Part shown: positions 1-64,000 of the stretch, piece after piece
Numbering within the stretch: position 1 is the first letter of the stretch
Layout of the letters: each line of letters begins with the position of its first letter
Assembly (NCBI GenBank): GCA_031292625.1
Contig: JARLGU010000019.1
Span: 372,001-436,000, forward strand
DNA from: Capsulimonadaceae bacterium
GTDB taxonomy: Bacteria; Armatimonadota; Armatimonadia; Armatimonadales; Capsulimonadaceae
Direction of reading: 5' to 3'
Length of the DNA: 64,000 nt
The notes under the pieces: generated by a model
What the model saw: only the letters and a program-made list of their open reading frames with translations
Told to the model about the DNA's origin: nothing
Databases searched by the model: none
Made by a program: the position numbers and the translations under genes

Positions 1-125
1 CTCGCGGCCGCTAACTGCCCTGACGCGTGGGCGACGCGCAACGGCATGCTTGCTCCGCACAGCGACAGCACGAAAAGCGTCACGATAAGCGCCGGTATCC
101 TGCGCCGAGCGATAAACCTTGCCAC
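1..125 (-). CDS. Truncated secreted or membrane-anchored protein (N-terminus only)
   Basis: A GTG codon at 123-125 follows the permease stop by one base and opens a frame that runs off the left edge (41 codons). The peptide has an arginine-rich start, a hydrophobic stretch (PALIVTLFVLSLCGAS) and a polar continuation, which is a signal peptide or N-terminal membrane anchor. Near-zero spacing behind the ABC permease suggests it is the third gene of the exporter operon. The Cys in LSLCG is preceded by Leu rather than Gly/Ala, so a lipobox is weak. Function cannot be told from this fragment. Confidence 0.6.
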   Translation of the reverse strand, partial: MARFIARRRIPALIVTLFVLSLCGASMPLRVAHASGQLAAA

Positions 126-126
126 G

Positions 127-909
127 TCACAGCTCCTTGCGCGAAAACGAATACGACGCCACGGTGAGCACGGCAGCCGTGTAAAGCACAGCGTACAAGG
201 CCGTCTGGACCAGATAGCCTGCCGGAACCGGCAGATGGTGGACGAGCGCCTCCTTGAAATTGAAGCACTCCAGGTTCGGCAACAGGTGGTAAATGGCCGT
301 GCCGACGGCCTTAGAGACGAGATTGGCCTCATGCCCGCCGGTCAAATAGGCGTAGATGCCAAACTTTGCGCTGCCAAGACAGTAGATAAACGCCCCAAGG
401 AACCATGCAAGCGGAGGGGATGCAAGCGTCGACAGCAGCAGGCCAACCGCCGCCAGGAGCGCCGCTTCCAACAAAATGTACGGAAGAACGAGCAGCAGCC
501 CCGGATCGACGGTATGCGCGTAACCCAACAGGACGACGCAGAATGTCGCGGCTAGGATGACAATCCCAATCGCAACCGCGCCCATCGTCCCAAGGTATTT
601 GCCAACGACGAACTCCCAGCGATCGAGCGGCTTGGCAAGAACCGGATACGCGGTCTTTTGCTCGATCTCCTGCGGGATACCGGTCACGCTGAGCGTGATC
701 GCAATAAGAGAAGCGGAGATCTGGATCACGGCTGAGCACATATCCTTGATAGTTTGGATCTGGACATCATGCCCGAAACGCCCAAGCAGCACGGCGCACG
801 CAAGAAGCGTCAACGCAAAAAGCATCAACACGTGGAAAATCTGCTTGCGCGCGTTCTCCAGCATCGATATGGTGGCAATTACGCCGATATGTCGAAATAC
901 GTTCAGCAT
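127..909 (-). CDS. ABC-2 type transporter permease
   Basis: A 260-residue integral membrane protein with about six hydrophobic segments (roughly residues 24-45, 63-75, 108-130, 140-160, 165-180 and 235-250), the layout of ABC-2 family exporter permeases. The motif around residues 80-105 (EIEQKTAYPVLAKP, then EFVVGKYLG) is typical of the cytoplasmic loop of this family. It lies 21 bp downstream of an ABC ATPase on the same strand, so the two should form a homo- or heterodimeric exporter in the inner membrane. The substrate cannot be predicted. The ATG has AGGA upstream. Confidence 0.85.
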   Translation of the reverse strand: MLNVFRHIGVIATISMLENARKQIFHVLMLFALTLLACAVLLGRFGHDVQIQTIKDMCSAVIQISASLIAITLSVTGIPQEIEQKTAYPVLAKPLDRWEFVVGKYLGTMGAVAIGIVILAATFCVVLLGYAHTVDPGLLLVLPYILLEAALLAAVGLLLSTLASPPLAWFLGAFIYCLGSAKFGIYAYLTGGHEANLVSKAVGTAIYHLLPNLECFNFKEALVHHLPVPAGYLVQTALYAVLYTAAVLTVASYSFSRKEL

Positions 910-930
910 CGGAATATATCCTGACCCGCC

Positions 931-1875
931 TTAGCTCACCAAACGAACGAAAGCATCTTCCAGGGTCTCGCGCCGGGGCGCAACCGAAATCAAACGAGCC
1001 TGGCGCGGGCGAAGAAGGTCGATTAACCGGTAAAGCCCCGCTTCCGGTACAACGACGGCGGACGCAAGGCCGCGATCATTCGCGACAATCCGGCCGCCCA
1101 ATCGGAGAATGTCGCACGCAAAGTCTTCGTCCTGCTCAAGTTCTTCGATGCGCACTTCAAGGCTATCGTCGGATTGCACGATGTCCGATGGACGCCCCGA
1201 CGCAACCAAGCGCCCCTGCGAAAGCACGGCCACGCAATCGCACACGGTTTCCATTTCGGAAAGCAAGTGCGACGAAAGAAAAATGGTCTTTCCCTGTGTC
1301 CGGAGAAGCATCAACAAATCGCGCAGGAACTTGCGGCCGATTGGATCGAGGCCCGATGACGGTTCATCGAGGATAAGCAGCTTGGGATCGCCGACCAAGG
1401 CGCTGGCCAGTGCAATCCGCTGCATCATGCCCTTGGAGAGCTTCGAGAGCGGCGATGCCTCATGGTCGCTCATTTCGACAAGCTCAAGACACTCCGCGGC
1501 CTTGCGCCGGGCATCGGCCCAACTCAAGCCAGCCAGGACTCCATGACTGCGCACAACTTCCAAAACGGTCAGAAAGCGAGGGAAGTAGGGTTGTTCGGGA
1601 AGGTAACCGACTTGCTCACGGGAAAGGCAATCGAGCGTCGAACGCCCGAGCATCCACGCTGTCCCGAAGGTCGGCGCCGTAAATCCCAAAAGCATCTTGA
1701 TCGTCGTGGTCTTGCCCGCGCCGTTTGGCCCCAGGAACCCGAATATCGTCTGCTGCGGGACCTCAAGGTTGAGATCGCTCACCGCCAGACGTTTCGCCTT
1801 CTTGCCCGGCGCGGCATAGTGCTTGGTCAGGCCGTAGGTTTCGACGGCCAATCCGCATTTCGTCTCGCGGTCCAT
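931..1875 (-). CDS. ABC transporter ATP-binding protein
   Basis: A complete nucleotide-binding domain: Walker A (GPNGAGKTTT), signature (LSKGMMQRIALA), Walker B (LLILDEPSSGLDP) and the switch His in LSSHLLSEME. A C-terminal extension of about 80 residues follows, as in drug/lipid-type ABC-2 ATPases. I place the start at the ATG at 1873-1875 because GGAG lies 6 nt before it; an ATG 12 bases further upstream lacks this spacing. Product 314 residues. It powers the permease encoded next to it. A hairpin in the leader (1891-1907) could affect expression. Confidence 0.9.
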   Translation of the reverse strand: MDRETKCGLAVETYGLTKHYAAPGKKAKRLAVSDLNLEVPQQTIFGFLGPNGAGKTTTIKMLLGFTAPTFGTAWMLGRSTLDCLSREQVGYLPEQPYFPRFLTVLEVVRSHGVLAGLSWADARRKAAECLELVEMSDHEASPLSKLSKGMMQRIALASALVGDPKLLILDEPSSGLDPIGRKFLRDLLMLLRTQGKTIFLSSHLLSEMETVCDCVAVLSQGRLVASGRPSDIVQSDDSLEVRIEELEQDEDFACDILRLGGRIVANDRGLASAVVVPEAGLYRLIDLLRPRQARLISVAPRRETLEDAFVRLVS

Positions 1876-1890
1876 ACTTCGCTCCATAAA

Positions 1891-1907
1891 TGAGGCGGCG
1901 TTTCGCC
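1891..1907. other. Small perfect hairpin in the leader of the ABC operon
   Basis: GGCGGCG, three bases, CGCCGCC: a perfect 7-bp stem immediately upstream of the ATPase start region. No T-run follows, so it is not a classical terminator. It may shape the 5' leader; the role is inferred. Confidence 0.35.
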
Positions 1908-2120
1908 GCCGAAAGCAAACGCGCGTCGCGTAATCACCCCGTATTATTGGCAGGTAGTGCGGCTTACATTAGGCTAAGGCGTCGAGGGACGTCAACATCA
2001 AGTGGCATTGCGAGCGGCCATTATGATTATTAAGCGGCTTCCGTTTCGAGAAGAAGAAGCGCTTAGAAGTCATGCTGGCACTCTCGCGGCAGTTTCATTA
2101 CTCACACCATTCGCCTCGCA

Positions 2121-2129
2121 TGCTATAAT
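2121..2129 (+). promoter_or_regulatory. Extended -10 promoter of purM, predicted leaderless
   Basis: TGCTATAAT is a perfect extended -10 (TGn plus TATAAT). The -10 ends only 6 nt before the purM ATG at 2136, so transcription is predicted to begin at or next to the A of ATG. There is no Shine-Dalgarno sequence. No convincing -35 is visible. Confidence 0.65.
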
Positions 2130-2135
2130 AGCGCC

Positions 2136-3191
2136 ATGACTAACCACACGCGCGACGCCTATGCCGAGGCCGGCGTCGACATCGCCGCAGCCGATGACGC
2201 TGTGCAGCGGATGAAAAAACACATTGCTTCGACCCGGGTTCCGGGCGTTCTCACCAGCGAAGTCGGCAGCTTCGGCGGAATGTTCGCCCTGCGCGACGGC
2301 GAGCGCAGCGGCGCATCGATCCCGGATCCCGTGCTCGTCAGCAGCATCGACGGCGTTGGCACCAAGCTCAAGGTGGCTTTCCTGACCGGCCGCCACGATA
2401 CGATCGGCAAGGACCTCGTCTCGCACTGCGTCAACGACATCCTTGTACAAGGCGCTCGTCCGCTGTTCTTCCTCGATTATTTTGCGACGGGCAAGCTCTC
2501 GCCCGAAGTTGCGGAGGCGGTCGTGAAGGGGCTCAGCGAAGGCTGCGTCGAAACCGGCTGCGTCTTGATCGGCGGCGAAACGGCCGAAATGCCGGGCATG
2601 TACGATCCGCAGGAGTACGATCTGGCGGGATGCATTATCGGAATCGTCGATCGGTCGAAGATTATCGACGGGCGCAAGGTCAAGGAAGGCGATGTGTTGC
2701 TAGGCCTAAAGTCCGACGGCTTGCACACGAACGGTTATTCGCTGGCGCGCAAGGTTCTGCTTTACGATTCGGGCTGGTCCGTGAAGACGGTGCTTCCCGA
2801 TGTCGGCGTCACCGTCGGCGAAGCGCTTCTTTGGCCGCATCGCTGCTACTTGCGCCCGCTGGATAAGTTGCTGAACCTGGACATCGTCAACGCGATGGCC
2901 CACATAACCGGGGGCGGTCTCACGGATAACATCCCGCGCACGCTGCCCGCCGGGCTCGGCGTCCAGATCGACCGGTCGTCGTGGACCGTGCCGCCGATTT
3001 ACGAGCTTATCCAGCACATGGGCGGAATCCCCGATTCGCAGATGCTGCACGCATTCAACATGGGCATCGGATTCGTGGCGATCGTCTCTGCCGGAGACGC
3101 CGACGCCGCGGCAATCCACCTGACGGCGGCTGGCGAAACGGTTTACCGGATCGGCGAGGTGGTCAAAGGGACGGGCGTCTCATACAGATAG
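2136..3191 (+). CDS. purM: Phosphoribosylformylglycinamidine cyclo-ligase (AIR synthase)
   Basis: PurM closes the imidazole ring, converting FGAM and ATP to AIR in de novo purine synthesis (cytosolic dimer). The 351-residue product is full length for the family. It carries the family hallmarks DPVLVSSIDGVGTKLK (residues about 63-80), GGETAEMPGMY (about 148-158), SDGLHTNGYSLAR (about 194-206) and AHITGGGLTDNIPR (about 256-269). It stands alone between the ABC operon and a convergent SIS-domain gene. Its promoter is an extended -10 directly abutting the ATG, so the mRNA is probably leaderless. Other purine genes in the window are guaA and guaB3. Confidence 0.97.
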   Translation: MTNHTRDAYAEAGVDIAAADDAVQRMKKHIASTRVPGVLTSEVGSFGGMFALRDGERSGASIPDPVLVSSIDGVGTKLKVAFLTGRHDTIGKDLVSHCVNDILVQGARPLFFLDYFATGKLSPEVAEAVVKGLSEGCVETGCVLIGGETAEMPGMYDPQEYDLAGCIIGIVDRSKIIDGRKVKEGDVLLGLKSDGLHTNGYSLARKVLLYDSGWSVKTVLPDVGVTVGEALLWPHRCYLRPLDKLLNLDIVNAMAHITGGGLTDNIPRTLPAGLGVQIDRSSWTVPPIYELIQHMGGIPDSQMLHAFNMGIGFVAIVSAGDADAAAIHLTAAGETVYRIGEVVKGTGVSYR

Positions 3192-3204
3192 GCTTAACGC
3201 ACAA

Positions 3205-3232
3205 ACGGGGCGAGGATTTCCTCCCCGCCCCG
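3205..3232. terminator. Bidirectional GC-rich hairpin between convergent purM and the SIS gene
   Basis: ACGGGGCG...AGGA pairs with TCCT...CGCCCCGT, with a short bulge, in the 49-bp gap between two convergent genes. The T-run is poor, so the call rests on position and stem strength. Confidence 0.55.
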
Positions 3233-3240
3233 TGCAAAAC

Positions 3241-4287
3241 CTATCGCGTTTTCGTGACCTTGGCCAATCCGCGTGGATGGTCCGGGTCGAACCCTTTGGC
3301 GACCGCCAGCCAATGCGCGAAAAGCTGTCCGGCGACCACGTAGACAAGCGGACTGAGCCACTCGGGCGTCGCGCCTGGAATGCGGATCGCCGTCTCGCTG
3401 CCGGCAAGGAAGCCCGGATCGTGGGCGATTGCGATAACCGCCGGGTGAATCGGGCGAAGCTTCTCGGCGAGTTGCTCCATTGTATCGTACGCACGGCCGT
3501 CGGGCGCAAGCAGGATGACCGGATAGCCGCGGTGAACGAGGGCGATCGGACCGTGCATGAAATCCGCGGCGGAGAAGCTCTTCGCGCCAATCAAGCAGGT
3601 CTCGGTTAGCTTCAGAGCCACCTCCGACGCCGTGCAATGATTGTAACCCCGTCCGATAACGACGCAGCTTTCGATGTCCTTGTAGCGCATCACGAGAGCC
3701 TTGATCGTGTCATCCAGTGCAAGCGTCGCCTCGATTTGGTCAGCCGCCCGGCGCAGGTGTTCGAGCCGTTCCGGCTTGTTGGTCGAGAGGGCCGTTGACA
3801 GCAGAGCAACCATCGCGAGCGCGCTGGTGTAGGTCTTCGTCGCGGCCACGCTGGTCTCGACCCCAGCGGGCGTGATCAAAGGATACTCCACTGCCTGCGC
3901 GAGCCTCGAGTTGGCGTCGTTCGTAATACACGCCGTCAGGGCGCCGGTCTTGCGCGCCTGCTCACACACGGCGACGACATCGGGCCCCGAGCCGGATTGC
4001 GAGATCCCCAACACGAGCGCATGCTCGTCCAGGTGCGGGATGGCATCGTAAATCGTAAACACCGATGGCGCTGCGAGAGCGATCGGAATGCCGTGTTCAA
4101 TCTCTAAAACATACTTCGCGTAGTGCGCGACGTTATCGCTAGTCCCTCGCGCGGCGATATAAGCAAACCGGATATCCCTGGCGCCGATTGCATCTCGCAA
4201 TGCCTCCACGCTGCGGAATTCCTTGTCGATAACTGCGCGTATTACATCCGGCTGCTGCCGAATTTCATCCAGCATATGCGAAACCAA
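3241..4287 (-). CDS. SIS-domain sugar-phosphate isomerase/deaminase (GlmS isomerase-like, NagB-II type)
   Basis: Two tandem SIS domains (roughly residues 30-160 and 200-330) resemble the C-terminal isomerase half of glucosamine-6-phosphate synthase. Visible motifs are RGTSDN, GISQSGSGPD and SEVALKLTE; the ADFMHGP segment is also characteristic. The N-terminal glutaminase domain with its catalytic Cys is absent, so it cannot use glutamine. That fits a glucosamine-6-phosphate deaminase or a related amino-sugar-phosphate aldose-ketose isomerase. I chose TTG at 4285-4287 (348 residues) because CAGGAGACAGACACA places a strong SD before it. An ATG at 4345-4347 gives 20 extra basic residues and no SD. 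Confidence 0.85.
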   Translation of the reverse strand: MVSHMLDEIRQQPDVIRAVIDKEFRSVEALRDAIGARDIRFAYIAARGTSDNVAHYAKYVLEIEHGIPIALAAPSVFTIYDAIPHLDEHALVLGISQSGSGPDVVAVCEQARKTGALTACITNDANSRLAQAVEYPLITPAGVETSVAATKTYTSALAMVALLSTALSTNKPERLEHLRRAADQIEATLALDDTIKALVMRYKDIESCVVIGRGYNHCTASEVALKLTETCLIGAKSFSAADFMHGPIALVHRGYPVILLAPDGRAYDTMEQLAEKLRPIHPAVIAIAHDPGFLAGSETAIRIPGATPEWLSPLVYVVAGQLFAHWLAVAKGFDPDHPRGLAKVTKTR

Positions 4288-4400
4288 TGTGTCTGTCTCC
4301 TGAGTGCGAGAAACTCGATTTCGTCGTCGCACAACCAAGGCGTGCAATCGCCGATTTCGTAGCCTGAGTATACCCTACGGCTGCCTCGCGAAGCGGATTG

Positions 4401-4409
4401 GGCTATAAT
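4401..4409 (+). promoter_or_regulatory. -10 promoter element upstream of the phosphatase-like membrane protein gene
   Basis: GGCTATAAT contains a perfect TATAAT at 4404-4409. The ATG at 4408 overlaps the -10 hexamer and so cannot be on the transcript. Transcription should begin near 4416, giving a leader of about 97 nt before the TTG start at 4513. Confidence 0.55.
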
Positions 4410-4418
4410 GGAAACGGC

Positions 4419-4481
4419 GCGCGATCGGTCTTCTCGCCCAGTTACTTCCGGCGAACGCTCCCACACGCGGGCCGATCGCGC
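4419..4481 (+). other. Long-range 10-bp inverted repeat in a 5' leader
   Basis: GCGCGATCGG at 4419-4428 is the exact reverse complement of CCGATCGCGC at 4472-4481. The pair encloses a 43-nt loop and lies almost at the predicted transcript 5' end, before the SD (AAAGGGA, 4500-4506) of the next gene. It would close most of the leader into one structured domain. Confidence 0.5.
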
Positions 4482-4512
4482 CAACAACCTTCTCGCCGTA
4501 AAGGGACCTATT

Positions 4513-6243
4513 TTGTCCGCATTTCACACCGTGCTCTTCTGTGTCGTCCTGCTGCTCCCCGGCACATCGTTGACCGAATGGCAAACGCAAGGCGGACCCA
4601 ATTTGCGTGCGGCGATGCGCGCTGGCGCGCTGGGTCTGGTCAATGTCCGCACAGCGGAGCGGGATGCGATTACGCCGCTCGCATCGTGCTTGAGCATCGG
4701 CACGGCGGCGCGGGTTAAAGCCGCACCGCATGAGCTGCCCGGCACGCGAGGATTGGGCTATGCGGCGCTTGGCGGCAATCTGGGGAAGAGCCTCTCCGAC
4801 GGCGGCGTCAACGTCGCCGCCGCCGACCCGCTTGAGCGAGCCGTCTGTTATGGCGCGCACACGTCTGGCAGCGCCCACGGCGAATTGATTGTCGAGAACC
4901 TCGGTCCCGACCCGATCACCGCGGACCGCGAGATCGGGGTCTACCGTAAGGTGGTCGAACGTGATCGCGGACTGCTGATCGTTCTCTCCCCCAACCCATC
5001 GAAACCTGCGTTTGCCCGTTTCGATCGCCTTACGCCGATCCTGCTGCTCAGCCCGCGCCGCTTCAAACCGGGTCTAGCGACTTCGGCATCGACGCGAACG
5101 AAGGGCCTGATTACGAATACGGATATCGCGCCGACGATCGCCGCCTTCTTCGGCGTCCCGCTCGAAGGCCCCGTATACGGCGTCCCGGCAGGCTGGGTTG
5201 CAAGCAGAGGGGACACGGTCGCGAAGCTTAATCTGCAGAACGAGCAATGGATCGCCGACGAGCACCGGTTGTCTTTTCGTCCGTACATCGCACTCGCGCT
5301 CGCGATGTTGATTGTTCTCGGAACAACGGCAGCGCTGGTAAGAGGCGACGCACGTTCCTATTGGTCGGCACTCATATGCCTCGTGCCGGCCGCAATGCTA
5401 AGTGCCATCACTTTTGCAGTTAGCATTGTCCTGCTTTCGCTTGCCGCGACCAACCGCTACCCTAGGCGGACGCGACAAGCCGCGTCCGCAAGCGTCGCCG
5501 GAGTTACGGCGCTCTGGATAACGCTTGACGGACTATTTCATGGCGGTGCGGGCGCTGCGCATTCCTTCCTCGGCTACTCCCCCATTGAAGGCGCGCGCTA
5601 CTACGGCATCGGAAATGAAGCGATGGGCGTATGGCTTGGCGCGGCGGCCCTGACTGCAGGATGGCTCGCCGGACGCGTGCGCGGCGGCTGGCTGCTCGCG
5701 GGCGGCGCGGTCATCGCGATTTCCCTCGGCCACCCGCTGATCGGCGCGAAGGCAGGCGGGTTTCTCGCGGCTCTCTTGACCATCCTCGGTTTCTGGTGGG
5801 CGCTGAGCGGGCGGGCGTTCAAGCTGCTCGTCGCGGCGTTCGCGATCGTCGCCGTCATTGCGGCAGGAACAGGCCTGGAGGCGTTCATGGGGCGCTTCGG
5901 CGCGTCGCACGTCACGCAGTCGCTCGCAATGGCCCGCCACGGGGGCGCAGGAGCCCTCGTGGATGCCGTGGTGCGCAAGGCGGCGATGAACGTCCACTTG
6001 CTCACGCACAGCACGTGGACGCTTCTCCTGATTGCGTGCCTTTACGGCGCATGGCGGTTGATTGAGGGAATCGCGGTCGCCGGTCCTCGTTCACGCGCGA
6101 TGGTCTACGGGACCCTGAGCGCAACGGCGGCCAGCCTCGCGCTCAATGACGCCGGCGTCGTTGCGGCGGCGCTCAGTTCGCTGTACTTGTGGACGGCCGC
6201 CGCGACAATTCGCGCCGAGAACGCCGCCGATGTTCAGCCATAA
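4513..6243 (+). CDS. Membrane protein with N-terminal alkaline-phosphatase-like ectodomain
   Basis: A start at TTG 4513 (SD AAAGGGA, 6-nt spacer) gives a 576-residue protein that opens with a clean signal peptide (SAFHTVLFCVVLLLPGTS). Residues about 20-250 form a soluble domain. Its segment TNTDIAPTIAAFFGV closely matches the metal-ligand region seen in sulfatase/alkaline-phosphatase superfamily proteins. About nine hydrophobic segments follow (residues about 255-570). I infer an extracytoplasmic phosphatase-like or PglZ-like domain tethered to a polytopic membrane domain; the substrate is unknown. A longer reading from ATG 4408 is rejected because that codon lies inside the promoter -10. Confidence 0.7.
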   Translation: MSAFHTVLFCVVLLLPGTSLTEWQTQGGPNLRAAMRAGALGLVNVRTAERDAITPLASCLSIGTAARVKAAPHELPGTRGLGYAALGGNLGKSLSDGGVNVAAADPLERAVCYGAHTSGSAHGELIVENLGPDPITADREIGVYRKVVERDRGLLIVLSPNPSKPAFARFDRLTPILLLSPRRFKPGLATSASTRTKGLITNTDIAPTIAAFFGVPLEGPVYGVPAGWVASRGDTVAKLNLQNEQWIADEHRLSFRPYIALALAMLIVLGTTAALVRGDARSYWSALICLVPAAMLSAITFAVSIVLLSLAATNRYPRRTRQAASASVAGVTALWITLDGLFHGGAGAAHSFLGYSPIEGARYYGIGNEAMGVWLGAAALTAGWLAGRVRGGWLLAGGAVIAISLGHPLIGAKAGGFLAALLTILGFWWALSGRAFKLLVAAFAIVAVIAAGTGLEAFMGRFGASHVTQSLAMARHGGAGALVDAVVRKAAMNVHLLTHSTWTLLLIACLYGAWRLIEGIAVAGPRSRAMVYGTLSATAASLALNDAGVVAAALSSLYLWTAAATIRAENAADVQP

Positions 6244-6273
6244 AAACGGGGATGCAGTTGCGCATCCCCGTTT
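6244..6273. terminator. Bidirectional Rho-independent terminator
   Basis: AAACGGGGATGC and GCATCCCCGTTT form a perfect 12-bp stem with a 6-base loop. It lies one base past the membrane-protein stop and ends in TTT on the + strand (AAA at the other side), so it can serve the converging gene as well. Confidence 0.85.
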
Positions 6274-6350
6274 CGTCTTGCGTTCCGGAGGCTCCGACAG
6301 ATACGATACTTACCCCGTCGAGCCGCGCGAAACCCGCTTATCGCAGCAGG

Positions 6351-7082
6351 CTACTTATTCGCAGGCGGACTGCTCATGTCGCTGCCCGCGGTCTGGCCGC
6401 TCGCGGCGGTCGACGGCTGCACGCCGCCTGCCGGGATCGTCGGGCTTCCATATTCCTCAAAGTAAGGCGATACCTGTTCCGACGGCCTCAGGGAGCGGCC
6501 CTGCATCGCAAGGGCGCGAGCCCGGCCGGTCGTCTCGTACGCGACGATATAGTTCAACACGCGGTCACGGTACCTGTCCGCGCGGTAGAACGAATCGTGA
6601 GATCGAATCCATCCCGGCGTAATTTGCCACTCTGCTGCAAGTTGCAAAAATGTCGCGCCGGTCGACAATCGGTCAAGGACGAGTCGCAACGGCTGATTCG
6701 CCCAGTCCGCCAATGCCACGGCGCGCACTATTTGGTCGGGAGCGAGGTTGAGCGACTTCGCTCGATAAAGGTCGAAATACGTAAACGTTTGATTCGCGAG
6801 CGCGGTATAGTCCACCGTGGACGTCACCGAAGTAGGATACAAGCCGTCAGCCGAGAAGTACCGTGACATCGTTCCAGGCTGTCCCGGTTCGATCGTACCC
6901 CAGTTGCTTTGGCCAACCCACGGCGCCGCATTGTCGGAGCCTGCCTGCCCCGGCGTAGTCCGTCCCGTGTTCATCACGCTGTTGTGCGCCTGATCATATT
7001 GAGCCATGGCCGCACTCGAAACGCTTGCCAGTATGACCGTCAAAACTGTCGCACTCAAAACACCCATTTTTCGAAATTGCAT
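6351..7082 (-). CDS. Secreted hypothetical protein with signal peptide
   Basis: A 243-residue protein with a Sec signal peptide (VLSATVLTVILASVSSAAMA, cleavage about residue 27). A low-complexity Gly/Ser/Thr region follows (about 35-70). A helical middle carries two similar segments: DLYRAKSLNLAPDQIVRAV (about 100-120) and LDRLSTGATFLQLAAEWQI (about 137-155). The C-terminus is Ser/Pro-rich. The helical segments resemble small DNA- or peptidoglycan-associated repeats, but I recognise no family. The ATG has a strong SD (GGAGGAATTAC). Likely periplasmic or surface exposed. Confidence 0.7.
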   Translation of the reverse strand: MQFRKMGVLSATVLTVILASVSSAAMAQYDQAHNSVMNTGRTTPGQAGSDNAAPWVGQSNWGTIEPGQPGTMSRYFSADGLYPTSVTSTVDYTALANQTFTYFDLYRAKSLNLAPDQIVRAVALADWANQPLRLVLDRLSTGATFLQLAAEWQITPGWIRSHDSFYRADRYRDRVLNYIVAYETTGRARALAMQGRSLRPSEQVSPYFEEYGSPTIPAGGVQPSTAASGQTAGSDMSSPPANK

Positions 7083-7223
7083 GTAATTCCTCCATACTCC
7101 CTTTGGTGGCTGCCAACGGCTTGCACCCCGGCAACTCGAAGGGGATCCGAATCGCTATGCACAGGTATATCGCCTGTTTGGAGACCGTCTAAACATCCGG
7201 CGCTTCGATGCGCGCGCATGCTG

Positions 7224-7232
7224 TGCTAAAAT
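7224..7232 (+). promoter_or_regulatory. Extended -10 promoter of the pyrimidine phosphorylase operon, predicted leaderless
   Basis: TGCTAAAAT (extended -10, one mismatch to TATAAT) ends 5 nt before the ATG at 7238. No Shine-Dalgarno precedes the ATG. The geometry matches the purM promoter. Confidence 0.6.
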
Positions 7233-7237
7233 AGAAC

Positions 7238-8551
7238 ATGCGATATCCCACCGTGACTGAGTTTATCGAAGCCAAGCGCGATCGCGGGACGCATAACGCT
7301 GACGAGATCCGGGAGTTCATTCTGGGGTATTCGCGCGGCGAGATCCCAGACTATCAAGCCAGCGCCTGGTTGATGGCGGTTTACATGAACGGCCTGAGCG
7401 ACGAAGAGACGTTCGCGCTCACGGAAGCGATGGTCGAAAGCGGCGCGACGCTCGATTTAAGCGCGATCCCCGGCCTCAAGCTGGACAAACACAGCACCGG
7501 AGGAGTCGGCGACAAAGTGACCCTCGCGGTCGTCCCGATCCTCGCCGCCGCCGGTATCCCGATTGCCAAAATGAGCGGTCGCGGCCTTGGATTTACCGGC
7601 GGCACAATCGACAAGCTTGAAAGCATCCCAGGATTCCGCGTATCGCTGAGCCAGGAGGAGATCGTCGACGCCGTACAACGGACCGGCGCTTGCATCTGCG
7701 CGCAAACCGGCGACCTTGTTCCCGCCGATCGGAAGCTTTACGCGCTGCGCGATGTAACCGGCACGGTCGAATCGATTCCGCTGATTGCGGCGTCGATCAT
7801 GAGTAAGAAGATCGCCGCCAGCGCCGACGTGATTCTGATCGACGTCAAAGTGGGTCGCGGAGCGTTTATGAAGACCCTCCCGCAGGCCCGAGAGCTGGCG
7901 GGCCTGCTGGTGCGCATCGGCGAAGCGCATGGGCGAATCGTCCACGCGGTTCTCACGGCAATGGATGTGCCGCTTGGACGCATGATCGGAAACTGGCTCG
8001 AAGTCGAGGAGGCGGCAGCCTTGCTGCGTCCCGATCCGGAGAATCCGCCCGATGGCCGCTTGCGTGATGAGGTCGCGCATATTGCGTCGAAAGGCCTGGA
8101 GCTCACGAACAAGGCGAAGGAACACTCGGTAAGCGATCTGATCGAAAGCGGCGCGGCGTTCCGGAAATTGGTCGAGATCGTTGAAGCCCAGGGCGGCGAT
8201 CCAGCAGTGTTCGATACCGGCCGCCCCGCACGGAAGAGCGTTCCGGCGCGCGCCAAAAGATCCGGATTCGTTACGAGCATCGATGCCGAGGCGCTGGGGC
8301 GCGCCGCAATGCATCTCGGCGCGGGAAGACTGCGCAAGGACGACCCCGTCGACCCGCTTGCCGGCGTCGCCATACTCGCTCCTATCGGCAGCGAAGTACG
8401 CGCCCAAATGGCTCTGGCATACCTGCGGCACGACGGCAGTCGCGATGCCGGACCGATCGTAGATGCGGTTCAAAACGCTTTTGTTATCGCGGATGAACCC
8501 GCGCCGCTGCCGCCGCTTATTCTGGGCGAGATTGAAAGTAAATCGCTTTAA
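7238..8551 (+). CDS. pdp: Pyrimidine-nucleoside (thymidine) phosphorylase
   Basis: This cytosolic enzyme cleaves thymidine, uridine or deoxyuridine with phosphate for pyrimidine salvage. The 437-residue product is normal length. Hallmarks are LDKHSTGGVGDKVTL (about residues 82-96), SGRGLGFTGGTIDKLESIPG (about 112-131), ASIMSKKIAA and DVKVGRGAFMK (phosphate and pyrimidine binding). Gly-rich loops and Lys/Ser ligands are intact. Whether it is DeoA (thymidine-specific) or Pdp (broad) cannot be decided by eye; length and motifs favour the Gram-positive-like Pdp. It is the first gene of an operon with an amidohydrolase (stop/start TAATG overlap) and a SprT-like protein. Confidence 0.93.
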   Translation: MRYPTVTEFIEAKRDRGTHNADEIREFILGYSRGEIPDYQASAWLMAVYMNGLSDEETFALTEAMVESGATLDLSAIPGLKLDKHSTGGVGDKVTLAVVPILAAAGIPIAKMSGRGLGFTGGTIDKLESIPGFRVSLSQEEIVDAVQRTGACICAQTGDLVPADRKLYALRDVTGTVESIPLIAASIMSKKIAASADVILIDVKVGRGAFMKTLPQARELAGLLVRIGEAHGRIVHAVLTAMDVPLGRMIGNWLEVEEAAALLRPDPENPPDGRLRDEVAHIASKGLELTNKAKEHSVSDLIESGAAFRKLVEIVEAQGGDPAVFDTGRPARKSVPARAKRSGFVTSIDAEALGRAAMHLGAGRLRKDDPVDPLAGVAILAPIGSEVRAQMALAYLRHDGSRDAGPIVDAVQNAFVIADEPAPLPPLILGEIESKSL

Positions 8552-9486
8552 TGATAGATTTTCACTGTCAAATTGCCACGCCAGGCTCCGAAGTTCCGAC
8601 TGGGGACGGCGTATCGTTCCAGCCAAACAAAGGAGCCCCGGCGGGAGGCGAATGGGTCAATCTGGTCTGGCAAGAAACGATCGAGATGCTCGCGGAAACG
8701 CTCCGGACGCCATTGATGGTGCAGGGATACCGGCAGGTGCTGCCCGTGGTGTACGCCGAACTATCGCGTCGATTGATTGCAACCAGCGCCGACCGCGTGA
8801 TGGCCGAAATGGCGAAACATCAGGTGCGCCAGGCTGTCGTGGCGGCGCTGGACCCGATCATGCCTACACGCGAAGTCGTCGATGCGTGCGTTAAGACCAA
8901 GGGCATTCTCATTCCTTTCGGCTCAGTCGATCCGTGGACGCCAGATTGGCGCGAACAGCTTGAGCATAACTTGACGTTGCCGGTTGCCGGGCTTAATTTT
9001 CACTTTTCGCTACAGCACCTTCCAATCGGAAGCCGTCGAATGGGCGAGATTCTAGATATCGTCGCTCTGCGACGTCCCAATCTGCCGGTTTACTTGCATG
9101 CGGGCGATTTTCCGGTCTATGAGCCGGCGGAGGATGATTGGGCGACATCCCTGAGCGCGCTGGCCGATCGCTTCCCGTGCCTGACGTTCGTTTGCGGTCA
9201 CTGCGGATGGAACAGGCCCGCGGCAGCGCTCAAAGCGGCGCGCAAACACGAGAACCTGCTTCTAGAGACAAGCTGGCAGCCGCCGCTCGTATTGAATCGA
9301 CTCTGCCGAGTTCTCGGCCCGCATAGGCTGCTTCTTGGCTCCGACTACCCGCTCGCATCAATGAGGCGAGCGATTCACAACAGCCGCGCGGCCCTCTCGC
9401 GAACCGATTTTGCGATCGTTTCGCGATCCAACGCGCGAGCTCTGATTGCCCGGGCGATGACGAGCGAGGCCCCGGCGACGCAGTAA
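8551..9486 (+). CDS. Amidohydrolase-2 family protein
   Basis: A 311-residue TIM-barrel protein of the ACMSD/amidohydrolase_2 type. The usual N-terminal HxH is reduced to HxQ (IDFHCQ, residues 2-7). Downstream His residues in YLHAGD and VCGHCGWN and the Asp in LLGSDYPL are kept. It is translationally coupled to the phosphorylase (TAATG). With one metal ligand replaced, it may bind metal differently or hydrolyse or decarboxylate a pyrimidine-derived or aromatic substrate; the substrate is not predictable. Two further, more degenerate relatives are encoded at 43.5-45.1 kb. Confidence 0.75.
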   Translation: MIDFHCQIATPGSEVPTGDGVSFQPNKGAPAGGEWVNLVWQETIEMLAETLRTPLMVQGYRQVLPVVYAELSRRLIATSADRVMAEMAKHQVRQAVVAALDPIMPTREVVDACVKTKGILIPFGSVDPWTPDWREQLEHNLTLPVAGLNFHFSLQHLPIGSRRMGEILDIVALRRPNLPVYLHAGDFPVYEPAEDDWATSLSALADRFPCLTFVCGHCGWNRPAAALKAARKHENLLLETSWQPPLVLNRLCRVLGPHRLLLGSDYPLASMRRAIHNSRAALSRTDFAIVSRSNARALIARAMTSEAPATQ

Positions 9487-9503
9487 CGATGCAAGGCAAG
9501 CCA

Positions 9504-10073
9504 ATGAACGAACCCGAAAAACAAATGGAGTTCGACTTCGCGCAACCGCCCGTTGACGATTGTGCGCCGCCGCCCTCAAAACGGCAGTCCCGCGCAAAGC
9601 TGCAGGCAGAGTTTGACGACTTGCTCGCCCAGCTAACCGCCGAGTTTCACCGCCTTAACGAAACGCATCTGAACGGTAAATACAAATGCCCCGTCATCGA
9701 GTTCTCGACTCGCAAAACATTCGGCGGATACTACCAAAAGAAGCGCCACCGGATTGTTCTGTCGTGGCAGGCCTATGTCGAGCATGGCTGGGACGAGACG
9801 CTCAACACATTTCGGCACGAGGTCGCCCATATCGTCCACCTGCCGCACAACCGGGATTTTTGGGAACTCGCGGCTCAGCTCGGAACCACGCGCAAATACG
9901 CCGCGAACCCAATTGTCAACACGCGCAGTCCGCAGAAAATGTTCGTCTACGCTTGCCCGGTCTGCGGCGGTCTGGTTCGGCGCCGCAAGCGGCTGCGCAA
10001 CGCATCCTGCGCGCGCTGCGATCGTAACTACAATCCAAAGTTCAAGCTAAAACTGGTGCAGGATAACAGGTAG
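9504..10073 (+). CDS. SprT-like zinc metalloprotease domain protein
   Basis: A 189-residue protein with the SprT/Spartan architecture. It has a zincin motif HEVAH (about residues 104-108), a following conserved basic segment (LPHNRDFWELAAQLG) and a C-terminal zinc ribbon with two CxxC pairs (CPVCGG and CARC). SprT-like proteins are cytosolic and act on DNA-protein crosslinks in eukaryotes; the bacterial role is poorly known. I chose ATG 9504 because AAGG lies 7 nt upstream; ATG 9489 is also possible. It is the third gene of the pdp operon. The N-terminus is acidic and Pro-rich, without a signal peptide. Confidence 0.85.
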   Translation: MNEPEKQMEFDFAQPPVDDCAPPPSKRQSRAKLQAEFDDLLAQLTAEFHRLNETHLNGKYKCPVIEFSTRKTFGGYYQKKRHRIVLSWQAYVEHGWDETLNTFRHEVAHIVHLPHNRDFWELAAQLGTTRKYAANPIVNTRSPQKMFVYACPVCGGLVRRRKRLRNASCARCDRNYNPKFKLKLVQDNR

Positions 10074-10133
10074 AATAGCCGTCCGACAGGAAAAGCGGGT
10101 TGCGTTCCCAGTTGGAACTAGGAGATCGACACA

Positions 10134-11591
10134 ATGGCGTATGCCGGACTACAAGATTTTATCAAGCGGCTCGACAACTCGGGTGAACTGCGGCGCATCG
10201 GGATCGAGGTCGATCCGTATCTTGAAATTGCGGCCATCGCGGACCGCGTGATGAAGTCCCCGGGCGGCGGCGCGGGGTTGCTGTTCGAGCACGTCAAAGG
10301 CTCGGAGTTTCCGGTCGCGATCAACCTGTTCGGCTCGCGCAAACGGATGTCGTGGGCTTTGGGGGTAGACGACATTGAGGAAATCGCCAGGGAGATCGAA
10401 GGGTTAGTCAAGCTTCCCGGCAACATGCCTTCTAGTATTGGCGGTATGCTGGGTCTTGCGCCCAAGCTGCTCCCGCTCACATCGATTGCGCCCAAGATGG
10501 TATCGTCAGGCCCGTGTCAGGACGTTGTAAAGACCGGAGCGAAGGCGTCGCTCGACGAAATACCGATCCTGACGTGCTGGCCAGGCGATGGCGGCCCGTT
10601 CGTCACGCTCCCACTCGTGTTCACGAAAGAAGCAGGGACCGGCAAGCGCAATGTCGGTATGTACCGCATTCAAAAGTACGATGCCCACACGACGGGGATG
10701 CACTGGCAACGTCACAAAGTCGGCAGCCGCCATTATGCCGAATACGAGGCCCTGGGCAAGGATATACCGGTCGCGATCGTTTTGGGCGGCGATCCCGCGC
10801 TGACGTACGCGGCGACTGCGCCGCTGCCCGACGAGATCGACGAGGTATTGTTCGCAGGATTTTTGCGCAAGAGGCCCGTCGAGATGGTCCGATGCAAAAC
10901 CATCGACATCGAAGTCCCCGCCGACGCCGAGTTCGTGATCGAAGGCGTCGTGCCGGCCGGGCTGCGGCGCACGGAGGGACCGTTCGGCGACCATACGGGC
11001 TACTATTCGCTGGCCGACGAATACCCGGTCTTTAACGTCACGGCAATCACGCACCGCAAGAAGCCCGTCTACCCCGCGACCCTTGTCGGACCGCCTCCGA
11101 TGGAGGACCACTGGCTGGGCAAAGCGACCGAGCGAATATTTTTCCCGCTCATCCGCATGGTGCTCCCGGAGATAATCGACTATAACCTTCCGGTGGAGGG
11201 GGCTTTTCACAATCTCGCGCTCGTCCGAATCCGCAAGCGCTATCCCGGCCATGCTCAGAAAGTGATGAACGCAATCTGGGGACTTGGGCAAATGATGTTT
11301 ACAAAGTGCATCGTCGTGGTGGACGAAGATGTCGATGTCCAGAACCCCGCCGAGGTTGTCTGGCGCGCCCTCGCCAATATCGACCCGCACCGGGACATCA
11401 CGTTCGTGAACGGCCCCGTGGACGTTCTGGACCACGCGAGCCCCCGGATGGCGTTCGGGTCGAAAATGGGGATCGATGCAACGCGCAAGCTCCCAGAAGA
11501 GGGATTCGATCGCGAATGGCCGGAGATCCTTGCAACAAGCCCGGATGTCGCAAAGAGGGTGGATGTGATCTGGTCGAAGCTCGGGCTATAG
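10134..11591 (+). CDS. UbiD family decarboxylase
   Basis: UbiD-type enzymes use prenylated FMN to decarboxylate aromatic or alpha,beta-unsaturated acids in quinone biosynthesis or aromatic degradation. The 485-residue protein is full length. Characteristic segments are GGGAGLLFEHVKG (about 44-56), VGMYRIQKYD (about 179-188), GGDPALTYAA (about 217-226), VPAGLRRTEGPFGDHTGYYS (about 273-292) and EDHWLGKATERIFFP (about 321-335). The conserved Arg-Glu-Glu/Asp active-site set appears present (RRTEGPFGD, and the E of EIIDYNLPVEG). The ATG has a strong SD (AGGAG). No ubiX partner is nearby, so the substrate (menaquinone futalosine route or other) is open. Confidence 0.92.
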   Translation: MAYAGLQDFIKRLDNSGELRRIGIEVDPYLEIAAIADRVMKSPGGGAGLLFEHVKGSEFPVAINLFGSRKRMSWALGVDDIEEIAREIEGLVKLPGNMPSSIGGMLGLAPKLLPLTSIAPKMVSSGPCQDVVKTGAKASLDEIPILTCWPGDGGPFVTLPLVFTKEAGTGKRNVGMYRIQKYDAHTTGMHWQRHKVGSRHYAEYEALGKDIPVAIVLGGDPALTYAATAPLPDEIDEVLFAGFLRKRPVEMVRCKTIDIEVPADAEFVIEGVVPAGLRRTEGPFGDHTGYYSLADEYPVFNVTAITHRKKPVYPATLVGPPPMEDHWLGKATERIFFPLIRMVLPEIIDYNLPVEGAFHNLALVRIRKRYPGHAQKVMNAIWGLGQMMFTKCIVVVDEDVDVQNPAEVVWRALANIDPHRDITFVNGPVDVLDHASPRMAFGSKMGIDATRKLPEEGFDREWPEILATSPDVAKRVDVIWSKLGL

Positions 11592-11593
11592 GA

Positions 11594-11989
11594 CTAGGCG
11601 ACCGCTATCCCAAGTCCCCTGCTGACCTTGCTCATCTCATCCGTGACATAGCGGACGATCGCGAGGAGCGACTCTTCTTCGATCTCGGTAATCTGCATGC
11701 CGTGACCAAAAGTCATCCCAGGAGTTGACGAGTACCAGCGGACGTGACGGACCATCGCACAAAACGTAACAATCTCGCCATTAAGCGAAACGACGACTTC
11801 AAAGCGGGTTCCGCGATGATAGGCTGACCCAAGAAGAATATGCACGCCCGCCGCTCCCATGTCGGTGAGCACGCCCCTGATCGGTATATCGGTTGACGTA
11901 TTGAGCCCAAGCAAACGAAGGTCCGCGGAAAGGTTCTGGGGTATCCTCCGAAATCTCCGTTCGTGCCTGCTAGGTTTCAGATCGTCCAT
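11594..11989 (-). CDS. PilZ-domain protein 1 (putative c-di-GMP receptor)
   Basis: A 131-residue single-domain protein. The PilZ signature is present: basic N-terminus RRFRRIP (RxxxR, residues about 11-17) and LTDMGAAGVHI (D/NxS/GxxG, about 42-52). PilZ domains bind cyclic di-GMP and control motility, exopolysaccharide or adhesion. The C-terminal half carries MVRHVRW and FGHGMQI, found in the two neighbouring paralogues too. No other domain or membrane segment. It converges tail-to-tail with ubiD (2 bp apart). Confidence 0.82.
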   Translation of the reverse strand: MDDLKPSRHERRFRRIPQNLSADLRLLGLNTSTDIPIRGVLTDMGAAGVHILLGSAYHRGTRFEVVVSLNGEIVTFCAMVRHVRWYSSTPGMTFGHGMQITEIEEESLLAIVRYVTDEMSKVSRGLGIAVA

Positions 11990-12091
11990 TGCGTGTCTTC
12001 CATGACGTCAGGCAAAGCCTGCAGATTGTGTTGCACCCACGTGCGTAGATCCATCTACCGGTCTCATAAGGAGACGTGGGAGGCGGCCAGG

Positions 12092-12547
12092 TCAATTCGC
12101 GAGCGTCGCTCCGTCCCGGTCCTCTTCCGACTGCTTATCGAGCGGCGCGGATGCTGAGCTCTCCATTTCGGTCGCCCTCTTAAGCTCTCCTTTAACGTAT
12201 CGGCTCATCAATACATTGAACTCATCCATTACATCGGCCAAAGCGGCCGTAATCTGAAGACCGTGCGCATACACCGTGGTCTTAGCCGAAATGGCGGTGC
12301 TGATGTGACGAACGATCGCGTAGAACTCGACGCGCCGGCCATTGACGCGCGTGCGAACCCAAAACCTCGCGCCGATCGGATGCTCGGTTGCAAGATCCAC
12401 CATGACGCCGCCAGGGCCGACATTGCTGATCAAGGCGTGGATTGGAGATCCCGTTTGGGAAACGCCATTCTCGAAGGAGATCGGCCTCAGCTCGACATCC
12501 ATTCTAATGGGCAAGCGGCGTGTCCGCCTTCGTTCTTTCCGAAGCAT
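12092..12547 (-). CDS. PilZ-domain protein 2 (putative c-di-GMP receptor)
   Basis: A 151-residue paralogue of its neighbours, with RRRTRRLPI (RxxxR, residues about 6-14) and ISNVGPGGVMV (NxGxxG, about 40-50). The shared motifs IVRHIS and YAHGLQI occur at about 90 and 105. A polar Glu/Ser/Lys tail of about 30 residues is extra. A strong SD (GGAGGAACGAT) precedes the ATG. A gap of about 100 bp separates it from the genes on both sides, so each member may have its own promoter. Confidence 0.82.
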   Translation of the reverse strand: MLRKERRRTRRLPIRMDVELRPISFENGVSQTGSPIHALISNVGPGGVMVDLATEHPIGARFWVRTRVNGRRVEFYAIVRHISTAISAKTTVYAHGLQITAALADVMDEFNVLMSRYVKGELKRATEMESSASAPLDKQSEEDRDGATLAN

Positions 12548-12659
12548 ATCGTTCCTCCCGGGTGGTCATCTAGTTGTATGATCGGCAACGGAAGACGTCA
12601 GCAACAGGACGGAGGGGAACGGAACGAGGAAACCGGCAACTTTACCAGGCGTAAGTCAC

Positions 12660-13082
12660 CTACGCAGCGGAGTGTACGCTCGCGGAAGCACCTTGATCGG
12701 CGTCTGGGTGCGGGAGTTCGTTGTGCTTAATGGCGTTAATGTACTCGACGAGAGCTACGATGCCTTCCTGCGTACCGGCGACAATCTGCATGCCGTGTCC
12801 GAAGGTCGTAAGCACCTCGCCCTCTTTGCAAAACGAATGGCGCACGACAACGAAGAACTGGACTGAGCGGTCCGGCAAACGCAAGGTTGCTCGAAAGCGC
12901 ATTCCGGTCTTAAAATGTCGCGGACCGAACGCGAGCATACCGGTGGCGCTGATGTCAGCTACTTTCGCGCGGTACGTGACAATCGGTTCGAGGATGTTCA
13001 GGTCGATATCCACCGGCGATAAATCGGCAGCCAATTCGACCGAAACTCGGTTAAAGCGTCGCTTTTCCCAGCCCAAGGGCAC
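12660..13082 (-). CDS. PilZ-domain protein 3 (putative c-di-GMP receptor)
   Basis: A 140-residue paralogue of the two proteins downstream. KRRFNRVSV supplies RxxxR (residues about 7-15) and VADISATGMLAF the DxSxxG motif (about 40-51), the most canonical of the three. The conserved tail motifs VVRHSF and TFGHGMQI are present. It starts at GTG 13080-13082. The last 20 residues are His/Asp/Ser-rich and probably disordered. Confidence 0.82.
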   Translation of the reverse strand: MPLGWEKRRFNRVSVELAADLSPVDIDLNILEPIVTYRAKVADISATGMLAFGPRHFKTGMRFRATLRLPDRSVQFFVVVRHSFCKEGEVLTTFGHGMQIVAGTQEGIVALVEYINAIKHNELPHPDADQGASASVHSAA

Positions 13083-13182
13083 CTCTCAAGGCACAATTTA
13101 CACTTAGTATCGGCCGGATATACGCGCGTCTGTAGGGAGATACAGGAATCATGCATTAATCACAGGTTAATCCATGGCAATC

Positions 13183-14028
13183 CTAAACGACCCCGGTGTA
13201 CACAGTCGCCGCAGCCCCCGTCATCAAAACATGGTTGTCGGGCTTCCAACAGATCGATAGATCGCCGCCCGCAAGATGCACGATTGCGTCGCGCGTCGTC
13301 CGGCCTGTCAGCGATCCCGCGACAGCCGCCGCGCATGCTCCCGTTCCGCACGCCATCGTCTCGCCAGAGCCGCGCTCCCACACGCGCATGCGCAACTCGG
13401 ACTTGCCGATGACCTGCACAAACTCGGTGTTCGTCCGGCGCGGAAATGCCCGATGGTTCTCGAAAAGCGGGCCAATGTGCCCAACCGGAAACGCCGCGAC
13501 ATCGTCGACAAACACGACGCAGTGCGGATTGCCCATGGAGACGCACGTAATGTTCCAGATCCGGCCGTCCACAACGAGAGGCTGCGAAATCACCGGATCG
13601 CCGCCCCCTCCTTCAAGCTCAACGGGAACATCGGCCGGATTGAGGCGAGCTTCGCCCATGTCCACCTCGACGACATCGACAACGCCTCCGCGAAGCGTTG
13701 CTCGCGTCGTCAAAACCCCAGCGCCGGTCTCGATATTGAGATCGGTCTTTCGCAACAACCCGCCGTCGTGGACAAACTTCGCGAAACAGCGGATGCCGTT
13801 GCCGCACATTTCGGCCTCGGACGCATCCGCGTTGAATACGCGCATCCTGAAATCGGCGACATCCGACGGCGAGACGACGATTACGCCGTCAGCGCCTACC
13901 CCTTTACGACGATCGCAGAGGGCCACGGCCTGCTCCCGTGCCTGACGAACTACATCGGCGCCGCCGGCGGCGGTGCCGTCAACCAGCAGAAAATCATTAC
14001 CGATTCCATGCATCTTCCAAAAGTTCAT
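13183..14028 (-). CDS. dapF: Diaminopimelate epimerase (copy 1)
   Basis: Converts LL-diaminopimelate to the meso form for lysine and peptidoglycan synthesis. The 281-residue product has the two-fold PLP-independent epimerase layout, with both catalytic cysteines in AEMCGNGIRCF (about 74-84) and MACGTGACAAA (about 225-235). It also has the N-terminal MHGIGNDFLLVD and the substrate loop MGNPHCVVFVDD. It lies upstream of nothing obvious on its strand and follows hfq by 66 bp. A second dapF is encoded at 48 kb, next to pheA; both look catalytically intact. Confidence 0.95.
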   Translation of the reverse strand: MNFWKMHGIGNDFLLVDGTAAGGADVVRQAREQAVALCDRRKGVGADGVIVVSPSDVADFRMRVFNADASEAEMCGNGIRCFAKFVHDGGLLRKTDLNIETGAGVLTTRATLRGGVVDVVEVDMGEARLNPADVPVELEGGGGDPVISQPLVVDGRIWNITCVSMGNPHCVVFVDDVAAFPVGHIGPLFENHRAFPRRTNTEFVQVIGKSELRMRVWERGSGETMACGTGACAAAVAGSLTGRTTRDAIVHLAGGDLSICWKPDNHVLMTGAAATVYTGVV

Positions 14029-14094
14029 TACGTTCTCACTAACACACAGGCGGCCGGGATCGCTCCCGGCCGCACAAGTATCCAGCTTCCCAAG

Positions 14095-14427
14095 CTATTC
14101 GGCTGCTTGGCCCCCAGGAGCGGCGGGCGGTGCGGCGAGCGGTGCAGCGGGCGTATGCGGCGGTTCCGGCGGCTGTCCGCTCTCACGCAGGGCTTCCTGA
14201 TAGATATTCGGCACCGGGCGCGTCGGCACGACGCTGCTCACGGCGTGCTTGTAAACAAGCTGAGTCGGCTTGCCCGGGGAATCGAGCAAAATCGTGAACG
14301 GATCAAAGCCCCGAACGAGACCGCGCAACTGTACGCTGCTCCCGATCAGGTAAATAATGACGCTGATATTCTCCTTGCGAACCTGGTTGAGGAACGTATC
14401 CTGCAGGTTAACCTGGGGTCGATTCAT
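14095..14427 (-). CDS. hfq: RNA chaperone Hfq
   Basis: An Sm-like hexameric RNA-binding protein that mediates sRNA-mRNA pairing. The Sm core spans residues 5-70, with Sm1 ([13 protein letters not shown] then [11 protein letters not shown]) and Sm2 ([10 protein letters not shown], the YKHA hallmark). Beyond the core is an unusual Pro/Ala-rich tail of about 35 residues ([19 protein letters not shown]) in place of the acidic tail of enterobacterial Hfq; it is likely disordered. The gene overlaps the end of miaA by 20 bp, the classic miaA-hfq order. SD GGGAGGA precedes the ATG. Confidence 0.96.
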
Positions 14428-15415
14428 AACTGGAGTCCTCCCATTGATTTGTTGATTGTTTATTGTTTACGGAGGCGAAAATCCGTGCGGCTATTTGCGC
14501 AGCACTTAATCCGTCAGTGTCTATCCACGTAAGACGCTTGTCCGCGCGAAACCAAATCAATTGACGTCGCGCATACTGTTTTGTCTCATTTTTTGTTAGA
14601 TCAATTGCATCCTTCAGAGAGATCTTCCCGTCCAGATACTCATTTACACGCCGGTAACCGAGAGACTGCATCGATTTGAGTTCAGATCCATACCCTCTCT
14701 CCCGCAGTCCGGCGACCTCGTCGACGAGTCCCTGAGCCATCATTGCATCCACGCGGCGTTCAATGGCCTCGTAAAGCTGCTGGCGATCACGCCCAAGGCA
14801 AAACAGCCATCGCCCCGGAACAGGCGTCTGCTCAGCCTGCGCGTTCTCCCGATGCCATTGCGACAAAGGCTTCCCCGTCTTCTCGTAAACCTCGATCGCG
14901 CGGATCATCCGGCGGATATCGTTAGCGTGAATCGTGCGCGTCGCGTCCGGATCGATCGAGAGCAGATGCTCTCGAACAGCGGACGCTCCCTTCAATCGCG
15001 CCGTTTCCTGCCAACGCATGCGAAAAGCCGGATCCGGCGGCGTGTGAGGAATGTCAAGCCGCGTCGTGATCGACCGGAAGTAAAGCCCCGTGCCGCCAAC
15101 CAACAGTGCAATACGCTGCTGCCGGGCGATCCTCGAAAGCTCCGCCGTTGCCTCTCGCTGGTAGTCCGCAAGCGTGTAATCGGCGTCGGGATCGACGACG
15201 TCGATCATCGAAAACGCCGCCGCGTTCCGTTCTTCCACCGTCGGCTTCGCCGCGCCGATATCCAGTCCGCGATACACCTGCACGGAATCGACCGAAACGA
15301 TCTCGGCCGCGCCGTCAAGCAATGCGGCAAGTTGCACTCCAACCGCCGTCTTCCCAACCGCCGTCGGCCCGACGATGCCGACAGTTTTTATGGATTCTCG
15401 CTGAGTGACGGACAC
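14408..15415 (-). CDS. miaA: tRNA dimethylallyltransferase
   Basis: MiaA adds a dimethylallyl group from DMAPP to A37 of UNN-reading tRNAs. The P-loop [11 protein letters not shown] lies near residue 15 of the start chosen here, then [17 protein letters not shown], the QQL-type loop and the C-terminal [11 protein letters not shown] tRNA-binding segment. The frame stays open 213 bases further upstream, but that stretch is basic and unlike MiaA. GTG 15413-15415 sits 5 nt after a TATACT preceded by TGC, so the mRNA is probably leaderless. Product 335 residues, typical for MiaA. Confidence 0.93.
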
Positions 15416-15420
15416 TGGTG

Positions 15421-15429
15421 AGTATAGCA
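15421..15429 (-). promoter_or_regulatory. Extended -10 promoter of miaA-hfq, predicted leaderless
   Basis: On the minus strand TGCTATACT ends 5 nt before the GTG start of miaA. It has the same geometry as the purM and pdp promoters, and no SD is present. It fixes the miaA start at 15415. Confidence 0.6.
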
Positions 15430-15530
15430 CATTCAAAATCGGCGATGCAACGACGCGAACGCGGGGTATGCAGCGCGCGAAGGCCCCTGCGGCAAAGAAT
15501 GGGCTTTGGCTCTGCGCAACCGCCGAAAAG

Positions 15531-15959
15531 TTAGCTCCCGGTCCGCACCAGCGGCGGAGGGGGAGGTGCGCTCGACGTATCCACGCTAATCGAGCCGAGG
15601 CTGTCCGTCCCGCCGTTCCCACCGGCAACGGCGACCGCGACTGAACCGTCCGTATCGCCCAGGCTGTCGGTCACAACGAGGGTGTACGATCCCGTCGTAA
15701 CATTCGCGATGGTAAAAACGCCTTTAGCATCCGTCGTGCCCGACTGCGCGGTCCCCTTCAAGGTAACCGTTCGGCCAGCGAGGGGCTTCGCGGTAAGCTC
15801 GTCCAAAACAGTTCCGGTCACGGTCACGACGTTCGTCGAACCGCCGCCTCCTCCGCCGCCCCCGCCGCAACCCGCCAGCAACGCCAAGGAGCAAAGTGCG
15901 AGAAGCACGGCAACACGTTCAAAACGTAATCGAAAGTAAGGTGTTAGGATTGTTTTCAT
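15531..15959 (-). CDS. Lipoprotein with a carboxypeptidase-regulatory-like (CNA-B/Ig-like) domain
   Basis: A 142-residue lipoprotein. The signal peptide ends in the lipobox LLAGC (Cys about residue 31), followed by a run of nine glycines as a flexible spacer. The rest is a beta-sandwich of the CarboxypepD_reg/DUF4198-like type: VTVTGTVLDELTAKPLAGRTV, TDAKGVFTIANVTTGSYTLVV. It ends in a poly-proline stretch. Such domains act as surface adhesins or spacers. The ATG at 15957-15959 is preferred over a TTG two codons upstream. A small ORF stops 14 bp upstream and shares its strand. Confidence 0.8.
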   Translation of the reverse strand: MKTILTPYFRLRFERVAVLLALCSLALLAGCGGGGGGGGGSTNVVTVTGTVLDELTAKPLAGRTVTLKGTAQSGTTDAKGVFTIANVTTGSYTLVVTDSLGDTDGSVAVAVAGGNGGTDSLGSISVDTSSAPPPPPLVRTGS

Positions 15960-15973
15960 TTGCAATCTCGGTA

Positions 15974-16144
15974 TTAACTCGCCGGCACATACATCGTCGT
16001 CGACGAGTACGCGTACACCCAGTATGCCTTCAGCGCATCGAGGCTGCTCGCGGCGGCGTAACCGTTCGACGACGAATCGTAGCTCCAGAACGTCCCGCTC
16101 ACGAGCGGTAAGGCGCCATTGACTCGAAGATCGTCAGCTTCCAC
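15974..16144 (-). CDS. 56-codon small ORF, possible truncated surface-protein C-terminus
   Basis: A GTG-initiated frame of 56 residues is bounded upstream by an in-frame TAG two codons before it. The peptide is aromatic- and Ser-rich (TFWSYDSSSNGYAAA; LKAYWVYAYSSTTMYVPAS). The W-YDSSSNGY...AYWVYA pattern resembles the C-terminal GYWVYA repeat of large secreted Armatimonadota/Planctomycetes proteins. A strong sigma70-like promoter overlaps its start. It may be a real small protein cotranscribed with the lipoprotein, or the tail of a decayed larger gene. Confidence 0.45.
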   Translation of the reverse strand: MEADDLRVNGALPLVSGTFWSYDSSSNGYAAASSLDALKAYWVYAYSSTTMYVPAS

Positions 16145-16147
16145 AAT

Positions 16148-16177
16148 AGTCTACCAATCAAAATTGCACAATGTCAA
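16148..16177 (-). promoter_or_regulatory. Sigma70-type promoter for the small ORF and lipoprotein
   Basis: Minus strand: a perfect -35 TTGACA (16172-16177), 18-bp spacer, -10 TAGACT (16148-16153). The predicted start point falls at the GTG of the small ORF (16142-16144), again a leaderless arrangement. The surrounding 60 bp are markedly AT-rich. Confidence 0.6.
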
Positions 16178-16276
16178 CGCAAATTGTTATATTACGAATC
16201 ATTATGCTAGTGTTTACTGCGCAGTTGTAGCTGAATCATCCTCTTAAGACCGCGAAGCTGCCACGCCAAGCGCATC

Positions 16277-16307
16277 AAAAAAGCCTCCCGTCGCCGGGAG
16301 GCTTTTT
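16277..16307 (-). terminator. Rho-independent terminator of the DUF5678-like gene and the fab operon
   Basis: AAAGCCTCCCG / CGGGAGGCTTT forms a perfect stem with a 4-base loop. The minus strand ends in a T-run; the + strand also has TTTTT, so it can work both ways. Confidence 0.88.
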
Positions 16308-16316
16308 GCACACAAG

Positions 16317-16532
16317 TTATGTGTTCTTTTCGGGAATGTAGGCGATATACGGCATCTCGTCGGGGAAGAGCTCCTCGGCGATCTTGAGCACGTCGTCGTA
16401 GCTCGTGCCGGATGCCACAATATGCTTGTGCACGATCGCGATATGCTTGCCGACGTAATGCTTGAGCACATCGGTTGCGAGCGCATCGCGCCACTCGCCA
16501 GGCCGGTTATGATCGGTCGTATCTTGCACCAT
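16317..16532 (-). CDS. Small DUF5678-like protein
   Basis: A 71-residue acidic/basic mixed protein with a strong SD (AAGGAG, 8 nt before ATG). The core KHIAIVHKHIVASGTSYDD, then AEELFP and PYIAYIPEKN, matches the DUF5678 pattern: a short strand carrying 'V....IVA.G.....', a helix, then a final strand. Related small proteins occur singly or beside toxin-like genes; function unknown. It lies 29 bp downstream of fabF on the same strand and is followed directly by a terminator, so it is probably the last gene of the fatty-acid operon. Confidence 0.75.
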   Translation of the reverse strand: MVQDTTDHNRPGEWRDALATDVLKHYVGKHIAIVHKHIVASGTSYDDVLKIAEELFPDEMPYIAYIPEKNT

Positions 16533-16561
16533 GGTACCGGCTCCTTACACTCCACTCGTTC

Positions 16562-17803
16562 CTATTCGTGATGGGCACGCAGGACAACGCTGGCGTTGTG
16601 ACCGCCAAAGCCAAACGAATTCGACATCGCGTACTCGACGTGCAGCTTTCGGGCGACGTGCGGGACATAATCCAGGTCGCAAGCGTCATCGGGATTGTCC
16701 AGATTAATCGTCGGAGGAACGATGCTGTCACGAATTGCAAGCGCCGCCGCAATGAGTTCAACCGCGCCCGCCGCGCCGAGCAAATGTCCGGTCATCGATT
16801 TTGTGCCGGATATTGCGATCTTTTTTGCGTGTTTCCCAAATACGGTCTTCACCGCGTTCGTTTCGGCGACATCGCCCGCCGGCGTGCTCGTCGCATGCGG
16901 GTTGATGTGCTCAACTTGCTCGGGCACCGCGCCAGCGTCTTCGAGGGCCGCTCGCATGGCCGCCGCCGCGCCGTCGCCGCTAGGAGAAGGCGCTACCATG
17001 TCGTACGCATCGTTGGACATGCCGTAGCCGACGACCTCCGCGTAGATCTGGGCTCCGCGAGCCATCGCATTATCGCGTGCCTCGAGGACAATGACGCCAG
17101 CGCCCTCGCCCAGGATGAAGCCGTCGCGATCACGATCGAAGGGGCGAGATGCCCTCTGCGGATCGTCGTTGCGCCTCGACATTGCGCGCATATTTGAGAA
17201 GCCGGCCATTGCCATGGGCGTGATCGCCGCTTCAGCGCCGCCCGCGACCATGACATCCGCTTTGCCTTCGCGGATCAGCCAAAACGCATCGCCAATGGAG
17301 TTCGTGGAAGTGGCACAGGCCGTGACCGTCGTTTGCGACGGTCCTCGCGCGCCAATAATGCGAGCGACGCTGCCGGTGCCCATATTGGCGATCATCATCG
17401 GGATAAAGAAGGGGCTGATTTTGCCAATTCCTTTCGCGAATCCGATCTCCGCTTCCTTTTCGAGCGTGTTCAAGCCGCCAACCCCGGAGCCGATATGCGT
17501 ACCGACTCGCGGCGCTAGCTCAGGCGTGATCTCCAGCGCGGCGTCTTCCAAAGCCATCTTACTGGCGGCAACTGCGAACTGTGCGAAACGGTCCATTCGA
17601 CGCGCCTCGCGCTTCTCCAGCCATTGTTCAGGAGAAAAATCCCGCACTTCAGCCGCAATTCTCGTCGCGATCTCCGAAAGATCCAATCTGTCGACCAGGA
17701 TAACGCCGGATTTCCCTGCAAGCAGGTTCTTCCAATAGATATCCTTGCCGATGCCAAGCGGCGTGACCGCTCCAATACCAGTAATAACGACCCTTCTACT
17801 CAT
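16562..17803 (-). CDS. fabF: Beta-ketoacyl-ACP synthase II
   Basis: Condenses malonyl-ACP with acyl-ACP during chain elongation. The 413-residue protein is full length, with the thiolase fold and the Cys-His-His triad: Cys in TVTACATSTNSIG (about 164), His in INPHATSTPAGD (about 301) and His in MTGHLLGAAGAVE (about 337). The FGFGGHNAS C-terminal motif is also present. It is the last biosynthetic gene of the yceD-rpmF-plsX-fab operon, 59 bp downstream of acpP. Cytosolic. Confidence 0.97.
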   Translation of the reverse strand: MSRRVVITGIGAVTPLGIGKDIYWKNLLAGKSGVILVDRLDLSEIATRIAAEVRDFSPEQWLEKREARRMDRFAQFAVAASKMALEDAALEITPELAPRVGTHIGSGVGGLNTLEKEAEIGFAKGIGKISPFFIPMMIANMGTGSVARIIGARGPSQTTVTACATSTNSIGDAFWLIREGKADVMVAGGAEAAITPMAMAGFSNMRAMSRRNDDPQRASRPFDRDRDGFILGEGAGVIVLEARDNAMARGAQIYAEVVGYGMSNDAYDMVAPSPSGDGAAAAMRAALEDAGAVPEQVEHINPHATSTPAGDVAETNAVKTVFGKHAKKIAISGTKSMTGHLLGAAGAVELIAAALAIRDSIVPPTINLDNPDDACDLDYVPHVARKLHVEYAMSNSFGFGGHNASVVLRAHHE

Positions 17804-17862
17804 AAATTACGCGCATTCTCACCGGCCGGACGGGACGCCCCGCCTGCCGGTTCCGGCGGCCC

Positions 17863-18105
17863 TTAGGCCGCCTGTCCCTGCTTGGAATCGATATAGCTGA
17901 CGGCGTCTTGCACCGTCGCAATCTTCTCGGCGTCTTCGTCGGGAATTTCGATATCGAATTCCTCTTCCAAGCCCATGATGAGCTCGACGACATCCAGAGA
18001 GTCCGCTCCCAGATCTTCCACGAACGATGCCTGAGGGGTGACCTCATCTTCGCTCACGTCGAGCTGGTCGACGACGACTTTCTTTACCTTATCAAAAGTT
18101 GACAT
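17863..18105 (-). CDS. acpP: Acyl carrier protein
   Basis: An 80-residue acidic four-helix protein. The 4'-phosphopantetheine attachment Ser lies in [13 protein letters not shown] (Ser about 36). Carries acyl intermediates between FabD, FabH, FabG and FabF and to PlsX. Strong SD (AGGAGAACCAC). Located between fabG and fabF, the usual position. Confidence 0.98.
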
Positions 18106-18191
18106 GTGGTTCTCCTTTTAGTCCCTTTAATTCCTGATAATCGCTCAACCCGGACGCTATCGGGCGTCCGGCAGGCACCTAGCGGCGAACG

Positions 18192-18935
18192 CTAGATGGT
18201 CATTCCCCCGTCAACGGTGATTGTCTGTCCCGTTATGTAATCCGCGGCAGGCGAGCACAAAAATGCAACAACCTTTGCCACGTCGTCTGGATGGCCCAAT
18301 CGACCAGCGGGGATTTGTTTGATGACGGTGTCCTTGAGTTCCGGCTTTAACGCGTCCGTCATTGCGGTTTCGATGAAACCCGGTGCAACGGCATTTACCT
18401 GAATGCCGCGGCTACCGACCTCTTTGGCAACTGTACGCGTAAAACCGATGATGCCAGCTTTTGAAGCCGAATAATTGGCCTGCCCCGGATTGCCGACGAG
18501 GCCCATCACACTGCTGATGTTGATGATCTTACCACGGCGCGCTTTCATCATGGGTCGAATTGCCGCCCGCGTGATGAGGAACGTCCCTTTCAGGTTGGTA
18601 TCCAGCACCGTATCCCAATCATCCTCAGACATCCGCATGAGAAGCGTGTCTCGCGTCGTACCGGCGTTGTTCACTACTATATCCAATGCGCCAAATGATG
18701 TCAAGACCTGCTGGATGAAATTGTCGGCGTCCGCGGCGAGCGCGACGTTTCCTTGAAGCGCAATCGCTTGCCCCCCCGCTGCGACGATCTCGTCAGCAAC
18801 GGCCTGCGCCGCCGCGATCGACGAACGGTTCGCGACCGCTACCTTCGCGCCCTGCGAAGCAAGCTCCAAACAGATTGCTTTGCCAATCCCGGTGCCCCCG
18901 CCTGTTACCAATGCCGACTTGCCGCTCAGTTGCAT
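18192..18935 (-). CDS. fabG: 3-oxoacyl-ACP reductase
   Basis: An NADPH-dependent short-chain dehydrogenase that reduces beta-ketoacyl-ACP. The 247-residue protein has the Rossmann motif TGGGTGIG (about 11-18), NNAG (about 89-92) and the catalytic Ser-Tyr-Lys set in ISSVMG...[10 protein letters not shown] (Tyr about 154). The C-terminal [19 protein letters not shown] is diagnostic. Placed between fabD and acpP in the operon. Confidence 0.96.
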
Positions 18936-18950
18936 ATGTTTCCTTCCCGG

Positions 18951-19889
18951 CTACCCCGCCCCGAGCGCCGCTATCGACGCCGCCAGGCTTGACGCATCCT
19001 CGACGTTCACCGCAAGAACTTCCTTAGAAATCCGCCTAACGATGTTGGTTAAGACTTTGCCGCTTCCAATCTCTACAAAAGCGTCGAAGCCGTCCGCCAA
19101 TAAGCGCTCGATCGTCTCTTCCCACCGCACGGGCGACGCAATCTGCAGCGACAGGTTCTCGCGAATCTCGTCCGCCTTCGTCTCGTACGCAGCGGTGACG
19201 TTAGCAACAACCGGTACCTTCGCATCCTGAAACGCCGCCAGCTCCAAGTACCCACGCATCGTATGCACGGCCGGCTGCATCAGGCGCGAATGAAATGCGC
19301 CGGACACCGCCAGCGGAATAATCTTTCGCGCGCCCTTTTCCTTCAGCGCAACGCCCGCTTTGTCCACGCCGCTCTGCTCGCCGCTGATCACGACCTGCCC
19401 TGCGCCGTTCAGATTCGCGACGTCGACATAATCTCCAGCCTCCGTCACGACCGCGCAGACCGCCTGCACATCCACCGCCGGCAGGCCCAAAACCGCAGCC
19501 ATCCCGCCGGGATGCGCGGCGGCCGCCTGACGCATCAACTCGCCGCGCTGTGCGACAAGCGTCACGCCCGTCTCAAAATCCATCACGCCCGCCGCGACAA
19601 GCGCTGCGTACTCTCCGACGCTGTGCCCGGCAGTTGCCGACGGAGTAATGCCGGCAGCTTCCACTGCTCGCAACGCCGCAACGCTTACCGCAAAGAGCGC
19701 CGGCTGCGTAATGTTCGTCGCGCGCAGCTTGTCATCGGGCCCCTCAAAGCACAATGCACTCAGATTGTAGCCAAGGACGGCATCCGCCTCATTCAATACC
19801 GCCGCCGCCTGCTCGTTGTTCGCGTACAGGTCAGCGCCCATGCCTACCGCTTGCGAGCCCTGCCCAGGAAAAAGAAACGCCAGCTTCAC
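18951..19889 (-). CDS. fabD: Malonyl-CoA:ACP transacylase
   Basis: Transfers malonyl from CoA to ACP. A 312-residue protein with the N-terminal FLFPGQGSQAVGM, the nucleophile in GHSVGEYAAL (Ser about 90), the Arg in QRGELMRQ and the His in SGAFHSRLM. The start is GTG 19887-19889, which overlaps the stop of the upstream alpha-galactosidase gene as GTGA, so its translation should depend on that gene. Confidence 0.96.
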   Translation of the reverse strand: MKLAFLFPGQGSQAVGMGADLYANNEQAAAVLNEADAVLGYNLSALCFEGPDDKLRATNITQPALFAVSVAALRAVEAAGITPSATAGHSVGEYAALVAAGVMDFETGVTLVAQRGELMRQAAAAHPGGMAAVLGLPAVDVQAVCAVVTEAGDYVDVANLNGAGQVVISGEQSGVDKAGVALKEKGARKIIPLAVSGAFHSRLMQPAVHTMRGYLELAAFQDAKVPVVANVTAAYETKADEIRENLSLQIASPVRWEETIERLLADGFDAFVEIGSGKVLTNIVRRISKEVLAVNVEDASSLAASIAALGAG

Positions 19890-21670
19890 GCCTTCGGCCT
19901 CCCGTTCGATACGACGGCGTATCCTGCCGGCGGGATGTCCAGCTTCGCGATTTCGCCATCGCCAAGACGTGTGCCGCCACTTGAAACCGGATCGCCGAAT
20001 ACGTTATAAATCGTCGCGGTCGAGTTGGCGTCAAAACCGCCGTCGAGTATCACGCCGTTCGTTCGCGCGGCGTTTACGACGATCCACTCGTCTACGGCCT
20101 TTCTGCCAGCCTTCACGATGCCCGCGCCGTAGTTGACCGAAATCCGCGTCGCCCCCGCTTGCGCGCTAACGACGGGATAGAGCAACTCGGGCGACGTTGG
20201 TTCGATCGGCGCGTCCAGAAGAACAGCGCGATATTTGAGCCAGAACCCCAGCCAGAACCGCACCATGCGCGCATGGTCAGCCGGGAGGTTGTCCAACATC
20301 ACCGATATCTGCGGCACCGAGAACAAGATGTTCAAAATCTGTAACGCCGCGCTCTCGACGGGCTCGGCGGGATGCCACATCAGCATATCCGCGTGCGTCG
20401 CCGTACTCCCCGCAAGCAGCCGGATATCGACGATATGCACCCGGTTTTGCACGGCATCGTCCGGACAATCGCCGCTGCGGAACATGTTGCCGTACTTGCG
20501 CATCAGCGGACCGATGTACGATTGGCGGAACTCAATGCAGATGTCCGGCTTGAGCGCGCTTAGACGCGCGATGACATCGGAGAGCAACCGGTCGGCCGCC
20601 TCGGGAACGCCCGCGAAATCGGCCTCGCCGGGATGCAACGGCGGCTGGGCATCGATCCGGAATGTGTCCACGAAATCCAGCTTGAACCCATCAAGATCCC
20701 AATCACGCACAGCCTTCTCGTAAACGCCGATCAGGTATTCCCGCACATCCGGGTAGCGCGGATCAAGCACGCCCAGGACGCCAGGATGGTGGTGCGGACG
20801 CAAAACCTTCTCTTGGAATCGCGCCCAGGCATCGGAGTGAACGCCGACAAAGGGCACCGAGTACCAAAGAATATACTTCAGGCCAATCTCGTGAACGCGT
20901 GCAACATGTGCTCGCATGTCCGGGATTTTGGTCTCACACACGCGCCAGTCGCCGCAATAGGCGTAGCCGCGCTCGTTGTTATCGGTTTGCCAGCCGTCGT
21001 CCACAATCACGGCCTCGCAGCCGAGTTCCTTGGCAAGGCGACACTGCTTTTCAATCCCGGCGGGGTCCACGTGCTGGTGAAAGCTGTACCAGCTGGAATA
21101 CATCGCCAAACGCGCAGGCGCGGGAACGGGCGCGGGCTTATACTCCGGCATCGCCTCCCACCAGGCGCGCACGTCGTCCAGCGCAGATGCGAACGGCGTC
21201 ACCCGGCGGTCAATACGCAACGTCACTTCGTAGCGATCGAAGGCGCGAGCGACCTGCTCGAACAAGATCGCCCCACACTCAAGCAAGCCGGTTTCTTCAA
21301 CGACATGCGCGCGCAGCTTCACCGGGTTCATGGCGTCGGACAACGCGAGCGTCAGGCGGCTCAGACCGTCGCCGCCGAAGGCCGTAACAACCGGCGCGCT
21401 CGACGTTGCGCTCGATGCCTTGCCCGGAGACCAGTCAGGCGGAAGAGAGCGGTTCCTCTCGGCAGACGGCGACCATAGGCCGGTCATATCCACGCATGGA
21501 ACGAAAAACTTCAGGGTCAGCTTGCCAGGCTTCGCAGGCGCGGACGCGACCAAACTCAGCGTGACGAGCTCCACTCCATCCTGCTCGCAAGCGGCAGACA
21601 GCGTAGCCACAAAGGGCGCCGTGTCCCCAATCAGTTGCACTCTATTTTCGCCAGCCGTAACGACTGTCAT
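19886..21670 (-). CDS. Alpha-galactosidase-like glycoside hydrolase, GH36/GH27 clan
   Basis: A 594-residue protein with an N-terminal beta domain (about 1-170), a (beta/alpha)8 barrel (about 190-480) and a C-terminal beta domain. Clan GH-D marks are AVIVDDGWQ (about 220-233), DGFKLDFVDTF with the nucleophile Asp (about 332), and the acid/base region RSGDCPDD (about 398-405). No signal peptide, so cytosolic. It starts at ATG 21668-21670 (ATGA overlap with fabH) and ends in a GTGA overlap with fabD, so it is coupled on both sides inside the fatty-acid operon. The earlier in-frame start eight codons upstream lies inside fabH. The true substrate (alpha-galactoside, or a glycolipid) is unknown. 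Confidence 0.88.
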   Translation of the reverse strand: MTVVTAGENRVQLIGDTAPFVATLSAACEQDGVELVTLSLVASAPAKPGKLTLKFFVPCVDMTGLWSPSAERNRSLPPDWSPGKASSATSSAPVVTAFGGDGLSRLTLALSDAMNPVKLRAHVVEETGLLECGAILFEQVARAFDRYEVTLRIDRRVTPFASALDDVRAWWEAMPEYKPAPVPAPARLAMYSSWYSFHQHVDPAGIEKQCRLAKELGCEAVIVDDGWQTDNNERGYAYCGDWRVCETKIPDMRAHVARVHEIGLKYILWYSVPFVGVHSDAWARFQEKVLRPHHHPGVLGVLDPRYPDVREYLIGVYEKAVRDWDLDGFKLDFVDTFRIDAQPPLHPGEADFAGVPEAADRLLSDVIARLSALKPDICIEFRQSYIGPLMRKYGNMFRSGDCPDDAVQNRVHIVDIRLLAGSTATHADMLMWHPAEPVESAALQILNILFSVPQISVMLDNLPADHARMVRFWLGFWLKYRAVLLDAPIEPTSPELLYPVVSAQAGATRISVNYGAGIVKAGRKAVDEWIVVNAARTNGVILDGGFDANSTATIYNVFGDPVSSGGTRLGDGEIAKLDIPPAGYAVVSNGRPKA

Positions 21671-22674
21671 ACCGACGATCCCTTCGCGGTCCATTCGATC
21701 ACGTTCGCGCCCCAGGTCAGCCCAGCGCCGAACCCGACGGTCACAACGATATCTCCCGCGTGAATTCGGCCCGCGCGAACCGCCTCGTCGAGAGCAAGCG
21801 GTATCGATGCAGCGGACGTATTGCCATATTTGTCGAGATTGATAAAAACCTTGTCGAACGGCAGTGCGAGGCGCTTCGCCGCACTTTCGATAATCCGGAT
21901 GTTAGCCTGATGCGGCACGAAGAGCGAGATATTGTCCGGCGTCAACCCGCATTGGCTAAGAGCCTTGATTACCGCCTCGCCCATCACCTGAACTGCAAAA
22001 CGGTACACTTCGCGTCCGTTCATAATCATGCAGTTCCGGTTCGCTTCGAGCGTCGCCGGCGTATTTGGCTCACGATATCCGCCTGCCGGAATGTAAAGAA
22101 GGTTTGCCCCTGCCCCGTCCGCGCCGAGGTACGAAGATAGCACGCCGCCCTTTTCGACCGGTCCAAGGACGACGGCTCCTGCGGCATCGCCGAATAACAC
22201 GCAGACTGCTCGATCGTTCCAGTTTACCGTCCGCGACATCACTTCCGCGCCAATGACCAGAGCGCGGCGATATGCGCCGCCCCGCAACGCCTGCGTCGCG
22301 ATGTCGAGCGCATACGCAAATCCTGAGCAGGCCGCGTTAAGATCGAAAGCCGCCGCCTTTGTCGCTCCCAATGCCGCCTGAACGATTACAGCCGTTGCCG
22401 GCATTAAGCGATCGGGGGTACAGGTGGCGACAATCAGCAGGTCAACCTCGTCCGCGGAGACATTCGCGTCGTCAAGCGCGGCTCGCGCGGCGCCAATCGC
22501 AAGATCCGATGTCGCCTCATTGTCGGCCGCGATCCGGCGGGCGACGATCCCCGTCCGCGAACGAATCCATTCGTCAGACGTATCGAGGCGCTTCTCAAGA
22601 TCAAAATTCGTGACAACGTTGTCCGGCACCTGGGAGCCCGTGCCCAAAATGCCAACCGATGTTAACCCAGTCAT
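21667..22674 (-). CDS. fabH: Beta-ketoacyl-ACP synthase III
   Basis: Starts fatty-acid synthesis by condensing acetyl- or branched acyl-CoA with malonyl-ACP. 335 residues; Cys in NAACSGFAYA (about 116), His in PHQANIRI (about 254) and Asn in KYGNTSAAS (about 284) make the triad. N-terminal TGSQVPDNVVTN and the DTSDEWIRSRTGI motif are typical. Overlaps plsX and the alpha-galactosidase gene by ATGA on both sides. Confidence 0.97.
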   Translation of the reverse strand: MTGLTSVGILGTGSQVPDNVVTNFDLEKRLDTSDEWIRSRTGIVARRIAADNEATSDLAIGAARAALDDANVSADEVDLLIVATCTPDRLMPATAVIVQAALGATKAAAFDLNAACSGFAYALDIATQALRGGAYRRALVIGAEVMSRTVNWNDRAVCVLFGDAAGAVVLGPVEKGGVLSSYLGADGAGANLLYIPAGGYREPNTPATLEANRNCMIMNGREVYRFAVQVMGEAVIKALSQCGLTPDNISLFVPHQANIRIIESAAKRLALPFDKVFINLDKYGNTSAASIPLALDEAVRAGRIHAGDIVVTVGFGAGLTWGANVIEWTAKGSSV

Positions 22675-23684
22675 GCGGCGTGACGCTCACCAGTGATCGT
22701 GGGGAGTTCCTTCTTAATAGCTGTGACATATCCGGACTTAGCGGCAGAAATCGTCGTGCGCACCGCATTGGCGATCGCTCGCGCCTTGGAGCGGCCGTGC
22801 GAAATAATGCTGACGCCATTAACGCCCACTAGCGGCGCCCCGCCGCGCTCCGCGTAGTCTAGCTTGCGGAGAAGCGAGTAGAGCACGGGCTGCATTTTAA
22901 TGAGCAGATCCCCTTCCATCGAATCCAACTCCGTCATTAACAAACCGAGGATCATCTCGGCCATGCCTTCGCCGGTCTTCAGAAGCACGTTGCCGACAAA
23001 GCCATCACAGATGATGACATCCGTCGTGTGCTCGAAGACATCCTTGCCTTCGACGTTCCCCTTGAAGCGGAGCGAACTGTTCTTAAGAAGAGCATGCGTC
23101 GCTTTCGTCAGGTCGTTGCCCTTGCTTTCTTCGGAGCCGACGCTCAGGAGACCGATCGTCGGTTCGGGAATCCCCATCACCTTTTCGGCGTAAACAGCCC
23201 CCATCAGCGCAAACTGGAGGAGGTTCTCCGGCGTACATTCGACGTTCGCCCCCGCATCGAGCAGAAGCGAGTCGCCCTTAAGCGTGGGAAGCTGGGTCGC
23301 AATCGCAGGGCGGTCGATTCCAGGAATCCGCCCGATGCCGAGAGTCGCCATCGCCATCGCCGCGCCGGTGTTGCCGGCGGAAATCGTTCCGTCGACCTCG
23401 CCGTCCTTAACCATGCGACCACAGATCACGAGAGACGAATCCCGCTTCTTGCGAATCGCGTGCGCAGGGTGCTCGTCCATGGCGATGACCTCGGAGGCAT
23501 GCTGGACCACGATATGCTCGTTGCCCGCGCCTCCTAGTTCGCACAGAATCGTCCGGAGGCGCTCCTGGTCGCCGACCAAAATGACGTCGTCGTTGAATTC
23601 CGGCTGCGAGGCGAGTTCGACAACGCCGCGCACGACTTCCCCCGGAGCGTAATCGCCCCCCATGGCGTCAACTGCGATGCGCAT
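22671..23684 (-). CDS. plsX: Phosphate acyltransferase PlsX
   Basis: Converts acyl-ACP to acyl-phosphate for phosphatidic acid synthesis. 337 residues with the signature N-terminus IAVDAMGGDYAPGEVV, then SAGNTGAAMAMA, DAGANVE and NVLLKTGEGMAEM. Peripheral membrane enzyme. It follows rpmF by 6 bp and overlaps fabH by 4 bases. The rpmF-plsX-fabH-fabD order is widespread in bacteria. Confidence 0.97.
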   Translation of the reverse strand: MRIAVDAMGGDYAPGEVVRGVVELASQPEFNDDVILVGDQERLRTILCELGGAGNEHIVVQHASEVIAMDEHPAHAIRKKRDSSLVICGRMVKDGEVDGTISAGNTGAAMAMATLGIGRIPGIDRPAIATQLPTLKGDSLLLDAGANVECTPENLLQFALMGAVYAEKVMGIPEPTIGLLSVGSEESKGNDLTKATHALLKNSSLRFKGNVEGKDVFEHTTDVIICDGFVGNVLLKTGEGMAEMILGLLMTELDSMEGDLLIKMQPVLYSLLRKLDYAERGGAPLVGVNGVSIISHGRSKARAIANAVRTTISAAKSGYVTAIKKELPTITGERHAA

Positions 23685-23690
23685 GCGGCA

Positions 23691-23906
23691 TCAAGCCTCT
23701 TCCGTCTGGGGCTGCTTCACTTCGATGTCGATGACCTTGCGAGATCGGGCGCCATCGCCGTAGTAGCCACAAGACGGGCAGGCGTAGTGGTCCAACCGCT
23801 TCTCGCTGCATCGCGGGCAAACCGACAGAGTCGGCGGGGTCAACTTGTAATGTGTCCGGCGCTTTCGCGTACGCGCGTTGGAGTGGCGCCTTTTGGGTAG
23901 AGGCAT
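23691..23906 (-). CDS. rpmF: 50S ribosomal protein L32
   Basis: A 71-residue basic protein with the canonical start MPLPKRRHSNARTRKRR and a zinc ribbon (VCPRC at about 40 and ACPSCGYY at about 53). The four-Cys form is kept. It carries a longer acidic tail (EVKQPQTEEA) than most L32. Strong position marker next to yceD and plsX. Confidence 0.97.
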   Translation of the reverse strand: MPLPKRRHSNARTRKRRTHYKLTPPTLSVCPRCSEKRLDHYACPSCGYYGDGARSRKVIDIEVKQPQTEEA

Positions 23907-23921
23907 GATCGAAATCTCCTG

Positions 23922-24470
23922 TTAACGATTTGGTTCCTGTCGGAAAAGCTCGGGAAGCGCCGCGAACGGCCGGTATGTCCCGTCGGGAGCGCAAGTACAC
24001 GCACCCTTATTATTGTTCTTGCCGCATGTGGGACACAAGCCCTGACAATCCTCGCGACAGAGGATGCTCCACGGCGCCGTCAAAATGGCGGCTTGCCTAA
24101 TGAGGAGGCCCAGATTCATTACGGGACCATCGAAGAGCCCCTCGGGCAGCTCGTTCTCCTCATCTTGAACGACCATCGGTATGACGTCGTGATAATGCGC
24201 GGTCTCCACCTCGGCCAGACTGTATTGTTCTTCGATCTCGGCGCGGATCGGTTGACGAACCTCCACCAGACATCGAGCACATTCTAACTCTAGCGTCGTA
24301 TCGAACGCTCCACGCACTAAAAGCAGACGCCCAGCATTGGTGACCGTGACGCTGCCGATCAGCGGCGACACAAACTCAACATCCTCGTCCTCGTAGGGCG
24401 CCTCATCGATCTCGTATCGCTGATGCATCCCCACGGTGCGCAAGATTTCCGACAAATCGAGACGTAGCAT
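23922..24470 (-). CDS. YceD (DUF177) family protein
   Basis: A 182-residue DUF177 protein, the usual partner of rpmF and implicated in 23S rRNA or L32 accumulation. The core ARCLVEVRQPIRAEIEEQY (about 75-95) and the C-terminal Cys cluster LCREDCQGLCPTCGKN plus CTC are typical. ATG 24468-24470 is preferred because AGGA lies 8 nt upstream; a GTG six codons earlier has no SD. First gene of the large lipid operon. Confidence 0.93.
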   Translation of the reverse strand: MLRLDLSEILRTVGMHQRYEIDEAPYEDEDVEFVSPLIGSVTVTNAGRLLLVRGAFDTTLELECARCLVEVRQPIRAEIEEQYSLAEVETAHYHDVIPMVVQDEENELPEGLFDGPVMNLGLLIRQAAILTAPWSILCREDCQGLCPTCGKNNNKGACTCAPDGTYRPFAALPELFRQEPNR

Positions 24471-24531
24471 CCGTGTCGTCCTAATCACCGTCGGAAACGG
24501 GCTAACGCAGCCTTCGTAACGGCGTCAGGAG

Positions 24532-24537
24532 ATTATA
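24532..24537 (-). promoter_or_regulatory. Candidate -10 box of the yceD-rpmF-plsX-fab operon
   Basis: Minus-strand TATAAT (forward ATTATA), 61 nt upstream of the yceD ATG, with GGG before it. No -35 at the right distance. It is the only strong -10 before the operon. Confidence 0.5.
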
Positions 24538-24641
24538 CCCTGTGCTGTCACCGATTGCGCGGGGATTTTTGAAGAGTGCGGAGGTAATCGTACTAGAAAC
24601 ACGCATCGCGCAACCGCGTCGCTCCCTGAAACGAGAAGCTA

Positions 24642-24857
24642 AGAGCGTGTGTAGAACTTGTAAGACGGCTCCCCGGCCGCCGTGGCCGCTTTTGATAGAG
24701 GGCCGTCACAGCGCTTTCACTGCTTCACGATGTGCGCTGCAATCGGCCCCGGGCGGCAAAAGGCTGTACGCGTGTTGACGAGGCATCGTAAATCACCGCC
24801 GTGAACGAGGCGCGGGCAAAAAATTGCCCCGGCGGCACGAGCCGTCCTGAATCTTTC
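24642..24857. repeat. Dispersed TIR-flanked repeat element, short copy (one 93-bp-type unit)
   Basis: Copy 1 of an element also found at 60139-60555. An 8-bp inverted repeat GACGGCTC (24664-24671) / GAGCCGTC (24839-24846) bounds 183 bp. The left 89 bp align without gaps to copy 2 (about 84% identity by eye), then one unit of about 89 bp (from 24753). A hairpin GGGCAA-AAAA-TTGCCC lies where copy 2 has CCGGTC-CGT-GACCGG. Outer flanks AGAGCGTGTGTA (left) and CTGAATCTTT (right) are shared. No transposase. A 78-codon + strand frame across it is not convincing. It may be a MITE-like element or a structured RNA. Confidence 0.8.
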
Positions 24858-25028
24858 TCGCAATACGCCCGTCGATTACACACAACTCAAAGATGCTAAG
24901 CTCGCTTCCCCTACCCCCTATACAACGGGGTTTGGCAACCGCCCGAGATCGCGCTTTGCCGATCGATGGCCCGGCGCACAGGCGGCAGACAGAAGGTCGC
25001 CGTCATTCTTTAGGTCCTCAGGATCCGC
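24858..25028. other. Gene-free stretch between repeat copy 1 and the prepilin-like gene
   Basis: I see no coding frame. A short imperfect inverted repeat (ACCCC...CGGGGT, about 24910-24930) without a T-run could be a weak terminator for the prepilin gene. Confidence 0.3.
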
Positions 25029-25907
25029 CTAATGCACGGAGAACGTAGCGGCGTACTGATAGGCTTGGGAGCTTGACGTCAAGTTACAGCCAACCTTGGG
25101 AGCGGCGTAGTTTAAGCTCGGAGGACAAGCGGCGGGCTGACTGCCCACAATGTCCTGCCCGGCGCCTACGGCGCTTCCATTGAGCCACTTGGCGTGGCAA
25201 TCGCACATCAGCCAGTTTGAACCGTTTTGATGGCGTCCATATTGTCCCATGAAGAAAGAATTGCCCGAGGCGATATCCAGAGGGTTGTTGTCGACCGTCG
25301 CGGGCGGACCGATAGCGGAGGCGTTCGCCAGAACTCCCGTCGCATATTTCAAGCTGCTCGATGTTGTGCTGCCGGAGATTGCATTGCCGCCGTCAAGCGT
25401 ATTCCAAGCAACATTCGATGTCCCCCACCCTGCGGGAGAGCTTTGCTCGCCCGCAGCGAGCGTAAAACCGGAGCAGTCCATCACCTCGAACAGCAGGACA
25501 GTCTGCGCAGGACCGGCCATCATCGAAACCTGAGCCGGCGCCGGCGGCGTGGATCCCGAGTTCGTCTCGGCGGAAAGATTGGCGTTCACGCCGTACGAGA
25601 CGACATCGATGGGGTTCGTGTCGTCCGGACACAAATAAGCCTTTGTCGTCTTAACATATGGCAAGATTTGCCCTGCCCAGCCTAACCCTCTACCTAATAT
25701 CCACGTCCCGCACGGAACGCATTCGTCGTAGTCTTGTTCGTACTGAGTGTAGGCCAAACCGAGTTGCTTGAGGTTGGACAAGCAGGCCGTCCCGCGCGCC
25801 TTCTCCCGAGCCTGCGCGAACACGGGAAACAATATCGCCGCCAAAATAGCAATAATAGCGATAACAACGAGAAGCTCGATAAGTGTAAAACCGCGTCCTT
25901 GCTTCAC
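25029..25907 (-). CDS. DUF1559/H-X9-DG prepilin-like protein
   Basis: A 292-residue protein with the type IV prepilin N-terminus [19 protein letters not shown] (cleavage/methylation before Phe, about residue 7) and an extra-cytoplasmic domain. Family marks are [16 protein letters not shown] and the C-terminal [16 protein letters not shown] that follows a RHQNGSN (H-X9-DG-like region). The family is expanded in Planctomycetes and Armatimonadota and is thought to form pseudopilus-type surface structures. GTG start with SD GGGAGGCAGCT. It lies 24 bp downstream of a LacI gene on the same strand, so is likely co-regulated. Confidence 0.92.
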
Positions 25908-25931
25908 AGCTGCCTCCCTTATCTCGTAAAA

Positions 25932-26957
25932 CTACGTTGAAGACCCAATCCGCAGGGTCGTCGGCAAAATAACCTGCCGTGGTTCTTCGGGAAGGTCCCC
26001 GGCTATTCTCCGCAGCAGGAGATCGATCGACATTGCACAGATCTGCTTAGACGGTATCACGACAGTCGTTAGCGACCTGATATGGTAGTCGCCCTCGGCA
26101 ATGCCGTCGAAACCGACGATTGCGATATCCTCCGGCACGCGCAGCCCTCGTCTCGATACGCTGCTCATGATCCCCAGGGCCGTAAGGTCATTGTAGCAGA
26201 ACACCGCGGTTGGCCTGTCTTGAACCGGCATTTCAGCGATTCGCCCTCCGGCCTCAAACCCCGAGCGCCGGAACCCGGTTTGGCGCGCCTCGTCTATTTC
26301 CGTGGAAGGAGCGATTTCAAAATGGATCGGCTCCATCCTTCGCGCCAGGCAGAACGCATCGTAGGTCTCATGCCGCACGTTATGCGACGGGAACTCCAAA
26401 TCCGGCGGCGACGCAAACGCAATCTTCCGATGGCCGCGTTCCCACAGATGATCCAACGCGAGCAAGGTTCCCTGCGCCGCATCGTGCGCCACGAAATCGC
26501 ACTCATCCGATCGCGAGTGCCCCATATAGACGACAGGAACGCCCCTTGCTTGCCGTTGCAGGCTCCGATCAACTTTGCGGTGACCAAGCCCCCACATCAA
26601 AATGCCGTCGACCGGCCATCCGCCAAGTCCCCTGACATCCGGGTTGTTTACCCGCCGGCCGGTATCAGGCAATGCGTCGTATCCGGCGGTGACGATCATT
26701 TCCTCGAGCGTATCCAGCAATTCGGCAAAGAATGGGTTGCATAAACCATTAACCAGAACGCCAATATTCATCGTTCGCTGCGACTTCAAACAACGTCCAA
26801 GCCGGTTCGGAGTGTAGTTCATTTCGGTCGCGATTTGCCTGACGCGCTGCTGGGTCGTCTCGGGAACCCGCCCCGGAACTTTGTCGTTCAGGATGCGCGA
26901 GACCGTCGCAGCCGAAACACCCGCCTTTGCCGCAATATCCGAAAGCGAAACGTACAT
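25932..26957 (-). CDS. LacI family transcriptional regulator
   Basis: A 341-residue regulator. The N-terminal HTH (SLSDIAAKAGVSAATVSRILND, residues about 4-25) and hinge region are followed by a periplasmic-binding-like sugar domain (IGVLVNGLCNPFFAELL; GIMSSVSRRGLRVPEDIAIVGFDG). ATG 26955-26957 is chosen (SD GGAAGG, 6 nt). It probably binds a sugar or glycoside; the effector is unknown. A perfect operator palindrome lies just upstream, so autoregulation is likely, together with the prepilin-like gene downstream. Confidence 0.94.
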   Translation of the reverse strand: MYVSLSDIAAKAGVSAATVSRILNDKVPGRVPETTQQRVRQIATEMNYTPNRLGRCLKSQRTMNIGVLVNGLCNPFFAELLDTLEEMIVTAGYDALPDTGRRVNNPDVRGLGGWPVDGILMWGLGHRKVDRSLQRQARGVPVVYMGHSRSDECDFVAHDAAQGTLLALDHLWERGHRKIAFASPPDLEFPSHNVRHETYDAFCLARRMEPIHFEIAPSTEIDEARQTGFRRSGFEAGGRIAEMPVQDRPTAVFCYNDLTALGIMSSVSRRGLRVPEDIAIVGFDGIAEGDYHIRSLTTVVIPSKQICAMSIDLLLRRIAGDLPEEPRQVILPTTLRIGSST

Positions 26958-26973
26958 CAACAACCTTCCGTGC

Positions 26974-26985
26974 GTAATCGATTAC
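26974..26985. promoter_or_regulatory. LacI-type operator palindrome
   Basis: GTAATCGATTAC is a perfect 12-bp palindrome with the central CG typical of LacI-family sites, extending imperfectly to 18 bp (TGC...ACA). It lies 17 bp upstream of the lacI ATG and is the only such site I found here. Confidence 0.7.
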
Positions 26986-27279
26986 ACACCAGTATATCTG
27001 AAGGGCTTATCTTTGTCAAGCGAAAATTTGCGCCGCTTTCGCGAAGGAATGGCGCGGTATTGCCGGCGAGGCAAGGTCGCGGGCATCTCGCCTTGGCGGC
27101 GCGATTTGTTCGTTCGGGAGGGAAGGCGATCAGCGGCAGTTGCGCGGCAAAGGGCGGCAGGATATGCTCGCACAGCCAAACTGCCCGCTAAGGCATATAA
27201 CAAGCCACGGCCCCCGGCATCAGTAACAACTGCGCCAGAGGCCGCTCAAACTATCATTTACACGAATGTATCGGAACGC
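26986..27279. other. Intergenic gap between the lacI operator and the coiled-coil gene
   Basis: About 290 bp with no convincing coding frame on either strand. It should hold the lacI promoter (AT-rich just upstream of the operator) and the 3' end of the coaD-linked gene. No repeat or T-run terminator is evident. Confidence 0.4.
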
Positions 27280-28005
27280 TTACCGGCGCGCGCCGACCAT
27301 CTCGCCGCTCATGGGAGCAGCCGCGCGAGACCCGCCGTTGTTCGACGTTGGCGGCTCGTAGGCCGAGAGGCGCTGATCGAGCTTATTGCGGCCGCGGCCA
27401 ATCGTCGTGAGGGCTTCCTCGACGATTTTTTCGAGGCGGACCAGCTCTTCGCGAGCATATTCCTCGGCTCCGTGGCGCATCTCCTTGCCATCTCGATCGG
27501 CAATCGCGACGATCTCCCTGGCCTGGGCGGTCGCAAGGCGCATCACTTCGGATTCGGAGATCATCTGGGCGGCCTGCTGGCGCGCCTCGGCAACGATACG
27601 CTCCGCCTGCTGGCGCGCTTCGGCGAGAGCTTCCTCGACGCGGGCGTGCGCCTCGCCGACGACCTTCTGCGCGTACGCATCGGCTTCCTGCACGCGAGTC
27701 TGCGAGCGGGCCTCGGCGTCGCGCTGAGCCTTCTCCGCTTGGATCTGGGCGTTCTGCACCAGGCGCTGCGCCTCAACCTGGGCGTCGTTTACCGTCGCCT
27801 CCGCCGCTTCCCGAGCGCCGCCAACGATGCGCTCGCTTTCGGCGGTTACCCTGCAAGCTTTGCGAACCTCATCCGGGAGCGACGCACGGATCTTGTTGGT
27901 GAGCTCAAAAAACTCCTCGCGATCCAGCCCGATGGTCAAATTGACGAACTGCCGGCTGTCTTCGACCAGAGATTCCAATTGATCGATAAGTTTTAGGATA
28001 TCTAT
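27280..28005 (-). CDS. Long coiled-coil protein (ATP synthase subunit B/DivIVA-like), apparent ATA start
   Basis: An almost continuous alpha-helical coiled coil (about residues 50-200) rich in Ala, Glu, Gln and Arg, resembling the F0 subunit b stalk or DivIVA. No transmembrane segment is seen, so it is not a true subunit b; the tail is Gly/Ser-rich. Reading from ATA at 28003-28005 gives (M)DILKLIDQLESLVEDS, the conserved opening of the coaD-linked coiled-coil family, with GGGAGG 6 nt upstream. The first standard start, TTG at 27978, lacks an SD. Product about 241 residues. It follows coaD by 90 bp, so a shared transcript is plausible. Confidence 0.75.
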   Translation of the reverse strand: MDILKLIDQLESLVEDSRQFVNLTIGLDREEFFELTNKIRASLPDEVRKACRVTAESERIVGGAREAAEATVNDAQVEAQRLVQNAQIQAEKAQRDAEARSQTRVQEADAYAQKVVGEAHARVEEALAEARQQAERIVAEARQQAAQMISESEVMRLATAQAREIVAIADRDGKEMRHGAEEYAREELVRLEKIVEEALTTIGRGRNKLDQRLSAYEPPTSNNGGSRAAAPMSGEMVGARR

Positions 28006-28095
28006 GGCGATCCTCCCTCTCCATCGACCCAGCGCCTAAAGGGCGCGAGCGATGCGTATGATTTGATTACAACCCTGCAACTTCGCCGGCGCATC

Positions 28096-28620
28096 TTAAG
28101 ATCGCTCGACGAGCTGAGCTCCCGCGGTGGCCTGCAGTCCTGCAAAGCGCTCGCGAACCTGCTCCAAAATCGTATCCGGCACCAATCCCTCGATCTGCCC
28201 GCCAAGCCTCGCGATTTCCTTGACGATCGACGATGACAGGTAGGAATACTCCGATGCCGTCATTAGAAAAACGGTTTCAATGCCAGGTTTAAGCCGGCGA
28301 TTGAGCAAAGCCATCTGAAACTCATACTCGAAGTCGGAGACGGCGCGCAAGCCCTTAACGATGACCTGCCCCCGAGACTGTTCCACATAATCGACCAGAA
28401 GACCGACTGAAAATGATTCGACGCGCACATTATTCAGACCCGCGGCATGCACGGATCGCTCGATCATGTCGACGCGCTGTTCCAGGTTGAACGCCGGCTT
28501 TTTGGACGGATTAACCGCGACGAGTACGATGACTTCCGAGTAAAGGGCTGACGAGCGCTCGATAATATCGAGGTGGCCACTGGTGATCGGATCAAAGCTT
28601 CCGGGATAGACGGCGATCAC
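28096..28620 (-). CDS. coaD: Phosphopantetheine adenylyltransferase
   Basis: Adenylates 4'-phosphopantetheine to dephospho-CoA, the penultimate step of CoA synthesis. A 174-residue nucleotidyltransferase with AVYPGSFDPITSGHLDIIER (T/HxGH motif), VNPSKKPAF, VIVKGLRAVSDFEYE and SSSIVKEIA. GTG start with SD GGAGAGG. The promoter -10 TATAAT lies at 28650-28655. Confidence 0.96.
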   Translation of the reverse strand: MIAVYPGSFDPITSGHLDIIERSSALYSEVIVLVAVNPSKKPAFNLEQRVDMIERSVHAAGLNNVRVESFSVGLLVDYVEQSRGQVIVKGLRAVSDFEYEFQMALLNRRLKPGIETVFLMTASEYSYLSSSIVKEIARLGGQIEGLVPDTILEQVRERFAGLQATAGAQLVERS

Positions 28621-28649
28621 TGACCTCTCCTCGCCCTTTGGATTTTTCT

Positions 28650-28655
28650 ATTATA
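28650..28655 (-). promoter_or_regulatory. -10 element of the coaD promoter
   Basis: Minus-strand TATAAT (forward ATTATA) preceded by TGCGC, giving a leader of about 22 nt before the GTG start. No clear -35. Confidence 0.55.
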
Positions 28656-28797
28656 GCGCATAAGAGCCCTTCCTGTTTCTGATTCAATAAAACAAACTAC
28701 ATGCTGTGTTTATGGCGTCCCAGCCTACTAGATGCTGTTGCTGGCGGATTCTGCCACTTCTTGCGAACTGCTCGGAGCAATCCACTCCAAACAACAT

Positions 28798-28833
28798 CGC
28801 GGCGCTCCGAAATATTCGCATCGGAACGCCGCG
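28798..28833 (-). terminator. Long hairpin downstream of hpf
   Basis: A 13-bp stem with one mismatch (CGCGGCG(C/T)TCCGA and its complement) and a 10-nt loop sits past the small ORF at 28868. Minus-strand 3' flank is T-rich (GATGTTGTTTGG) but not a clean run. Confidence 0.5.
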
Positions 28834-28867
28834 ATACACGAGATGGACAGGTCCCTCGACGCCGTCC

Positions 28868-29014
28868 TTACTTGTCGAACATAGTCATGAGCGTCTCGTA
28901 CAGGGCCGCGAGACAAGCCTCGGCACGGTGATCCAACAGCCGCGAAGCCGCGTCGGAAACCTCCGGATGCAATCCGGAGCGCTCGCCGCCTCCGCTCAAT
29001 ATACCGGCCATCAT
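28868..29014 (-). CDS. Possible 48-residue small protein downstream of hpf
   Basis: An ATG at 29012-29014, 24 bp after the hpf stop, opens a 48-codon frame: MMAGILSGGGERSGLHPEVS then SRLLDHRAEACLAALYETLM. The C-terminal helix is plausible, but no clear SD is present. A longer in-frame start overlaps hpf. It could be a small protein of the hpf transcript or a chance frame. Confidence 0.35.
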   Translation of the reverse strand: MMAGILSGGGERSGLHPEVSDAASRLLDHRAEACLAALYETLMTMFDK

Positions 29015-29037
29015 GAATGTCAAGGTCTCAGGAACGA

Positions 29038-29604
29038 CTATTGTTTGGGGACAATAAGCCCAAAATTGCCGTCGTTGCGCCGATAAATCACGTGAACCTG
29101 GTCGGTCGATGCGTCCAGATACACGAAGAACGGATGGTCCACCCACTCCAACCGGGTGGCTGCTTCCTCTGCCGACATGGGCTTCATCGTGACGGCTTTC
29201 ACCCTCGCGATATAAGGTCGCTCCTCTTCAGGCTCCGACCCAGCCGGCAAAATCCCCTCGTACGGCACATCGGTGTGCACTTCCGCCGTGCGAAGGCTCT
29301 CGTCGTGATGGCCTTCGTGCGAGCGGCGATCCTTCCATTTCTTGATGCGAAGCTCGAGCTTGTCGAGCACCAGATCCACGGAGGCGTACATGTTGTCGGA
29401 TCGCTCCTCGCCCCGCAGAATGACGCCATCGCCTTGCAGGGTCACTTCGACCCGGTGAAGATTGCGCTCGACGCTCTCGCGAACCACGGCCTCTCGAAGG
29501 TTCGGAAGATACTTCTCGAGCTTCTGCAATCGCTTCTCAGCGTATCCCTTTAGCCCCTCCGTCACCTCGATGTTCTTACCCTTGACCGTCACGTCGATTG
29601 ACAT
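29038..29604 (-). CDS. hpf: Ribosome hibernation promoting factor, long form
   Basis: A 188-residue protein with the N-terminal S30AE fold (MSIDVTVKGKNIEVTEGLKGY, about 1-100) and the C-terminal domain (VKAVTMKPMSAEEAATRLEW...HPFFVYLDAST, about 125-185) that dimerises ribosomes into 100S particles. A polar linker of about 25 residues joins them. Long-form HPF is the standard in most non-gamma-proteobacteria. Acts in stationary phase. Confidence 0.95.
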   Translation of the reverse strand: MSIDVTVKGKNIEVTEGLKGYAEKRLQKLEKYLPNLREAVVRESVERNLHRVEVTLQGDGVILRGEERSDNMYASVDLVLDKLELRIKKWKDRRSHEGHHDESLRTAEVHTDVPYEGILPAGSEPEEERPYIARVKAVTMKPMSAEEAATRLEWVDHPFFVYLDASTDQVHVIYRRNDGNFGLIVPKQ

Positions 29605-29749
29605 GGCAACGCCTCCTCGTCTTTCATTGTTACGCGGCCGTCCGCGTCTCTCAGTGGTCCGCTCGCGGGGGTGCTCCTCGCTCCACGGATCCTTCTTATA
29701 TCATCGGCCGGTTCATACCGCCGAGATCACATGCATTAGTTACCAGATT

Positions 29750-30943
29750 TCAACGGCGGCAACCAATCAGGCAGGCCGCCGCATGGCACGCAATTCCCGC
29801 GCCCGCTCCCGTATCGTCAAGGCCCTCGTTCGTTGTCGCCTTAATCCCTACTCTCGCGGGCTCAATCTTGAGCGCATAGGAAATCTTCTCGCGCATCCGC
29901 GAAACGTACGGGCCGATCTTAGGCCGCTCCGCGATCAGCGTACAATCGACATTCATCACGGTCCAGCCGGCGCTTGCCAGACGATCCGCGACATCCATCA
30001 AGAAGCCGATGCTTGAAGCGCCCGTAATGGACTCATCCGTGTTCGGATATAACTGGCCGATATCCGGCATGCCGGCCGCCCCCAGCAGAGCATCGCAAAT
30101 CGCGTGAAGGGCGACATCCGCGTCAGAGTGGCCGTCCAGACCGCGATCATACGGGATCTTCACGCCTCCGAGCCACAGATCGCGCCCTTCGACGAGACGG
30201 TGTATGTCGTAGCCGCAGCCGACGCGCATCTCAGGCATTCGTCCGCCAAGCCACTGCTCCGCGAAACGCAGATCGTCCGATGTCGTAATCTTGATATTCT
30301 CCCGATCGCCCTTCACCAGCCGGACGCCTTGCAGTTGCTCCACGAGCGACGCCTCGTCAGTTCCCTGGAACCCGGTTTGCTCCGCTCGATCCGACGCCCG
30401 CCTGAGAAGATCCAATCGAAACGCCTGAGGGGTTTGCATGGCCCAAAGGCCCGTGCGATCCACCGTCTGCACCGGGACATCATTCTCGTCCGCCCGGCGG
30501 ATCGTGTCGTGGACCGGCACCGCCGCAACTCCCGAGCCATACTCGACGGCGCTCGCAATACAACGCTCGATAAGATCGACCGAAACGAATGGCCGCGCCG
30601 CGTCGTGCACCAATACGACCGCATCCCCAGGAGCGTCCGCGAGGCTTTGCAGACCGCATCTGACAGAATCCTGCCTGCTTGCGCCGCCTGCCACGTACCG
30701 GATTCTCTCGGTGACGCCCCCCAAAGGCCGGAGTAATTCTACTGCCTTCCGGCATTCTTCCAGATCGCCCGGTTGACCGATTATGGTAAGCGAATCGGCG
30801 GCGTTTAGAAACGGCAATACGGCGCGCGAGAGAACGGGCAGACGCCCGACTGGTTCGAGAAGCTTATTGGTCCCGCTACCGTATCGGACGCCGCGTCCGG
30901 CCGCCGGTATAAGCGCGTGGATTGGGTTCGTACGGTCCGTCAT
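29750..30943 (-). CDS. ispDF: Bifunctional MEP cytidylyltransferase / MEcPP synthase (IspD-IspF)
   Basis: Two steps of the MEP isoprenoid pathway in one chain of about 397 residues. The N-terminal IspD has [20 protein letters not shown] (the CTP-binding loop) and VHDAARPF. The C-terminal IspF has [35 protein letters not shown] and GATTNEG-like [10 protein letters not shown]. The junction is near residue 235 ([11 protein letters not shown]). I use ATG 30941-30943, which best matches the IspD N-terminus; ATGs at 30949 and 30967 are possible. The 5' end overlaps the next gene by 68 bp. MiaA in this window uses the DMAPP this pathway supplies. Confidence 0.95.
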
Positions 30944-32186
30944 CGCCATCGTATGGTCCGCCATCATCGTTAGGCTTGATCGAGGCGAAGATCATTTTAC
31001 CAGCAACCGTCTGCAGAACGCTTGATACGAGAACCTCAAGCGTCTCGCCGATCCGGCGACGCCCGCCCTCGATCACAATCATCGTACCGTCATCGAGGTA
31101 GGCAACCCCCTGGTTCTGCTCCTTGCCTTCTTTGATGACCGTAACGCGCATCTCCTCGCCTGGGAGGACGACCGGCTTAAGGGCGTTCGCGAGCTCGTTG
31201 ATGTTGAGCACCGGGACACCCTGTAGTTCGGCGACCTTGTTCAGGTTGAAATCGTTGGTTACAATCGCGCCGTCCAGTTTTTTCGCCATGCGGACGAGCT
31301 TGGAATCTACCTCATCGATGCCGGTAAAGTCCACGGTAGCATCAAGAGTGCGCACGATCAGCGGCAACTCGCTGCGCATCTGGTTGAGGATGTCCAATCC
31401 GCGCCGCCCGCGAGCGCGCTTCAGCGAGTCCGCCGAATCCGCGATATGCTGGATTTCGTCAAGAACGAAACCGGGAATATAAATGGGACCCTCTATGAAG
31501 CCCGTCCGGCAGACGTCCGCCACGCGGCCGTCTATGATGACATTGGTATCGAAGATCTTAATCTTCTCCAATTGGCCATCGCCGTAATCGCCCCCGGCAT
31601 CGCCCGGCATCGCGCCATGCGGGAAAATCAACCGGAACTCGTCCTTCATGCTGAGCATGCCAACCAGGCACAGGTAAACCATCACGCAGAGGATAAAGAC
31701 GGTCAGCGGAATGCCAACCGCCGGCGTCAGGCGCAGCGTAAACTGGCAAAGAAACGCGGTAATCAATACTCCCAACGCCAGCCCCGTGAAAATCGCGAGC
31801 TTCTCGTTAGGCTTCATTACCTTCAGAGACTCGCCAACGTTAACAATCTTGTTGAAGACCGCGGAGCCGAGCAGGAACGCCAGCAAGCCCCCAATCACGG
31901 TGAAACCGATCTTGTTGAGCCAGCCAACCACCGGAACCGAAACCAGCTCGTAGTAGCCTCTAACCACCACGGACGACGACGACGCTGCTGACGGCGTCAC
32001 CGCGAGGCCAACCACGAAAGCTCCAAGCTGATACCCCAGCGCAGCGCCGACGACAACGAGGCCGACAACAAAGATAATTCTCCAAACACGCTGTGCAAGA
32101 ACGTGAACGCTTTTGTCAGGCGGCTTGCCTGGCGTACCCGGCGCCACTGGTTCCGTCACAGGTGCATCAATCGCATTGTGATCCAT
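30876..32186 (-). CDS. PIN-TRAM domain membrane protein (YacL-like)
   Basis: A 436-residue protein with four N-terminal transmembrane helices (about 20-170), a PIN-like nuclease domain ([17 protein letters not shown] with catalytic Asp at about 195; [21 protein letters not shown]) and a TRAM domain (about 340-405). A Gly/Pro/Tyr/Asp-rich tail ([14 protein letters not shown]) closes it. The family is YacL-like, usually next to ispD as here. The tail is encoded by DNA that also begins ispDF in another frame. Start ATG 32184-32186 (GGAAAA upstream). Putative RNA-binding or RNase at the membrane; substrate unknown. Confidence 0.9.
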
Positions 32187-32287
32187 AATTTTCCAATCTA
32201 AACCATCAGACGATCGTCCGACGGCCCCCAAACGCTAATTAACCAATTGCCCATGGCGACGCCGGCAGGGCAGAACGTCGACAAAAT

Positions 32288-33847
32288 CTAATACGATGCC
32301 TCAAGTATCCGCGCACGCAACCGGCCGATTTGCGGAGCGACATCAAATATCGCATCCGGGCCGCCGCGCGTAATCACGACGTGAGTAGCATCCACGGTTC
32401 GCGTCTCCAGCGTCGGATCGACCGGCAGCCACCCCGCGCTTCCGCCCACGTACGACTCCGCCCACGCGTGATAATAGAACCTGTCTCCAAACGCAACGAG
32501 GCCGGCGCATACCCGGGTCGGTATTCCCTCGGCACGCGCCAACGCCGTATAGAGTATTGCGTAGTCGCGACAAACGCCGCGGCGATCCTGCAAGACGCTT
32601 GCGGCGCTGCGCGGCAAGCCAAGCGTCGCAGTCGACTGCATATTCTGATAGACCCAGTCGTGCGTACGCACGACAAGGTCGTAAAGGTTCGTCGTCGTTC
32701 CGCCGAGCGCCGCCGCCCGCCCCTTAAGGTCGGGATCGTCAAGCGACAGATACGGCGCGTCCGCCAAATAGGGCGCCATATTCGCATCCGACCGAACGGA
32801 ATCGGTCGTGTCGAACATCGTGCCCGCAAAGACCGTGTGCACCTCGACAGTGCGCGATTGGTTGTCCGGCGTTGTCAACTGCACCTTCAAATAGTGACAA
32901 TCGCGCGGTTTGTCGATCAAAGCGCCGGTTTGGTTCACCGATGTCGCGACCGCAAAGTCAGTCGGCGGCGAGTAGCCGTTCCCAATCCCTGCTGCGTCGT
33001 GCGGCTCGGAGCGCTCACGACACATCGATATCCCCGCCTGCAGGTCGATACGCAACGGCTGTCCCTGATGATCCAAATAGATCGTCAAAGTGCCTGACGG
33101 ACCATCCGCCCGGCAAACCGCAAGATCCTTGAGCTGCCCCAACACCGGGTCATTCAGCGACTTGCCAACGTCCGTCACCGTCACGGTGTATGTCTCTATC
33201 CGCATCGCGAGCGGGTCAAACGACGTCTCCGAAAAAACCTGTCCGCGCGCCAACGGCTGCTCGCTCAAAACCCCATGCTCGATATCCGACGAGCTCAAGC
33301 TTACGCCTGACGGAATCGGTATCGTCTTGTGGGTCACCGAACCGCCCGACGTCAGCGTTGCGTCGATCCGGTCCGTGTAATACCGCGCCGCGACATCCGT
33401 CGACGATCCGCCCGACTTGATCGCCAGCGTCTCGTAGACCGGGATGCCAGTCATCGGATCGGACCACATCCGTCCAGTGACTTTCTGCTCGACCGTCGTC
33501 CCAAACGCAACGAGCGATGTCGTCGTGTCGCTATTGGTCAGCACCGCCGTACGCCCATCATGGACATCCGGCTGCGTCCAAACGTGCGACACGCCAATCC
33601 GAGTCGAGCCGGCATAAATGCTAAACCATGATTCCGCCGGGACGTCCGCCGCCGCCGCCGCACAGACGCGCAACGGCCAAAGCACCAGCGATAGCGCAAC
33701 CAGAACGTTTGCGGCCTTGCGCATCCCAAACGCACGCCGCCGCGCCAGAAGAAGAGCTGCGATTCGCGGCAAGGCTAGCCCCCGCTCCTCGCGCGCCCGC
33801 CCGGCCGTTCCCAATGCCCTATCACGTGGACTGTGCTGCCCGATCAC
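32288..33847 (-). CDS. Transglutaminase-like exported protein
   Basis: A 519-residue protein whose C-terminal transglutaminase-like core has Cys in DRRGVCRDYAILYTAL (about 436), His in YYHAWAES (about 469) and Asp in WLPVDPT (about 485): the Cys-His-Asp triad. An Ig/beta-rich N-terminal domain of about 300 residues precedes it. A hydrophobic stretch at about residues 43-65 (MRKAANVLVALSLVLWPL) acts as signal or anchor. GTG 33845-33847 has SD AGGAG; an internal ATG at 33724 directly before the hydrophobic stretch is an alternative start (478 residues). A strong promoter with an operator-like palindrome lies upstream. Confidence 0.8.
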   Translation of the reverse strand: MIGQHSPRDRALGTAGRAREERGLALPRIAALLLARRRAFGMRKAANVLVALSLVLWPLRVCAAAAADVPAESWFSIYAGSTRIGVSHVWTQPDVHDGRTAVLTNSDTTTSLVAFGTTVEQKVTGRMWSDPMTGIPVYETLAIKSGGSSTDVAARYYTDRIDATLTSGGSVTHKTIPIPSGVSLSSSDIEHGVLSEQPLARGQVFSETSFDPLAMRIETYTVTVTDVGKSLNDPVLGQLKDLAVCRADGPSGTLTIYLDHQGQPLRIDLQAGISMCRERSEPHDAAGIGNGYSPPTDFAVATSVNQTGALIDKPRDCHYLKVQLTTPDNQSRTVEVHTVFAGTMFDTTDSVRSDANMAPYLADAPYLSLDDPDLKGRAAALGGTTTNLYDLVVRTHDWVYQNMQSTATLGLPRSAASVLQDRRGVCRDYAILYTALARAEGIPTRVCAGLVAFGDRFYYHAWAESYVGGSAGWLPVDPTLETRTVDATHVVITRGGPDAIFDVAPQIGRLRARILEASY

Positions 33848-33977
33848 CGCTTGCGCTCCTAGCTACGAACAGACCGCCATGAGCCAACGCCGCTTCCGGT
33901 TGAATGACCGACCGGCTGACATTAACGCCGCAATTGCTCATTCGAACAAGAACCAAGACACACCTTCGTATCCAGCG

Positions 33978-34006
33978 ATGATACCTGATCGTAATCTTGT
34001 TGTCAA
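33978..34006 (-). promoter_or_regulatory. Sigma70 promoter of the transglutaminase gene with overlapping palindrome
   Basis: Minus strand: TTGACA (34001-34006), 17-bp spacer, TATCAT (33978-33983). The 13-bp palindrome TTGTTG-T-CAACAA (33997-34009) overlaps the -35 box and may bind a repressor. It is the best canonical promoter in the window. Confidence 0.65.
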
Positions 34007-34110
34007 CAAAGTGGGCGAGGCGAAACCATTGCATCAAATACCAATAGATAGCTACAATTGGCATCATCGTGTCGATTGCAGCGCAAAGTATACAAGCATT
34101 CTTAACAAAT

Positions 34111-34148
34111 CGTCCCCAGCCATCGTTTGAGTACGATGACTGGGGACG
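34111..34148 (-). terminator. Rho-independent terminator of atpG-D-C
   Basis: A 16-bp stem with one mismatch (CGTCCCCAG(C/T)CATCGT and its complement) and a 6-nt loop, 31 bp past the atpC stop; minus-strand 3' side is ATTTGTT. Confidence 0.8.
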
Positions 34149-34179
34149 GAAAGTTTCAACATCCTGCGGACGCGGATCG

Positions 34180-34590
34180 CTAGCCCCGCACCGATTGTAC
34201 GCGCGCATCTGCTATTGCCACCGAATGCAACGCGCTGCGATGTTCGGCCGAGCCCGCCTCCAATTCGGTTACCCGCTTGCGACGCTCCGCCAAATCCGCT
34301 TCCGCCTGAGCAAGGTCAATTTCGTCAACCGCCTCCGCCGAATCGGCAAGGATCGTCGTCTTAACGGGCGACACTTCCAGAAAGCCGCCGGATACGACGT
34401 ATCGACCGAGCGGACGGCCATCCGGAAACTTTGCACGAACCTCGCCCGGTCTCAACGACGTCAAAAGCGACATGTGACCAGCGAGAATCCCTACATAGCC
34501 TTCCGATCCCGGCGCGTTGGTCTCTACGACATCATCGGAAAGCAAAATTCGCTCGGGTGTCACGATTTCTAGCTTGAATGTGTTGGCCAT
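34180..34590 (-). CDS. atpC: F0F1 ATP synthase subunit epsilon
   Basis: A 136-residue subunit with the N-terminal beta barrel (FKLEIVTPERILLSDDVVET; GSEGYVGILAGHMSLLTSL) and the two-helix C-terminal domain (AQAEADLAERRKRVTELEAG). ATG 34588-34590 lies 4 bp after the atpD stop; a longer in-frame reading overlaps atpD and is a shadow. Last gene of the cluster. Confidence 0.95.
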   Translation of the reverse strand: MANTFKLEIVTPERILLSDDVVETNAPGSEGYVGILAGHMSLLTSLRPGEVRAKFPDGRPLGRYVVSGGFLEVSPVKTTILADSAEAVDEIDLAQAEADLAERRKRVTELEAGSAEHRSALHSVAIADARVQSVRG

Positions 34591-34594
34591 GATG

Positions 34595-36040
<1,446 letters not shown>

Positions 36041-36051
36041 TCAATCGATTG

Positions 36052-36073
36052 AGCCGCTTGATCTCAAGCGGCT
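36052..36073 (-). other. Perfect hairpin in the atpG-atpD gap
   Basis: AGCCGCTTG-ATCT-CAAGCGGCT: 9-bp perfect stem, about 30 nt before the atpD ATG. No T-run. It may be an RNA-processing or stability element. Confidence 0.5.
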
Positions 36074-36098
36074 AGTGCCTTTACGTAACCTTGAGACT

Positions 36099-36131
36099 TT
36101 TCCGTCCATTCCTTTGCAAGGAAGACGGAAA
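36099..36131 (-). other. Nested second hairpin in the atpG-atpD gap
   Basis: TTTCCGTC/GACGGAAA forms an 8-bp stem enclosing TTCCTT-TGC-AAGGAA. It lies 41 bp past the atpG stop; no T-run. Confidence 0.5.
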
Positions 36132-36171
36132 GCAAAACGTACTCGCCCACTACTAACGACCGCGCTCGTCG

Positions 36172-37035
36172 CTACTTGAGCGCTTCCGCGCCGCCGACGA
36201 TCTCCGAAATCTCTTTCGTGATCGTTGCCTGGCGAGCGCGGTTAAGTGAAAGCGTAAGAGTCGAAATCATCTTCCCCGCATTGTCGGTCGCGGAGGACAT
36301 CGATGTCATCTGCGCTCCGAAGAACGACGCCGTGGACTCGACAAGCGCCTGATAAACGAGAGCGTCCACGTAGCGAGGCAGCAGGGTCTCGAGAATTTCA
36401 TCCGCCGATGGCTCGAACTCGACGTTCGCCTGCACGCCGGCATCTTCAGCCTCCGGCGCCTCAAGCGGGAACAAGGTGATAACTTCCGACCGCTGAGTCA
36501 TCGCGGAAATAAAACGAGTAAAGACCAGGTGCAATGTATCGACCTGGCCTGTTTCAAACAAATTCCGAGCAACCGACGCCACTTCCTGCGCCCGGGCGAA
36601 TGTCGTACCGGCAGCCTGTACGCCGTACTCCGCGACCACGTCGTAGCCCCTGCGGCGGAAAAATGTCGCGCCGCGCGCTCCTACGCAAACCATCCGGACA
36701 TTCGCCGGATCGATGCCGCGCACAAGATCCATTGCGCTGCGCGTCGCGTTCGTGTTGTATGAGCCGCACAAGCCGCGGTCCCCGGCGACCAACAAGACGC
36801 CGACCTTGCCGTCGGCCGACTTCGTATGGCGCAAAAGGGGATGCCGAACGGTCCCGGCAGCCATCGCGACCGATTTTACCACGTCGCGTATGCTGCTTGA
36901 GTACGGCCTCGCAGCCGCAACTGCGTCCTGCGCACGGCGCAACCGGGCCGCGGCGACGAGTTTCATCGCCTTTGTAATCTGTTGGATGTTTTTCGCAACG
37001 CGAATTCGCGAGCGAATTTGGCGCATCGTGGCCAT
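36172..37035 (-). CDS. atpG: F0F1 ATP synthase subunit gamma
   Basis: A 287-residue rotor subunit, with the N-terminal helix MRQIRSRIRVAKNIQQITKAM and C-terminal MTSMSSATDNAGKMISTLTLS...NRARQATITKEISEIVGGA. SD GGAAGGACG. It is the first gene of this cluster; atpA, the delta subunit and all F0 genes are not adjacent, so the operon is split. Confidence 0.97.
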   Translation of the reverse strand: MATMRQIRSRIRVAKNIQQITKAMKLVAAARLRRAQDAVAAARPYSSSIRDVVKSVAMAAGTVRHPLLRHTKSADGKVGVLLVAGDRGLCGSYNTNATRSAMDLVRGIDPANVRMVCVGARGATFFRRRGYDVVAEYGVQAAGTTFARAQEVASVARNLFETGQVDTLHLVFTRFISAMTQRSEVITLFPLEAPEAEDAGVQANVEFEPSADEILETLLPRYVDALVYQALVESTASFFGAQMTSMSSATDNAGKMISTLTLSLNRARQATITKEISEIVGGAEALK

Positions 37036-37256
37036 CAGGTCGTCCTTCCAAGGGAGAAATGCCGCCGAATATTACCCGACAGCGCAAGGGCGTGTCAAGC
37101 GTGCGAGCACGCGATAAGCGCCGGGAAACGACGCCAATGCAGGGATTTCTTCCGCCGTTCAGCGGATTATTCACAAGCGCGCAGTCGAGAACGCGGAACC
37201 GGCGCAGAATATTGGAAAAGCGAACGCTCAATGCGCCTCGTTGTTGACAACGCTCG

Positions 37257-37262
37257 TATAAT
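37257..37262 (+). promoter_or_regulatory. -10 element directly before the giant secreted protein gene
   Basis: TATAAT lies 7 nt before ATG 37270, predicting a near-leaderless transcript. A TTGACA at 37244-37249 is only 7 bp from it and cannot be its -35. Confidence 0.5.
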
Positions 37263-37269
37263 TGAAGAA

Positions 37270-40200
37270 ATGCGAAACCCTATGATGAGCTCGTCCAATC
37301 GGATACACCCAATAGCCGTGTGCGCCCTCTTGATGGTTCTCACGGCTGGCGCGAGCCGATGCCACTCCGACTCGCTGCCGATTACGCCGCCCGTTCCGCT
37401 CGGAACCGAAATCTTGCTTCTGAACACGTCCAACGAGCAGCGCGCGGAAAGCAGGCCGGAAGTTACGTCCGTCTGCCCAACCGCGGCAAGCATTGGCAGC
37501 GTGAATATGCCCGTCCCCGCCACCGGTTCCCTGGCGCTGCCGGCAAGCTCGGCGAACGGCGACGCGGTCACGCTCACGTATTCGCTTCCTTCCGCCCGGC
37601 CAGGCGTTTACGATGTTTGGACAGCCTTTGCCGCCAGCGGCGTCGCGGAACAGTCGTTCCAACTGTCCGCCGGAAATGCCCCGCCCATCCAGCGACGCGC
37701 CGCCTGGACGCAAACCACGGATAAGCCCTGGACTCTGGCCTGGCGAAAGGCCGGCGCCGGCGTCGTGCTCTTTCCGCGCGAAATGTCTCTCTCTATCGAT
37801 TTCCGCGGATTGTCAACGGGGGCAAAAGAGATACGGGCAATTGCTCTGGTGCGCGTCGCGGATCTCCCGTCAGGCATGGACGACTTCGCGTCGAGGCTGC
37901 GCGCCGGCGTCCTCGCGTGGCAGACGAAGGAACCAATGCGTCGCGCATATGTGCTCGAAAGCGACAATGCGGCAAGCGCCAATCCGCTCTTTGAATCGCT
38001 GCAACAAGTCCCGCCGCCTTTGAAGGCTAATACGCGCGTCGACATAATCTGCGGAGCCGACGCTCACAGGATTGCCGAGGGAGTAGGAATCGAACTGCTT
38101 CCCGCGGTGGTCGTCATGGACGACCGCTATATGGTTATGGGCATTGAGCAGGGCGCCAATGATGCCACTCAAACCACCGCTTTGCTCTCCGCAACAACGC
38201 CAGCGCAGTCCGCATTTTCCATCGGGCAGCAAACGCACGGACTGGCCAGCAAGGCAATTGAAATAAAGAATGGAGTTCCTCAGGCGTGGCTCACCTGCGG
38301 AACATGGAGCGGTCTTGGCGGACTGTCGCTTGCGGGACTGCACGCAGAGGAAATCGTACGTCCCGTCCTCGGCAACCCCGTAACGGTCACGGATTTCGAC
38401 GCCGCTGCTCCAACTCAATGGAAATCAAGCGAAGCTCGATCGAACGGCATTACCGTGCTCGATCCATCTACAAACGACTTCGACAAGTATCGTGGCGCCG
38501 CCTACGCTTGTTTATATCTCAACAGCGCCTATCCTCAGCAAATCATGTTGCATTCTCGCCAAACCGGCGTTCAAACGTTAGCCTGGCTCGACAACACATC
38601 GCTCGCTTTTCAAGCGGACATCGGAGCTTCGTCGCAAAACGTTCCAATGGAAGGCAGCTCCGTTCCTAACGAGGGTCCCGTCGAGACGACCTTACCGCTA
38701 ACCGGGGGCTGGAACAGACTGCTCATCAAGCTCGTCACGCGTCAAAGCAAGGGGGAGACGCTCAGCCTGGCGGCCAAGCTCACCGGCGCCGGCGGGGGGC
38801 CGCTCCATAATGTAACAGCTTGCCTCTGCGACCCAACCACGCCGCTGCCCAAGCAAGCTAGCGCCGCAAGATTACAACCTCTGATTACGACCGTCAATCA
38901 ACCGTTCAATCTCGTATCTCCGGGCACGCCAATTACTCTACACGTCGTCCTGCAGCCTCTGACGAACGCTCGCGAAGCGACTCCCGTGATGCCCGTGCTG
39001 CCGCAGCGCGCGCTCGCGGACCTTACAGTGCGGGATTACGACGGCGTACAGGTTGCAACGCGCCGGATCGATAGTCTATTCCCGGGAAGCGTCGATGTTC
39101 CGCTTGGCGTCGCGCTGCCTGCAGGTTATTACAGCGTCGAGCTAACGTTGTCCACGACCATGGGACAACCGCTCATGCGCTATGCGCCTGACGGCTTTAG
39201 CGTCATCGGAGGAAACCTCGCCCAAACGGTGCGGACGGTCGCAAAGAAGATGGCGGTCGCCTACGACTTTGTCAAAGGCCGCGAGGAACAAAAGGCGCTT
39301 GAGTTCCCCTACATGGAGAGGATCGGCATTCGGCGAGCCATTGGAGCAGCGCCAGGTCCCGACGCAGCGCTTTGCCGCGAAGCGCAACGACGCGGTCTCT
39401 TGCTCTCGGGCGAGCTCTGGGACTACGCGGACGATGCAAAGACCGCCGCATCTGTCGCCGCCGATGCCCCATATGTCGATTCATTCAAAGCCTTTAGCGA
39501 GCTCGACTTGGCGGCAAAGGTGCGCGAATCGCCCGCACGCTGGACGGGGATTGCGAAGATGCACTATGACGCAGTGAAGGCCGTTTCTCCGAGCGCTCGA
39601 GTCCTCAGTGCGAGAGCGGCACGCCCTGGGGAAGATAAATGGCTCCAGCAATGCCTGTCGCTCGGCATGGACAAATACGTCGACGCATGGGACGTTCGTT
39701 GCGCCCCGCGGATCCCGCCGGTACTCGGAGGCTCGCTATCCGATAACCCCGCCGAAGGCGACCTGGCCGTGCAGCAAGCCTATATGGCGCTCGGCAAAAC
39801 AAACACGAAACCATTCTGGGTTGGGGAAGCGGCCGTCCATGCCAGCTACGGGCTCGACTCCCGCCGATGGCAAGCCGATACGGTCGCCAAGATGACTGCC
39901 TGCGCGGATAGTCGTCCGGACGTGCAGGCAATTGCCTTTCCAACGCCTTGGCGCTACTCCCGGCAGAACGGAACATGCAGCGACACGGAGGCTGGGCACA
40001 TGCCCGCCGAAGCCGCCTACTATACGGCAAGCGCCTTAATCGATGGGTTTCCCTATAAGCCGCTCGCTTCACCCAACAAGAACATTCAGGTCGGCCAATT
40101 TGGACCGACGACAATGGTTTGGAGTACGGACAAGCCGGATGTGGTCCCGTTTCAGCTCGGGAAGAAGATAAGCTGGGTACTCGTGGATGTGGTCGGACGC

Positions 40201-40446
40201 TGCAAGAATCTGACGGCAGGACCGAACGGAATGACGCAATTGACCGTTTCGACAAGCCCCATATACGTCCTACCGGCTGACCAATACCGCCTGCTCACAC
40301 AGTTTGCGCCCGTGTATACGCCAGCGCCGCCAATTAACCGGCCGGCCCCGAAGAAGACAAAGCGGCCAGCGCCTGCGCCAAGGATCCGTTACTATACGCC
40401 GCGCGTCCGAACGAACAGCACCGTCTTACATGCGCCGGCGCTCTAG
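37270..40446 (+). CDS. Large secreted protein with clan GH-A-like C-terminal domain
   Basis: From ATG 37270 it has 1058 residues, opening with a signal peptide (VCALLMVLTAGASRC, cleavage about 30). A beta-rich N-terminal half follows (about 40-700), with CBM-like segments (GVYDVWTAFAASGVAEQSF). The C-terminal part (about 720-1000) looks like a TIM barrel of glycoside hydrolase clan GH-A: FSELDLAAK and KPFWVGEAAV hold acidic residues where the acid/base and nucleophile would be, and GELWDYADD is also present. It ends in a Pro/Arg-rich tail. Reading frames open upstream into atpG, but that is antisense coding. Substrate unknown; catalytic assignment tentative. Confidence 0.75.
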   Translation: MRNPMMSSSNRIHPIAVCALLMVLTAGASRCHSDSLPITPPVPLGTEILLLNTSNEQRAESRPEVTSVCPTAASIGSVNMPVPATGSLALPASSANGDAVTLTYSLPSARPGVYDVWTAFAASGVAEQSFQLSAGNAPPIQRRAAWTQTTDKPWTLAWRKAGAGVVLFPREMSLSIDFRGLSTGAKEIRAIALVRVADLPSGMDDFASRLRAGVLAWQTKEPMRRAYVLESDNAASANPLFESLQQVPPPLKANTRVDIICGADAHRIAEGVGIELLPAVVVMDDRYMVMGIEQGANDATQTTALLSATTPAQSAFSIGQQTHGLASKAIEIKNGVPQAWLTCGTWSGLGGLSLAGLHAEEIVRPVLGNPVTVTDFDAAAPTQWKSSEARSNGITVLDPSTNDFDKYRGAAYACLYLNSAYPQQIMLHSRQTGVQTLAWLDNTSLAFQADIGASSQNVPMEGSSVPNEGPVETTLPLTGGWNRLLIKLVTRQSKGETLSLAAKLTGAGGGPLHNVTACLCDPTTPLPKQASAARLQPLITTVNQPFNLVSPGTPITLHVVLQPLTNAREATPVMPVLPQRALADLTVRDYDGVQVATRRIDSLFPGSVDVPLGVALPAGYYSVELTLSTTMGQPLMRYAPDGFSVIGGNLAQTVRTVAKKMAVAYDFVKGREEQKALEFPYMERIGIRRAIGAAPGPDAALCREAQRRGLLLSGELWDYADDAKTAASVAADAPYVDSFKAFSELDLAAKVRESPARWTGIAKMHYDAVKAVSPSARVLSARAARPGEDKWLQQCLSLGMDKYVDAWDVRCAPRIPPVLGGSLSDNPAEGDLAVQQAYMALGKTNTKPFWVGEAAVHASYGLDSRRWQADTVAKMTACADSRPDVQAIAFPTPWRYSRQNGTCSDTEAGHMPAEAAYYTASALIDGFPYKPLASPNKNIQVGQFGPTTMVWSTDKPDVVPFQLGKKISWVLVDVVGRCKNLTAGPNGMTQLTVSTSPIYVLPADQYRLLTQFAPVYTPAPPINRPAPKKTKRPAPAPRIRYYTPRVRTNSTVLHAPAL

Positions 40447-40464
40447 GCGGCGCATGCCTGAACC

Positions 40465-41592
40465 TTACTCGTGCACCAGCGCTTCAAGGTGGTCCGAGAT
40501 GCTCTGTGTCGTCGCGGCCTGCTGTTCGGCCGCGCCAGCAATCACGAGGATCTGATCCCGGACAGCGCCGACTTCCGAGACGATCTTGCCGAGCGCGTCC
40601 TGCGCGCGTGCAACTTCGACTCCGGTCAGCTCGACCTGATCTCGACCAGCCTCGACCGTCCGGAAGCTATCGTGGACATCGCTTTGTATCTGAGAGATCA
40701 CGCCCGAGATCTCCTTGGTCGCGGACGCGCTTTGCTCAGCCAACCTGCGCACCCCGTCCGCAACGACAGCGAATCCTCGACCGGCCACCCCTGACCGGGC
40801 AGCCTCGATTGCGGCATTGAGGGCCAGCATGTTGGTTTGGTCCGCAATCTCCTTGATCGTTCCGACGACCTTGCTGATTGTTTCAGAACGCTTCCGCAAC
40901 GTCGCGAGGTTCTCGGCCAGTCCCGTGATCGTCCGGACCATCTCATCCATTGCGGCAACGGTTCCACGAACGATCTGCTCCCCATTCGCTGCCTCGCTGA
41001 GCATTGTGTCCGCTGAGCTGGATGCGCTTGCGGCCCGCTGAGCAACGCTCTCGATGGCAAGAGCCATTTCCCGCACGCTCTCAGAAACTGCGCCCACCTG
41101 AGACTCGACAAAACGCCGCCGCTCGGCTTCGTGCTCTTCTTCCAGCCTCTTGGCCTTAATCTCCGCCGTCACATCGTGGTAAGTCGCCATGAAGCAATTT
41201 ACGCGCGTCGGCTCGTTTCGGTCCCAAACAGGGTAAATCGTCGTGCTGAACGTGAACGGTCCGACCGGTATCATCGCCGTATGCGATTCCATCTTGCCAG
41301 CCGCCAGATCCGCCAGCACGCGGCGGATCCGGTCCGGGTTGCGATGGTATTGATGGATGCTATATCCGATCACATGCGAGACATCGGCGCCGGACGGAAG
41401 CCCGTCGTTGAGATCGCGACGAAACTTGGCAAAAAACTGCTCCCCCGTTTTGTTAACGTAGAACATCTTGTTGGCGGCCGATGTGTCGGCCAAGATCACA
41501 ACATCGCCGATGTTATCGATGATTGCGCGAAGCTGGTGGAGTTGTTCCGCGAGATCGTTGACGCCTTGCTTTTTCGATTGCGAGAGCAGCAT
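40465..41592 (-). CDS. Soluble PAS-domain methyl-accepting chemotaxis-type protein
   Basis: A 375-residue protein without transmembrane segments. A PAS domain (about 18-130: [40 protein letters not shown]) leads to a helical MCP signalling domain. Its hairpin tip is [21 protein letters not shown] (about 255-275), followed by [17 protein letters not shown]. The tip Glu/Gln and conserved core are intact, so it should couple to CheA/CheW. It is a cytoplasmic sensor; the ligand is unknown. It lies between the secreted protein and a polytopic membrane protein. CheY-CheX are encoded at the other end of the window. Confidence 0.88.
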
Positions 41593-41789
41593 TGAGTGTG
41601 TGGTCTCCTACGCCGCCAGAAATCCTTCCGGCGGCATTTCCCGTCAAGTGCCGAATGCCCGTAAATTGACCAGGACTAATTATCGGTAAGGAACGGGATC
41701 CACTCAACGCCCCTAATTCAAACTAACAGAAAACAGTAGGCAGGCGCAAAATATGCAAGAGGAATAGAGAATACGCATCGTGCAGATAT

Positions 41790-43505
41790 CTATAGCACGT
41801 GATAAATAGTGTAAGTTCGATTGGCGTAAACGGCTTGGAGGTAGTCAGGAGGGGTAGGAAAGGCGCTCGTGACATCGTTGGGCCAGACAAGGTACTGGGC
41901 TCGCGTTTGCTCAATAAAGGCGCTCGGGTCGCCAAGCTGCCCTTTGCTAAACCAAATAGTCTCGCGCACCTTCTCTGGATAGTTGGGCGTTTCGCCCCAG
42001 TGACCGCACCAGACGCGCCGGTCGCAATTGGCGGGAACGAACAGCATCTGCGACGGAACGCCGGCAATCGAATCGGTGGGCTTCGTGTTGGCGCGTATCC
42101 AGTCGAACACGCGATAGTCGTCGCCCGTCAAAAAGCTCGGGCTCTGGGTCTCGCTGTTCCCTGCATTGATATGGCGGATATCCCGATCGATCCAAACCAG
42201 CCCGCTCGGGATGCTCAGCAACACCACGAGAACCGGCAGAAAATCCAGCGTCACCGCCTTCGTGCGTGATGCAAGCCATGCCGACGTGTAAGCGACAGCC
42301 GCTCCGGCAAGCAGGCAGAGCGGTATGTGGATTCCCATGATCATCTTGCGCTGAAACGATGCCGGCATGTAGACGAGCGCGAAAACGCCAACCACCCAGC
42401 AGACGAGCATGAGCGGCATGCTTTCGCTGCGCCAGTAGCCGCGAAAAGCATGCGCCCGCACCAACATGACCACGGCAGCCAGCGCAAAGAAAAACGTTAG
42501 CCCATAGCCAAGAGCATAGGTCCAAAAGCCGAAAGATAAAGTTGGCACCTGCGCACGCGCGTGAAAAATAGGATCGATCCGGTAGAGGTAAAACTGGTAC
42601 GCAACAGTCGGAACGCAGAGAAGCCCCGCGATCCCGGCACGCCCCCAGCCCGCCCAATCGATTTTGCCGAGCGCGATGCACTTGACGAGCAAATAGAGCC
42701 CCCAAGCGGCCGCGATATGCAGCACGTCGTAAGAATGGATGTTGCCGAGGACAAACGCGCAGAGCCCCGCGAACACGGCATCGCGCCAGCTCGCCCGCTC
42801 CTCGGCGCGTAGAAGAAAGAAGATGCACGCAACGATCAAAAGCGTACTGACCACGAATAAGCTCGAGAGCAACAGGCTCAGAAACGTAAACCCCTCTGGC
42901 TGCCAGGTATCAACCGGCGCCATCGAAATATCGTGGTTCTTATGGATCCAGCGAGCGGAGAAAATCCACCCGAGCCCCGTTCCAAGCGACGACAGCGCAA
43001 ATGACGTCAATCGGGCCGCCGCCGATCCGGGCAACGCCCAAAGCGTGAACCGATAGATGAGCCAGAGCAACGCCGCGCCAAATCCGATGCGCGCAATCTC
43101 GAAACCCGCGACGATCGGGAGATGCATGACCCGGCAGACGTTGCCAAGCAGCAAAAAGAACAGATTGAACTGCCGTCCTAGCTGAGGAGCGTTGGTGAAA
43201 AGATTACGGGCGAAGAAATGGCCGTCAAATGCCTGACGCGCCCAGGACATGTACACGTAGCAGTCATCGATATTATACGAGAATCCAACGTAGACGTGAT
43301 CCGGCCGCGACTGGATCCAGCCGGCGATATCGGGCAACAGCGCCAGCACGACGGCTGTCGCGATCAGCATCCAAATCGCCGCCAACTCGCGCCGGCTCGG
43401 AGAAGCGGCATCCCGTATGGGTGAGGATAACTCGTCAGGCTGTGTCAATGAGGGGTGTTGCTCCGCAATTAGGACGATGACGCCCTCGTTGGCCGTCCTA
43501 AACAT
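41790..43505 (-). CDS. Polytopic membrane protein, GT-C glycosyltransferase-like
   Basis: A 571-residue protein with about ten or more hydrophobic helices. The first extracytoplasmic loop has SYNIDDCYVYMSWARQAFDG, an acidic DD-type motif where GT-C glycosyltransferases carry their catalytic Asp/Glu, and a C-terminal soluble domain (about 460-571). I infer a lipid-linked sugar transferase or a related polytopic protein. It closes a likely operon: gltX, two amidohydrolases, then this gene (15-bp gap). Confidence 0.65.
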   Translation of the reverse strand: MFRTANEGVIVLIAEQHPSLTQPDELSSPIRDAASPSRRELAAIWMLIATAVVLALLPDIAGWIQSRPDHVYVGFSYNIDDCYVYMSWARQAFDGHFFARNLFTNAPQLGRQFNLFFLLLGNVCRVMHLPIVAGFEIARIGFGAALLWLIYRFTLWALPGSAAARLTSFALSSLGTGLGWIFSARWIHKNHDISMAPVDTWQPEGFTFLSLLLSSLFVVSTLLIVACIFFLLRAEERASWRDAVFAGLCAFVLGNIHSYDVLHIAAAWGLYLLVKCIALGKIDWAGWGRAGIAGLLCVPTVAYQFYLYRIDPIFHARAQVPTLSFGFWTYALGYGLTFFFALAAVVMLVRAHAFRGYWRSESMPLMLVCWVVGVFALVYMPASFQRKMIMGIHIPLCLLAGAAVAYTSAWLASRTKAVTLDFLPVLVVLLSIPSGLVWIDRDIRHINAGNSETQSPSFLTGDDYRVFDWIRANTKPTDSIAGVPSQMLFVPANCDRRVWCGHWGETPNYPEKVRETIWFSKGQLGDPSAFIEQTRAQYLVWPNDVTSAFPTPPDYLQAVYANRTYTIYHVL

Positions 43506-43520
43506 CGGCTTTGTCGAACG

Positions 43521-44264
43521 CTACTCTTCCACTTCGGCGTTGATCTTGAAGAGCGCTAAAGCGTTGTCAAGAGTAATCCGGTTGCGATCGCTCGTGGTCA
43601 AAATCTCGCAGTCCTGTACGAGCCCCCGGTAAAGCGACGGGTCCCCGTGAGGCAAACCGCTGCCGAACACAATGCGGCGCGCGGAGATCGCATTGACGGC
43701 GACGGTAACCTTATCGGCATCGAGGCAACCTGAAATCTCCAGATTTACATTCAGACACTTGCGCGCCGTTTCAACGGCGGCACGCCAATCATTGCCGCCC
43801 ATCCCGAGAAAGATGAACTTGATCAGATGGAACTCTTCCGCAATCTCCTGCGCGGCGTGGACCGCCGCTGTATCGCCCGTATACAATAGAATTGGCTTGC
43901 CATAGCGGCGCTGAGCGTTGACGATGTCGCGCGCCGCCTTGAGCGTCACGGGTCTGCCGGGCTCCGCGATGAGAACGCCGCCAACGAACTCATGCTTGGA
44001 CATATACATGCGCTGCTCTTGCAAGCTCTCTTCCGGATACGACGCGTTGAGGGTTACATAACCCAAAAGCCCCTGCTCCTCGTCGACAACTTCCCGCAGC
44101 ATCCGGTTGCCGTTGCTGAAGTCGCCGCTGGCGCCAAGGCCAGAGATAAGCGCTACGCCATCGAGCCCGAAGCGCTCCATCGACTCAAGGACTTGCTCGC
44201 GGGTGCGCATGCTGCTCGAAAAGGACGCGACCGTAAGATAGGTATGGCAGTCGAATAGCGGCAT
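43521..44264 (-). CDS. Amidohydrolase-2-like protein, degenerate metal site (A)
   Basis: A 247-residue TIM-barrel-like protein. The N-terminus MPLFDCHTYLTVASF shows HxY where HxH is expected. FGSGLPHGDP replaces the usual GSDxP. KPILLYTGD lacks the conserved His of that strand (YLHAGD in the 8551 relative). Metal binding is therefore doubtful; a metal-independent enzyme, a regulator or a binding protein is possible. SD GGAGGG; one base separates the two tandem genes. Confidence 0.75.
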   Translation of the reverse strand: MPLFDCHTYLTVASFSSSMRTREQVLESMERFGLDGVALISGLGASGDFSNGNRMLREVVDEEQGLLGYVTLNASYPEESLQEQRMYMSKHEFVGGVLIAEPGRPVTLKAARDIVNAQRRYGKPILLYTGDTAAVHAAQEIAEEFHLIKFIFLGMGGNDWRAAVETARKCLNVNLEISGCLDADKVTVAVNAISARRIVFGSGLPHGDPSLYRGLVQDCEILTTSDRNRITLDNALALFKINAEVEE

Positions 44265-44265
44265 T

Positions 44266-45066
44266 TTAGCGCCCTCCCAGCAAAATCGATGTCGCGTTTC
44301 CGCCCAGAACCGCAGCCTTCTCGCTGTCGGTTAGCGACGATTGGCGAACGTAGTCGAGCGCAGCCCGTACGGACAGCGCAGCGCCCCCCGATCCGAAGAC
44401 GATCCGGTCCGCGCCGACCGCATCCCGAATGCGCGCCAAACCGTCCGGCACCGTCAGGCAGTGCGTTTCGAGGATCAGATTCTCGCAGCGGTTCATGACG
44501 GTAAGGACCTCGATTAAGGTCAGCGCGGTTGTCCCGACGACGATCACCGGCGCCGGATAGTCCGCGACGGCTCGCGCAAGCTGCGTCGCATCGCCAGGCT
44601 TGTCGATGGTCGCCATGATCGCCACGCCGCGATCATTCCAAAGCGGCCAGCCGCGCGTTGCCGCGGGCAATCCGGGAGCCAGCTCAAGGCTCGGCTTAGG
44701 CGTCTCGGAAAGCAGCTTGAGGATGCCGTAAAACGGTTCAAAATCGATCGGCCAGCCCTGCTCGCTCGGGAAGAAGCGCATTACGCCAAACGACGTCTGC
44801 ACCAGAAAGCGAACTTGCTCCTCGGAATCCCAGAAGGTGAGCGGATTTATGGTCCCCGCCGGGATGAGCTGTCCGGAATACGGTTGCGTCGCCCGCAGCG
44901 TCTCCTGGTTGCCCGCCATATCGTGGTAGTAAACGCCCCACGTCGACAACGTCAACGCATGCCCCACCCCAAGGCGTCCCAGCAAATCGACAAGCGTCTC
45001 CGGCGTCGATTCCGCGCGCTGCGAGGGGTACGCGCCGAACAGCGTATTGATATCGATTATGTCCAT
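44266..45066 (-). CDS. Amidohydrolase-2-like protein, degenerate metal site (B)
   Basis: A 266-residue paralogue of the next gene. The N-terminal IIDINTLFGAYP has no HxH at all, and FGSGGAALS lacks the Asp of GSDxP. Fold-level similarity (LTLSTWGVYYHD; VMRFFPSEQGWP) persists. It lies 34 bp downstream of gltX and 1 bp upstream of its partner, so the pair is coexpressed, perhaps as a heteromer. Confidence 0.72.
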   Translation of the reverse strand: MDIIDINTLFGAYPSQRAESTPETLVDLLGRLGVGHALTLSTWGVYYHDMAGNQETLRATQPYSGQLIPAGTINPLTFWDSEEQVRFLVQTSFGVMRFFPSEQGWPIDFEPFYGILKLLSETPKPSLELAPGLPAATRGWPLWNDRGVAIMATIDKPGDATQLARAVADYPAPVIVVGTTALTLIEVLTVMNRCENLILETHCLTVPDGLARIRDAVGADRIVFGSGGAALSVRAALDYVRQSSLTDSEKAAVLGGNATSILLGGR

Positions 45067-45100
45067 AATGCGGCTTCCATTCTCCAGCGAAAAGGACCTC

Positions 45101-46576
45101 TTACACCAGACTATCGATCAAACCAATCGCGCGGTCGAGGCGTCGAAGACTCCGGTCGCGCCCGAGCACCTCGATCGTCTCGTACAGCCCAGGCCCGAAC
45201 GTCCGCCCGGTCAGCGCGACGCGCACCGGATGAATGACCTCTGCCGGCTTGATCTCAAGCGTTTCGGCAACGCCGCGCACGATCTCTTCAAGACCGGCCG
45301 CAGCCCAATCGGAAAGCGATTCGAACCGCTCGCGTACGCGGCGCAGCTTATCAGCCGCCCCTTCGTTCCGGAACCACTTCTGCACGGCCTTCTCGTCGAA
45401 AACGTACTTGTCATCGTCCAGCAGGAAAAAGTCGGCCAGTTGCGGCGCTTCCGCTAGAGTCTTGATGCGCTCCTGTTCGAGGGCCATCACGCGGCCGATG
45501 TAGTCGATCTCGGCATCCCCCGGCGTCCCGGAAACCAGGCCCGCCGCCTGCAAGTATGGCAGACCGCGACGCGCAAGATCGGTAAGCGGAAGCGCGCGTA
45601 TATAAACGCCGTTGTACCACGCGATCTTGTCGGTATCCAGGATTGCGGGTCGTCCCACCAGGCCCGGCAAGTCGAATCGCTCGATAATCTCTTCCCGGGT
45701 ATACATGTCGCGATCTTCGCCCGTAGACCAGCCAAGCAGCGCCATGAAGTTAAATATTGCCTCGGGAAGGTAACCGTCGCGCTCGTAATTGAGGAACTCC
45801 GCCGACGCCTCCCGTTTGGAAAGTTTGCGCCGGTCCTTGCCCAGAATATTTGTGGCATGCACGAACACTGGATGGGTCCATCCGAACGCCTGATACATCA
45901 GGACATGCCGCGGCGTGCTCGGCAGCCACTCTTCACCCCTGATGACGTGTGTGATCTCCATCAGGTGGTCGTCGACGACGTTCGCCATATGATAGGTCGG
46001 AAAGCCGTCAGACTTCATTAACACGTGGTCGTCGAGGATCCTCGCCTCCCAGCTCATTTCGCCGAAGACGGCATCCGTCCACGTCACGGTTCCCTCGCGC
46101 GGCATCGCGAAGCGCACCACGTACGGCGTCCCCTCGGCTTCGTGTCGGGCGACGTCCTCGGCGGGGAGATCGCGGCAACGCCGGTCATAGCCGGTCGGCA
46201 GGCCGCGCTCGACCTGGTGCTCGCGCAGTTTGTCGAGGCGCTCCTTCGTGCAGTAGCAGCGGTAAGCGTGCCCGGACGCGATCAGCGCTTCGGCGCGCTC
46301 CTTGTAGAGCTCCAGGCGCTGCGACTGGTAGTATGGCCCGAACGGTCCGCCGATATCGGGGCCTTCGTCCCAATCGACGCCGAGCCACTTGAGCGCATGA
46401 AGCTGCGTTTCGATCGCGCCCTCAACAAATCGCTCGCGGTCGGTGTCCTCGATACGAATGAGAAAATCGCCGCCGGAGTGCCTGGCGAAAAGCCAGTTAA
46501 ACAGAGCAGTGCGTATATTGCCGATGTGGGGTTTGCCGGTGGGCGACGGCGCATAACGCACGCGGACCTTAGCCAT
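45101..46576 (-). CDS. gltX: Glutamyl-tRNA synthetase
   Basis: Class I synthetase, 491 residues. Catalytic motifs are SPTGKPHIGN (HIGH, about 9-20) and DRRKLSKREAS (KMSKS-like, about 252-262). ATG 46574-46576 follows SD AAGGAAG; a frame 10 codons longer is a shadow. Because gatA and gatB are also in this window, it may charge both tRNA-Glu and tRNA-Gln (non-discriminating), with the amidotransferase converting Glu-tRNA-Gln. That is inferred from context. Confidence 0.95.
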   Translation of the reverse strand: MAKVRVRYAPSPTGKPHIGNIRTALFNWLFARHSGGDFLIRIEDTDRERFVEGAIETQLHALKWLGVDWDEGPDIGGPFGPYYQSQRLELYKERAEALIASGHAYRCYCTKERLDKLREHQVERGLPTGYDRRCRDLPAEDVARHEAEGTPYVVRFAMPREGTVTWTDAVFGEMSWEARILDDHVLMKSDGFPTYHMANVVDDHLMEITHVIRGEEWLPSTPRHVLMYQAFGWTHPVFVHATNILGKDRRKLSKREASAEFLNYERDGYLPEAIFNFMALLGWSTGEDRDMYTREEIIERFDLPGLVGRPAILDTDKIAWYNGVYIRALPLTDLARRGLPYLQAAGLVSGTPGDAEIDYIGRVMALEQERIKTLAEAPQLADFFLLDDDKYVFDEKAVQKWFRNEGAADKLRRVRERFESLSDWAAAGLEEIVRGVAETLEIKPAEVIHPVRVALTGRTFGPGLYETIEVLGRDRSLRRLDRAIGLIDSLV

Positions 46577-46895
46577 TATAACTTCCTTAGGAGAACATCT
46601 TGCCATCGAGCACGCAGACGTGCCCGCTCAGGGTAATTTAGCATGTTTCCCCGCTGGAAGTCAATGGCGAATGCGGAGACCGGTCGCGTCATAGCCGGCC
46701 TGAGCGGCAAGCGCCAATGTCGCGCCGAACCATCCTGTCGCTTCCGGTCCCCGCCGCGCCCTCCTATGGCGCGATCAGTAGGGGGCGGATCTCAGCTCGC
46801 GCCGCCCGGCGATTGCCTCCCGGCCGCCGGGTCGGGTATCATACGCGCCAGACGCGAGCGCCCTCGGCGAGGGTTGCGGACAGGGATACGCTAAC
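46577..46895. promoter_or_regulatory. Divergent intergenic region between gltX and pheA
   Basis: About 320 bp without a believable gene. A minus-strand TGCTAAATT (about 46638-46646) is a plausible extended -10 for gltX, and a + strand TATCAT (46837-46842) for pheA. The rest is GC-rich with no clear repeat. Confidence 0.4.
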
Positions 46896-47969
46896 ATGAG
46901 CTTGAACGATTTGCGGACAAGGATTGATGAGGTCGACGCCAAACTGGTCGAGTTGCTGAACGAACGATCGGAGATTTCGATCGAGGTCGGCCGACGCAAG
47001 GCGAACACGACCGAAACCAGGTGGTTTGCGCCCGAGCGCGAGCGGGAAATCTTCCAGCATCTCGAAGATTTGCGCGAGAAGACATCCGGTGCGATCGGCA
47101 AGGACGCGCTCCACGCCATCTACCGCGAGATTCTGTCGTCGTCACGCGCGCTGCAAAAGCAGCTTACAATCGCGTACTGGGGCCCGGCCGGTTCCTACAC
47201 GCACATGGCCGCGACCAGCAAGTTCGGTTCCTCCTCCGATTTCCTTTCGTGCAACAGCATTCTCGAAGTCTTCTCCGCCGTCGAACACACCCGCGCGGAT
47301 TATGGCGTCATCCCGGTCGAGAACAGCGTCGAAGGCGTCGTGCACTACACGCTCGATTCGCTGCAGCTCACGAAGCTGAAGATTTGCGCGGAAATCTATG
47401 TCCCGATCACGCACAACCTGCTCACTACCGCAACCGAGCTTAGCGAAATCCAGCGCGTCTACACCGGCCCGCAGCCATTAGGGCAATGCCGCAACTGGCT
47501 TGGCGAAAACCTCCCGGGCGTCGAATTCGTTGAGATCATGCCTACGACCCGCGCGGTCGAGCGCGCGACCGGCGATCCGGAGGGCGCGGCAATAGCCAGC
47601 GTGCTCGCCGCCGAAATCTATTCCATCCCCGTCCGCGTCGAACATATCGAGGACGATCCGCGCAACACGACGCGGTTCCTGGTGGTCGGGGAGAACGAAC
47701 CGCCGCCAACCGGACGCGATAAGACCAGCGTCCTCTTCGCCGTGCGCAACGAACCCGGCGGCCTTGCGCGCGCGCTATGCGCCTTCGAGGACAACGGCGT
47801 CAACCTGTCGATGATCACCTCGCGACCGTCAAAGCACACGCCGTGGGACTATGTGCAGTTCGTCGACCTGCAAGGCCACGAACGCGACGACAAAGTGAAC
47901 GCCGCGCTTGAGGAGCTCAAAACACAGGCGTTGTTCGTCTCCGTCCTCGGCTCCTACCCCGAAGCATGA
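46896..47969 (+). CDS. pheA: Bifunctional chorismate mutase / prephenate dehydratase
   Basis: A 357-residue fusion: N-terminal AroQ chorismate mutase (about 1-85, LRTRIDEVDAKLVELLNERS), prephenate dehydratase (about 90-270, YWGPAGSYTHMAA; VIPVENSVEGVV; TTRFLVVG) and a C-terminal ACT domain for phenylalanine feedback (NEPGGLARALCAFEDNGVNL). Catalyses chorismate to phenylpyruvate. SD CAGGGA. Overlaps the following dapF by ATGA. Confidence 0.96.
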   Translation: MSLNDLRTRIDEVDAKLVELLNERSEISIEVGRRKANTTETRWFAPEREREIFQHLEDLREKTSGAIGKDALHAIYREILSSSRALQKQLTIAYWGPAGSYTHMAATSKFGSSSDFLSCNSILEVFSAVEHTRADYGVIPVENSVEGVVHYTLDSLQLTKLKICAEIYVPITHNLLTTATELSEIQRVYTGPQPLGQCRNWLGENLPGVEFVEIMPTTRAVERATGDPEGAAIASVLAAEIYSIPVRVEHIEDDPRNTTRFLVVGENEPPPTGRDKTSVLFAVRNEPGGLARALCAFEDNGVNLSMITSRPSKHTPWDYVQFVDLQGHERDDKVNAALEELKTQALFVSVLGSYPEA

Positions 47970-48817
47970 TCGAGTTTTCCAAATACCAGGGCGTCGGCAA
48001 CGATTTCGTAGTGGTCGCCCTGGACGACGTCTCGTCGAGAGACCTACCCGCGCTGGCGCGAACGCTTTGCGAGCGCCGGTTTGGCGTCGGTTCCGACGGC
48101 CTGCTCGTGATCGGCCAGGCTCCCGGCGGTCTGGCGTTCCGCATGTTTAACCCCGACGGGAGCGAGGATATGTGCGGCAACGGCCTGCGCTGCTCCATGC
48201 TCTGGGCGCACCGAGCCGGGCTGGTATCGGAGGGCGAATCTCTTCTGGTGCACGGCTTCGACGGCAACCGCGCCGCGACGCTAAATGCCGTCGAGGACGA
48301 CGCCCGCCGCGCCATCGTGACCGTCGAGATGGGTGTCGCCAGCTTCCGGCCGGAGAGCGTTCCTTTCGCCGGCCCGACCGACGGCGGCGCGCCCCCTCGT
48401 GCCTCTTTAAGCATCGACGGCCGCACCGTCGAGTTTTATCCGCTCTCCACCGGCTCAGCGCATGCCGTAGTTTTCGGCGACGACCCACTGCCCGAAGAGC
48501 TGTTCACGAAGCTCAGTCCCCTTATCGAGAATCACCCCTGGTTCCCGGAGCGCACGAGCGTTATGTGGACGAACCCCGACGGCAAAGGCCGCTATGCGGT
48601 GCGGATCTGGGAACGCGCAGCCGGCGAGACGCTCGGTTGCGGCACCGGCGAAACCGCGATCGCCGCTGCCGCCTGGGAGTCGGGACGCGTCGATCGGGCT
48701 CAGCCCATCACGGTAAAATCGAAAGGCGGCGAGCTGAAGTTCAGTTTGAAATCAGGCAGCCTGCTGATGACCGGTCCGGCGGAGTGGGTATTCGATGGGC
48801 GAACCATCGTGAGCTAG
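47966..48817 (+). CDS. dapF: Diaminopimelate epimerase family protein (copy 2)
   Basis: A 283-residue DapF paralogue. N-terminal EFSKYQGVGNDFVVV; catalytic Cys pair in DMCGNGLRCSML (about 70-81) and GCGTGETAIAAA (about 222-233). Both cysteines are conserved, so it could be a true epimerase or a related racemase. It is coupled to pheA by a 4-base overlap, not to lysine genes. It differs in sequence throughout from copy 1 at 13.2 kb, so is not a recent duplicate. Confidence 0.9.
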   Translation: MIEFSKYQGVGNDFVVVALDDVSSRDLPALARTLCERRFGVGSDGLLVIGQAPGGLAFRMFNPDGSEDMCGNGLRCSMLWAHRAGLVSEGESLLVHGFDGNRAATLNAVEDDARRAIVTVEMGVASFRPESVPFAGPTDGGAPPRASLSIDGRTVEFYPLSTGSAHAVVFGDDPLPEELFTKLSPLIENHPWFPERTSVMWTNPDGKGRYAVRIWERAAGETLGCGTGETAIAAAAWESGRVDRAQPITVKSKGGELKFSLKSGSLLMTGPAEWVFDGRTIVS

Positions 48818-48881
48818 CGCGATATGCGCGATGCGGCATGAGAATGCCGAGGCGATCCAGGACCGCTCGGGCCGCGCCGAC

Positions 48882-50204
48882 CTACCCTACTACGGCAGCC
48901 TTATCGCCGGTGGCGACGCGGTGGAGGCTGATCACGATGCCGCGGGCGCGAATGGCGTAGGCGAGGTTCGGGACGGCCACGATGCCTTCGTCATCCACAA
49001 GAACCGGCCAGCTCCTGCGATCGTCGCGCGGGATTTTGGCGTCGGTAAAGATGTCCTGCAGCTTTCGCGTCCCGACCGTCATCTTCAGCTTGTCGCCGCT
49101 GCGCCATGTCCGCACACGCAGGCTATCGGGATCGACGCCCTCCGGCAACTCCTCGACGCGCACGACCCAGGTCAGGAACGAGACCGGTACATCGAGCGGC
49201 AGGGCGACATCCAGGTCGATCGCCTCATTCGGCTTTGGGGCGCGGCGCATCGAAATCGACGCCGCATCGCCGCACACGAGCCAATCCGCGCCGGGCAGCA
49301 TCATCACAAACGACGTACCGGCGCTTTCTCGAATCCGCTCGACCATCTCGTGGCTAATATCGGTGAGCTGCAGATCCTCGCGCATCTCGCGAATATGCTC
49401 GCGCAAAATACGGCGCTGCAAGGCAACCGGCTCCGCGAGCAGATCCAGCACGGGGATATCCGGCCGTTCAGCCAGCCAGCGGCGCGTGATCTCTTGCAGG
49501 TAGTCGCTTTCCGCCGACGCGATTTCCGATAGGCGTATCAGACTCGAGCGGACGGATTCGTTAAAGCGGCGCTCCAAATAGGGGATCAGCTCCTTGCGAA
49601 TATTGTTGCGCGCATATAATGAGCTGTAGTTGGACGAATCCCGGCGCGGCTCCAGGCCGTTGTCCTCGCAATAGAATTCGATCTCCTCGCGAGAGACGTC
49701 CAGAAGCGGCCGAACGTAAGGCGGCCTGCAGTACGGGATTCCCTTCAGGCCATCCGTTCCCGTGCCGCGCACGATATTGAGCAGCATCGTCTCGATCCGG
49801 TCGTCCCTGTTGTGCGCGGTGGCAATACACCGCGCGCCCACTTCGGCGGCGACCTCTTCCAGATAGGCGTATCGCACACGACGCGCGGCCATCTGGGAGC
49901 TGCCCTTCTCGACCTTCTTTATGCTGGGGACATTGCGGTAGGTGTACGAAAGTGGAACATCGAGCTCTTTGCAGAGCCCGCGCACATACGCGACATCGGC
50001 CTCCGCTTCCGGTCCACGGAAGCCGTGGTTTAGATGCGCGGCGTGGATCTGAACACCCTTCGTTTTGAGCGCATGGAGCAGAGCCGTCGAATCGGGACCG
50101 CCGGAGACGGCAACAAGCACGAGATCGCCAGGACCAAAGAGTCCGTGCGTCTCAATCGTGCGATCGAGCGTTTCCACAAGCGCCATGCCGGGACTGTACT
50201 TCAC
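48882..50204 (-). CDS. tilS: tRNA(Ile)-lysidine synthetase
   Basis: Modifies C34 of tRNA-Ile(CAU) to lysidine; 440 residues. N-terminal PP-loop ATPase (VLVAVSGGPDSTALLHAL) with HLNHGFRG and ATAHNRDDRIETMLLNI. C-terminal TilS substrate-binding domains end in IPRDDRRSWPVLVDDEGIVA. Essential in most bacteria. GTG start at 50202-50204. Confidence 0.95.
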   Translation of the reverse strand: MKYSPGMALVETLDRTIETHGLFGPGDLVLVAVSGGPDSTALLHALKTKGVQIHAAHLNHGFRGPEAEADVAYVRGLCKELDVPLSYTYRNVPSIKKVEKGSSQMAARRVRYAYLEEVAAEVGARCIATAHNRDDRIETMLLNIVRGTGTDGLKGIPYCRPPYVRPLLDVSREEIEFYCEDNGLEPRRDSSNYSSLYARNNIRKELIPYLERRFNESVRSSLIRLSEIASAESDYLQEITRRWLAERPDIPVLDLLAEPVALQRRILREHIREMREDLQLTDISHEMVERIRESAGTSFVMMLPGADWLVCGDAASISMRRAPKPNEAIDLDVALPLDVPVSFLTWVVRVEELPEGVDPDSLRVRTWRSGDKLKMTVGTRKLQDIFTDAKIPRDDRRSWPVLVDDEGIVAVPNLAYAIRARGIVISLHRVATGDKAAVVG

Positions 50205-50345
50205 TGTACAAGCATTCCTTCCAGCGCGTCCTGCTCGTGCCGGATGTCACAATTCGATCTCGGCCGCGCATGAGCGCAACCGGGTAATCTCGACGGCGAG
50301 CCCCCCCATTGCAGTTGACGAGTTAGGTATCGCTTGATGAGTCTT

Positions 50346-51785
50346 CTATGAACCAATGCGCTCCTTGAGGAGCTTGTTGACCAGATCCGGCCTCGCCTGC
50401 CCTTTCGTCGCCTTCATGACCTGGCCCACGAGGAACCCGATCGATTTATCGTTGCCCGCTTTGATCTTCGCAACGACATCCGTATTGGCGCTTAGCACCT
50501 TATCGATTTCGGTGGTTAGCGCTCCCTCATCGGAAACCACGCTAATACCGCGAGCATCGATAATCTGCTGTGCATCCTTGCCGGTCGCGAACATCTCTTC
50601 CAGAACGGACTTGGCGATCGTGTTTGTAATCTTACCCGAATCACGCAGTTTGAGGAGAGCGCCGAGCTGATCCGGCGCGATCTTAACGTCGGTAATATCG
50701 CCTCCGGATGCGTTCACAAGGCGCATCAAGTCGCCGGTCACATAATTCGCGACCGCCTTGGCATCCGCCCCGCTCTTCGACGCCGCCTCGAAATAGTCGG
50801 CCACTGCGCGGCTTCCGGTCAGCACTTCGGCGTCGTAAGGCCGTAGATCGTACTCGGCAATAAAGCGCTCCCGCTTGGCATCGGGAAGTTCAGGCAGTTC
50901 CGAGCGCCATCGTTCAATGTCCGCATCGTCGAAATGCAGCGGGATCAAATCGGGCTCGGGGAAGTAGCGATACTCCTGCTCCTCTTCCTTGAAGCGCATG
51001 TGGTACGTCTTCCCGCTCGCATCGTTCCAGCCCATGGTCTCCTGACGCACGACGATCCCGTGATCGAGCATGTCTGCCTGGCGGTCTAGCTCGTAAGCGA
51101 TGCCACGTTCTACCGCACGGAATGAGTTCAGGTTCTTCAGCTCCGTCTTGGTGCCGTAGACGTCCGCGCCCTCCAGGCGTACGGATACGTTCGGCTCGGC
51201 GCGCAAGTGCCCCTCTTCCATTTTGCCGTCGGATACGCCAAGGTAGACCAGGATCGCGCGCAGCTTTTCGATATAGGCCTTTGCCTCAGCCGGCGACGTA
51301 ATGTCCGGCGGAAACTCCGTGACGATTTCCATCAGCGGAACGCCGCTCCTGTTGTAGTCGATCTCGCTCTCGTTGCCGCCTGCGTGAACGAGCTTGCCGG
51401 TATCCTCTTCCAGGTGAACGCGGCGAATATGGATGCGCTTCGTCGAACCGTCGTCGATGGTGATATCCAGCCAACCGTTCTGACCGATCGGGTTCTCGTA
51501 CTGGGAGATCTGGTACCCCTTGGGCAGGTCGGGATAGAAGTAATTCTTCCGCGCGAAAAGGCAGTCGCGCGAAATCTCGCAGTTGAGTGCGAGCGACGCC
51601 TTAACAACCAGCTCAACCGCCGTGCGATTGGGCACCGGCAACGATCCCGGCAGGCCGAGGCAAACCGGACATGTGCGCGTGTTGGATGCGCCGCCAAAAT
51701 CGTTGGCGCAGCCGCAGAACATTTTGCTCTCCGTCAAGAGCTCGGCATGGCATTCCATGCCCACAACAGATTCGTATTTACTCAT
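50346..51785 (-). CDS. gatB: Aspartyl/glutamyl-tRNA amidotransferase subunit B
   Basis: A 479-residue subunit that phosphorylates the misacylated tRNA and binds it. Signature segments are [56 protein letters not shown] and the C-terminal YqeY-like helical tail. The Cys-rich zinc site (C-x-C...CPVC) is intact. Separated from gatA by an intramembrane protease gene. Confidence 0.96.
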
Positions 51786-51835
51786 ATCTTATCCCTAACG
51801 AATGCGCGATCTCTGCACACGCGGTAATGCCCTGG

Positions 51836-52768
51836 CTAACCGTCACTTGGAACGGGCGAAGGAACCGCACGCCAGCGTCCGGAGCGCGCCGTCACTATCA
51901 GTAGCGCAAACGCCGCGACCGAACAGACGCATAGCGTCACGATGCCCGCTTCCGGGCCAAACGCGCCGCCCGTAATCCACGCGGGTCCCGTCAGATGAGC
52001 CACCGAAAACGAGCCCATCAGGTTCGTGCCTGACACCGGCACGCCATAGTACGGGCCCAGAAAGAAGTTCCAGGCCCAGTGAATTCCGATCGGCATCCAT
52101 AATCGCCGCGTCGCGAGATACGCCGCGCCGAGCAGCAAACCGGCTTCAACCGCGATGAACAAAGTCGCGCGAAGCTGCAGAGCCAGCGGTTCGTGTTGCA
52201 CATTGACCAGATGCATCGCGCCGAAGATCAGCGACGACGCAATCAGCCCTGTTGCGGTTCCCCACTGACGCTCAAATTCCGCTAGCATGTAACCGCGAAA
52301 GATCGTCTCTTCGGAGATCGCGATCATCAAACAAAATACTGCAGCGGGCCACGCGACGTACCCCGCGTGCCGCGCGACCGTATGCATATGTCCTGTCATC
52401 GACAGAATGCCGACCACCACGGAGATCAATCCGCAGCCGATCACCAGGCCAATCAGCGTCTCGAAAACCATCCCCCGCGCGTCGAACCCCGCTCCAACGA
52501 GCGGCTTGTGCTGCACGAAGCCGATCATGATCCCTAAGGCAACAAGCGCCGCAAAAGCGAACGACGCTTCTTCGCCAATCGCCCACGCGAGCGATCGAAA
52601 GCGCACGAGCGGATGCAAAATATACAGGGTCATCACGCCGGGACAACACAGCGTGACCCAGAGAACCGCATACAAGAAGAGCCCCTGCGGCTGGCGCTCC
52701 CAAATCGATGGCTTTGCGGGTGAAACGACCGGCTTAGCGGGCGCGCTTTCGTCCAAGGGACACTCCAT
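51836..52768 (-). CDS. CPBP family intramembrane glutamic protease
   Basis: A 310-residue polytopic protein with about eight hydrophobic helices. The CPBP/Abi motifs are EETIFRGYML (EExxxR, about 170-179), FGAMHLVN (FxxxH) and the third motif HWAWNFFLG (HxxxN). These proteins cleave prenylated or small membrane substrates (type II CAAX protease relatives). ATG 52766-52768 overlaps the gatA stop as TAATG. It is embedded between gatA and gatB. Confidence 0.87.
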   Translation of the reverse strand: MECPLDESAPAKPVVSPAKPSIWERQPQGLFLYAVLWVTLCCPGVMTLYILHPLVRFRSLAWAIGEEASFAFAALVALGIMIGFVQHKPLVGAGFDARGMVFETLIGLVIGCGLISVVVGILSMTGHMHTVARHAGYVAWPAAVFCLMIAISEETIFRGYMLAEFERQWGTATGLIASSLIFGAMHLVNVQHEPLALQLRATLFIAVEAGLLLGAAYLATRRLWMPIGIHWAWNFFLGPYYGVPVSGTNLMGSFSVAHLTGPAWITGGAFGPEAGIVTLCVCSVAAFALLIVTARSGRWRAVPSPVPSDG

Positions 52769-54243
52769 TAAAGCGCGGCGCGACGGCCGTGCCACTCGCT
52801 CGCCTGCTCGTACGTGTAGGCGACCCGCAGCAGAGTCTCCTCCGAGAACGCGGGACCAATCAGCTGCAAGCCAATCGGGAGGCCCTCAGATGAGAACCCG
52901 CAGGGCAGCGAAATGGCGGGCAAGCCTGCCATATTAATCGGGATCGTCAGGATGTCGGAAAGCTTCATTTCCAGCGGATCGTCGGTCTTTTCCCCGATCT
53001 TGAATGCGGGCGTCGGCGCGGTCGGCGTAATCAGCGCATCGAAGCGGCTGAAGGCATTGTCGAAATCTTGCTTGATCAACGTCCGCACCTTTTGCGCTTT
53101 CAAATAAAACGCATCGTAGTAACCCGCGCTCAAGGCGTACGTGCCAATCATGATACGCTGTTTGACCTCGGGGCCAAATCCCTCTTCGCGCGTGCGCTTG
53201 AAAAGCTCCAGCGGGGTCGACGCCCGCTCCGTGCGGTGGCCGAACCGGACGCCATCGTAGCGCGCGAGATTCGACGACGCCTCCGCGGGCGCGATAATAT
53301 AGTATGTCGCCAGCGCGTACTCGGTCACCGGCAGCGAGCACTCCTCGACAATCGCGCCAAGCTCCTGCAGCTTCTCCGCCGCCTTGCGGACGCTCGCGGC
53401 CACTTCATCCGAGACGCCCTTCGCAAAGTATTCCGCCGGGACACCCAGGCGAAGCCCCTTGACATTCGCCACGCAGGCCTTCGTGTAATCGGGCACCTCC
53501 GTCTTGACGCTGGTGCTGTCGAGCGCGTCGTGACCGCTGATCAGGCTGAGCAACAGCGCGTTATCGTATACGGTCTTCGTGATCGGACCGATCTGATCGA
53601 GCGACGATGCGAAGGCCACCAGCCCATAGCGGGACACGCGGCCATAGGTCGGCTTGAGGCCGACAACGCCGCAAAACGATGCCGGCTGTCGAATCGAGCC
53701 GCCGGTGTCCGAGCCAAGCGCCCAAAACGCCTCGCCCGCCGCCACGGATGCGGTGCTGCCGCCCGACGAACCGCCGGGAACGCGAGATAAATCCCATGGG
53801 TTATGGGTGACGAAAAAGGCGCTGTTCTCGGTGCTCGACCCCATCGCGAACTCGTCGAGGTTGACTTTGCCGACGAACGGCGTCCCGGCCGCCGACAATT
53901 TCTCGACAACGGTCGCGTTGTACGGCGGGATGAATCCCTTTAGGATCTTGCTCGAACAGGTCGTCTCAACGCCGTCGGTACATAGGTTGTCCTTCAGCGC
54001 AAGCGGCACGCCTTCGCCGGGGCGCAGCTTCTCGCCCGCGGCGATTCGCGCGTCGACCGCGTCGGCCTTGCGTCGCGCCCCTTCCGGCAGAACGGTCACG
54101 AACGCCTTGACACGCTCCTCGACGGAATCGATGCGTCCCAGCACGGCATCCGTCAGTTCCCGCGCCGACACGTCGCCGGCGACCAGCTTCTCATGCGCTT
54201 CCCGCGCGCTCAGTTCATAGAGTTGCAATCGATCTGCTCCCAT
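52768..54243 (-). CDS. gatA: Aspartyl/glutamyl-tRNA amidotransferase subunit A
   Basis: The amidase subunit, 491 residues: it hydrolyses glutamine and passes ammonia to GatB. Ser-cisSer-Lys triad in VPLALKDNL (Lys about 84), [10 protein letters not shown] (about 156-165) and [12 protein letters not shown]. GatC is not in the window. Neighbours: CPBP protease and gatB downstream; upstream is the PIN toxin. Confidence 0.97.
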
Positions 54244-54325
54244 TCAGACTCCCTCGCCAGCCTCGTAAGAGGCTTGGCTAAGGGCACACTTTACTCGCGG
54301 GCGATATTTGCCGCTATGCGAAATA

Positions 54326-54775
54326 CTAACCCAATTCGGCGGGGCTGACCGCGGCGAGGCCGCGAAAGCGCCGAAAATCTTTGACGTTGAACGTCAATAT
54401 GTTGCCAATGCCGTGCGCCAGCGCCCACGCGGCGTGCCTGGCATCGTGAACATGCGCACCGGCGACCCCGTAGGAATACACAACCCGTCGCCACGTATCG
54501 TACATACCATCTGGATCAGCGAGAACGACAAAAAGACCTTCGATCACATCGAGCTGTCTTGCTGCATCGTGAACACTAAGACCGTATACACCCGGCGGCT
54601 TTGCGTCGAGAGGTCGAGTGGCAACGTTCCAAAATTCAGCGACGACTTGAACGCTAATAACAAGAGAATCCCCGCGCTCTCTAATACGATCTATAGCCGC
54701 CACAACCATCGGATGCTGCACATCTCCCTTGTTTATGGCGCGCAGCACTACATTTGTGTCCACAAGGAAACGCAT
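54326..54775 (-). CDS. PIN-domain toxin (VapC-like)
   Basis: A 149-residue PIN RNase. Acidic residues expected for metal binding are visible: Asp in FLVDTNVVLRA (about 6), Glu in VVAEFWNVATRP (about 46), Asp in HVHDARHAAWAL (about 108) and Asp in NVKDFRRF (about 131). It overlaps the antitoxin gene by ATGA. Likely a type II toxin acting on RNA (tRNA or mRNA). Confidence 0.85.
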   Translation of the reverse strand: MRFLVDTNVVLRAINKGDVQHPMVVAAIDRIRERGDSLVISVQVVAEFWNVATRPLDAKPPGVYGLSVHDAARQLDVIEGLFVVLADPDGMYDTWRRVVYSYGVAGAHVHDARHAAWALAHGIGNILTFNVKDFRRFRGLAAVSPAELG

Positions 54776-55089
54776 CAGTCGTGATCGGCGTAGAGAGCAT
54801 CGCTCGTCAACGCTTCGTCAGGAATTGAAGGCCCCAAAGGAGCAGCCGCTTCGATATCCTTCAAGGCATTTCTAAACTGTTCCAATGTTGGCTCCGGATA
54901 CTTGGACCAATCGATCGGCTCCGCGGCCGGCAAAGGCAACAACCCCTCTTCCCGCGCCGCCTTTCTGACCAAGGTCTCGAACGCGGCCGTCTGGGAAACC
55001 CCCATGTGCTCGGCAAGCTCGGCAAAGAGCTTGCGCGCCACCGGAGTCACGCGCATATTGAGAACCTTGTACTCGGAACGCCTGGCCAT
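54775..55089 (-). CDS. Antitoxin of the PIN toxin pair
   Basis: A 104-residue protein. The N-terminal helical part (KVLNMRVTPVARKLFAELAE then MGVSQTAAFETLVRKAARE) looks like a DNA-binding ribbon-helix-helix or similar dimer. A C-terminal tail (IDWSKYPEPTLEQFRNALKD) likely threads into the toxin. It precedes the toxin gene with a 4-base overlap, the standard order. Confidence 0.75.
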   Translation of the reverse strand: MARRSEYKVLNMRVTPVARKLFAELAEHMGVSQTAAFETLVRKAAREEGLLPLPAAEPIDWSKYPEPTLEQFRNALKDIEAAAPLGPSIPDEALTSDALYADHD

Positions 55090-55170
55090 GATGGTTTCTC
55101 CTTCAATTACATTTTAGCAGAAACCCTATCGATTCGCGCCCGAAGTGCTATGCACTTACATATGCACGTC

Positions 55171-56712
55171 TTACTCCCACTCGATCGTCGCAGGAGGCTT
55201 GCTCGTGATATCGTACACAACCCGGTTGACGCCGGGGACTTCGTTGACGATCCGGTTCGAAATGCGTTCGAGCACCTCGTAAGGCAGGCGGGCCCACTCG
55301 GCGGTCATGGCATCTTCGCTGGCCACGGCGCGCAGAACGATCGGATAAGCATACGTCCGCTGATCGCCCATCACGCCGACGCTGCTCGTGCCAGGCGTCA
55401 AGACCGCGAACGACTGCCACACCTTACGGTAGAGGCCGGCGCGCTTGATCTCGTCGATTACGATCCAGTCTGCGTTGCGCAGGATCTCCAATCGCTCCCG
55501 CGTCACTTCGCCCGTGATGCGGATCGCAAGTCCGGGACCAGGGAACGGCTGACGCCAGACCATATCCGACGGCAAACCGAGTTCCTCGGCAACCTTGCGC
55601 ACTTCGTCCTTGAACAAATATTTCATCGGCTCGAGCAGCTTGAAGTGCATGTCTTCGGGCAGGCCGCCAACATTGTGGTGCGTCTTAATCTTCGCGGCGC
55701 TCTTCGTGCCCGATTCGATGACATCGGGGTAAAGCGTGCCTTGCGCCAGGAAATCGGCCCCGCGCAGCGCTTCGGCTTGCTCCTCGAACACTCGGACGAA
55801 CTCTTCGCCGATAATCATGCGCTTTCGTTCCGGATCGGTCACGCCGGCAAGGCGAGCAAGGAACCGCTCCTCGGCATCCACGTAGATCAGGTTGATGTTG
55901 AAGGCTCGGGCGAATTTATCGCGCACCTGATCGGCCTCGATCTTGCGCAGCATTCCGTGGTTAACGAAAATACAGGTCAACTGCTCGCCGATCGCCTTGT
56001 GGACCAACGCCGCGACAGTACAACTGTCGATACCGCCGGACAGACCGCAGACGACCCGTTTATCGCCAACCTGCTCGCGAATCGAGCGCACCTGGCTTTC
56101 AATGAACGATTCCATCGTCCAACTGCCCGATGCCTTGCAAACATTGAGGGCGAAGTTGCGAATAATCTCAGTTCCCCACGGCGTGTGCACGACCTCCGGG
56201 TGGAATTGAACGGCGTAGAACCGCTTCCCGGGCAGCGCCATTGCGGCGACCGGACAGTTATCGGTAACGGCGAGCACCTCAAAACCGGGCGGCGGGCTTT
56301 CGACCGTGTCGCCATGGCTCATCCAGCAAACCAATTCGGGGTTGAGACCAGCGAAAAGGTCGTTCTTGAGGACGACTTCAAGCCGCGTCTTGCCAAACTC
56401 CTTGCGCGTAGCCCCCGTCACCACGCCGCCAAGATCGCGCGCCATGGTCTGCATGCCGTAGCAAATGCCGAGGATCGGCAGGCCAAGATCATAAAGGCGC
56501 TTATCGACATGCGGCGCACCGGGCTCATAGACGCTGGCGGGGCCGCCGCTAAAGACGATGCCAATCGGCGCCTTGGCAAGCAAAGTATCCAGCGGCACAT
56601 CGTACGGGAGGATTTCGCAATAGACCTGACACTCGCGGATTCGACGAGCAATGAGTTGGGTATATTGCGCTCCGAAATCGAGAACGACAATTAGTTCCTT
56701 GTTGACGCTCAT
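55171..56712 (-). CDS. guaA: GMP synthase (glutamine-hydrolysing)
   Basis: A 513-residue enzyme that aminates XMP to GMP. N-terminal GATase with [10 protein letters not shown] (nucleophile Cys about 82) and [11 protein letters not shown] (His about 170). Then the ATP pyrophosphatase loop [10 protein letters not shown] and the C-terminal dimerisation domain ([14 protein letters not shown] at the end). Lies 4 bp downstream of guaB3. Confidence 0.97.
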
Positions 56713-56716
56713 CGGG

Positions 56717-57883
56717 TTAACGTCCCTGTCCCACGCCCTGAGCTCGTTGAAGGTGCTTGCCCTCGGTTGCGAGTGTCGGCGCGACGATCAGTTCAGCATC
56801 ATGCATTTCCGTAATTGTGCGCGCTCCGCAGCACGACATCGATAGGCGAAGGGCTCCGACGAGGTTCATTGTTCCGTCATCCTTGTGCGCGGGACCGAGC
56901 AAAATATCTTGAAGACTGCCCCAAATGTCGGTCTTAATCCGCGTTCCGCGCGGTAAATCCGCGCTCGATGTGGCCATTCCCCAGGAGTATCCTGGCGCAG
57001 GAGCTTCCCGAGACGCAGCAATCGACGAACCCAGCATGAGAGCGTCCGCTCCCGCCGCGATCGCCTTGGAAATGTCGCCGCCAGTCCGCATGCCGCCGTC
57101 GGCAATAATCGGAACATAGCGCCGCGTGGCCGCGTAGTGGGCATCCCTTGCCGCCGCACAGTCCGCGATCGCGGTAATCTGCGGAACGCCAAGACCAAGC
57201 ACACGGCGCGAGGTACAAATCGCACCCGGTCCGACTCCAACGAGCAAGCCCGCCGCTCCCGCTTCAATGAGCTCTAGGGAAGCCTCGTAGCCGACCGTGT
57301 TGCCGAGAATGACCGGGATGGGCGAATCCTTGACGAATTTGGCGATGTCCACCGGCGTATAATGGGTCGAGAAGTGTCTGAGCGATGTGATCGTACTCTG
57401 GATGACAAAGAAGTCAGCGCCCGCCTCGGCGGCGACCGGAGCAAACTTTGGCGCATTCACCTGCACGGACGACACTGCGGCAACCCCGCCCAGCGCCTTA
57501 ATCTCGCGGACGCGCTTGGCGATCAGCTCTTCGCGCACCGGGGCCGTGTAGAGCTTCTGCACCAGTTCGATGATCCCTTCACTGGGAGCATCGCAGATTT
57601 GTTGCATGATCGTATCCGGATCATCGTAGCGCGTCTGCAAACCGTCCAGATTTAATACAGCAAAGCCGCCGAGTCGGGTCATCTCGGCGGCAACCTTCGG
57701 ATCCACGGCCGCATCAAGCGCCGCGGCGATTATTGGTATCTTAAATGTGTGGGGTCCGAGCTTCCAGCTTGTATCAACATCGCACGGATCAACTGAGAGA
57801 GTGGCTGGCACAAGAGCAACCTCATCAAATCCGTATGCACGTCGCGCTCTCTTGTTGCCCCCTAGTAAAATGGTCGATTCCAC
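56717..57883 (-). CDS. GuaB3 family IMP dehydrogenase-related protein
   Basis: A 388-residue (beta/alpha)8 protein with the IMPDH catalytic loop [18 protein letters not shown] (Cys about 225), [15 protein letters not shown] and MLGSSIA. It lacks the CBS domain pair of GuaB, which defines the GuaB3 group. NAD-dependent IMP oxidation to XMP is the likely reaction; it directly precedes guaA, so both form a GMP operon. GTG start with SD GGAGG. Confidence 0.9.
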
Positions 57884-57908
57884 TCAAATCCTCCGAGCTT
57901 TTCGTTTC

Positions 57909-57914
57909 ATTTTA
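57909..57914 (-). promoter_or_regulatory. -10 candidate of the guaB3-guaA operon
   Basis: Minus-strand TAAAAT (forward ATTTTA) preceded by GGCGG, about 25 nt upstream of the guaB3 GTG start. Confidence 0.4.
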
Positions 57915-58067
57915 CCGCCGTAGGACGCTTATCGTCAAGGCGCGGACAAACATGGCTCATCGTAGAACGCCCGCCCGTGCAAAGGCGCGTAGCATCGTCC
58001 AAAAGACAAAGAAACCGTCCATTCGCCGCCACACCCGATTTTTCCGTGGGAACCATTCCGATGAACC

Positions 58068-58076
58068 TGCTATAAT
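58068..58076 (+). promoter_or_regulatory. Extended -10 promoter of dacB
   Basis: TGCTATAAT, a perfect extended -10. The start point would be near 58083, giving a leader of about 45 nt that includes SD GGGAGG at 58113-58118. Confidence 0.6.
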
Positions 58077-58127
58077 GTCTTGGTACTGAGTCTCAATTTG
58101 AACATTACTTATGGGAGGTGAACCCCG

Positions 58128-60074
58128 CTGAAAGTCTTTACCCAACGCAACACCCACAACGCGACGCGCCCGTCCAGGACCGCGATCACAGCCGCTTTCG
58201 TCGCCGCGACGCTGCTGTGCGCCGCTGGCGCCGTCGGGGCTGACTCGCTCAAGTCAGACATCGACCATCTGCTGCGGCTCCCTTATTTACGCGGCAGCGT
58301 CACCGGCGTCGTCGTGCAAGATGTTAGAACGCATCAGGTGCTGTACTCTAACAACGCCTATACGCGCCTTATTCCAGCATCCAATAGGAAGCTGTTCACG
58401 GCCACAAGCGCGCTCAGGGTGCTCGGCGAGAACTACCGCATCCATACCACGGTGCTCGGCGATGCTCAGCTCTCGGGCGACACGCTCAAGGGCAACCTTT
58501 ACCTGCGCGGCGGCGGCGACCCGCTGCTTACGGCCGACGATATCAAAACGCTGGTCAGCCAACTTACAGATGCGGGCCTCAAGCATGTCACCGGCGATAT
58601 CGTCGGCGACGCTACCCTGTTTACGGATGGTCCTTATCCGGCCGGTTGGTCCTGGGACTATCTTGCCGACGACTATGCGCCGCAAATCTCGAGCCTGGAA
58701 GTCGAGCAAGACCTGACATCCGTTGCAATTGCCCCAGGCAAGCAAATTGGAGACAAGCCTGCTATTTCCCTGAGCCCGGCCACAGGCTACATTCCCATCG
58801 TGGACGAAGCCAAAACCGGCGCATCCGACTCTGATCTCACATTATCGGTTACCCGCCCGTTCAATCGCGGCGAAATCGTCGTCACGGGGAACGTGCCTCT
58901 TGGCTACAAGCAGGCCAAGCCGATTGCGATCACGGTTGACAATCCGGCGCTCTATGCGACAACGTTGCTCGCCGAAGGCCTGATGGCCGCTGGCGTCACG
59001 ATCGACGGATCGGTCCGGCTTGGCGTGACCGCGCACAGCGCCGCAACGCTCGTCGACCACGCATCGGCCCCGCTGAAGGACTATCTGCCGCAGATGCTCA
59101 AGCCGAGCAACAATCTGATCGCGGAAACCCTCGTCCGCCTAATCGGCGTAGAACGCGGAACCGGCGGAAACTACAAGAGCGGCTACGCAGTCGAACGCGG
59201 CGTATTCGACAAGATCGGCATCTCGCCGGATCAGTATAGTTTTTCCGACGGCTCCGGCGTCACGCGTCTTGACCTGGTCAGCGCAAATGCAGTCGTCACC
59301 CTGCTCAACTCCGTCGCAATGGATCGGAACTTCCGGCTCTTCTACGACGCCCTTCCGATTGCCGGCGTCGACGGCACGCTCGCGAAACGAATGAAAGGAA
59401 CCGCGGCGGAAGGCAACGCCCATGCAAAGACGGGCACGGTCCGCTACGCTCACGCCCTCAGCGGCTACGTCTCGGACGCCGATGCAAATATCGTGGCGTT
59501 CTCGATCCTCAACAACAACTTCCAGGTTGACTCGGGGGTAATCAACAAGTTCCAGGACGCTCTGGTTGACCGCCTGGCTCGGGAACACGGCGTCGGCATC
59601 ATCTCGGTGAAGCCCGTCGTCAAGCCCGCGCCCATCAAGTGGCACAACATCGTGATCATCCGCCGCGCCCCCGTTGCGAAGACAGCGCCTCCCGCGCCCG
59701 TCCATCATCCCAACGCGGTCCCGGCGAAGGCTCCCGCCGTTTCCCCAGCGAAGCTCGCAAAGCCCTCCGGCCAGCTCAGCTCACCGGCAACGGTCCCGAG
59801 CGCGCCAGCGACGGATTCGACGTCCGCCCCTGCTGCAGCGCCGCCCCCCACGATTGCGACGCCCACGGAGGAACCGGCTCCCAAATCCGTCCAGGATCTG
59901 CCGAAGCAGTCTGTCAAGTCGCACATCGAAACGCTCGGAGATCGTCCGATTGCGTTCACGACCGAGGCTCCCAAGGCAAGCGCGGCAGCCGTGTCGACTC
60001 CCAAGAAAACAGCGCCGCTCGCGCCGCCAGTCCTTGCAATCCCGGCATCGATGAAGCCAGGCGCTGCAAATTAG
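58128..60074 (+). CDS. dacB: D-Ala-D-Ala carboxypeptidase/endopeptidase (PBP4, peptidase S13), CTG start
   Basis: PBP4 trims peptidoglycan peptides in the periplasm. Motifs: SxxK in IPASNRKLFTA (catalytic Ser about 86), SxN in KPSNNLIAE and KTG in HAKTGTVRYA. A Pro/Ala/Ser-rich tail of about 150 residues with Lys-Pro repeats may bind the wall. The first ATG/GTG/TTG (GTG 58314) would delete the signal peptide and begin inside the fold. Reading from CTG 58128 gives an ideal signal peptide (TRPSRTAITAAFVAATLLCA) and SD GGGAGG. An in-frame TGA at 58119 excludes any earlier start. 648 residues. Confidence 0.9.
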   Translation: MKVFTQRNTHNATRPSRTAITAAFVAATLLCAAGAVGADSLKSDIDHLLRLPYLRGSVTGVVVQDVRTHQVLYSNNAYTRLIPASNRKLFTATSALRVLGENYRIHTTVLGDAQLSGDTLKGNLYLRGGGDPLLTADDIKTLVSQLTDAGLKHVTGDIVGDATLFTDGPYPAGWSWDYLADDYAPQISSLEVEQDLTSVAIAPGKQIGDKPAISLSPATGYIPIVDEAKTGASDSDLTLSVTRPFNRGEIVVTGNVPLGYKQAKPIAITVDNPALYATTLLAEGLMAAGVTIDGSVRLGVTAHSAATLVDHASAPLKDYLPQMLKPSNNLIAETLVRLIGVERGTGGNYKSGYAVERGVFDKIGISPDQYSFSDGSGVTRLDLVSANAVVTLLNSVAMDRNFRLFYDALPIAGVDGTLAKRMKGTAAEGNAHAKTGTVRYAHALSGYVSDADANIVAFSILNNNFQVDSGVINKFQDALVDRLAREHGVGIISVKPVVKPAPIKWHNIVIIRRAPVAKTAPPAPVHHPNAVPAKAPAVSPAKLAKPSGQLSSPATVPSAPATDSTSAPAAAPPPTIATPTEEPAPKSVQDLPKQSVKSHIETLGDRPIAFTTEAPKASAAAVSTPKKTAPLAPPVLAIPASMKPGAAN

Positions 60075-60101
60075 CGACAATCGAAAAGCAGCGAAATGCG
60101 T

Positions 60102-60134
60102 ACAGGGACCGGCGATTGCCGGTCCCTGTTTTTG
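60102..60134 (+). terminator. Rho-independent terminator of dacB
   Basis: A perfect 12-bp stem (ACAGGGACCGGC/GCCGGTCCCTGT), 4-nt loop, followed by TTTTTGT. Confidence 0.93.
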
Positions 60135-60138
60135 TATC

Positions 60139-60555
60139 AGAGCGTGTGTAAAAGATCGAAAGGTCTTGTAAGACGGCTCCCCGGCCGCCGTGGCCGTTTT
60201 TGATTAAGGGGCGACGCATCGCTTTCACCGCTTAACGATGTGCGCTGGAATCGGACGCTTGCGGCAAAAGGCCGTACGCGGGTTGACGACGCATCGTAAA
60301 TCACCGCCGTGAACGAGGCGCGGGCAAGACCGGTCCGTGACCGGCGGTCGTTGGCGGCAAAGGGCCATACGCGGGTTGACGACGCATCGTAAGTTGCCGC
60401 CGTGAACGAGGCGCGGGCAAGACCGGTCCGTGACCGGCGGACGCTGGCGGCAAAGGGCCGTACGCGTGTTGACGAAGCATCGTAAATCACCGCAGTGAAC
60501 AAGGCGCGGGCAAGACCGGTCCGTGACCGGCGGCACGAGCCGTCCTGAATCTTTA
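60139..60555. repeat. Dispersed TIR-flanked repeat element, long copy with three 93-bp tandem units
   Basis: Copy 2 of the element at 24642. TIRs GACGGCTC (60172-60179) / GAGCCGTC (60537-60544) enclose 373 bp. After the 89-bp left part come three tandem 93-bp units (60261-60353, 60354-60446, 60447-60539), each with a CCGGTC-CGT-GACCGG hairpin. The size difference to copy 1 (190 bp) equals two units plus 4 bp. A minus-strand frame reads through three 31-residue repeats, but the 4-bp difference frameshifts it in copy 1. It sits right after the dacB terminator and 38 bp before the GH99-like gene, whose promoter may lie in it. Confidence 0.9.
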
Positions 60556-60582
60556 CCGCTCGCATCTCAAGCGAAGTCCAAA

Positions 60583-62637
60583 ATGGAACTACCTATGAAA
60601 ACAACCAACCTGCCCGGCGAAAACCTATCCAGCCGGTACCACGCCTTCAAACCGATCCGTTGCGCGGCGGCTCTCGTCGGCATATGCGCGCTACTGGGAG
60701 CCTTCTCCCACCCCGCTCACGCCCAGCTTTTGCCGGACACGAGCAGGTACGCGTTCTACGACGGCGCTAAGCCTCTTGCGGCGCGTCAAGCCGAATTCGC
60801 GACGCGGCCGTTGCCTGCGGCGCTGTCTCCCATCCCGCGAATTGCCTGTCCACTTTACATCATGGAGTACCACATCTGGTGGCGGTCGCCGTACGGACAC
60901 TCTGGCCGCGCGGGCTACATCCACTGGGATATCGCGGACGACGTCGATACGGCCCATGGCAACGCCCTCTGGATGCGCCGTACGCACCATGTGGGCTACC
61001 CGGCGGCGGGCCTCTATAACTCCGAGGAGGAGGGCATCATCCGTTGGCAGCTCCAATGCATGAAGAACGCCGGAGTCGACGGCGTCTTCGTGCAGCTTTT
61101 TCCTGACTGGGTGAACGGAAACAACTTTGTATGCGATAAGATCTTTGAGCGTGTCTTACGGATCGCGGGCGAGGTTGGGATAAAGGTCGGAGTCCACGAC
61201 GAAGTGCAGTTTCGCGACAAGCGCCCGGCCCAGCGTCCGGAACAGTTCAGCAAGAGAGCGGGCGACTTGCTAAAGAAATATGGCTCGGATCCGTCATTCC
61301 TGCGAATTAACGGCAGACCGGCCTACGCATTTCAGTTTTGGAGCAACTTTGAAGGCCGCATGACCAATGAGCAGCTCGCGCAAACGCTCGATGCCGCTGA
61401 GAAGATCGCGGGGCAGCCTATTTGCTGGATGCCGTTCCACGCGTCCAGCCCTTCTCTCTACGCACTCCCAGAGGTCAGAGGCGCAGTGATGACAGCCAAC
61501 TCGCTCTTTATTAAGCGCAAGGTCACATCGTTCTACCCTGCTGACGAGAGTCTGGACTGGGCGGGGTTCGACAAGTGGCTTGCGCCGTATCAAAAGGTTC
61601 TCGCCGATTTCCCGGATAAGGCCATCGGCTTGTGGGGTTACGCAGGATTCAACGACTCGCCTCGCTGCAATGCGAACGGCTTTAACTGGATGCCTCGCAG
61701 GGGCGGCAAGACCCTGGTAGAGCTATTGCGCCGGTATGTGAGCGAAACCCCTCGCTTTATCCTTCTCTCGTCGTGGAACGATTGGGACGAGAACACGGCG
61801 CTCGAACCGGGTTTGCAGTTCGACGGATATGCGGGAGACCCGTATCTCTATTGCCGCATCCTGGCTGCGACGAAGGGCAAACAGTTCGTTCCGCCCGCGC
61901 TCCCGCCCAAAGAGGCGGTCGATCCGTGGATATGGCAACCGCTCTTCGGCATCGACCGGACGCCTCCAGAATTGGCGGCAGGCGAAATTGGATCCAAGGC
62001 TGCGGCGCCGAACATTGGGCTGCGCGTACGCGCGCAAGGAAGCCAGAGCGTCCGCATTGTGATCGACAGCACTGCGACGCCGCTCCTTGGCGCGCCTGCT
62101 GACAGCATCGTTCAGATCGTCCCAGGGCAAGCTAAGACGATCGACCTGCCCGATACGGTTACGGCATTGGGAGACAAGCCGGTCTATGCAGCTCTGGTCT
62201 TTTCGGCATCGTCGGCAGGGACGCTCACGATCCGTTACCCCACCCCGCGTCCATACGTTCCTGACAAGGAAGGCTACGACGAGATTCGACGCGACCAGAT
62301 TAACGAGGCGGTCGTCGCCGTGCGCGGTCCTTGCCCGCAAGCGGGAGCTATCAGATTATTACGCGAGTTCTCATCGACGACGCCTTCCGGCAAGATCACG
62401 CTGACATGGAATCCAAGCGTACGGACGGGTGAGATCCAACCGCTTGTCGTTCGCAGCGTAGATCTATTGCACGACGGCGCAGCGCGGAAGACGATCGCGC
62501 GGATCGCGGTTGGCGAAGGAAAGGACGGCGACGCGGCGCAAATCCCCTGGCCGGCGGACGCAATGGGCAACGTGCTCTATCTTCGCGCGATCGACGAAGC
62601 CGGCAATCAGTCAGCGCCTGTAATTTTTCTTCGATAG
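60583..62637 (+). CDS. Secreted GH99-like glycoside hydrolase
   Basis: A protein of 684 residues with a signal peptide (AAALVGICALLGAFSHPAHA; cleavage about 50). The catalytic part (about 90-440) follows the GH99/GH71-like (WbsX-type) pattern: LYIMEYHIWW, QLQCMKNAGVDGVFVQLFPDW, PSFLRINGRPAYAFQF and LLSSWNDWDENTALEPG, whose acidic residues match the active-site strand. A beta-rich C-terminal region (about 480-684) follows. Start at ATG 60583 or 60595 (SD weak). Substrate could be mannan or other alpha-linked glycans. Confidence 0.82.
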   Translation: MELPMKTTNLPGENLSSRYHAFKPIRCAAALVGICALLGAFSHPAHAQLLPDTSRYAFYDGAKPLAARQAEFATRPLPAALSPIPRIACPLYIMEYHIWWRSPYGHSGRAGYIHWDIADDVDTAHGNALWMRRTHHVGYPAAGLYNSEEEGIIRWQLQCMKNAGVDGVFVQLFPDWVNGNNFVCDKIFERVLRIAGEVGIKVGVHDEVQFRDKRPAQRPEQFSKRAGDLLKKYGSDPSFLRINGRPAYAFQFWSNFEGRMTNEQLAQTLDAAEKIAGQPICWMPFHASSPSLYALPEVRGAVMTANSLFIKRKVTSFYPADESLDWAGFDKWLAPYQKVLADFPDKAIGLWGYAGFNDSPRCNANGFNWMPRRGGKTLVELLRRYVSETPRFILLSSWNDWDENTALEPGLQFDGYAGDPYLYCRILAATKGKQFVPPALPPKEAVDPWIWQPLFGIDRTPPELAAGEIGSKAAAPNIGLRVRAQGSQSVRIVIDSTATPLLGAPADSIVQIVPGQAKTIDLPDTVTALGDKPVYAALVFSASSAGTLTIRYPTPRPYVPDKEGYDEIRRDQINEAVVAVRGPCPQAGAIRLLREFSSTTPSGKITLTWNPSVRTGEIQPLVVRSVDLLHDGAARKTIARIAVGEGKDGDAAQIPWPADAMGNVLYLRAIDEAGNQSAPVIFLR

Positions 62638-62654
62638 GATAGTGCTTTAACCGG

Positions 62655-62686
62655 CCGGTCCCCACTGTGGGAACCGGCTTTTTTCT
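62655..62686 (+). terminator. Rho-independent terminator of the GH99-like gene
   Basis: GCCGGTCCCCA-CTG-TGGGAACCGGC stem (one internal mismatch) followed by a run of six T. Confidence 0.9.
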
Positions 62687-63014
62687 TGGCAAGCACAAAT
62701 GCCGGATTATCACGGCAGTCGCAATAGATGGGAACGCTTGTCAGTGACTTGGGATTGATAAATCGTCGGGAAGGCGCCAAACATATGCGAGACGAAGCAT
62801 CTGCCTCAATGGCGGCAAGAAATGGAAGAATCTAGAGCGTCGGCGTGATTACCGGCAGTTATTCCTCCTTAAGTTTTGGTCGCTTGCTTCCGACACTAAG
62901 TAACGGTAATCCGCTGGCAAATGTCGCACTGTAAGCAGACAACCTCATAGAACATGCAATCCTGTTGCCAGAGGATCGACAAGTAACTCACTGACAAACG
63001 CGAGGGATCTAAGC
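62687..63014. other. Gene-free region before cheY
   Basis: About 330 bp, more AT-rich than the surroundings, with no convincing ORF. It probably holds the cheY promoter and leader; I found no recognisable riboswitch core or palindrome. Confidence 0.4.
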
Positions 63015-63383
63015 GTGCCTAAGAAAATATTAATTTCCGATGACGCCATGTTCATGCGCACCATGCTGCGCAAGATTCTTGAGACCAACGGCTATGAGGT
63101 TTGCGGCGAAGCGACCAATGGGCAGGAAGCCGTTGACAAATACATTGAGCACAGTCCAGACCTCGTCTTGATGGACATAACGATGCCGGTGCTCGACGGC
63201 ATCAGCGCGGTCAAGGCGATCAAGGCTAAGGATCCTAACTGCAAGATCATCATGTGTACCGCAATGGGACAGAAAGAGATGGTCTTTGAGGCGATCCGTT
63301 CAGGCGCCAAGGACTTCATCGTAAAGCCATTCCAGGCGCCGCGCGTTCTGCAAAGTGTCGAGAAGATTTTGGGCGCCGCCTAA
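63015..63383 (+). CDS. cheY: CheY-like single-domain response regulator
   Basis: A 122-residue receiver. Acidic pair DD at 9-10, phospho-acceptor Asp 54 in LVLMDITMPVLDG, Thr 82 in MCTAMGQ and Lys 104 in FIVKPFQ. GTG start, SD GAGGGATC. No output domain, so it acts by protein-protein binding, for example at a motor or on CheX. Confidence 0.94.
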   Translation: MPKKILISDDAMFMRTMLRKILETNGYEVCGEATNGQEAVDKYIEHSPDLVLMDITMPVLDGISAVKAIKAKDPNCKIIMCTAMGQKEMVFEAIRSGAKDFIVKPFQAPRVLQSVEKILGAA

Positions 63384-63397
63384 AGGGGGCTGAGACA

Positions 63398-63865
63398 GTG
63401 AAATCAGAACACGTAAACGCATTTGTCACGGGTAGCTTTCGCGTCATCGAGTCGCTCTTTGGCGCGCCACCTAAACGCGGCGAACTTCAGGCAAGGCCCT
63501 CGGTCTTCACGACGGGGCAGTGCAATGTCACGATTGGCGTCACAGGCGATGTCCAGGGGATCGTGATATTCGGAATGTCGCTCGTTACGGCCGACCGGAT
63601 TGCGTCGACGATGATCGGCGCGCCGATCAAAACGTTCGACGCCCTTGCGGCGAGCGCGATCGCCGAAATGTGCAACATGATCAGCGGCAATGCGATGACA
63701 GCGCTCTCGGACGCTGGCGTCAAATGCGATATCACGCCGCCGGCGCTGATCCGGGGAACGAACACAAAGATCTCGACACTGTCTATTCCAGCAATTATCG
63801 TGCCGCTTGAACTACCGGTCGGCCCATTGGACCTGACAGTCAGCTTAGCGGAAAGAAAAAGATGA
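63398..63865 (+). CDS. cheX: CheX-like chemotaxis phosphatase
   Basis: A 155-residue CheC/CheX-fold protein. The helix AASAIAEMCNMISGNAMTAL (about 87-105) holds the Glu and Asn pair (E-x2-N-x3-N) that attacks CheY-P. A GDVQGIVIFGMS strand precedes it. GTG start with SD AAAGGGGG. It lies 14 bp after cheY, so it probably resets that regulator. Confidence 0.88.
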   Translation: MKSEHVNAFVTGSFRVIESLFGAPPKRGELQARPSVFTTGQCNVTIGVTGDVQGIVIFGMSLVTADRIASTMIGAPIKTFDALAASAIAEMCNMISGNAMTALSDAGVKCDITPPALIRGTNTKISTLSIPAIIVPLELPVGPLDLTVSLAERKR

Positions 63866-63970
63866 GGGGCGGCGGGCGGCTTGGTTCAGGTTGCCCGCAT
63901 CCTCCGGCGGTACGATCCGGCGTTCCGAGGAAATACACTTCGGCATTCTAATTAAAGGTGAGAAACGACC

Positions 63971-64000
63971 ATGGGCTTCGAAACAAATGATTTGGCTCAG
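63971..64000 (+). CDS. N-terminus of a further gene, cut by the window edge
   Basis: ATG with SD AAAGGTGAG starts a 10-codon frame (MGFETNDLAQ) at the right edge, 105 bp after cheX. Too short to identify; position suggests a chemotaxis-related gene. Confidence 0.55.
   Translation, partial: MGFETNDLAQ

Follow-up and report, generated by a model that had tools for sequence, protein, structure and literature searches.

What is the repeat-built stretch near the right-hand end of this window (the whole 64,000 nucleotides of a Capsulimonadaceae contig analysed here), in which 8-bp inverted repeats, GACGGCTC and GAGCCGTC, bound 373 bp? A sequence-only reading had described a head, three near-identical 93-bp tandem units and a related element at 24.6 kb with the same head and one unit, and had left two explanations side by side: a MITE-like element that expands by unit duplication, and a modular structured RNA. 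The description itself was accurate. TRF calls the 93-bp unit at 60252-60533 with 3.0 copies and 90% matches, and the 24.6-kb element is present, with a tail as well (Table 1). The 8-bp repeats, which that reading took for terminal inverted repeats (TIRs), are however inner arms; the left end of the element lies outside them and its conserved part runs on to about 60579. Taken as a whole, inferred steps included, the family is very probably a non-autonomous DNA transposon (MITE) with a modular body.

Modules and copy number

The head, tail and unit core were sought as patterns with at most 3 mismatches in the whole genome (5.77 Mb in 65 contigs, 96% complete). The head gave 71 + 57 = 128 matches, the tail 96 + 62 = 158 and the unit core 95 + 52 = 147, and every reversed-pattern control gave 0. 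The repeat structure is thus genuine and far above chance, and the dispersed family that had been suspected exists. A genome BLASTN with the window copy as query returned 54 matches among the candidates scored. The family comprises about 150 or more scattered copies. Thirteen of the 130 contig ends fall in or at element copies (on C2, C9, C10, C20, C21, C23, C32, C33, C44, C53 and C56), so that the assembly undercounts the element, and draft genomes of the same lineage will undercount the family in the same way.

Module mapping on 2.0 Mb taken around the copies shows a constant order of left TIR, head, n 93-bp units, tail and right TIR, with a total length of ~250-750 bp. The unit number varies, as had been claimed, from 1 to 6: among simple BLAST clusters n is 1 in 82, 2 in 20, 3 in 8, 4 in 8 and 6 in 1, and of 54 unit-to-unit spacings 53 measure exactly 93 bp. 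Beside the simple clusters there are truncated copies, one cluster with no recognised unit, and head-to-tail arrays of whole elements. The latter occur at C10:60044-60665, C20:306457-307054, C23:7-631 and C43:159384-159815, and on the C46 contig at 489613-490042 and 506247-506664, often with no outer TIR at the junctions between elements.

Table 1. Features of the two element copies in the window (H, head; U, unit; T, tail)
Feature	Position	Strand	Remarks
Window copy 1, whole element (H-U-U-U-T)	60140..60579	+	End alignment of ~140 left and ~158 right copies
Left flanking target triplet TCA	60137..60139	.	TNA type; right triplet without match in this copy
Left TIR GAGCGTGTGTAA	60140..60151	+	Type A
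Small hairpin AGATC-GAAA-GGTCT	60153..60166	+	Adjoins left TIR
Head module	60172..60259	+	Opens with inner inverted-repeat arm GACGGCTC (60172-60179)
Terminator-like hairpin CGGCC-GCCGT-GGCCG, then TTTTT	60182..60201	+	Inward-facing
Unit 1	60260..60352	+	93 bp
Unit 2	60353..60445	+	93 bp
Unit 3	60446..60538	+	Internal-type end GACCGGTCCGTGACCGGCGG where AAAAAATGCCCCGGCGG is usual
Tail inner inverted-repeat arm GAGCCGTC	60537..60544	+	
Right end of foreign type, ...TTTACCGCTCGCATCTCAAGCGAAGTCC	60545..60579	+	Family F / IS701-like; type-A right TIR absent
Window copy 2 (H-U-T)	24643..24888	+	Both type-A ends, GAGCGTGTGTAG ... TTACACACAACTC
Left target triplet TAA of copy 2	24640..24642	.	Right AAA at 24889-24891, one mismatch

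Ends, target sites and the missing transposase

Flank alignment places the true ends outside the 8-bp arms, in the form TNA|GAGCGTGTGTAA ... TTACACACACTC|TNA at most intact copies, the flanks being conserved past the arm on the left (...TNA|GAGCGTGTGTAANNGATCGAAAGGTCTTGTAA-GACGGCTC) and on the right (GAGCCGTC-CTGAATCTTTCTCGCAATACGCCAGTTTATTACACACACTC|TNA...). A check for target-site duplications (TSDs) and empty sites, which the sequence-only reading had proposed, was positive for both. Of the 49 copies in which the left and right ends are both well conserved, 20 carry the same 3 bp on either side of the element, where 5.9 are expected (0 of 2000 permutations reach 20), and in the same copies no other TSD length shows a clear excess. 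A larger set contained 21 matching triplets in 74, against 6.9 expected and a permutation maximum of 14; matching triplets are thus found in only about 28-41% of copies having both ends. C is favoured at position -4 and G at +4, which makes the target C-TNA-G.

The flanks were also joined across each insertion and sought in the examined sequence. Two copies have an empty sister site with a single TAA, the filled site having two. The insertion at C48:28329 sits in a second dispersed repeat, family F (...CGCTTTGTAAGAGAAG...), with about ten uninterrupted relatives, and that at C24:36678 in a dispersed repeat of the type of another family, G (...GTAGTAAGAGGCG...), with six. Because empty sites carry one TAA and filled sites two, insertion was precise and duplicated the TAA, and from the TNA duplication and the empty sister sites it follows that the element is a MITE: it has TIRs, a TSD, empty sites, a high dispersed copy number and a short body without coding capacity. 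The MITE-like explanation therefore stands, and the intergenic placement and missing coding signal described below agree with it.

The element would have been mobilised in trans by a DDE transposase whose insertions duplicate a TNA triplet, an enzyme that may now be lost or may lie in unassembled sequence. There are six DDE_Tnp_1 matches in the genome, of which the four scanned resemble the IS701, IS1380, IS1634 and IS1182/IS5-like types; near all six, type-A ends were absent, and four were checked for TIRs of their own as well. PF13340 (DUF4096) and PF13586 (DDE_Tnp_1_2) are absent from the genome. A whole-genome search for GAGNGTGTGTAA found 55 places; those away from known copies proved to be members of the family or of family G, apart from a few isolated matches, and none was an element carrying a gene. 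Since no gene-carrying element has matching ends, the partner transposase is missing. One apparently intact IS701-family IS, with a 345-aa transposase and the TIR AGGACTTTCGCTT, lies at a contig end (L121:1-1118, at the start of C41); it was rejected as partner, its TIR matching family F and not the type-A ends.

I take GAG-type ends and a TNA target duplicated over 3 bp to fit the IS1031 group of the IS5 family. Both the TNA duplication and the GAG-type ends were found here; no transposase gene flanked by these TIRs was found in the 96%-complete genome. Because no autonomous element has such ends, the assignment draws solely on TSD and end type: the mobilising transposase was probably of IS5 type (IS1031-like), but the family is not counted as a proven IS5 member. 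The element is like IS5-family and PIF-Harbinger-type transposons in its TNA target, 3-bp duplication and GAG-type ends, but it has no transposase gene, nor does the genome hold a matching-ended element that has. Canonical Harbinger elements produce 3-bp TSDs (PMC12730594).

Window copy 1, which raised the question, has the GAGCGTGTGTAA-type TIR at its left end only. Besides the missing autonomous partner and the limited share of matching triplets, it counts against the transposon explanation that this copy lacks a matching right TIR, a TSD and the right-hand hairpin. The hairpin, terminator-like and on the minus strand, is missing because unit 3 keeps an internal-type junction. The right end (...TTTACCGCTCGCATCTCAAGCGAAGTCC) resembles ends at three other places (C23:73825, C38:65927 and C39:14228), and the AAGCGAA(A)GTCC within it is similar to the TIRs of L121, the IS701-family element, and of family F. 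Because this mismatched end is common to another MITE family, window copy 1 is probably a recombinant that would have taken its right end from another MITE family with a common tail module, which is the simplest reading. Such sharing of modules between MITE families occurs, as is shown by family G, which has the same TIR type and tail module with a different body.

Family F is about 250 bp long (GGACTTTCGCTTTGTAAGAGAAGATGAGG...AGCAAGCGA(A)AGTCC) and lies at C24:42843, C33:101117, C2:9207, C19:87579, position 75758 of the C46 contig and elsewhere (L047, L067, L009, L030, L093). An IS701-family IS has a TIR that matches its ends, and family F is likely to be an IS701-driven MITE. Family G, also a MITE, with type-A TIRs, lies at C19:5940-6195, C58:129918-130175, C62:18990-19275 and L137.

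Hairpins, coding potential and genomic placement

Both inner arms belong to hairpins followed by T-runs. The head hairpin, CGGCC-GCCGT-GGCCG then TTTTTG, has the variants TTGCC/GGCAA in 7 copies and CAGCC/GGCTG in 2; the tail hairpin, on the minus strand, is TGCC-GCCGG-GGCA then a T-run. The two covary: double-changed cells number 13, where shuffles give 1.3, a count that none of 500 shuffles attains and that all slid controls fall short of. In the head arms (n = 132) all but 10 of the 396 outer pairs form (386, with 359.5 expected and a shuffle maximum of 371); the corresponding tail count, which is mixed with reverse-complemented head arms, was set aside. A terminator scan flags the head hairpin, although two hits in that scan against 1.2 expected are not significant alone. 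These observations suggest putative inward-facing intrinsic terminators, one per end, which would shield the insertion from outside transcription, although the covariation could instead reflect DNA-level palindromes bound by the transposase.

Could the hairpins belong to something larger? The RNA explanation would make the family a modular structured non-coding RNA (a riboregulator, tandem aptamers or a ribozyme) amplified genome-wide, with the units as repeated RNA domains. It can point to the GC-rich hairpins, to the covariation of the two local ones and to the 24.6-kb copy, which folds somewhat better than shuffles (z = -2.07). Yet Rfam gave 0 matches at the gathering threshold, with only unrelated weak hits at E<=5; the long-range consensus fold, 97% of whose cells are paired, covaries no more than shuffles do; and window copy 1 folds no better than its shuffles (z = -0.86). 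The strongest co-varying unit columns are neighbouring haplotypes, not Watson-Crick pairs, the orientation of elements to genes in tandem gaps is not fixed (51 same, 34 opposite), and the TSDs and empty sites demonstrate transposition. A large folded RNA was rejected on Rfam, covariation and fold z, the two short hairpins alone covarying, and the RNA explanation as a whole, largely refuted, retains very little probability.

A protein repeat would account for some features of the unit. Its length is three times 31 (93 = 3 x 31), only 2 of 152 units fail to keep the minus frame open, and old polymorphisms concentrate at one codon position, as might be expected if each unit were a 31-codon repeat of a small protein encoded by the minus strand. 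However, distinct unit mutations, whether synonymous, nonsynonymous or stop-making, all occur at neutral expectation in all six frames, the head carries a stop in the minus frame in many single-unit elements, and Pfam gave no match over cut-off in the element. The neutral substitution pattern and the Pfam null led to the rejection of a coding repeat, which I find scarcely credible.

Although about 80% of the examined sequence is coding, 139 of 140 mapped elements are intergenic by simple codon-usage gene calls; another 13, which lie at the edges of contigs or of the stretches examined, were set aside. Relative to element-free gap length, convergent gaps are over-represented (33 against 17.2 expected, p = 2e-4) and divergent gaps under-represented (21 against 40.6, p = 2e-4). 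Tolerance of insertions behind genes and their removal from promoters are both compatible with this placement. I propose that because the terminators isolate the insertion it would be tolerated behind genes, and selected against in promoters.

The same placement, together with the covarying terminator-like hairpins on both arms, might also be read as the mark of a DNA-binding or terminator repeat that selection has kept and spread (REP/BIME-like or insulator-like), transposition being its origin only. Purifying selection against promoter damage explains the enrichment in convergent and depletion in divergent gaps equally well, though, and there are 0 copies among 290 relatives, and window copy 1 has lost one of its hairpins; I regard such a repeat as unlikely, with a modest claim to being right. 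Less probable still is that the head-unit-tail core is the cargo of two transposition systems, one with type-A TNA ends and one with IS701-like AAGCGAAAGTCC ends, which would spread paired inward terminators as genome-wide bidirectional transcription insulators, their effect tuned by unit number.

Two smaller structures lie near the left end. Many copies, window copy 1 among them, carry beside the left TIR a small hairpin ATC-GAAA-GGT with a GNRA-type loop, and by eye its stems look compensatory (AACC/GGTT, ATTC/GGAT). The upstream gene, for a PBP4-like carboxypeptidase, has a strong intrinsic terminator of 12 pairs at 60102-60129, directly before window copy 1.

Known systems, age and unit-number change

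The non-autonomous transposon described here most resembles two known systems, a likeness of architecture. BOX elements of Streptococcus pneumoniae are built as boxA-boxBn-boxC, with TIRs and TSDs, 125 copies in one genome and nested insertions with other repeat families, and in S. suis a given middle unit can have its end modules exchanged (PMC3049150). Like BOX, the present family consists of composite intergenic repeats whose fixed ends enclose a varying number of tandem middle units, and it too has TIRs, TSDs and insertions nested with other repeats; unlike it, the middle unit is 93 bp long and rich in GC, almost every element has at least one, the ends are GAGCGTGTGTAA with TNA duplication, and the host is unrelated. 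The BrickBuilt MITE of Porphyromonas gingivalis has a leader, tandem direct repeats and a tail and is always intergenic; its 12-bp GAG-type TIRs are like those of the IS5-family ISPg1/ISPg9, and its 23-nt unit occurs in 1 to 22.8 copies in 19 elements with irregular TSDs (PMC4596501). The leader, repeat and tail plan, the intergenic position and the GAG-type TIRs are shared, whereas the present family has a longer unit of 93 bp, numbers ~150 or more elements, duplicates TNA consistently over 3 bp and has hairpins that face inward, and no partner IS was found for it. The family appears to work like BOX without being filed as a BOX element. It is a new BOX/BrickBuilt-like modular MITE family, none having been found described for the host lineage, and is notable for its size, its unusually clean 93-bp unit and its clear insertion evidence, which make it a case for measuring side by side how many units an element has, how modules are exchanged among MITE families and how far the terminators act.

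The family looks old, lineage-specific and dormant. Mean divergence of the head and tail regions is 23%, and because even the closest pair differs by 7% there is no sign of recent transposition. No copy was found by BLASTN in 30 relatives (no same-genus genome being among the genomes listed), nor by profile, with the best eight candidates per genome, in 290 other genomes of the phylum, which include the relatives searched by BLASTN. The exact tail pattern is absent from GTDB contigs and viral contigs, and phages and plasmids gave no BLASTN match. Absence from relatives, which had been held in advance to count against a mobile family, is literally true but irrelevant given ~150 copies in the home genome.

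Unit number would change through tandem duplication and loss and through recombination between copies. Neighbouring units of an element differ a little less from each other than units taken from different elements do (0.109 against about 0.12), and for 18 of 87 units the closest relative is found within the same element, where shuffles give 3.7 (maximum 10), so local duplication occurs. The suggestion that the element expands by unit duplication is borne out to that extent; most units are nonetheless closest to units elsewhere, and most multi-unit arrays predate dispersal or were mixed afterwards. Unit number has no clear lineage signal, since the single- or multi-unit label is near random on the head/tail tree (24 changes against 26.6). 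Within the unit, the centre (positions about 28-50, all copies) is usually GAGGCATCGTAAATCACCGCC between conserved flanks, and its alternatives are a few very different linked haplotypes, such as GTGCCTTCGTCATTCACC, GCGGCCTTGTCGATCGAC and GATTGCTCGTATGCCGCC.
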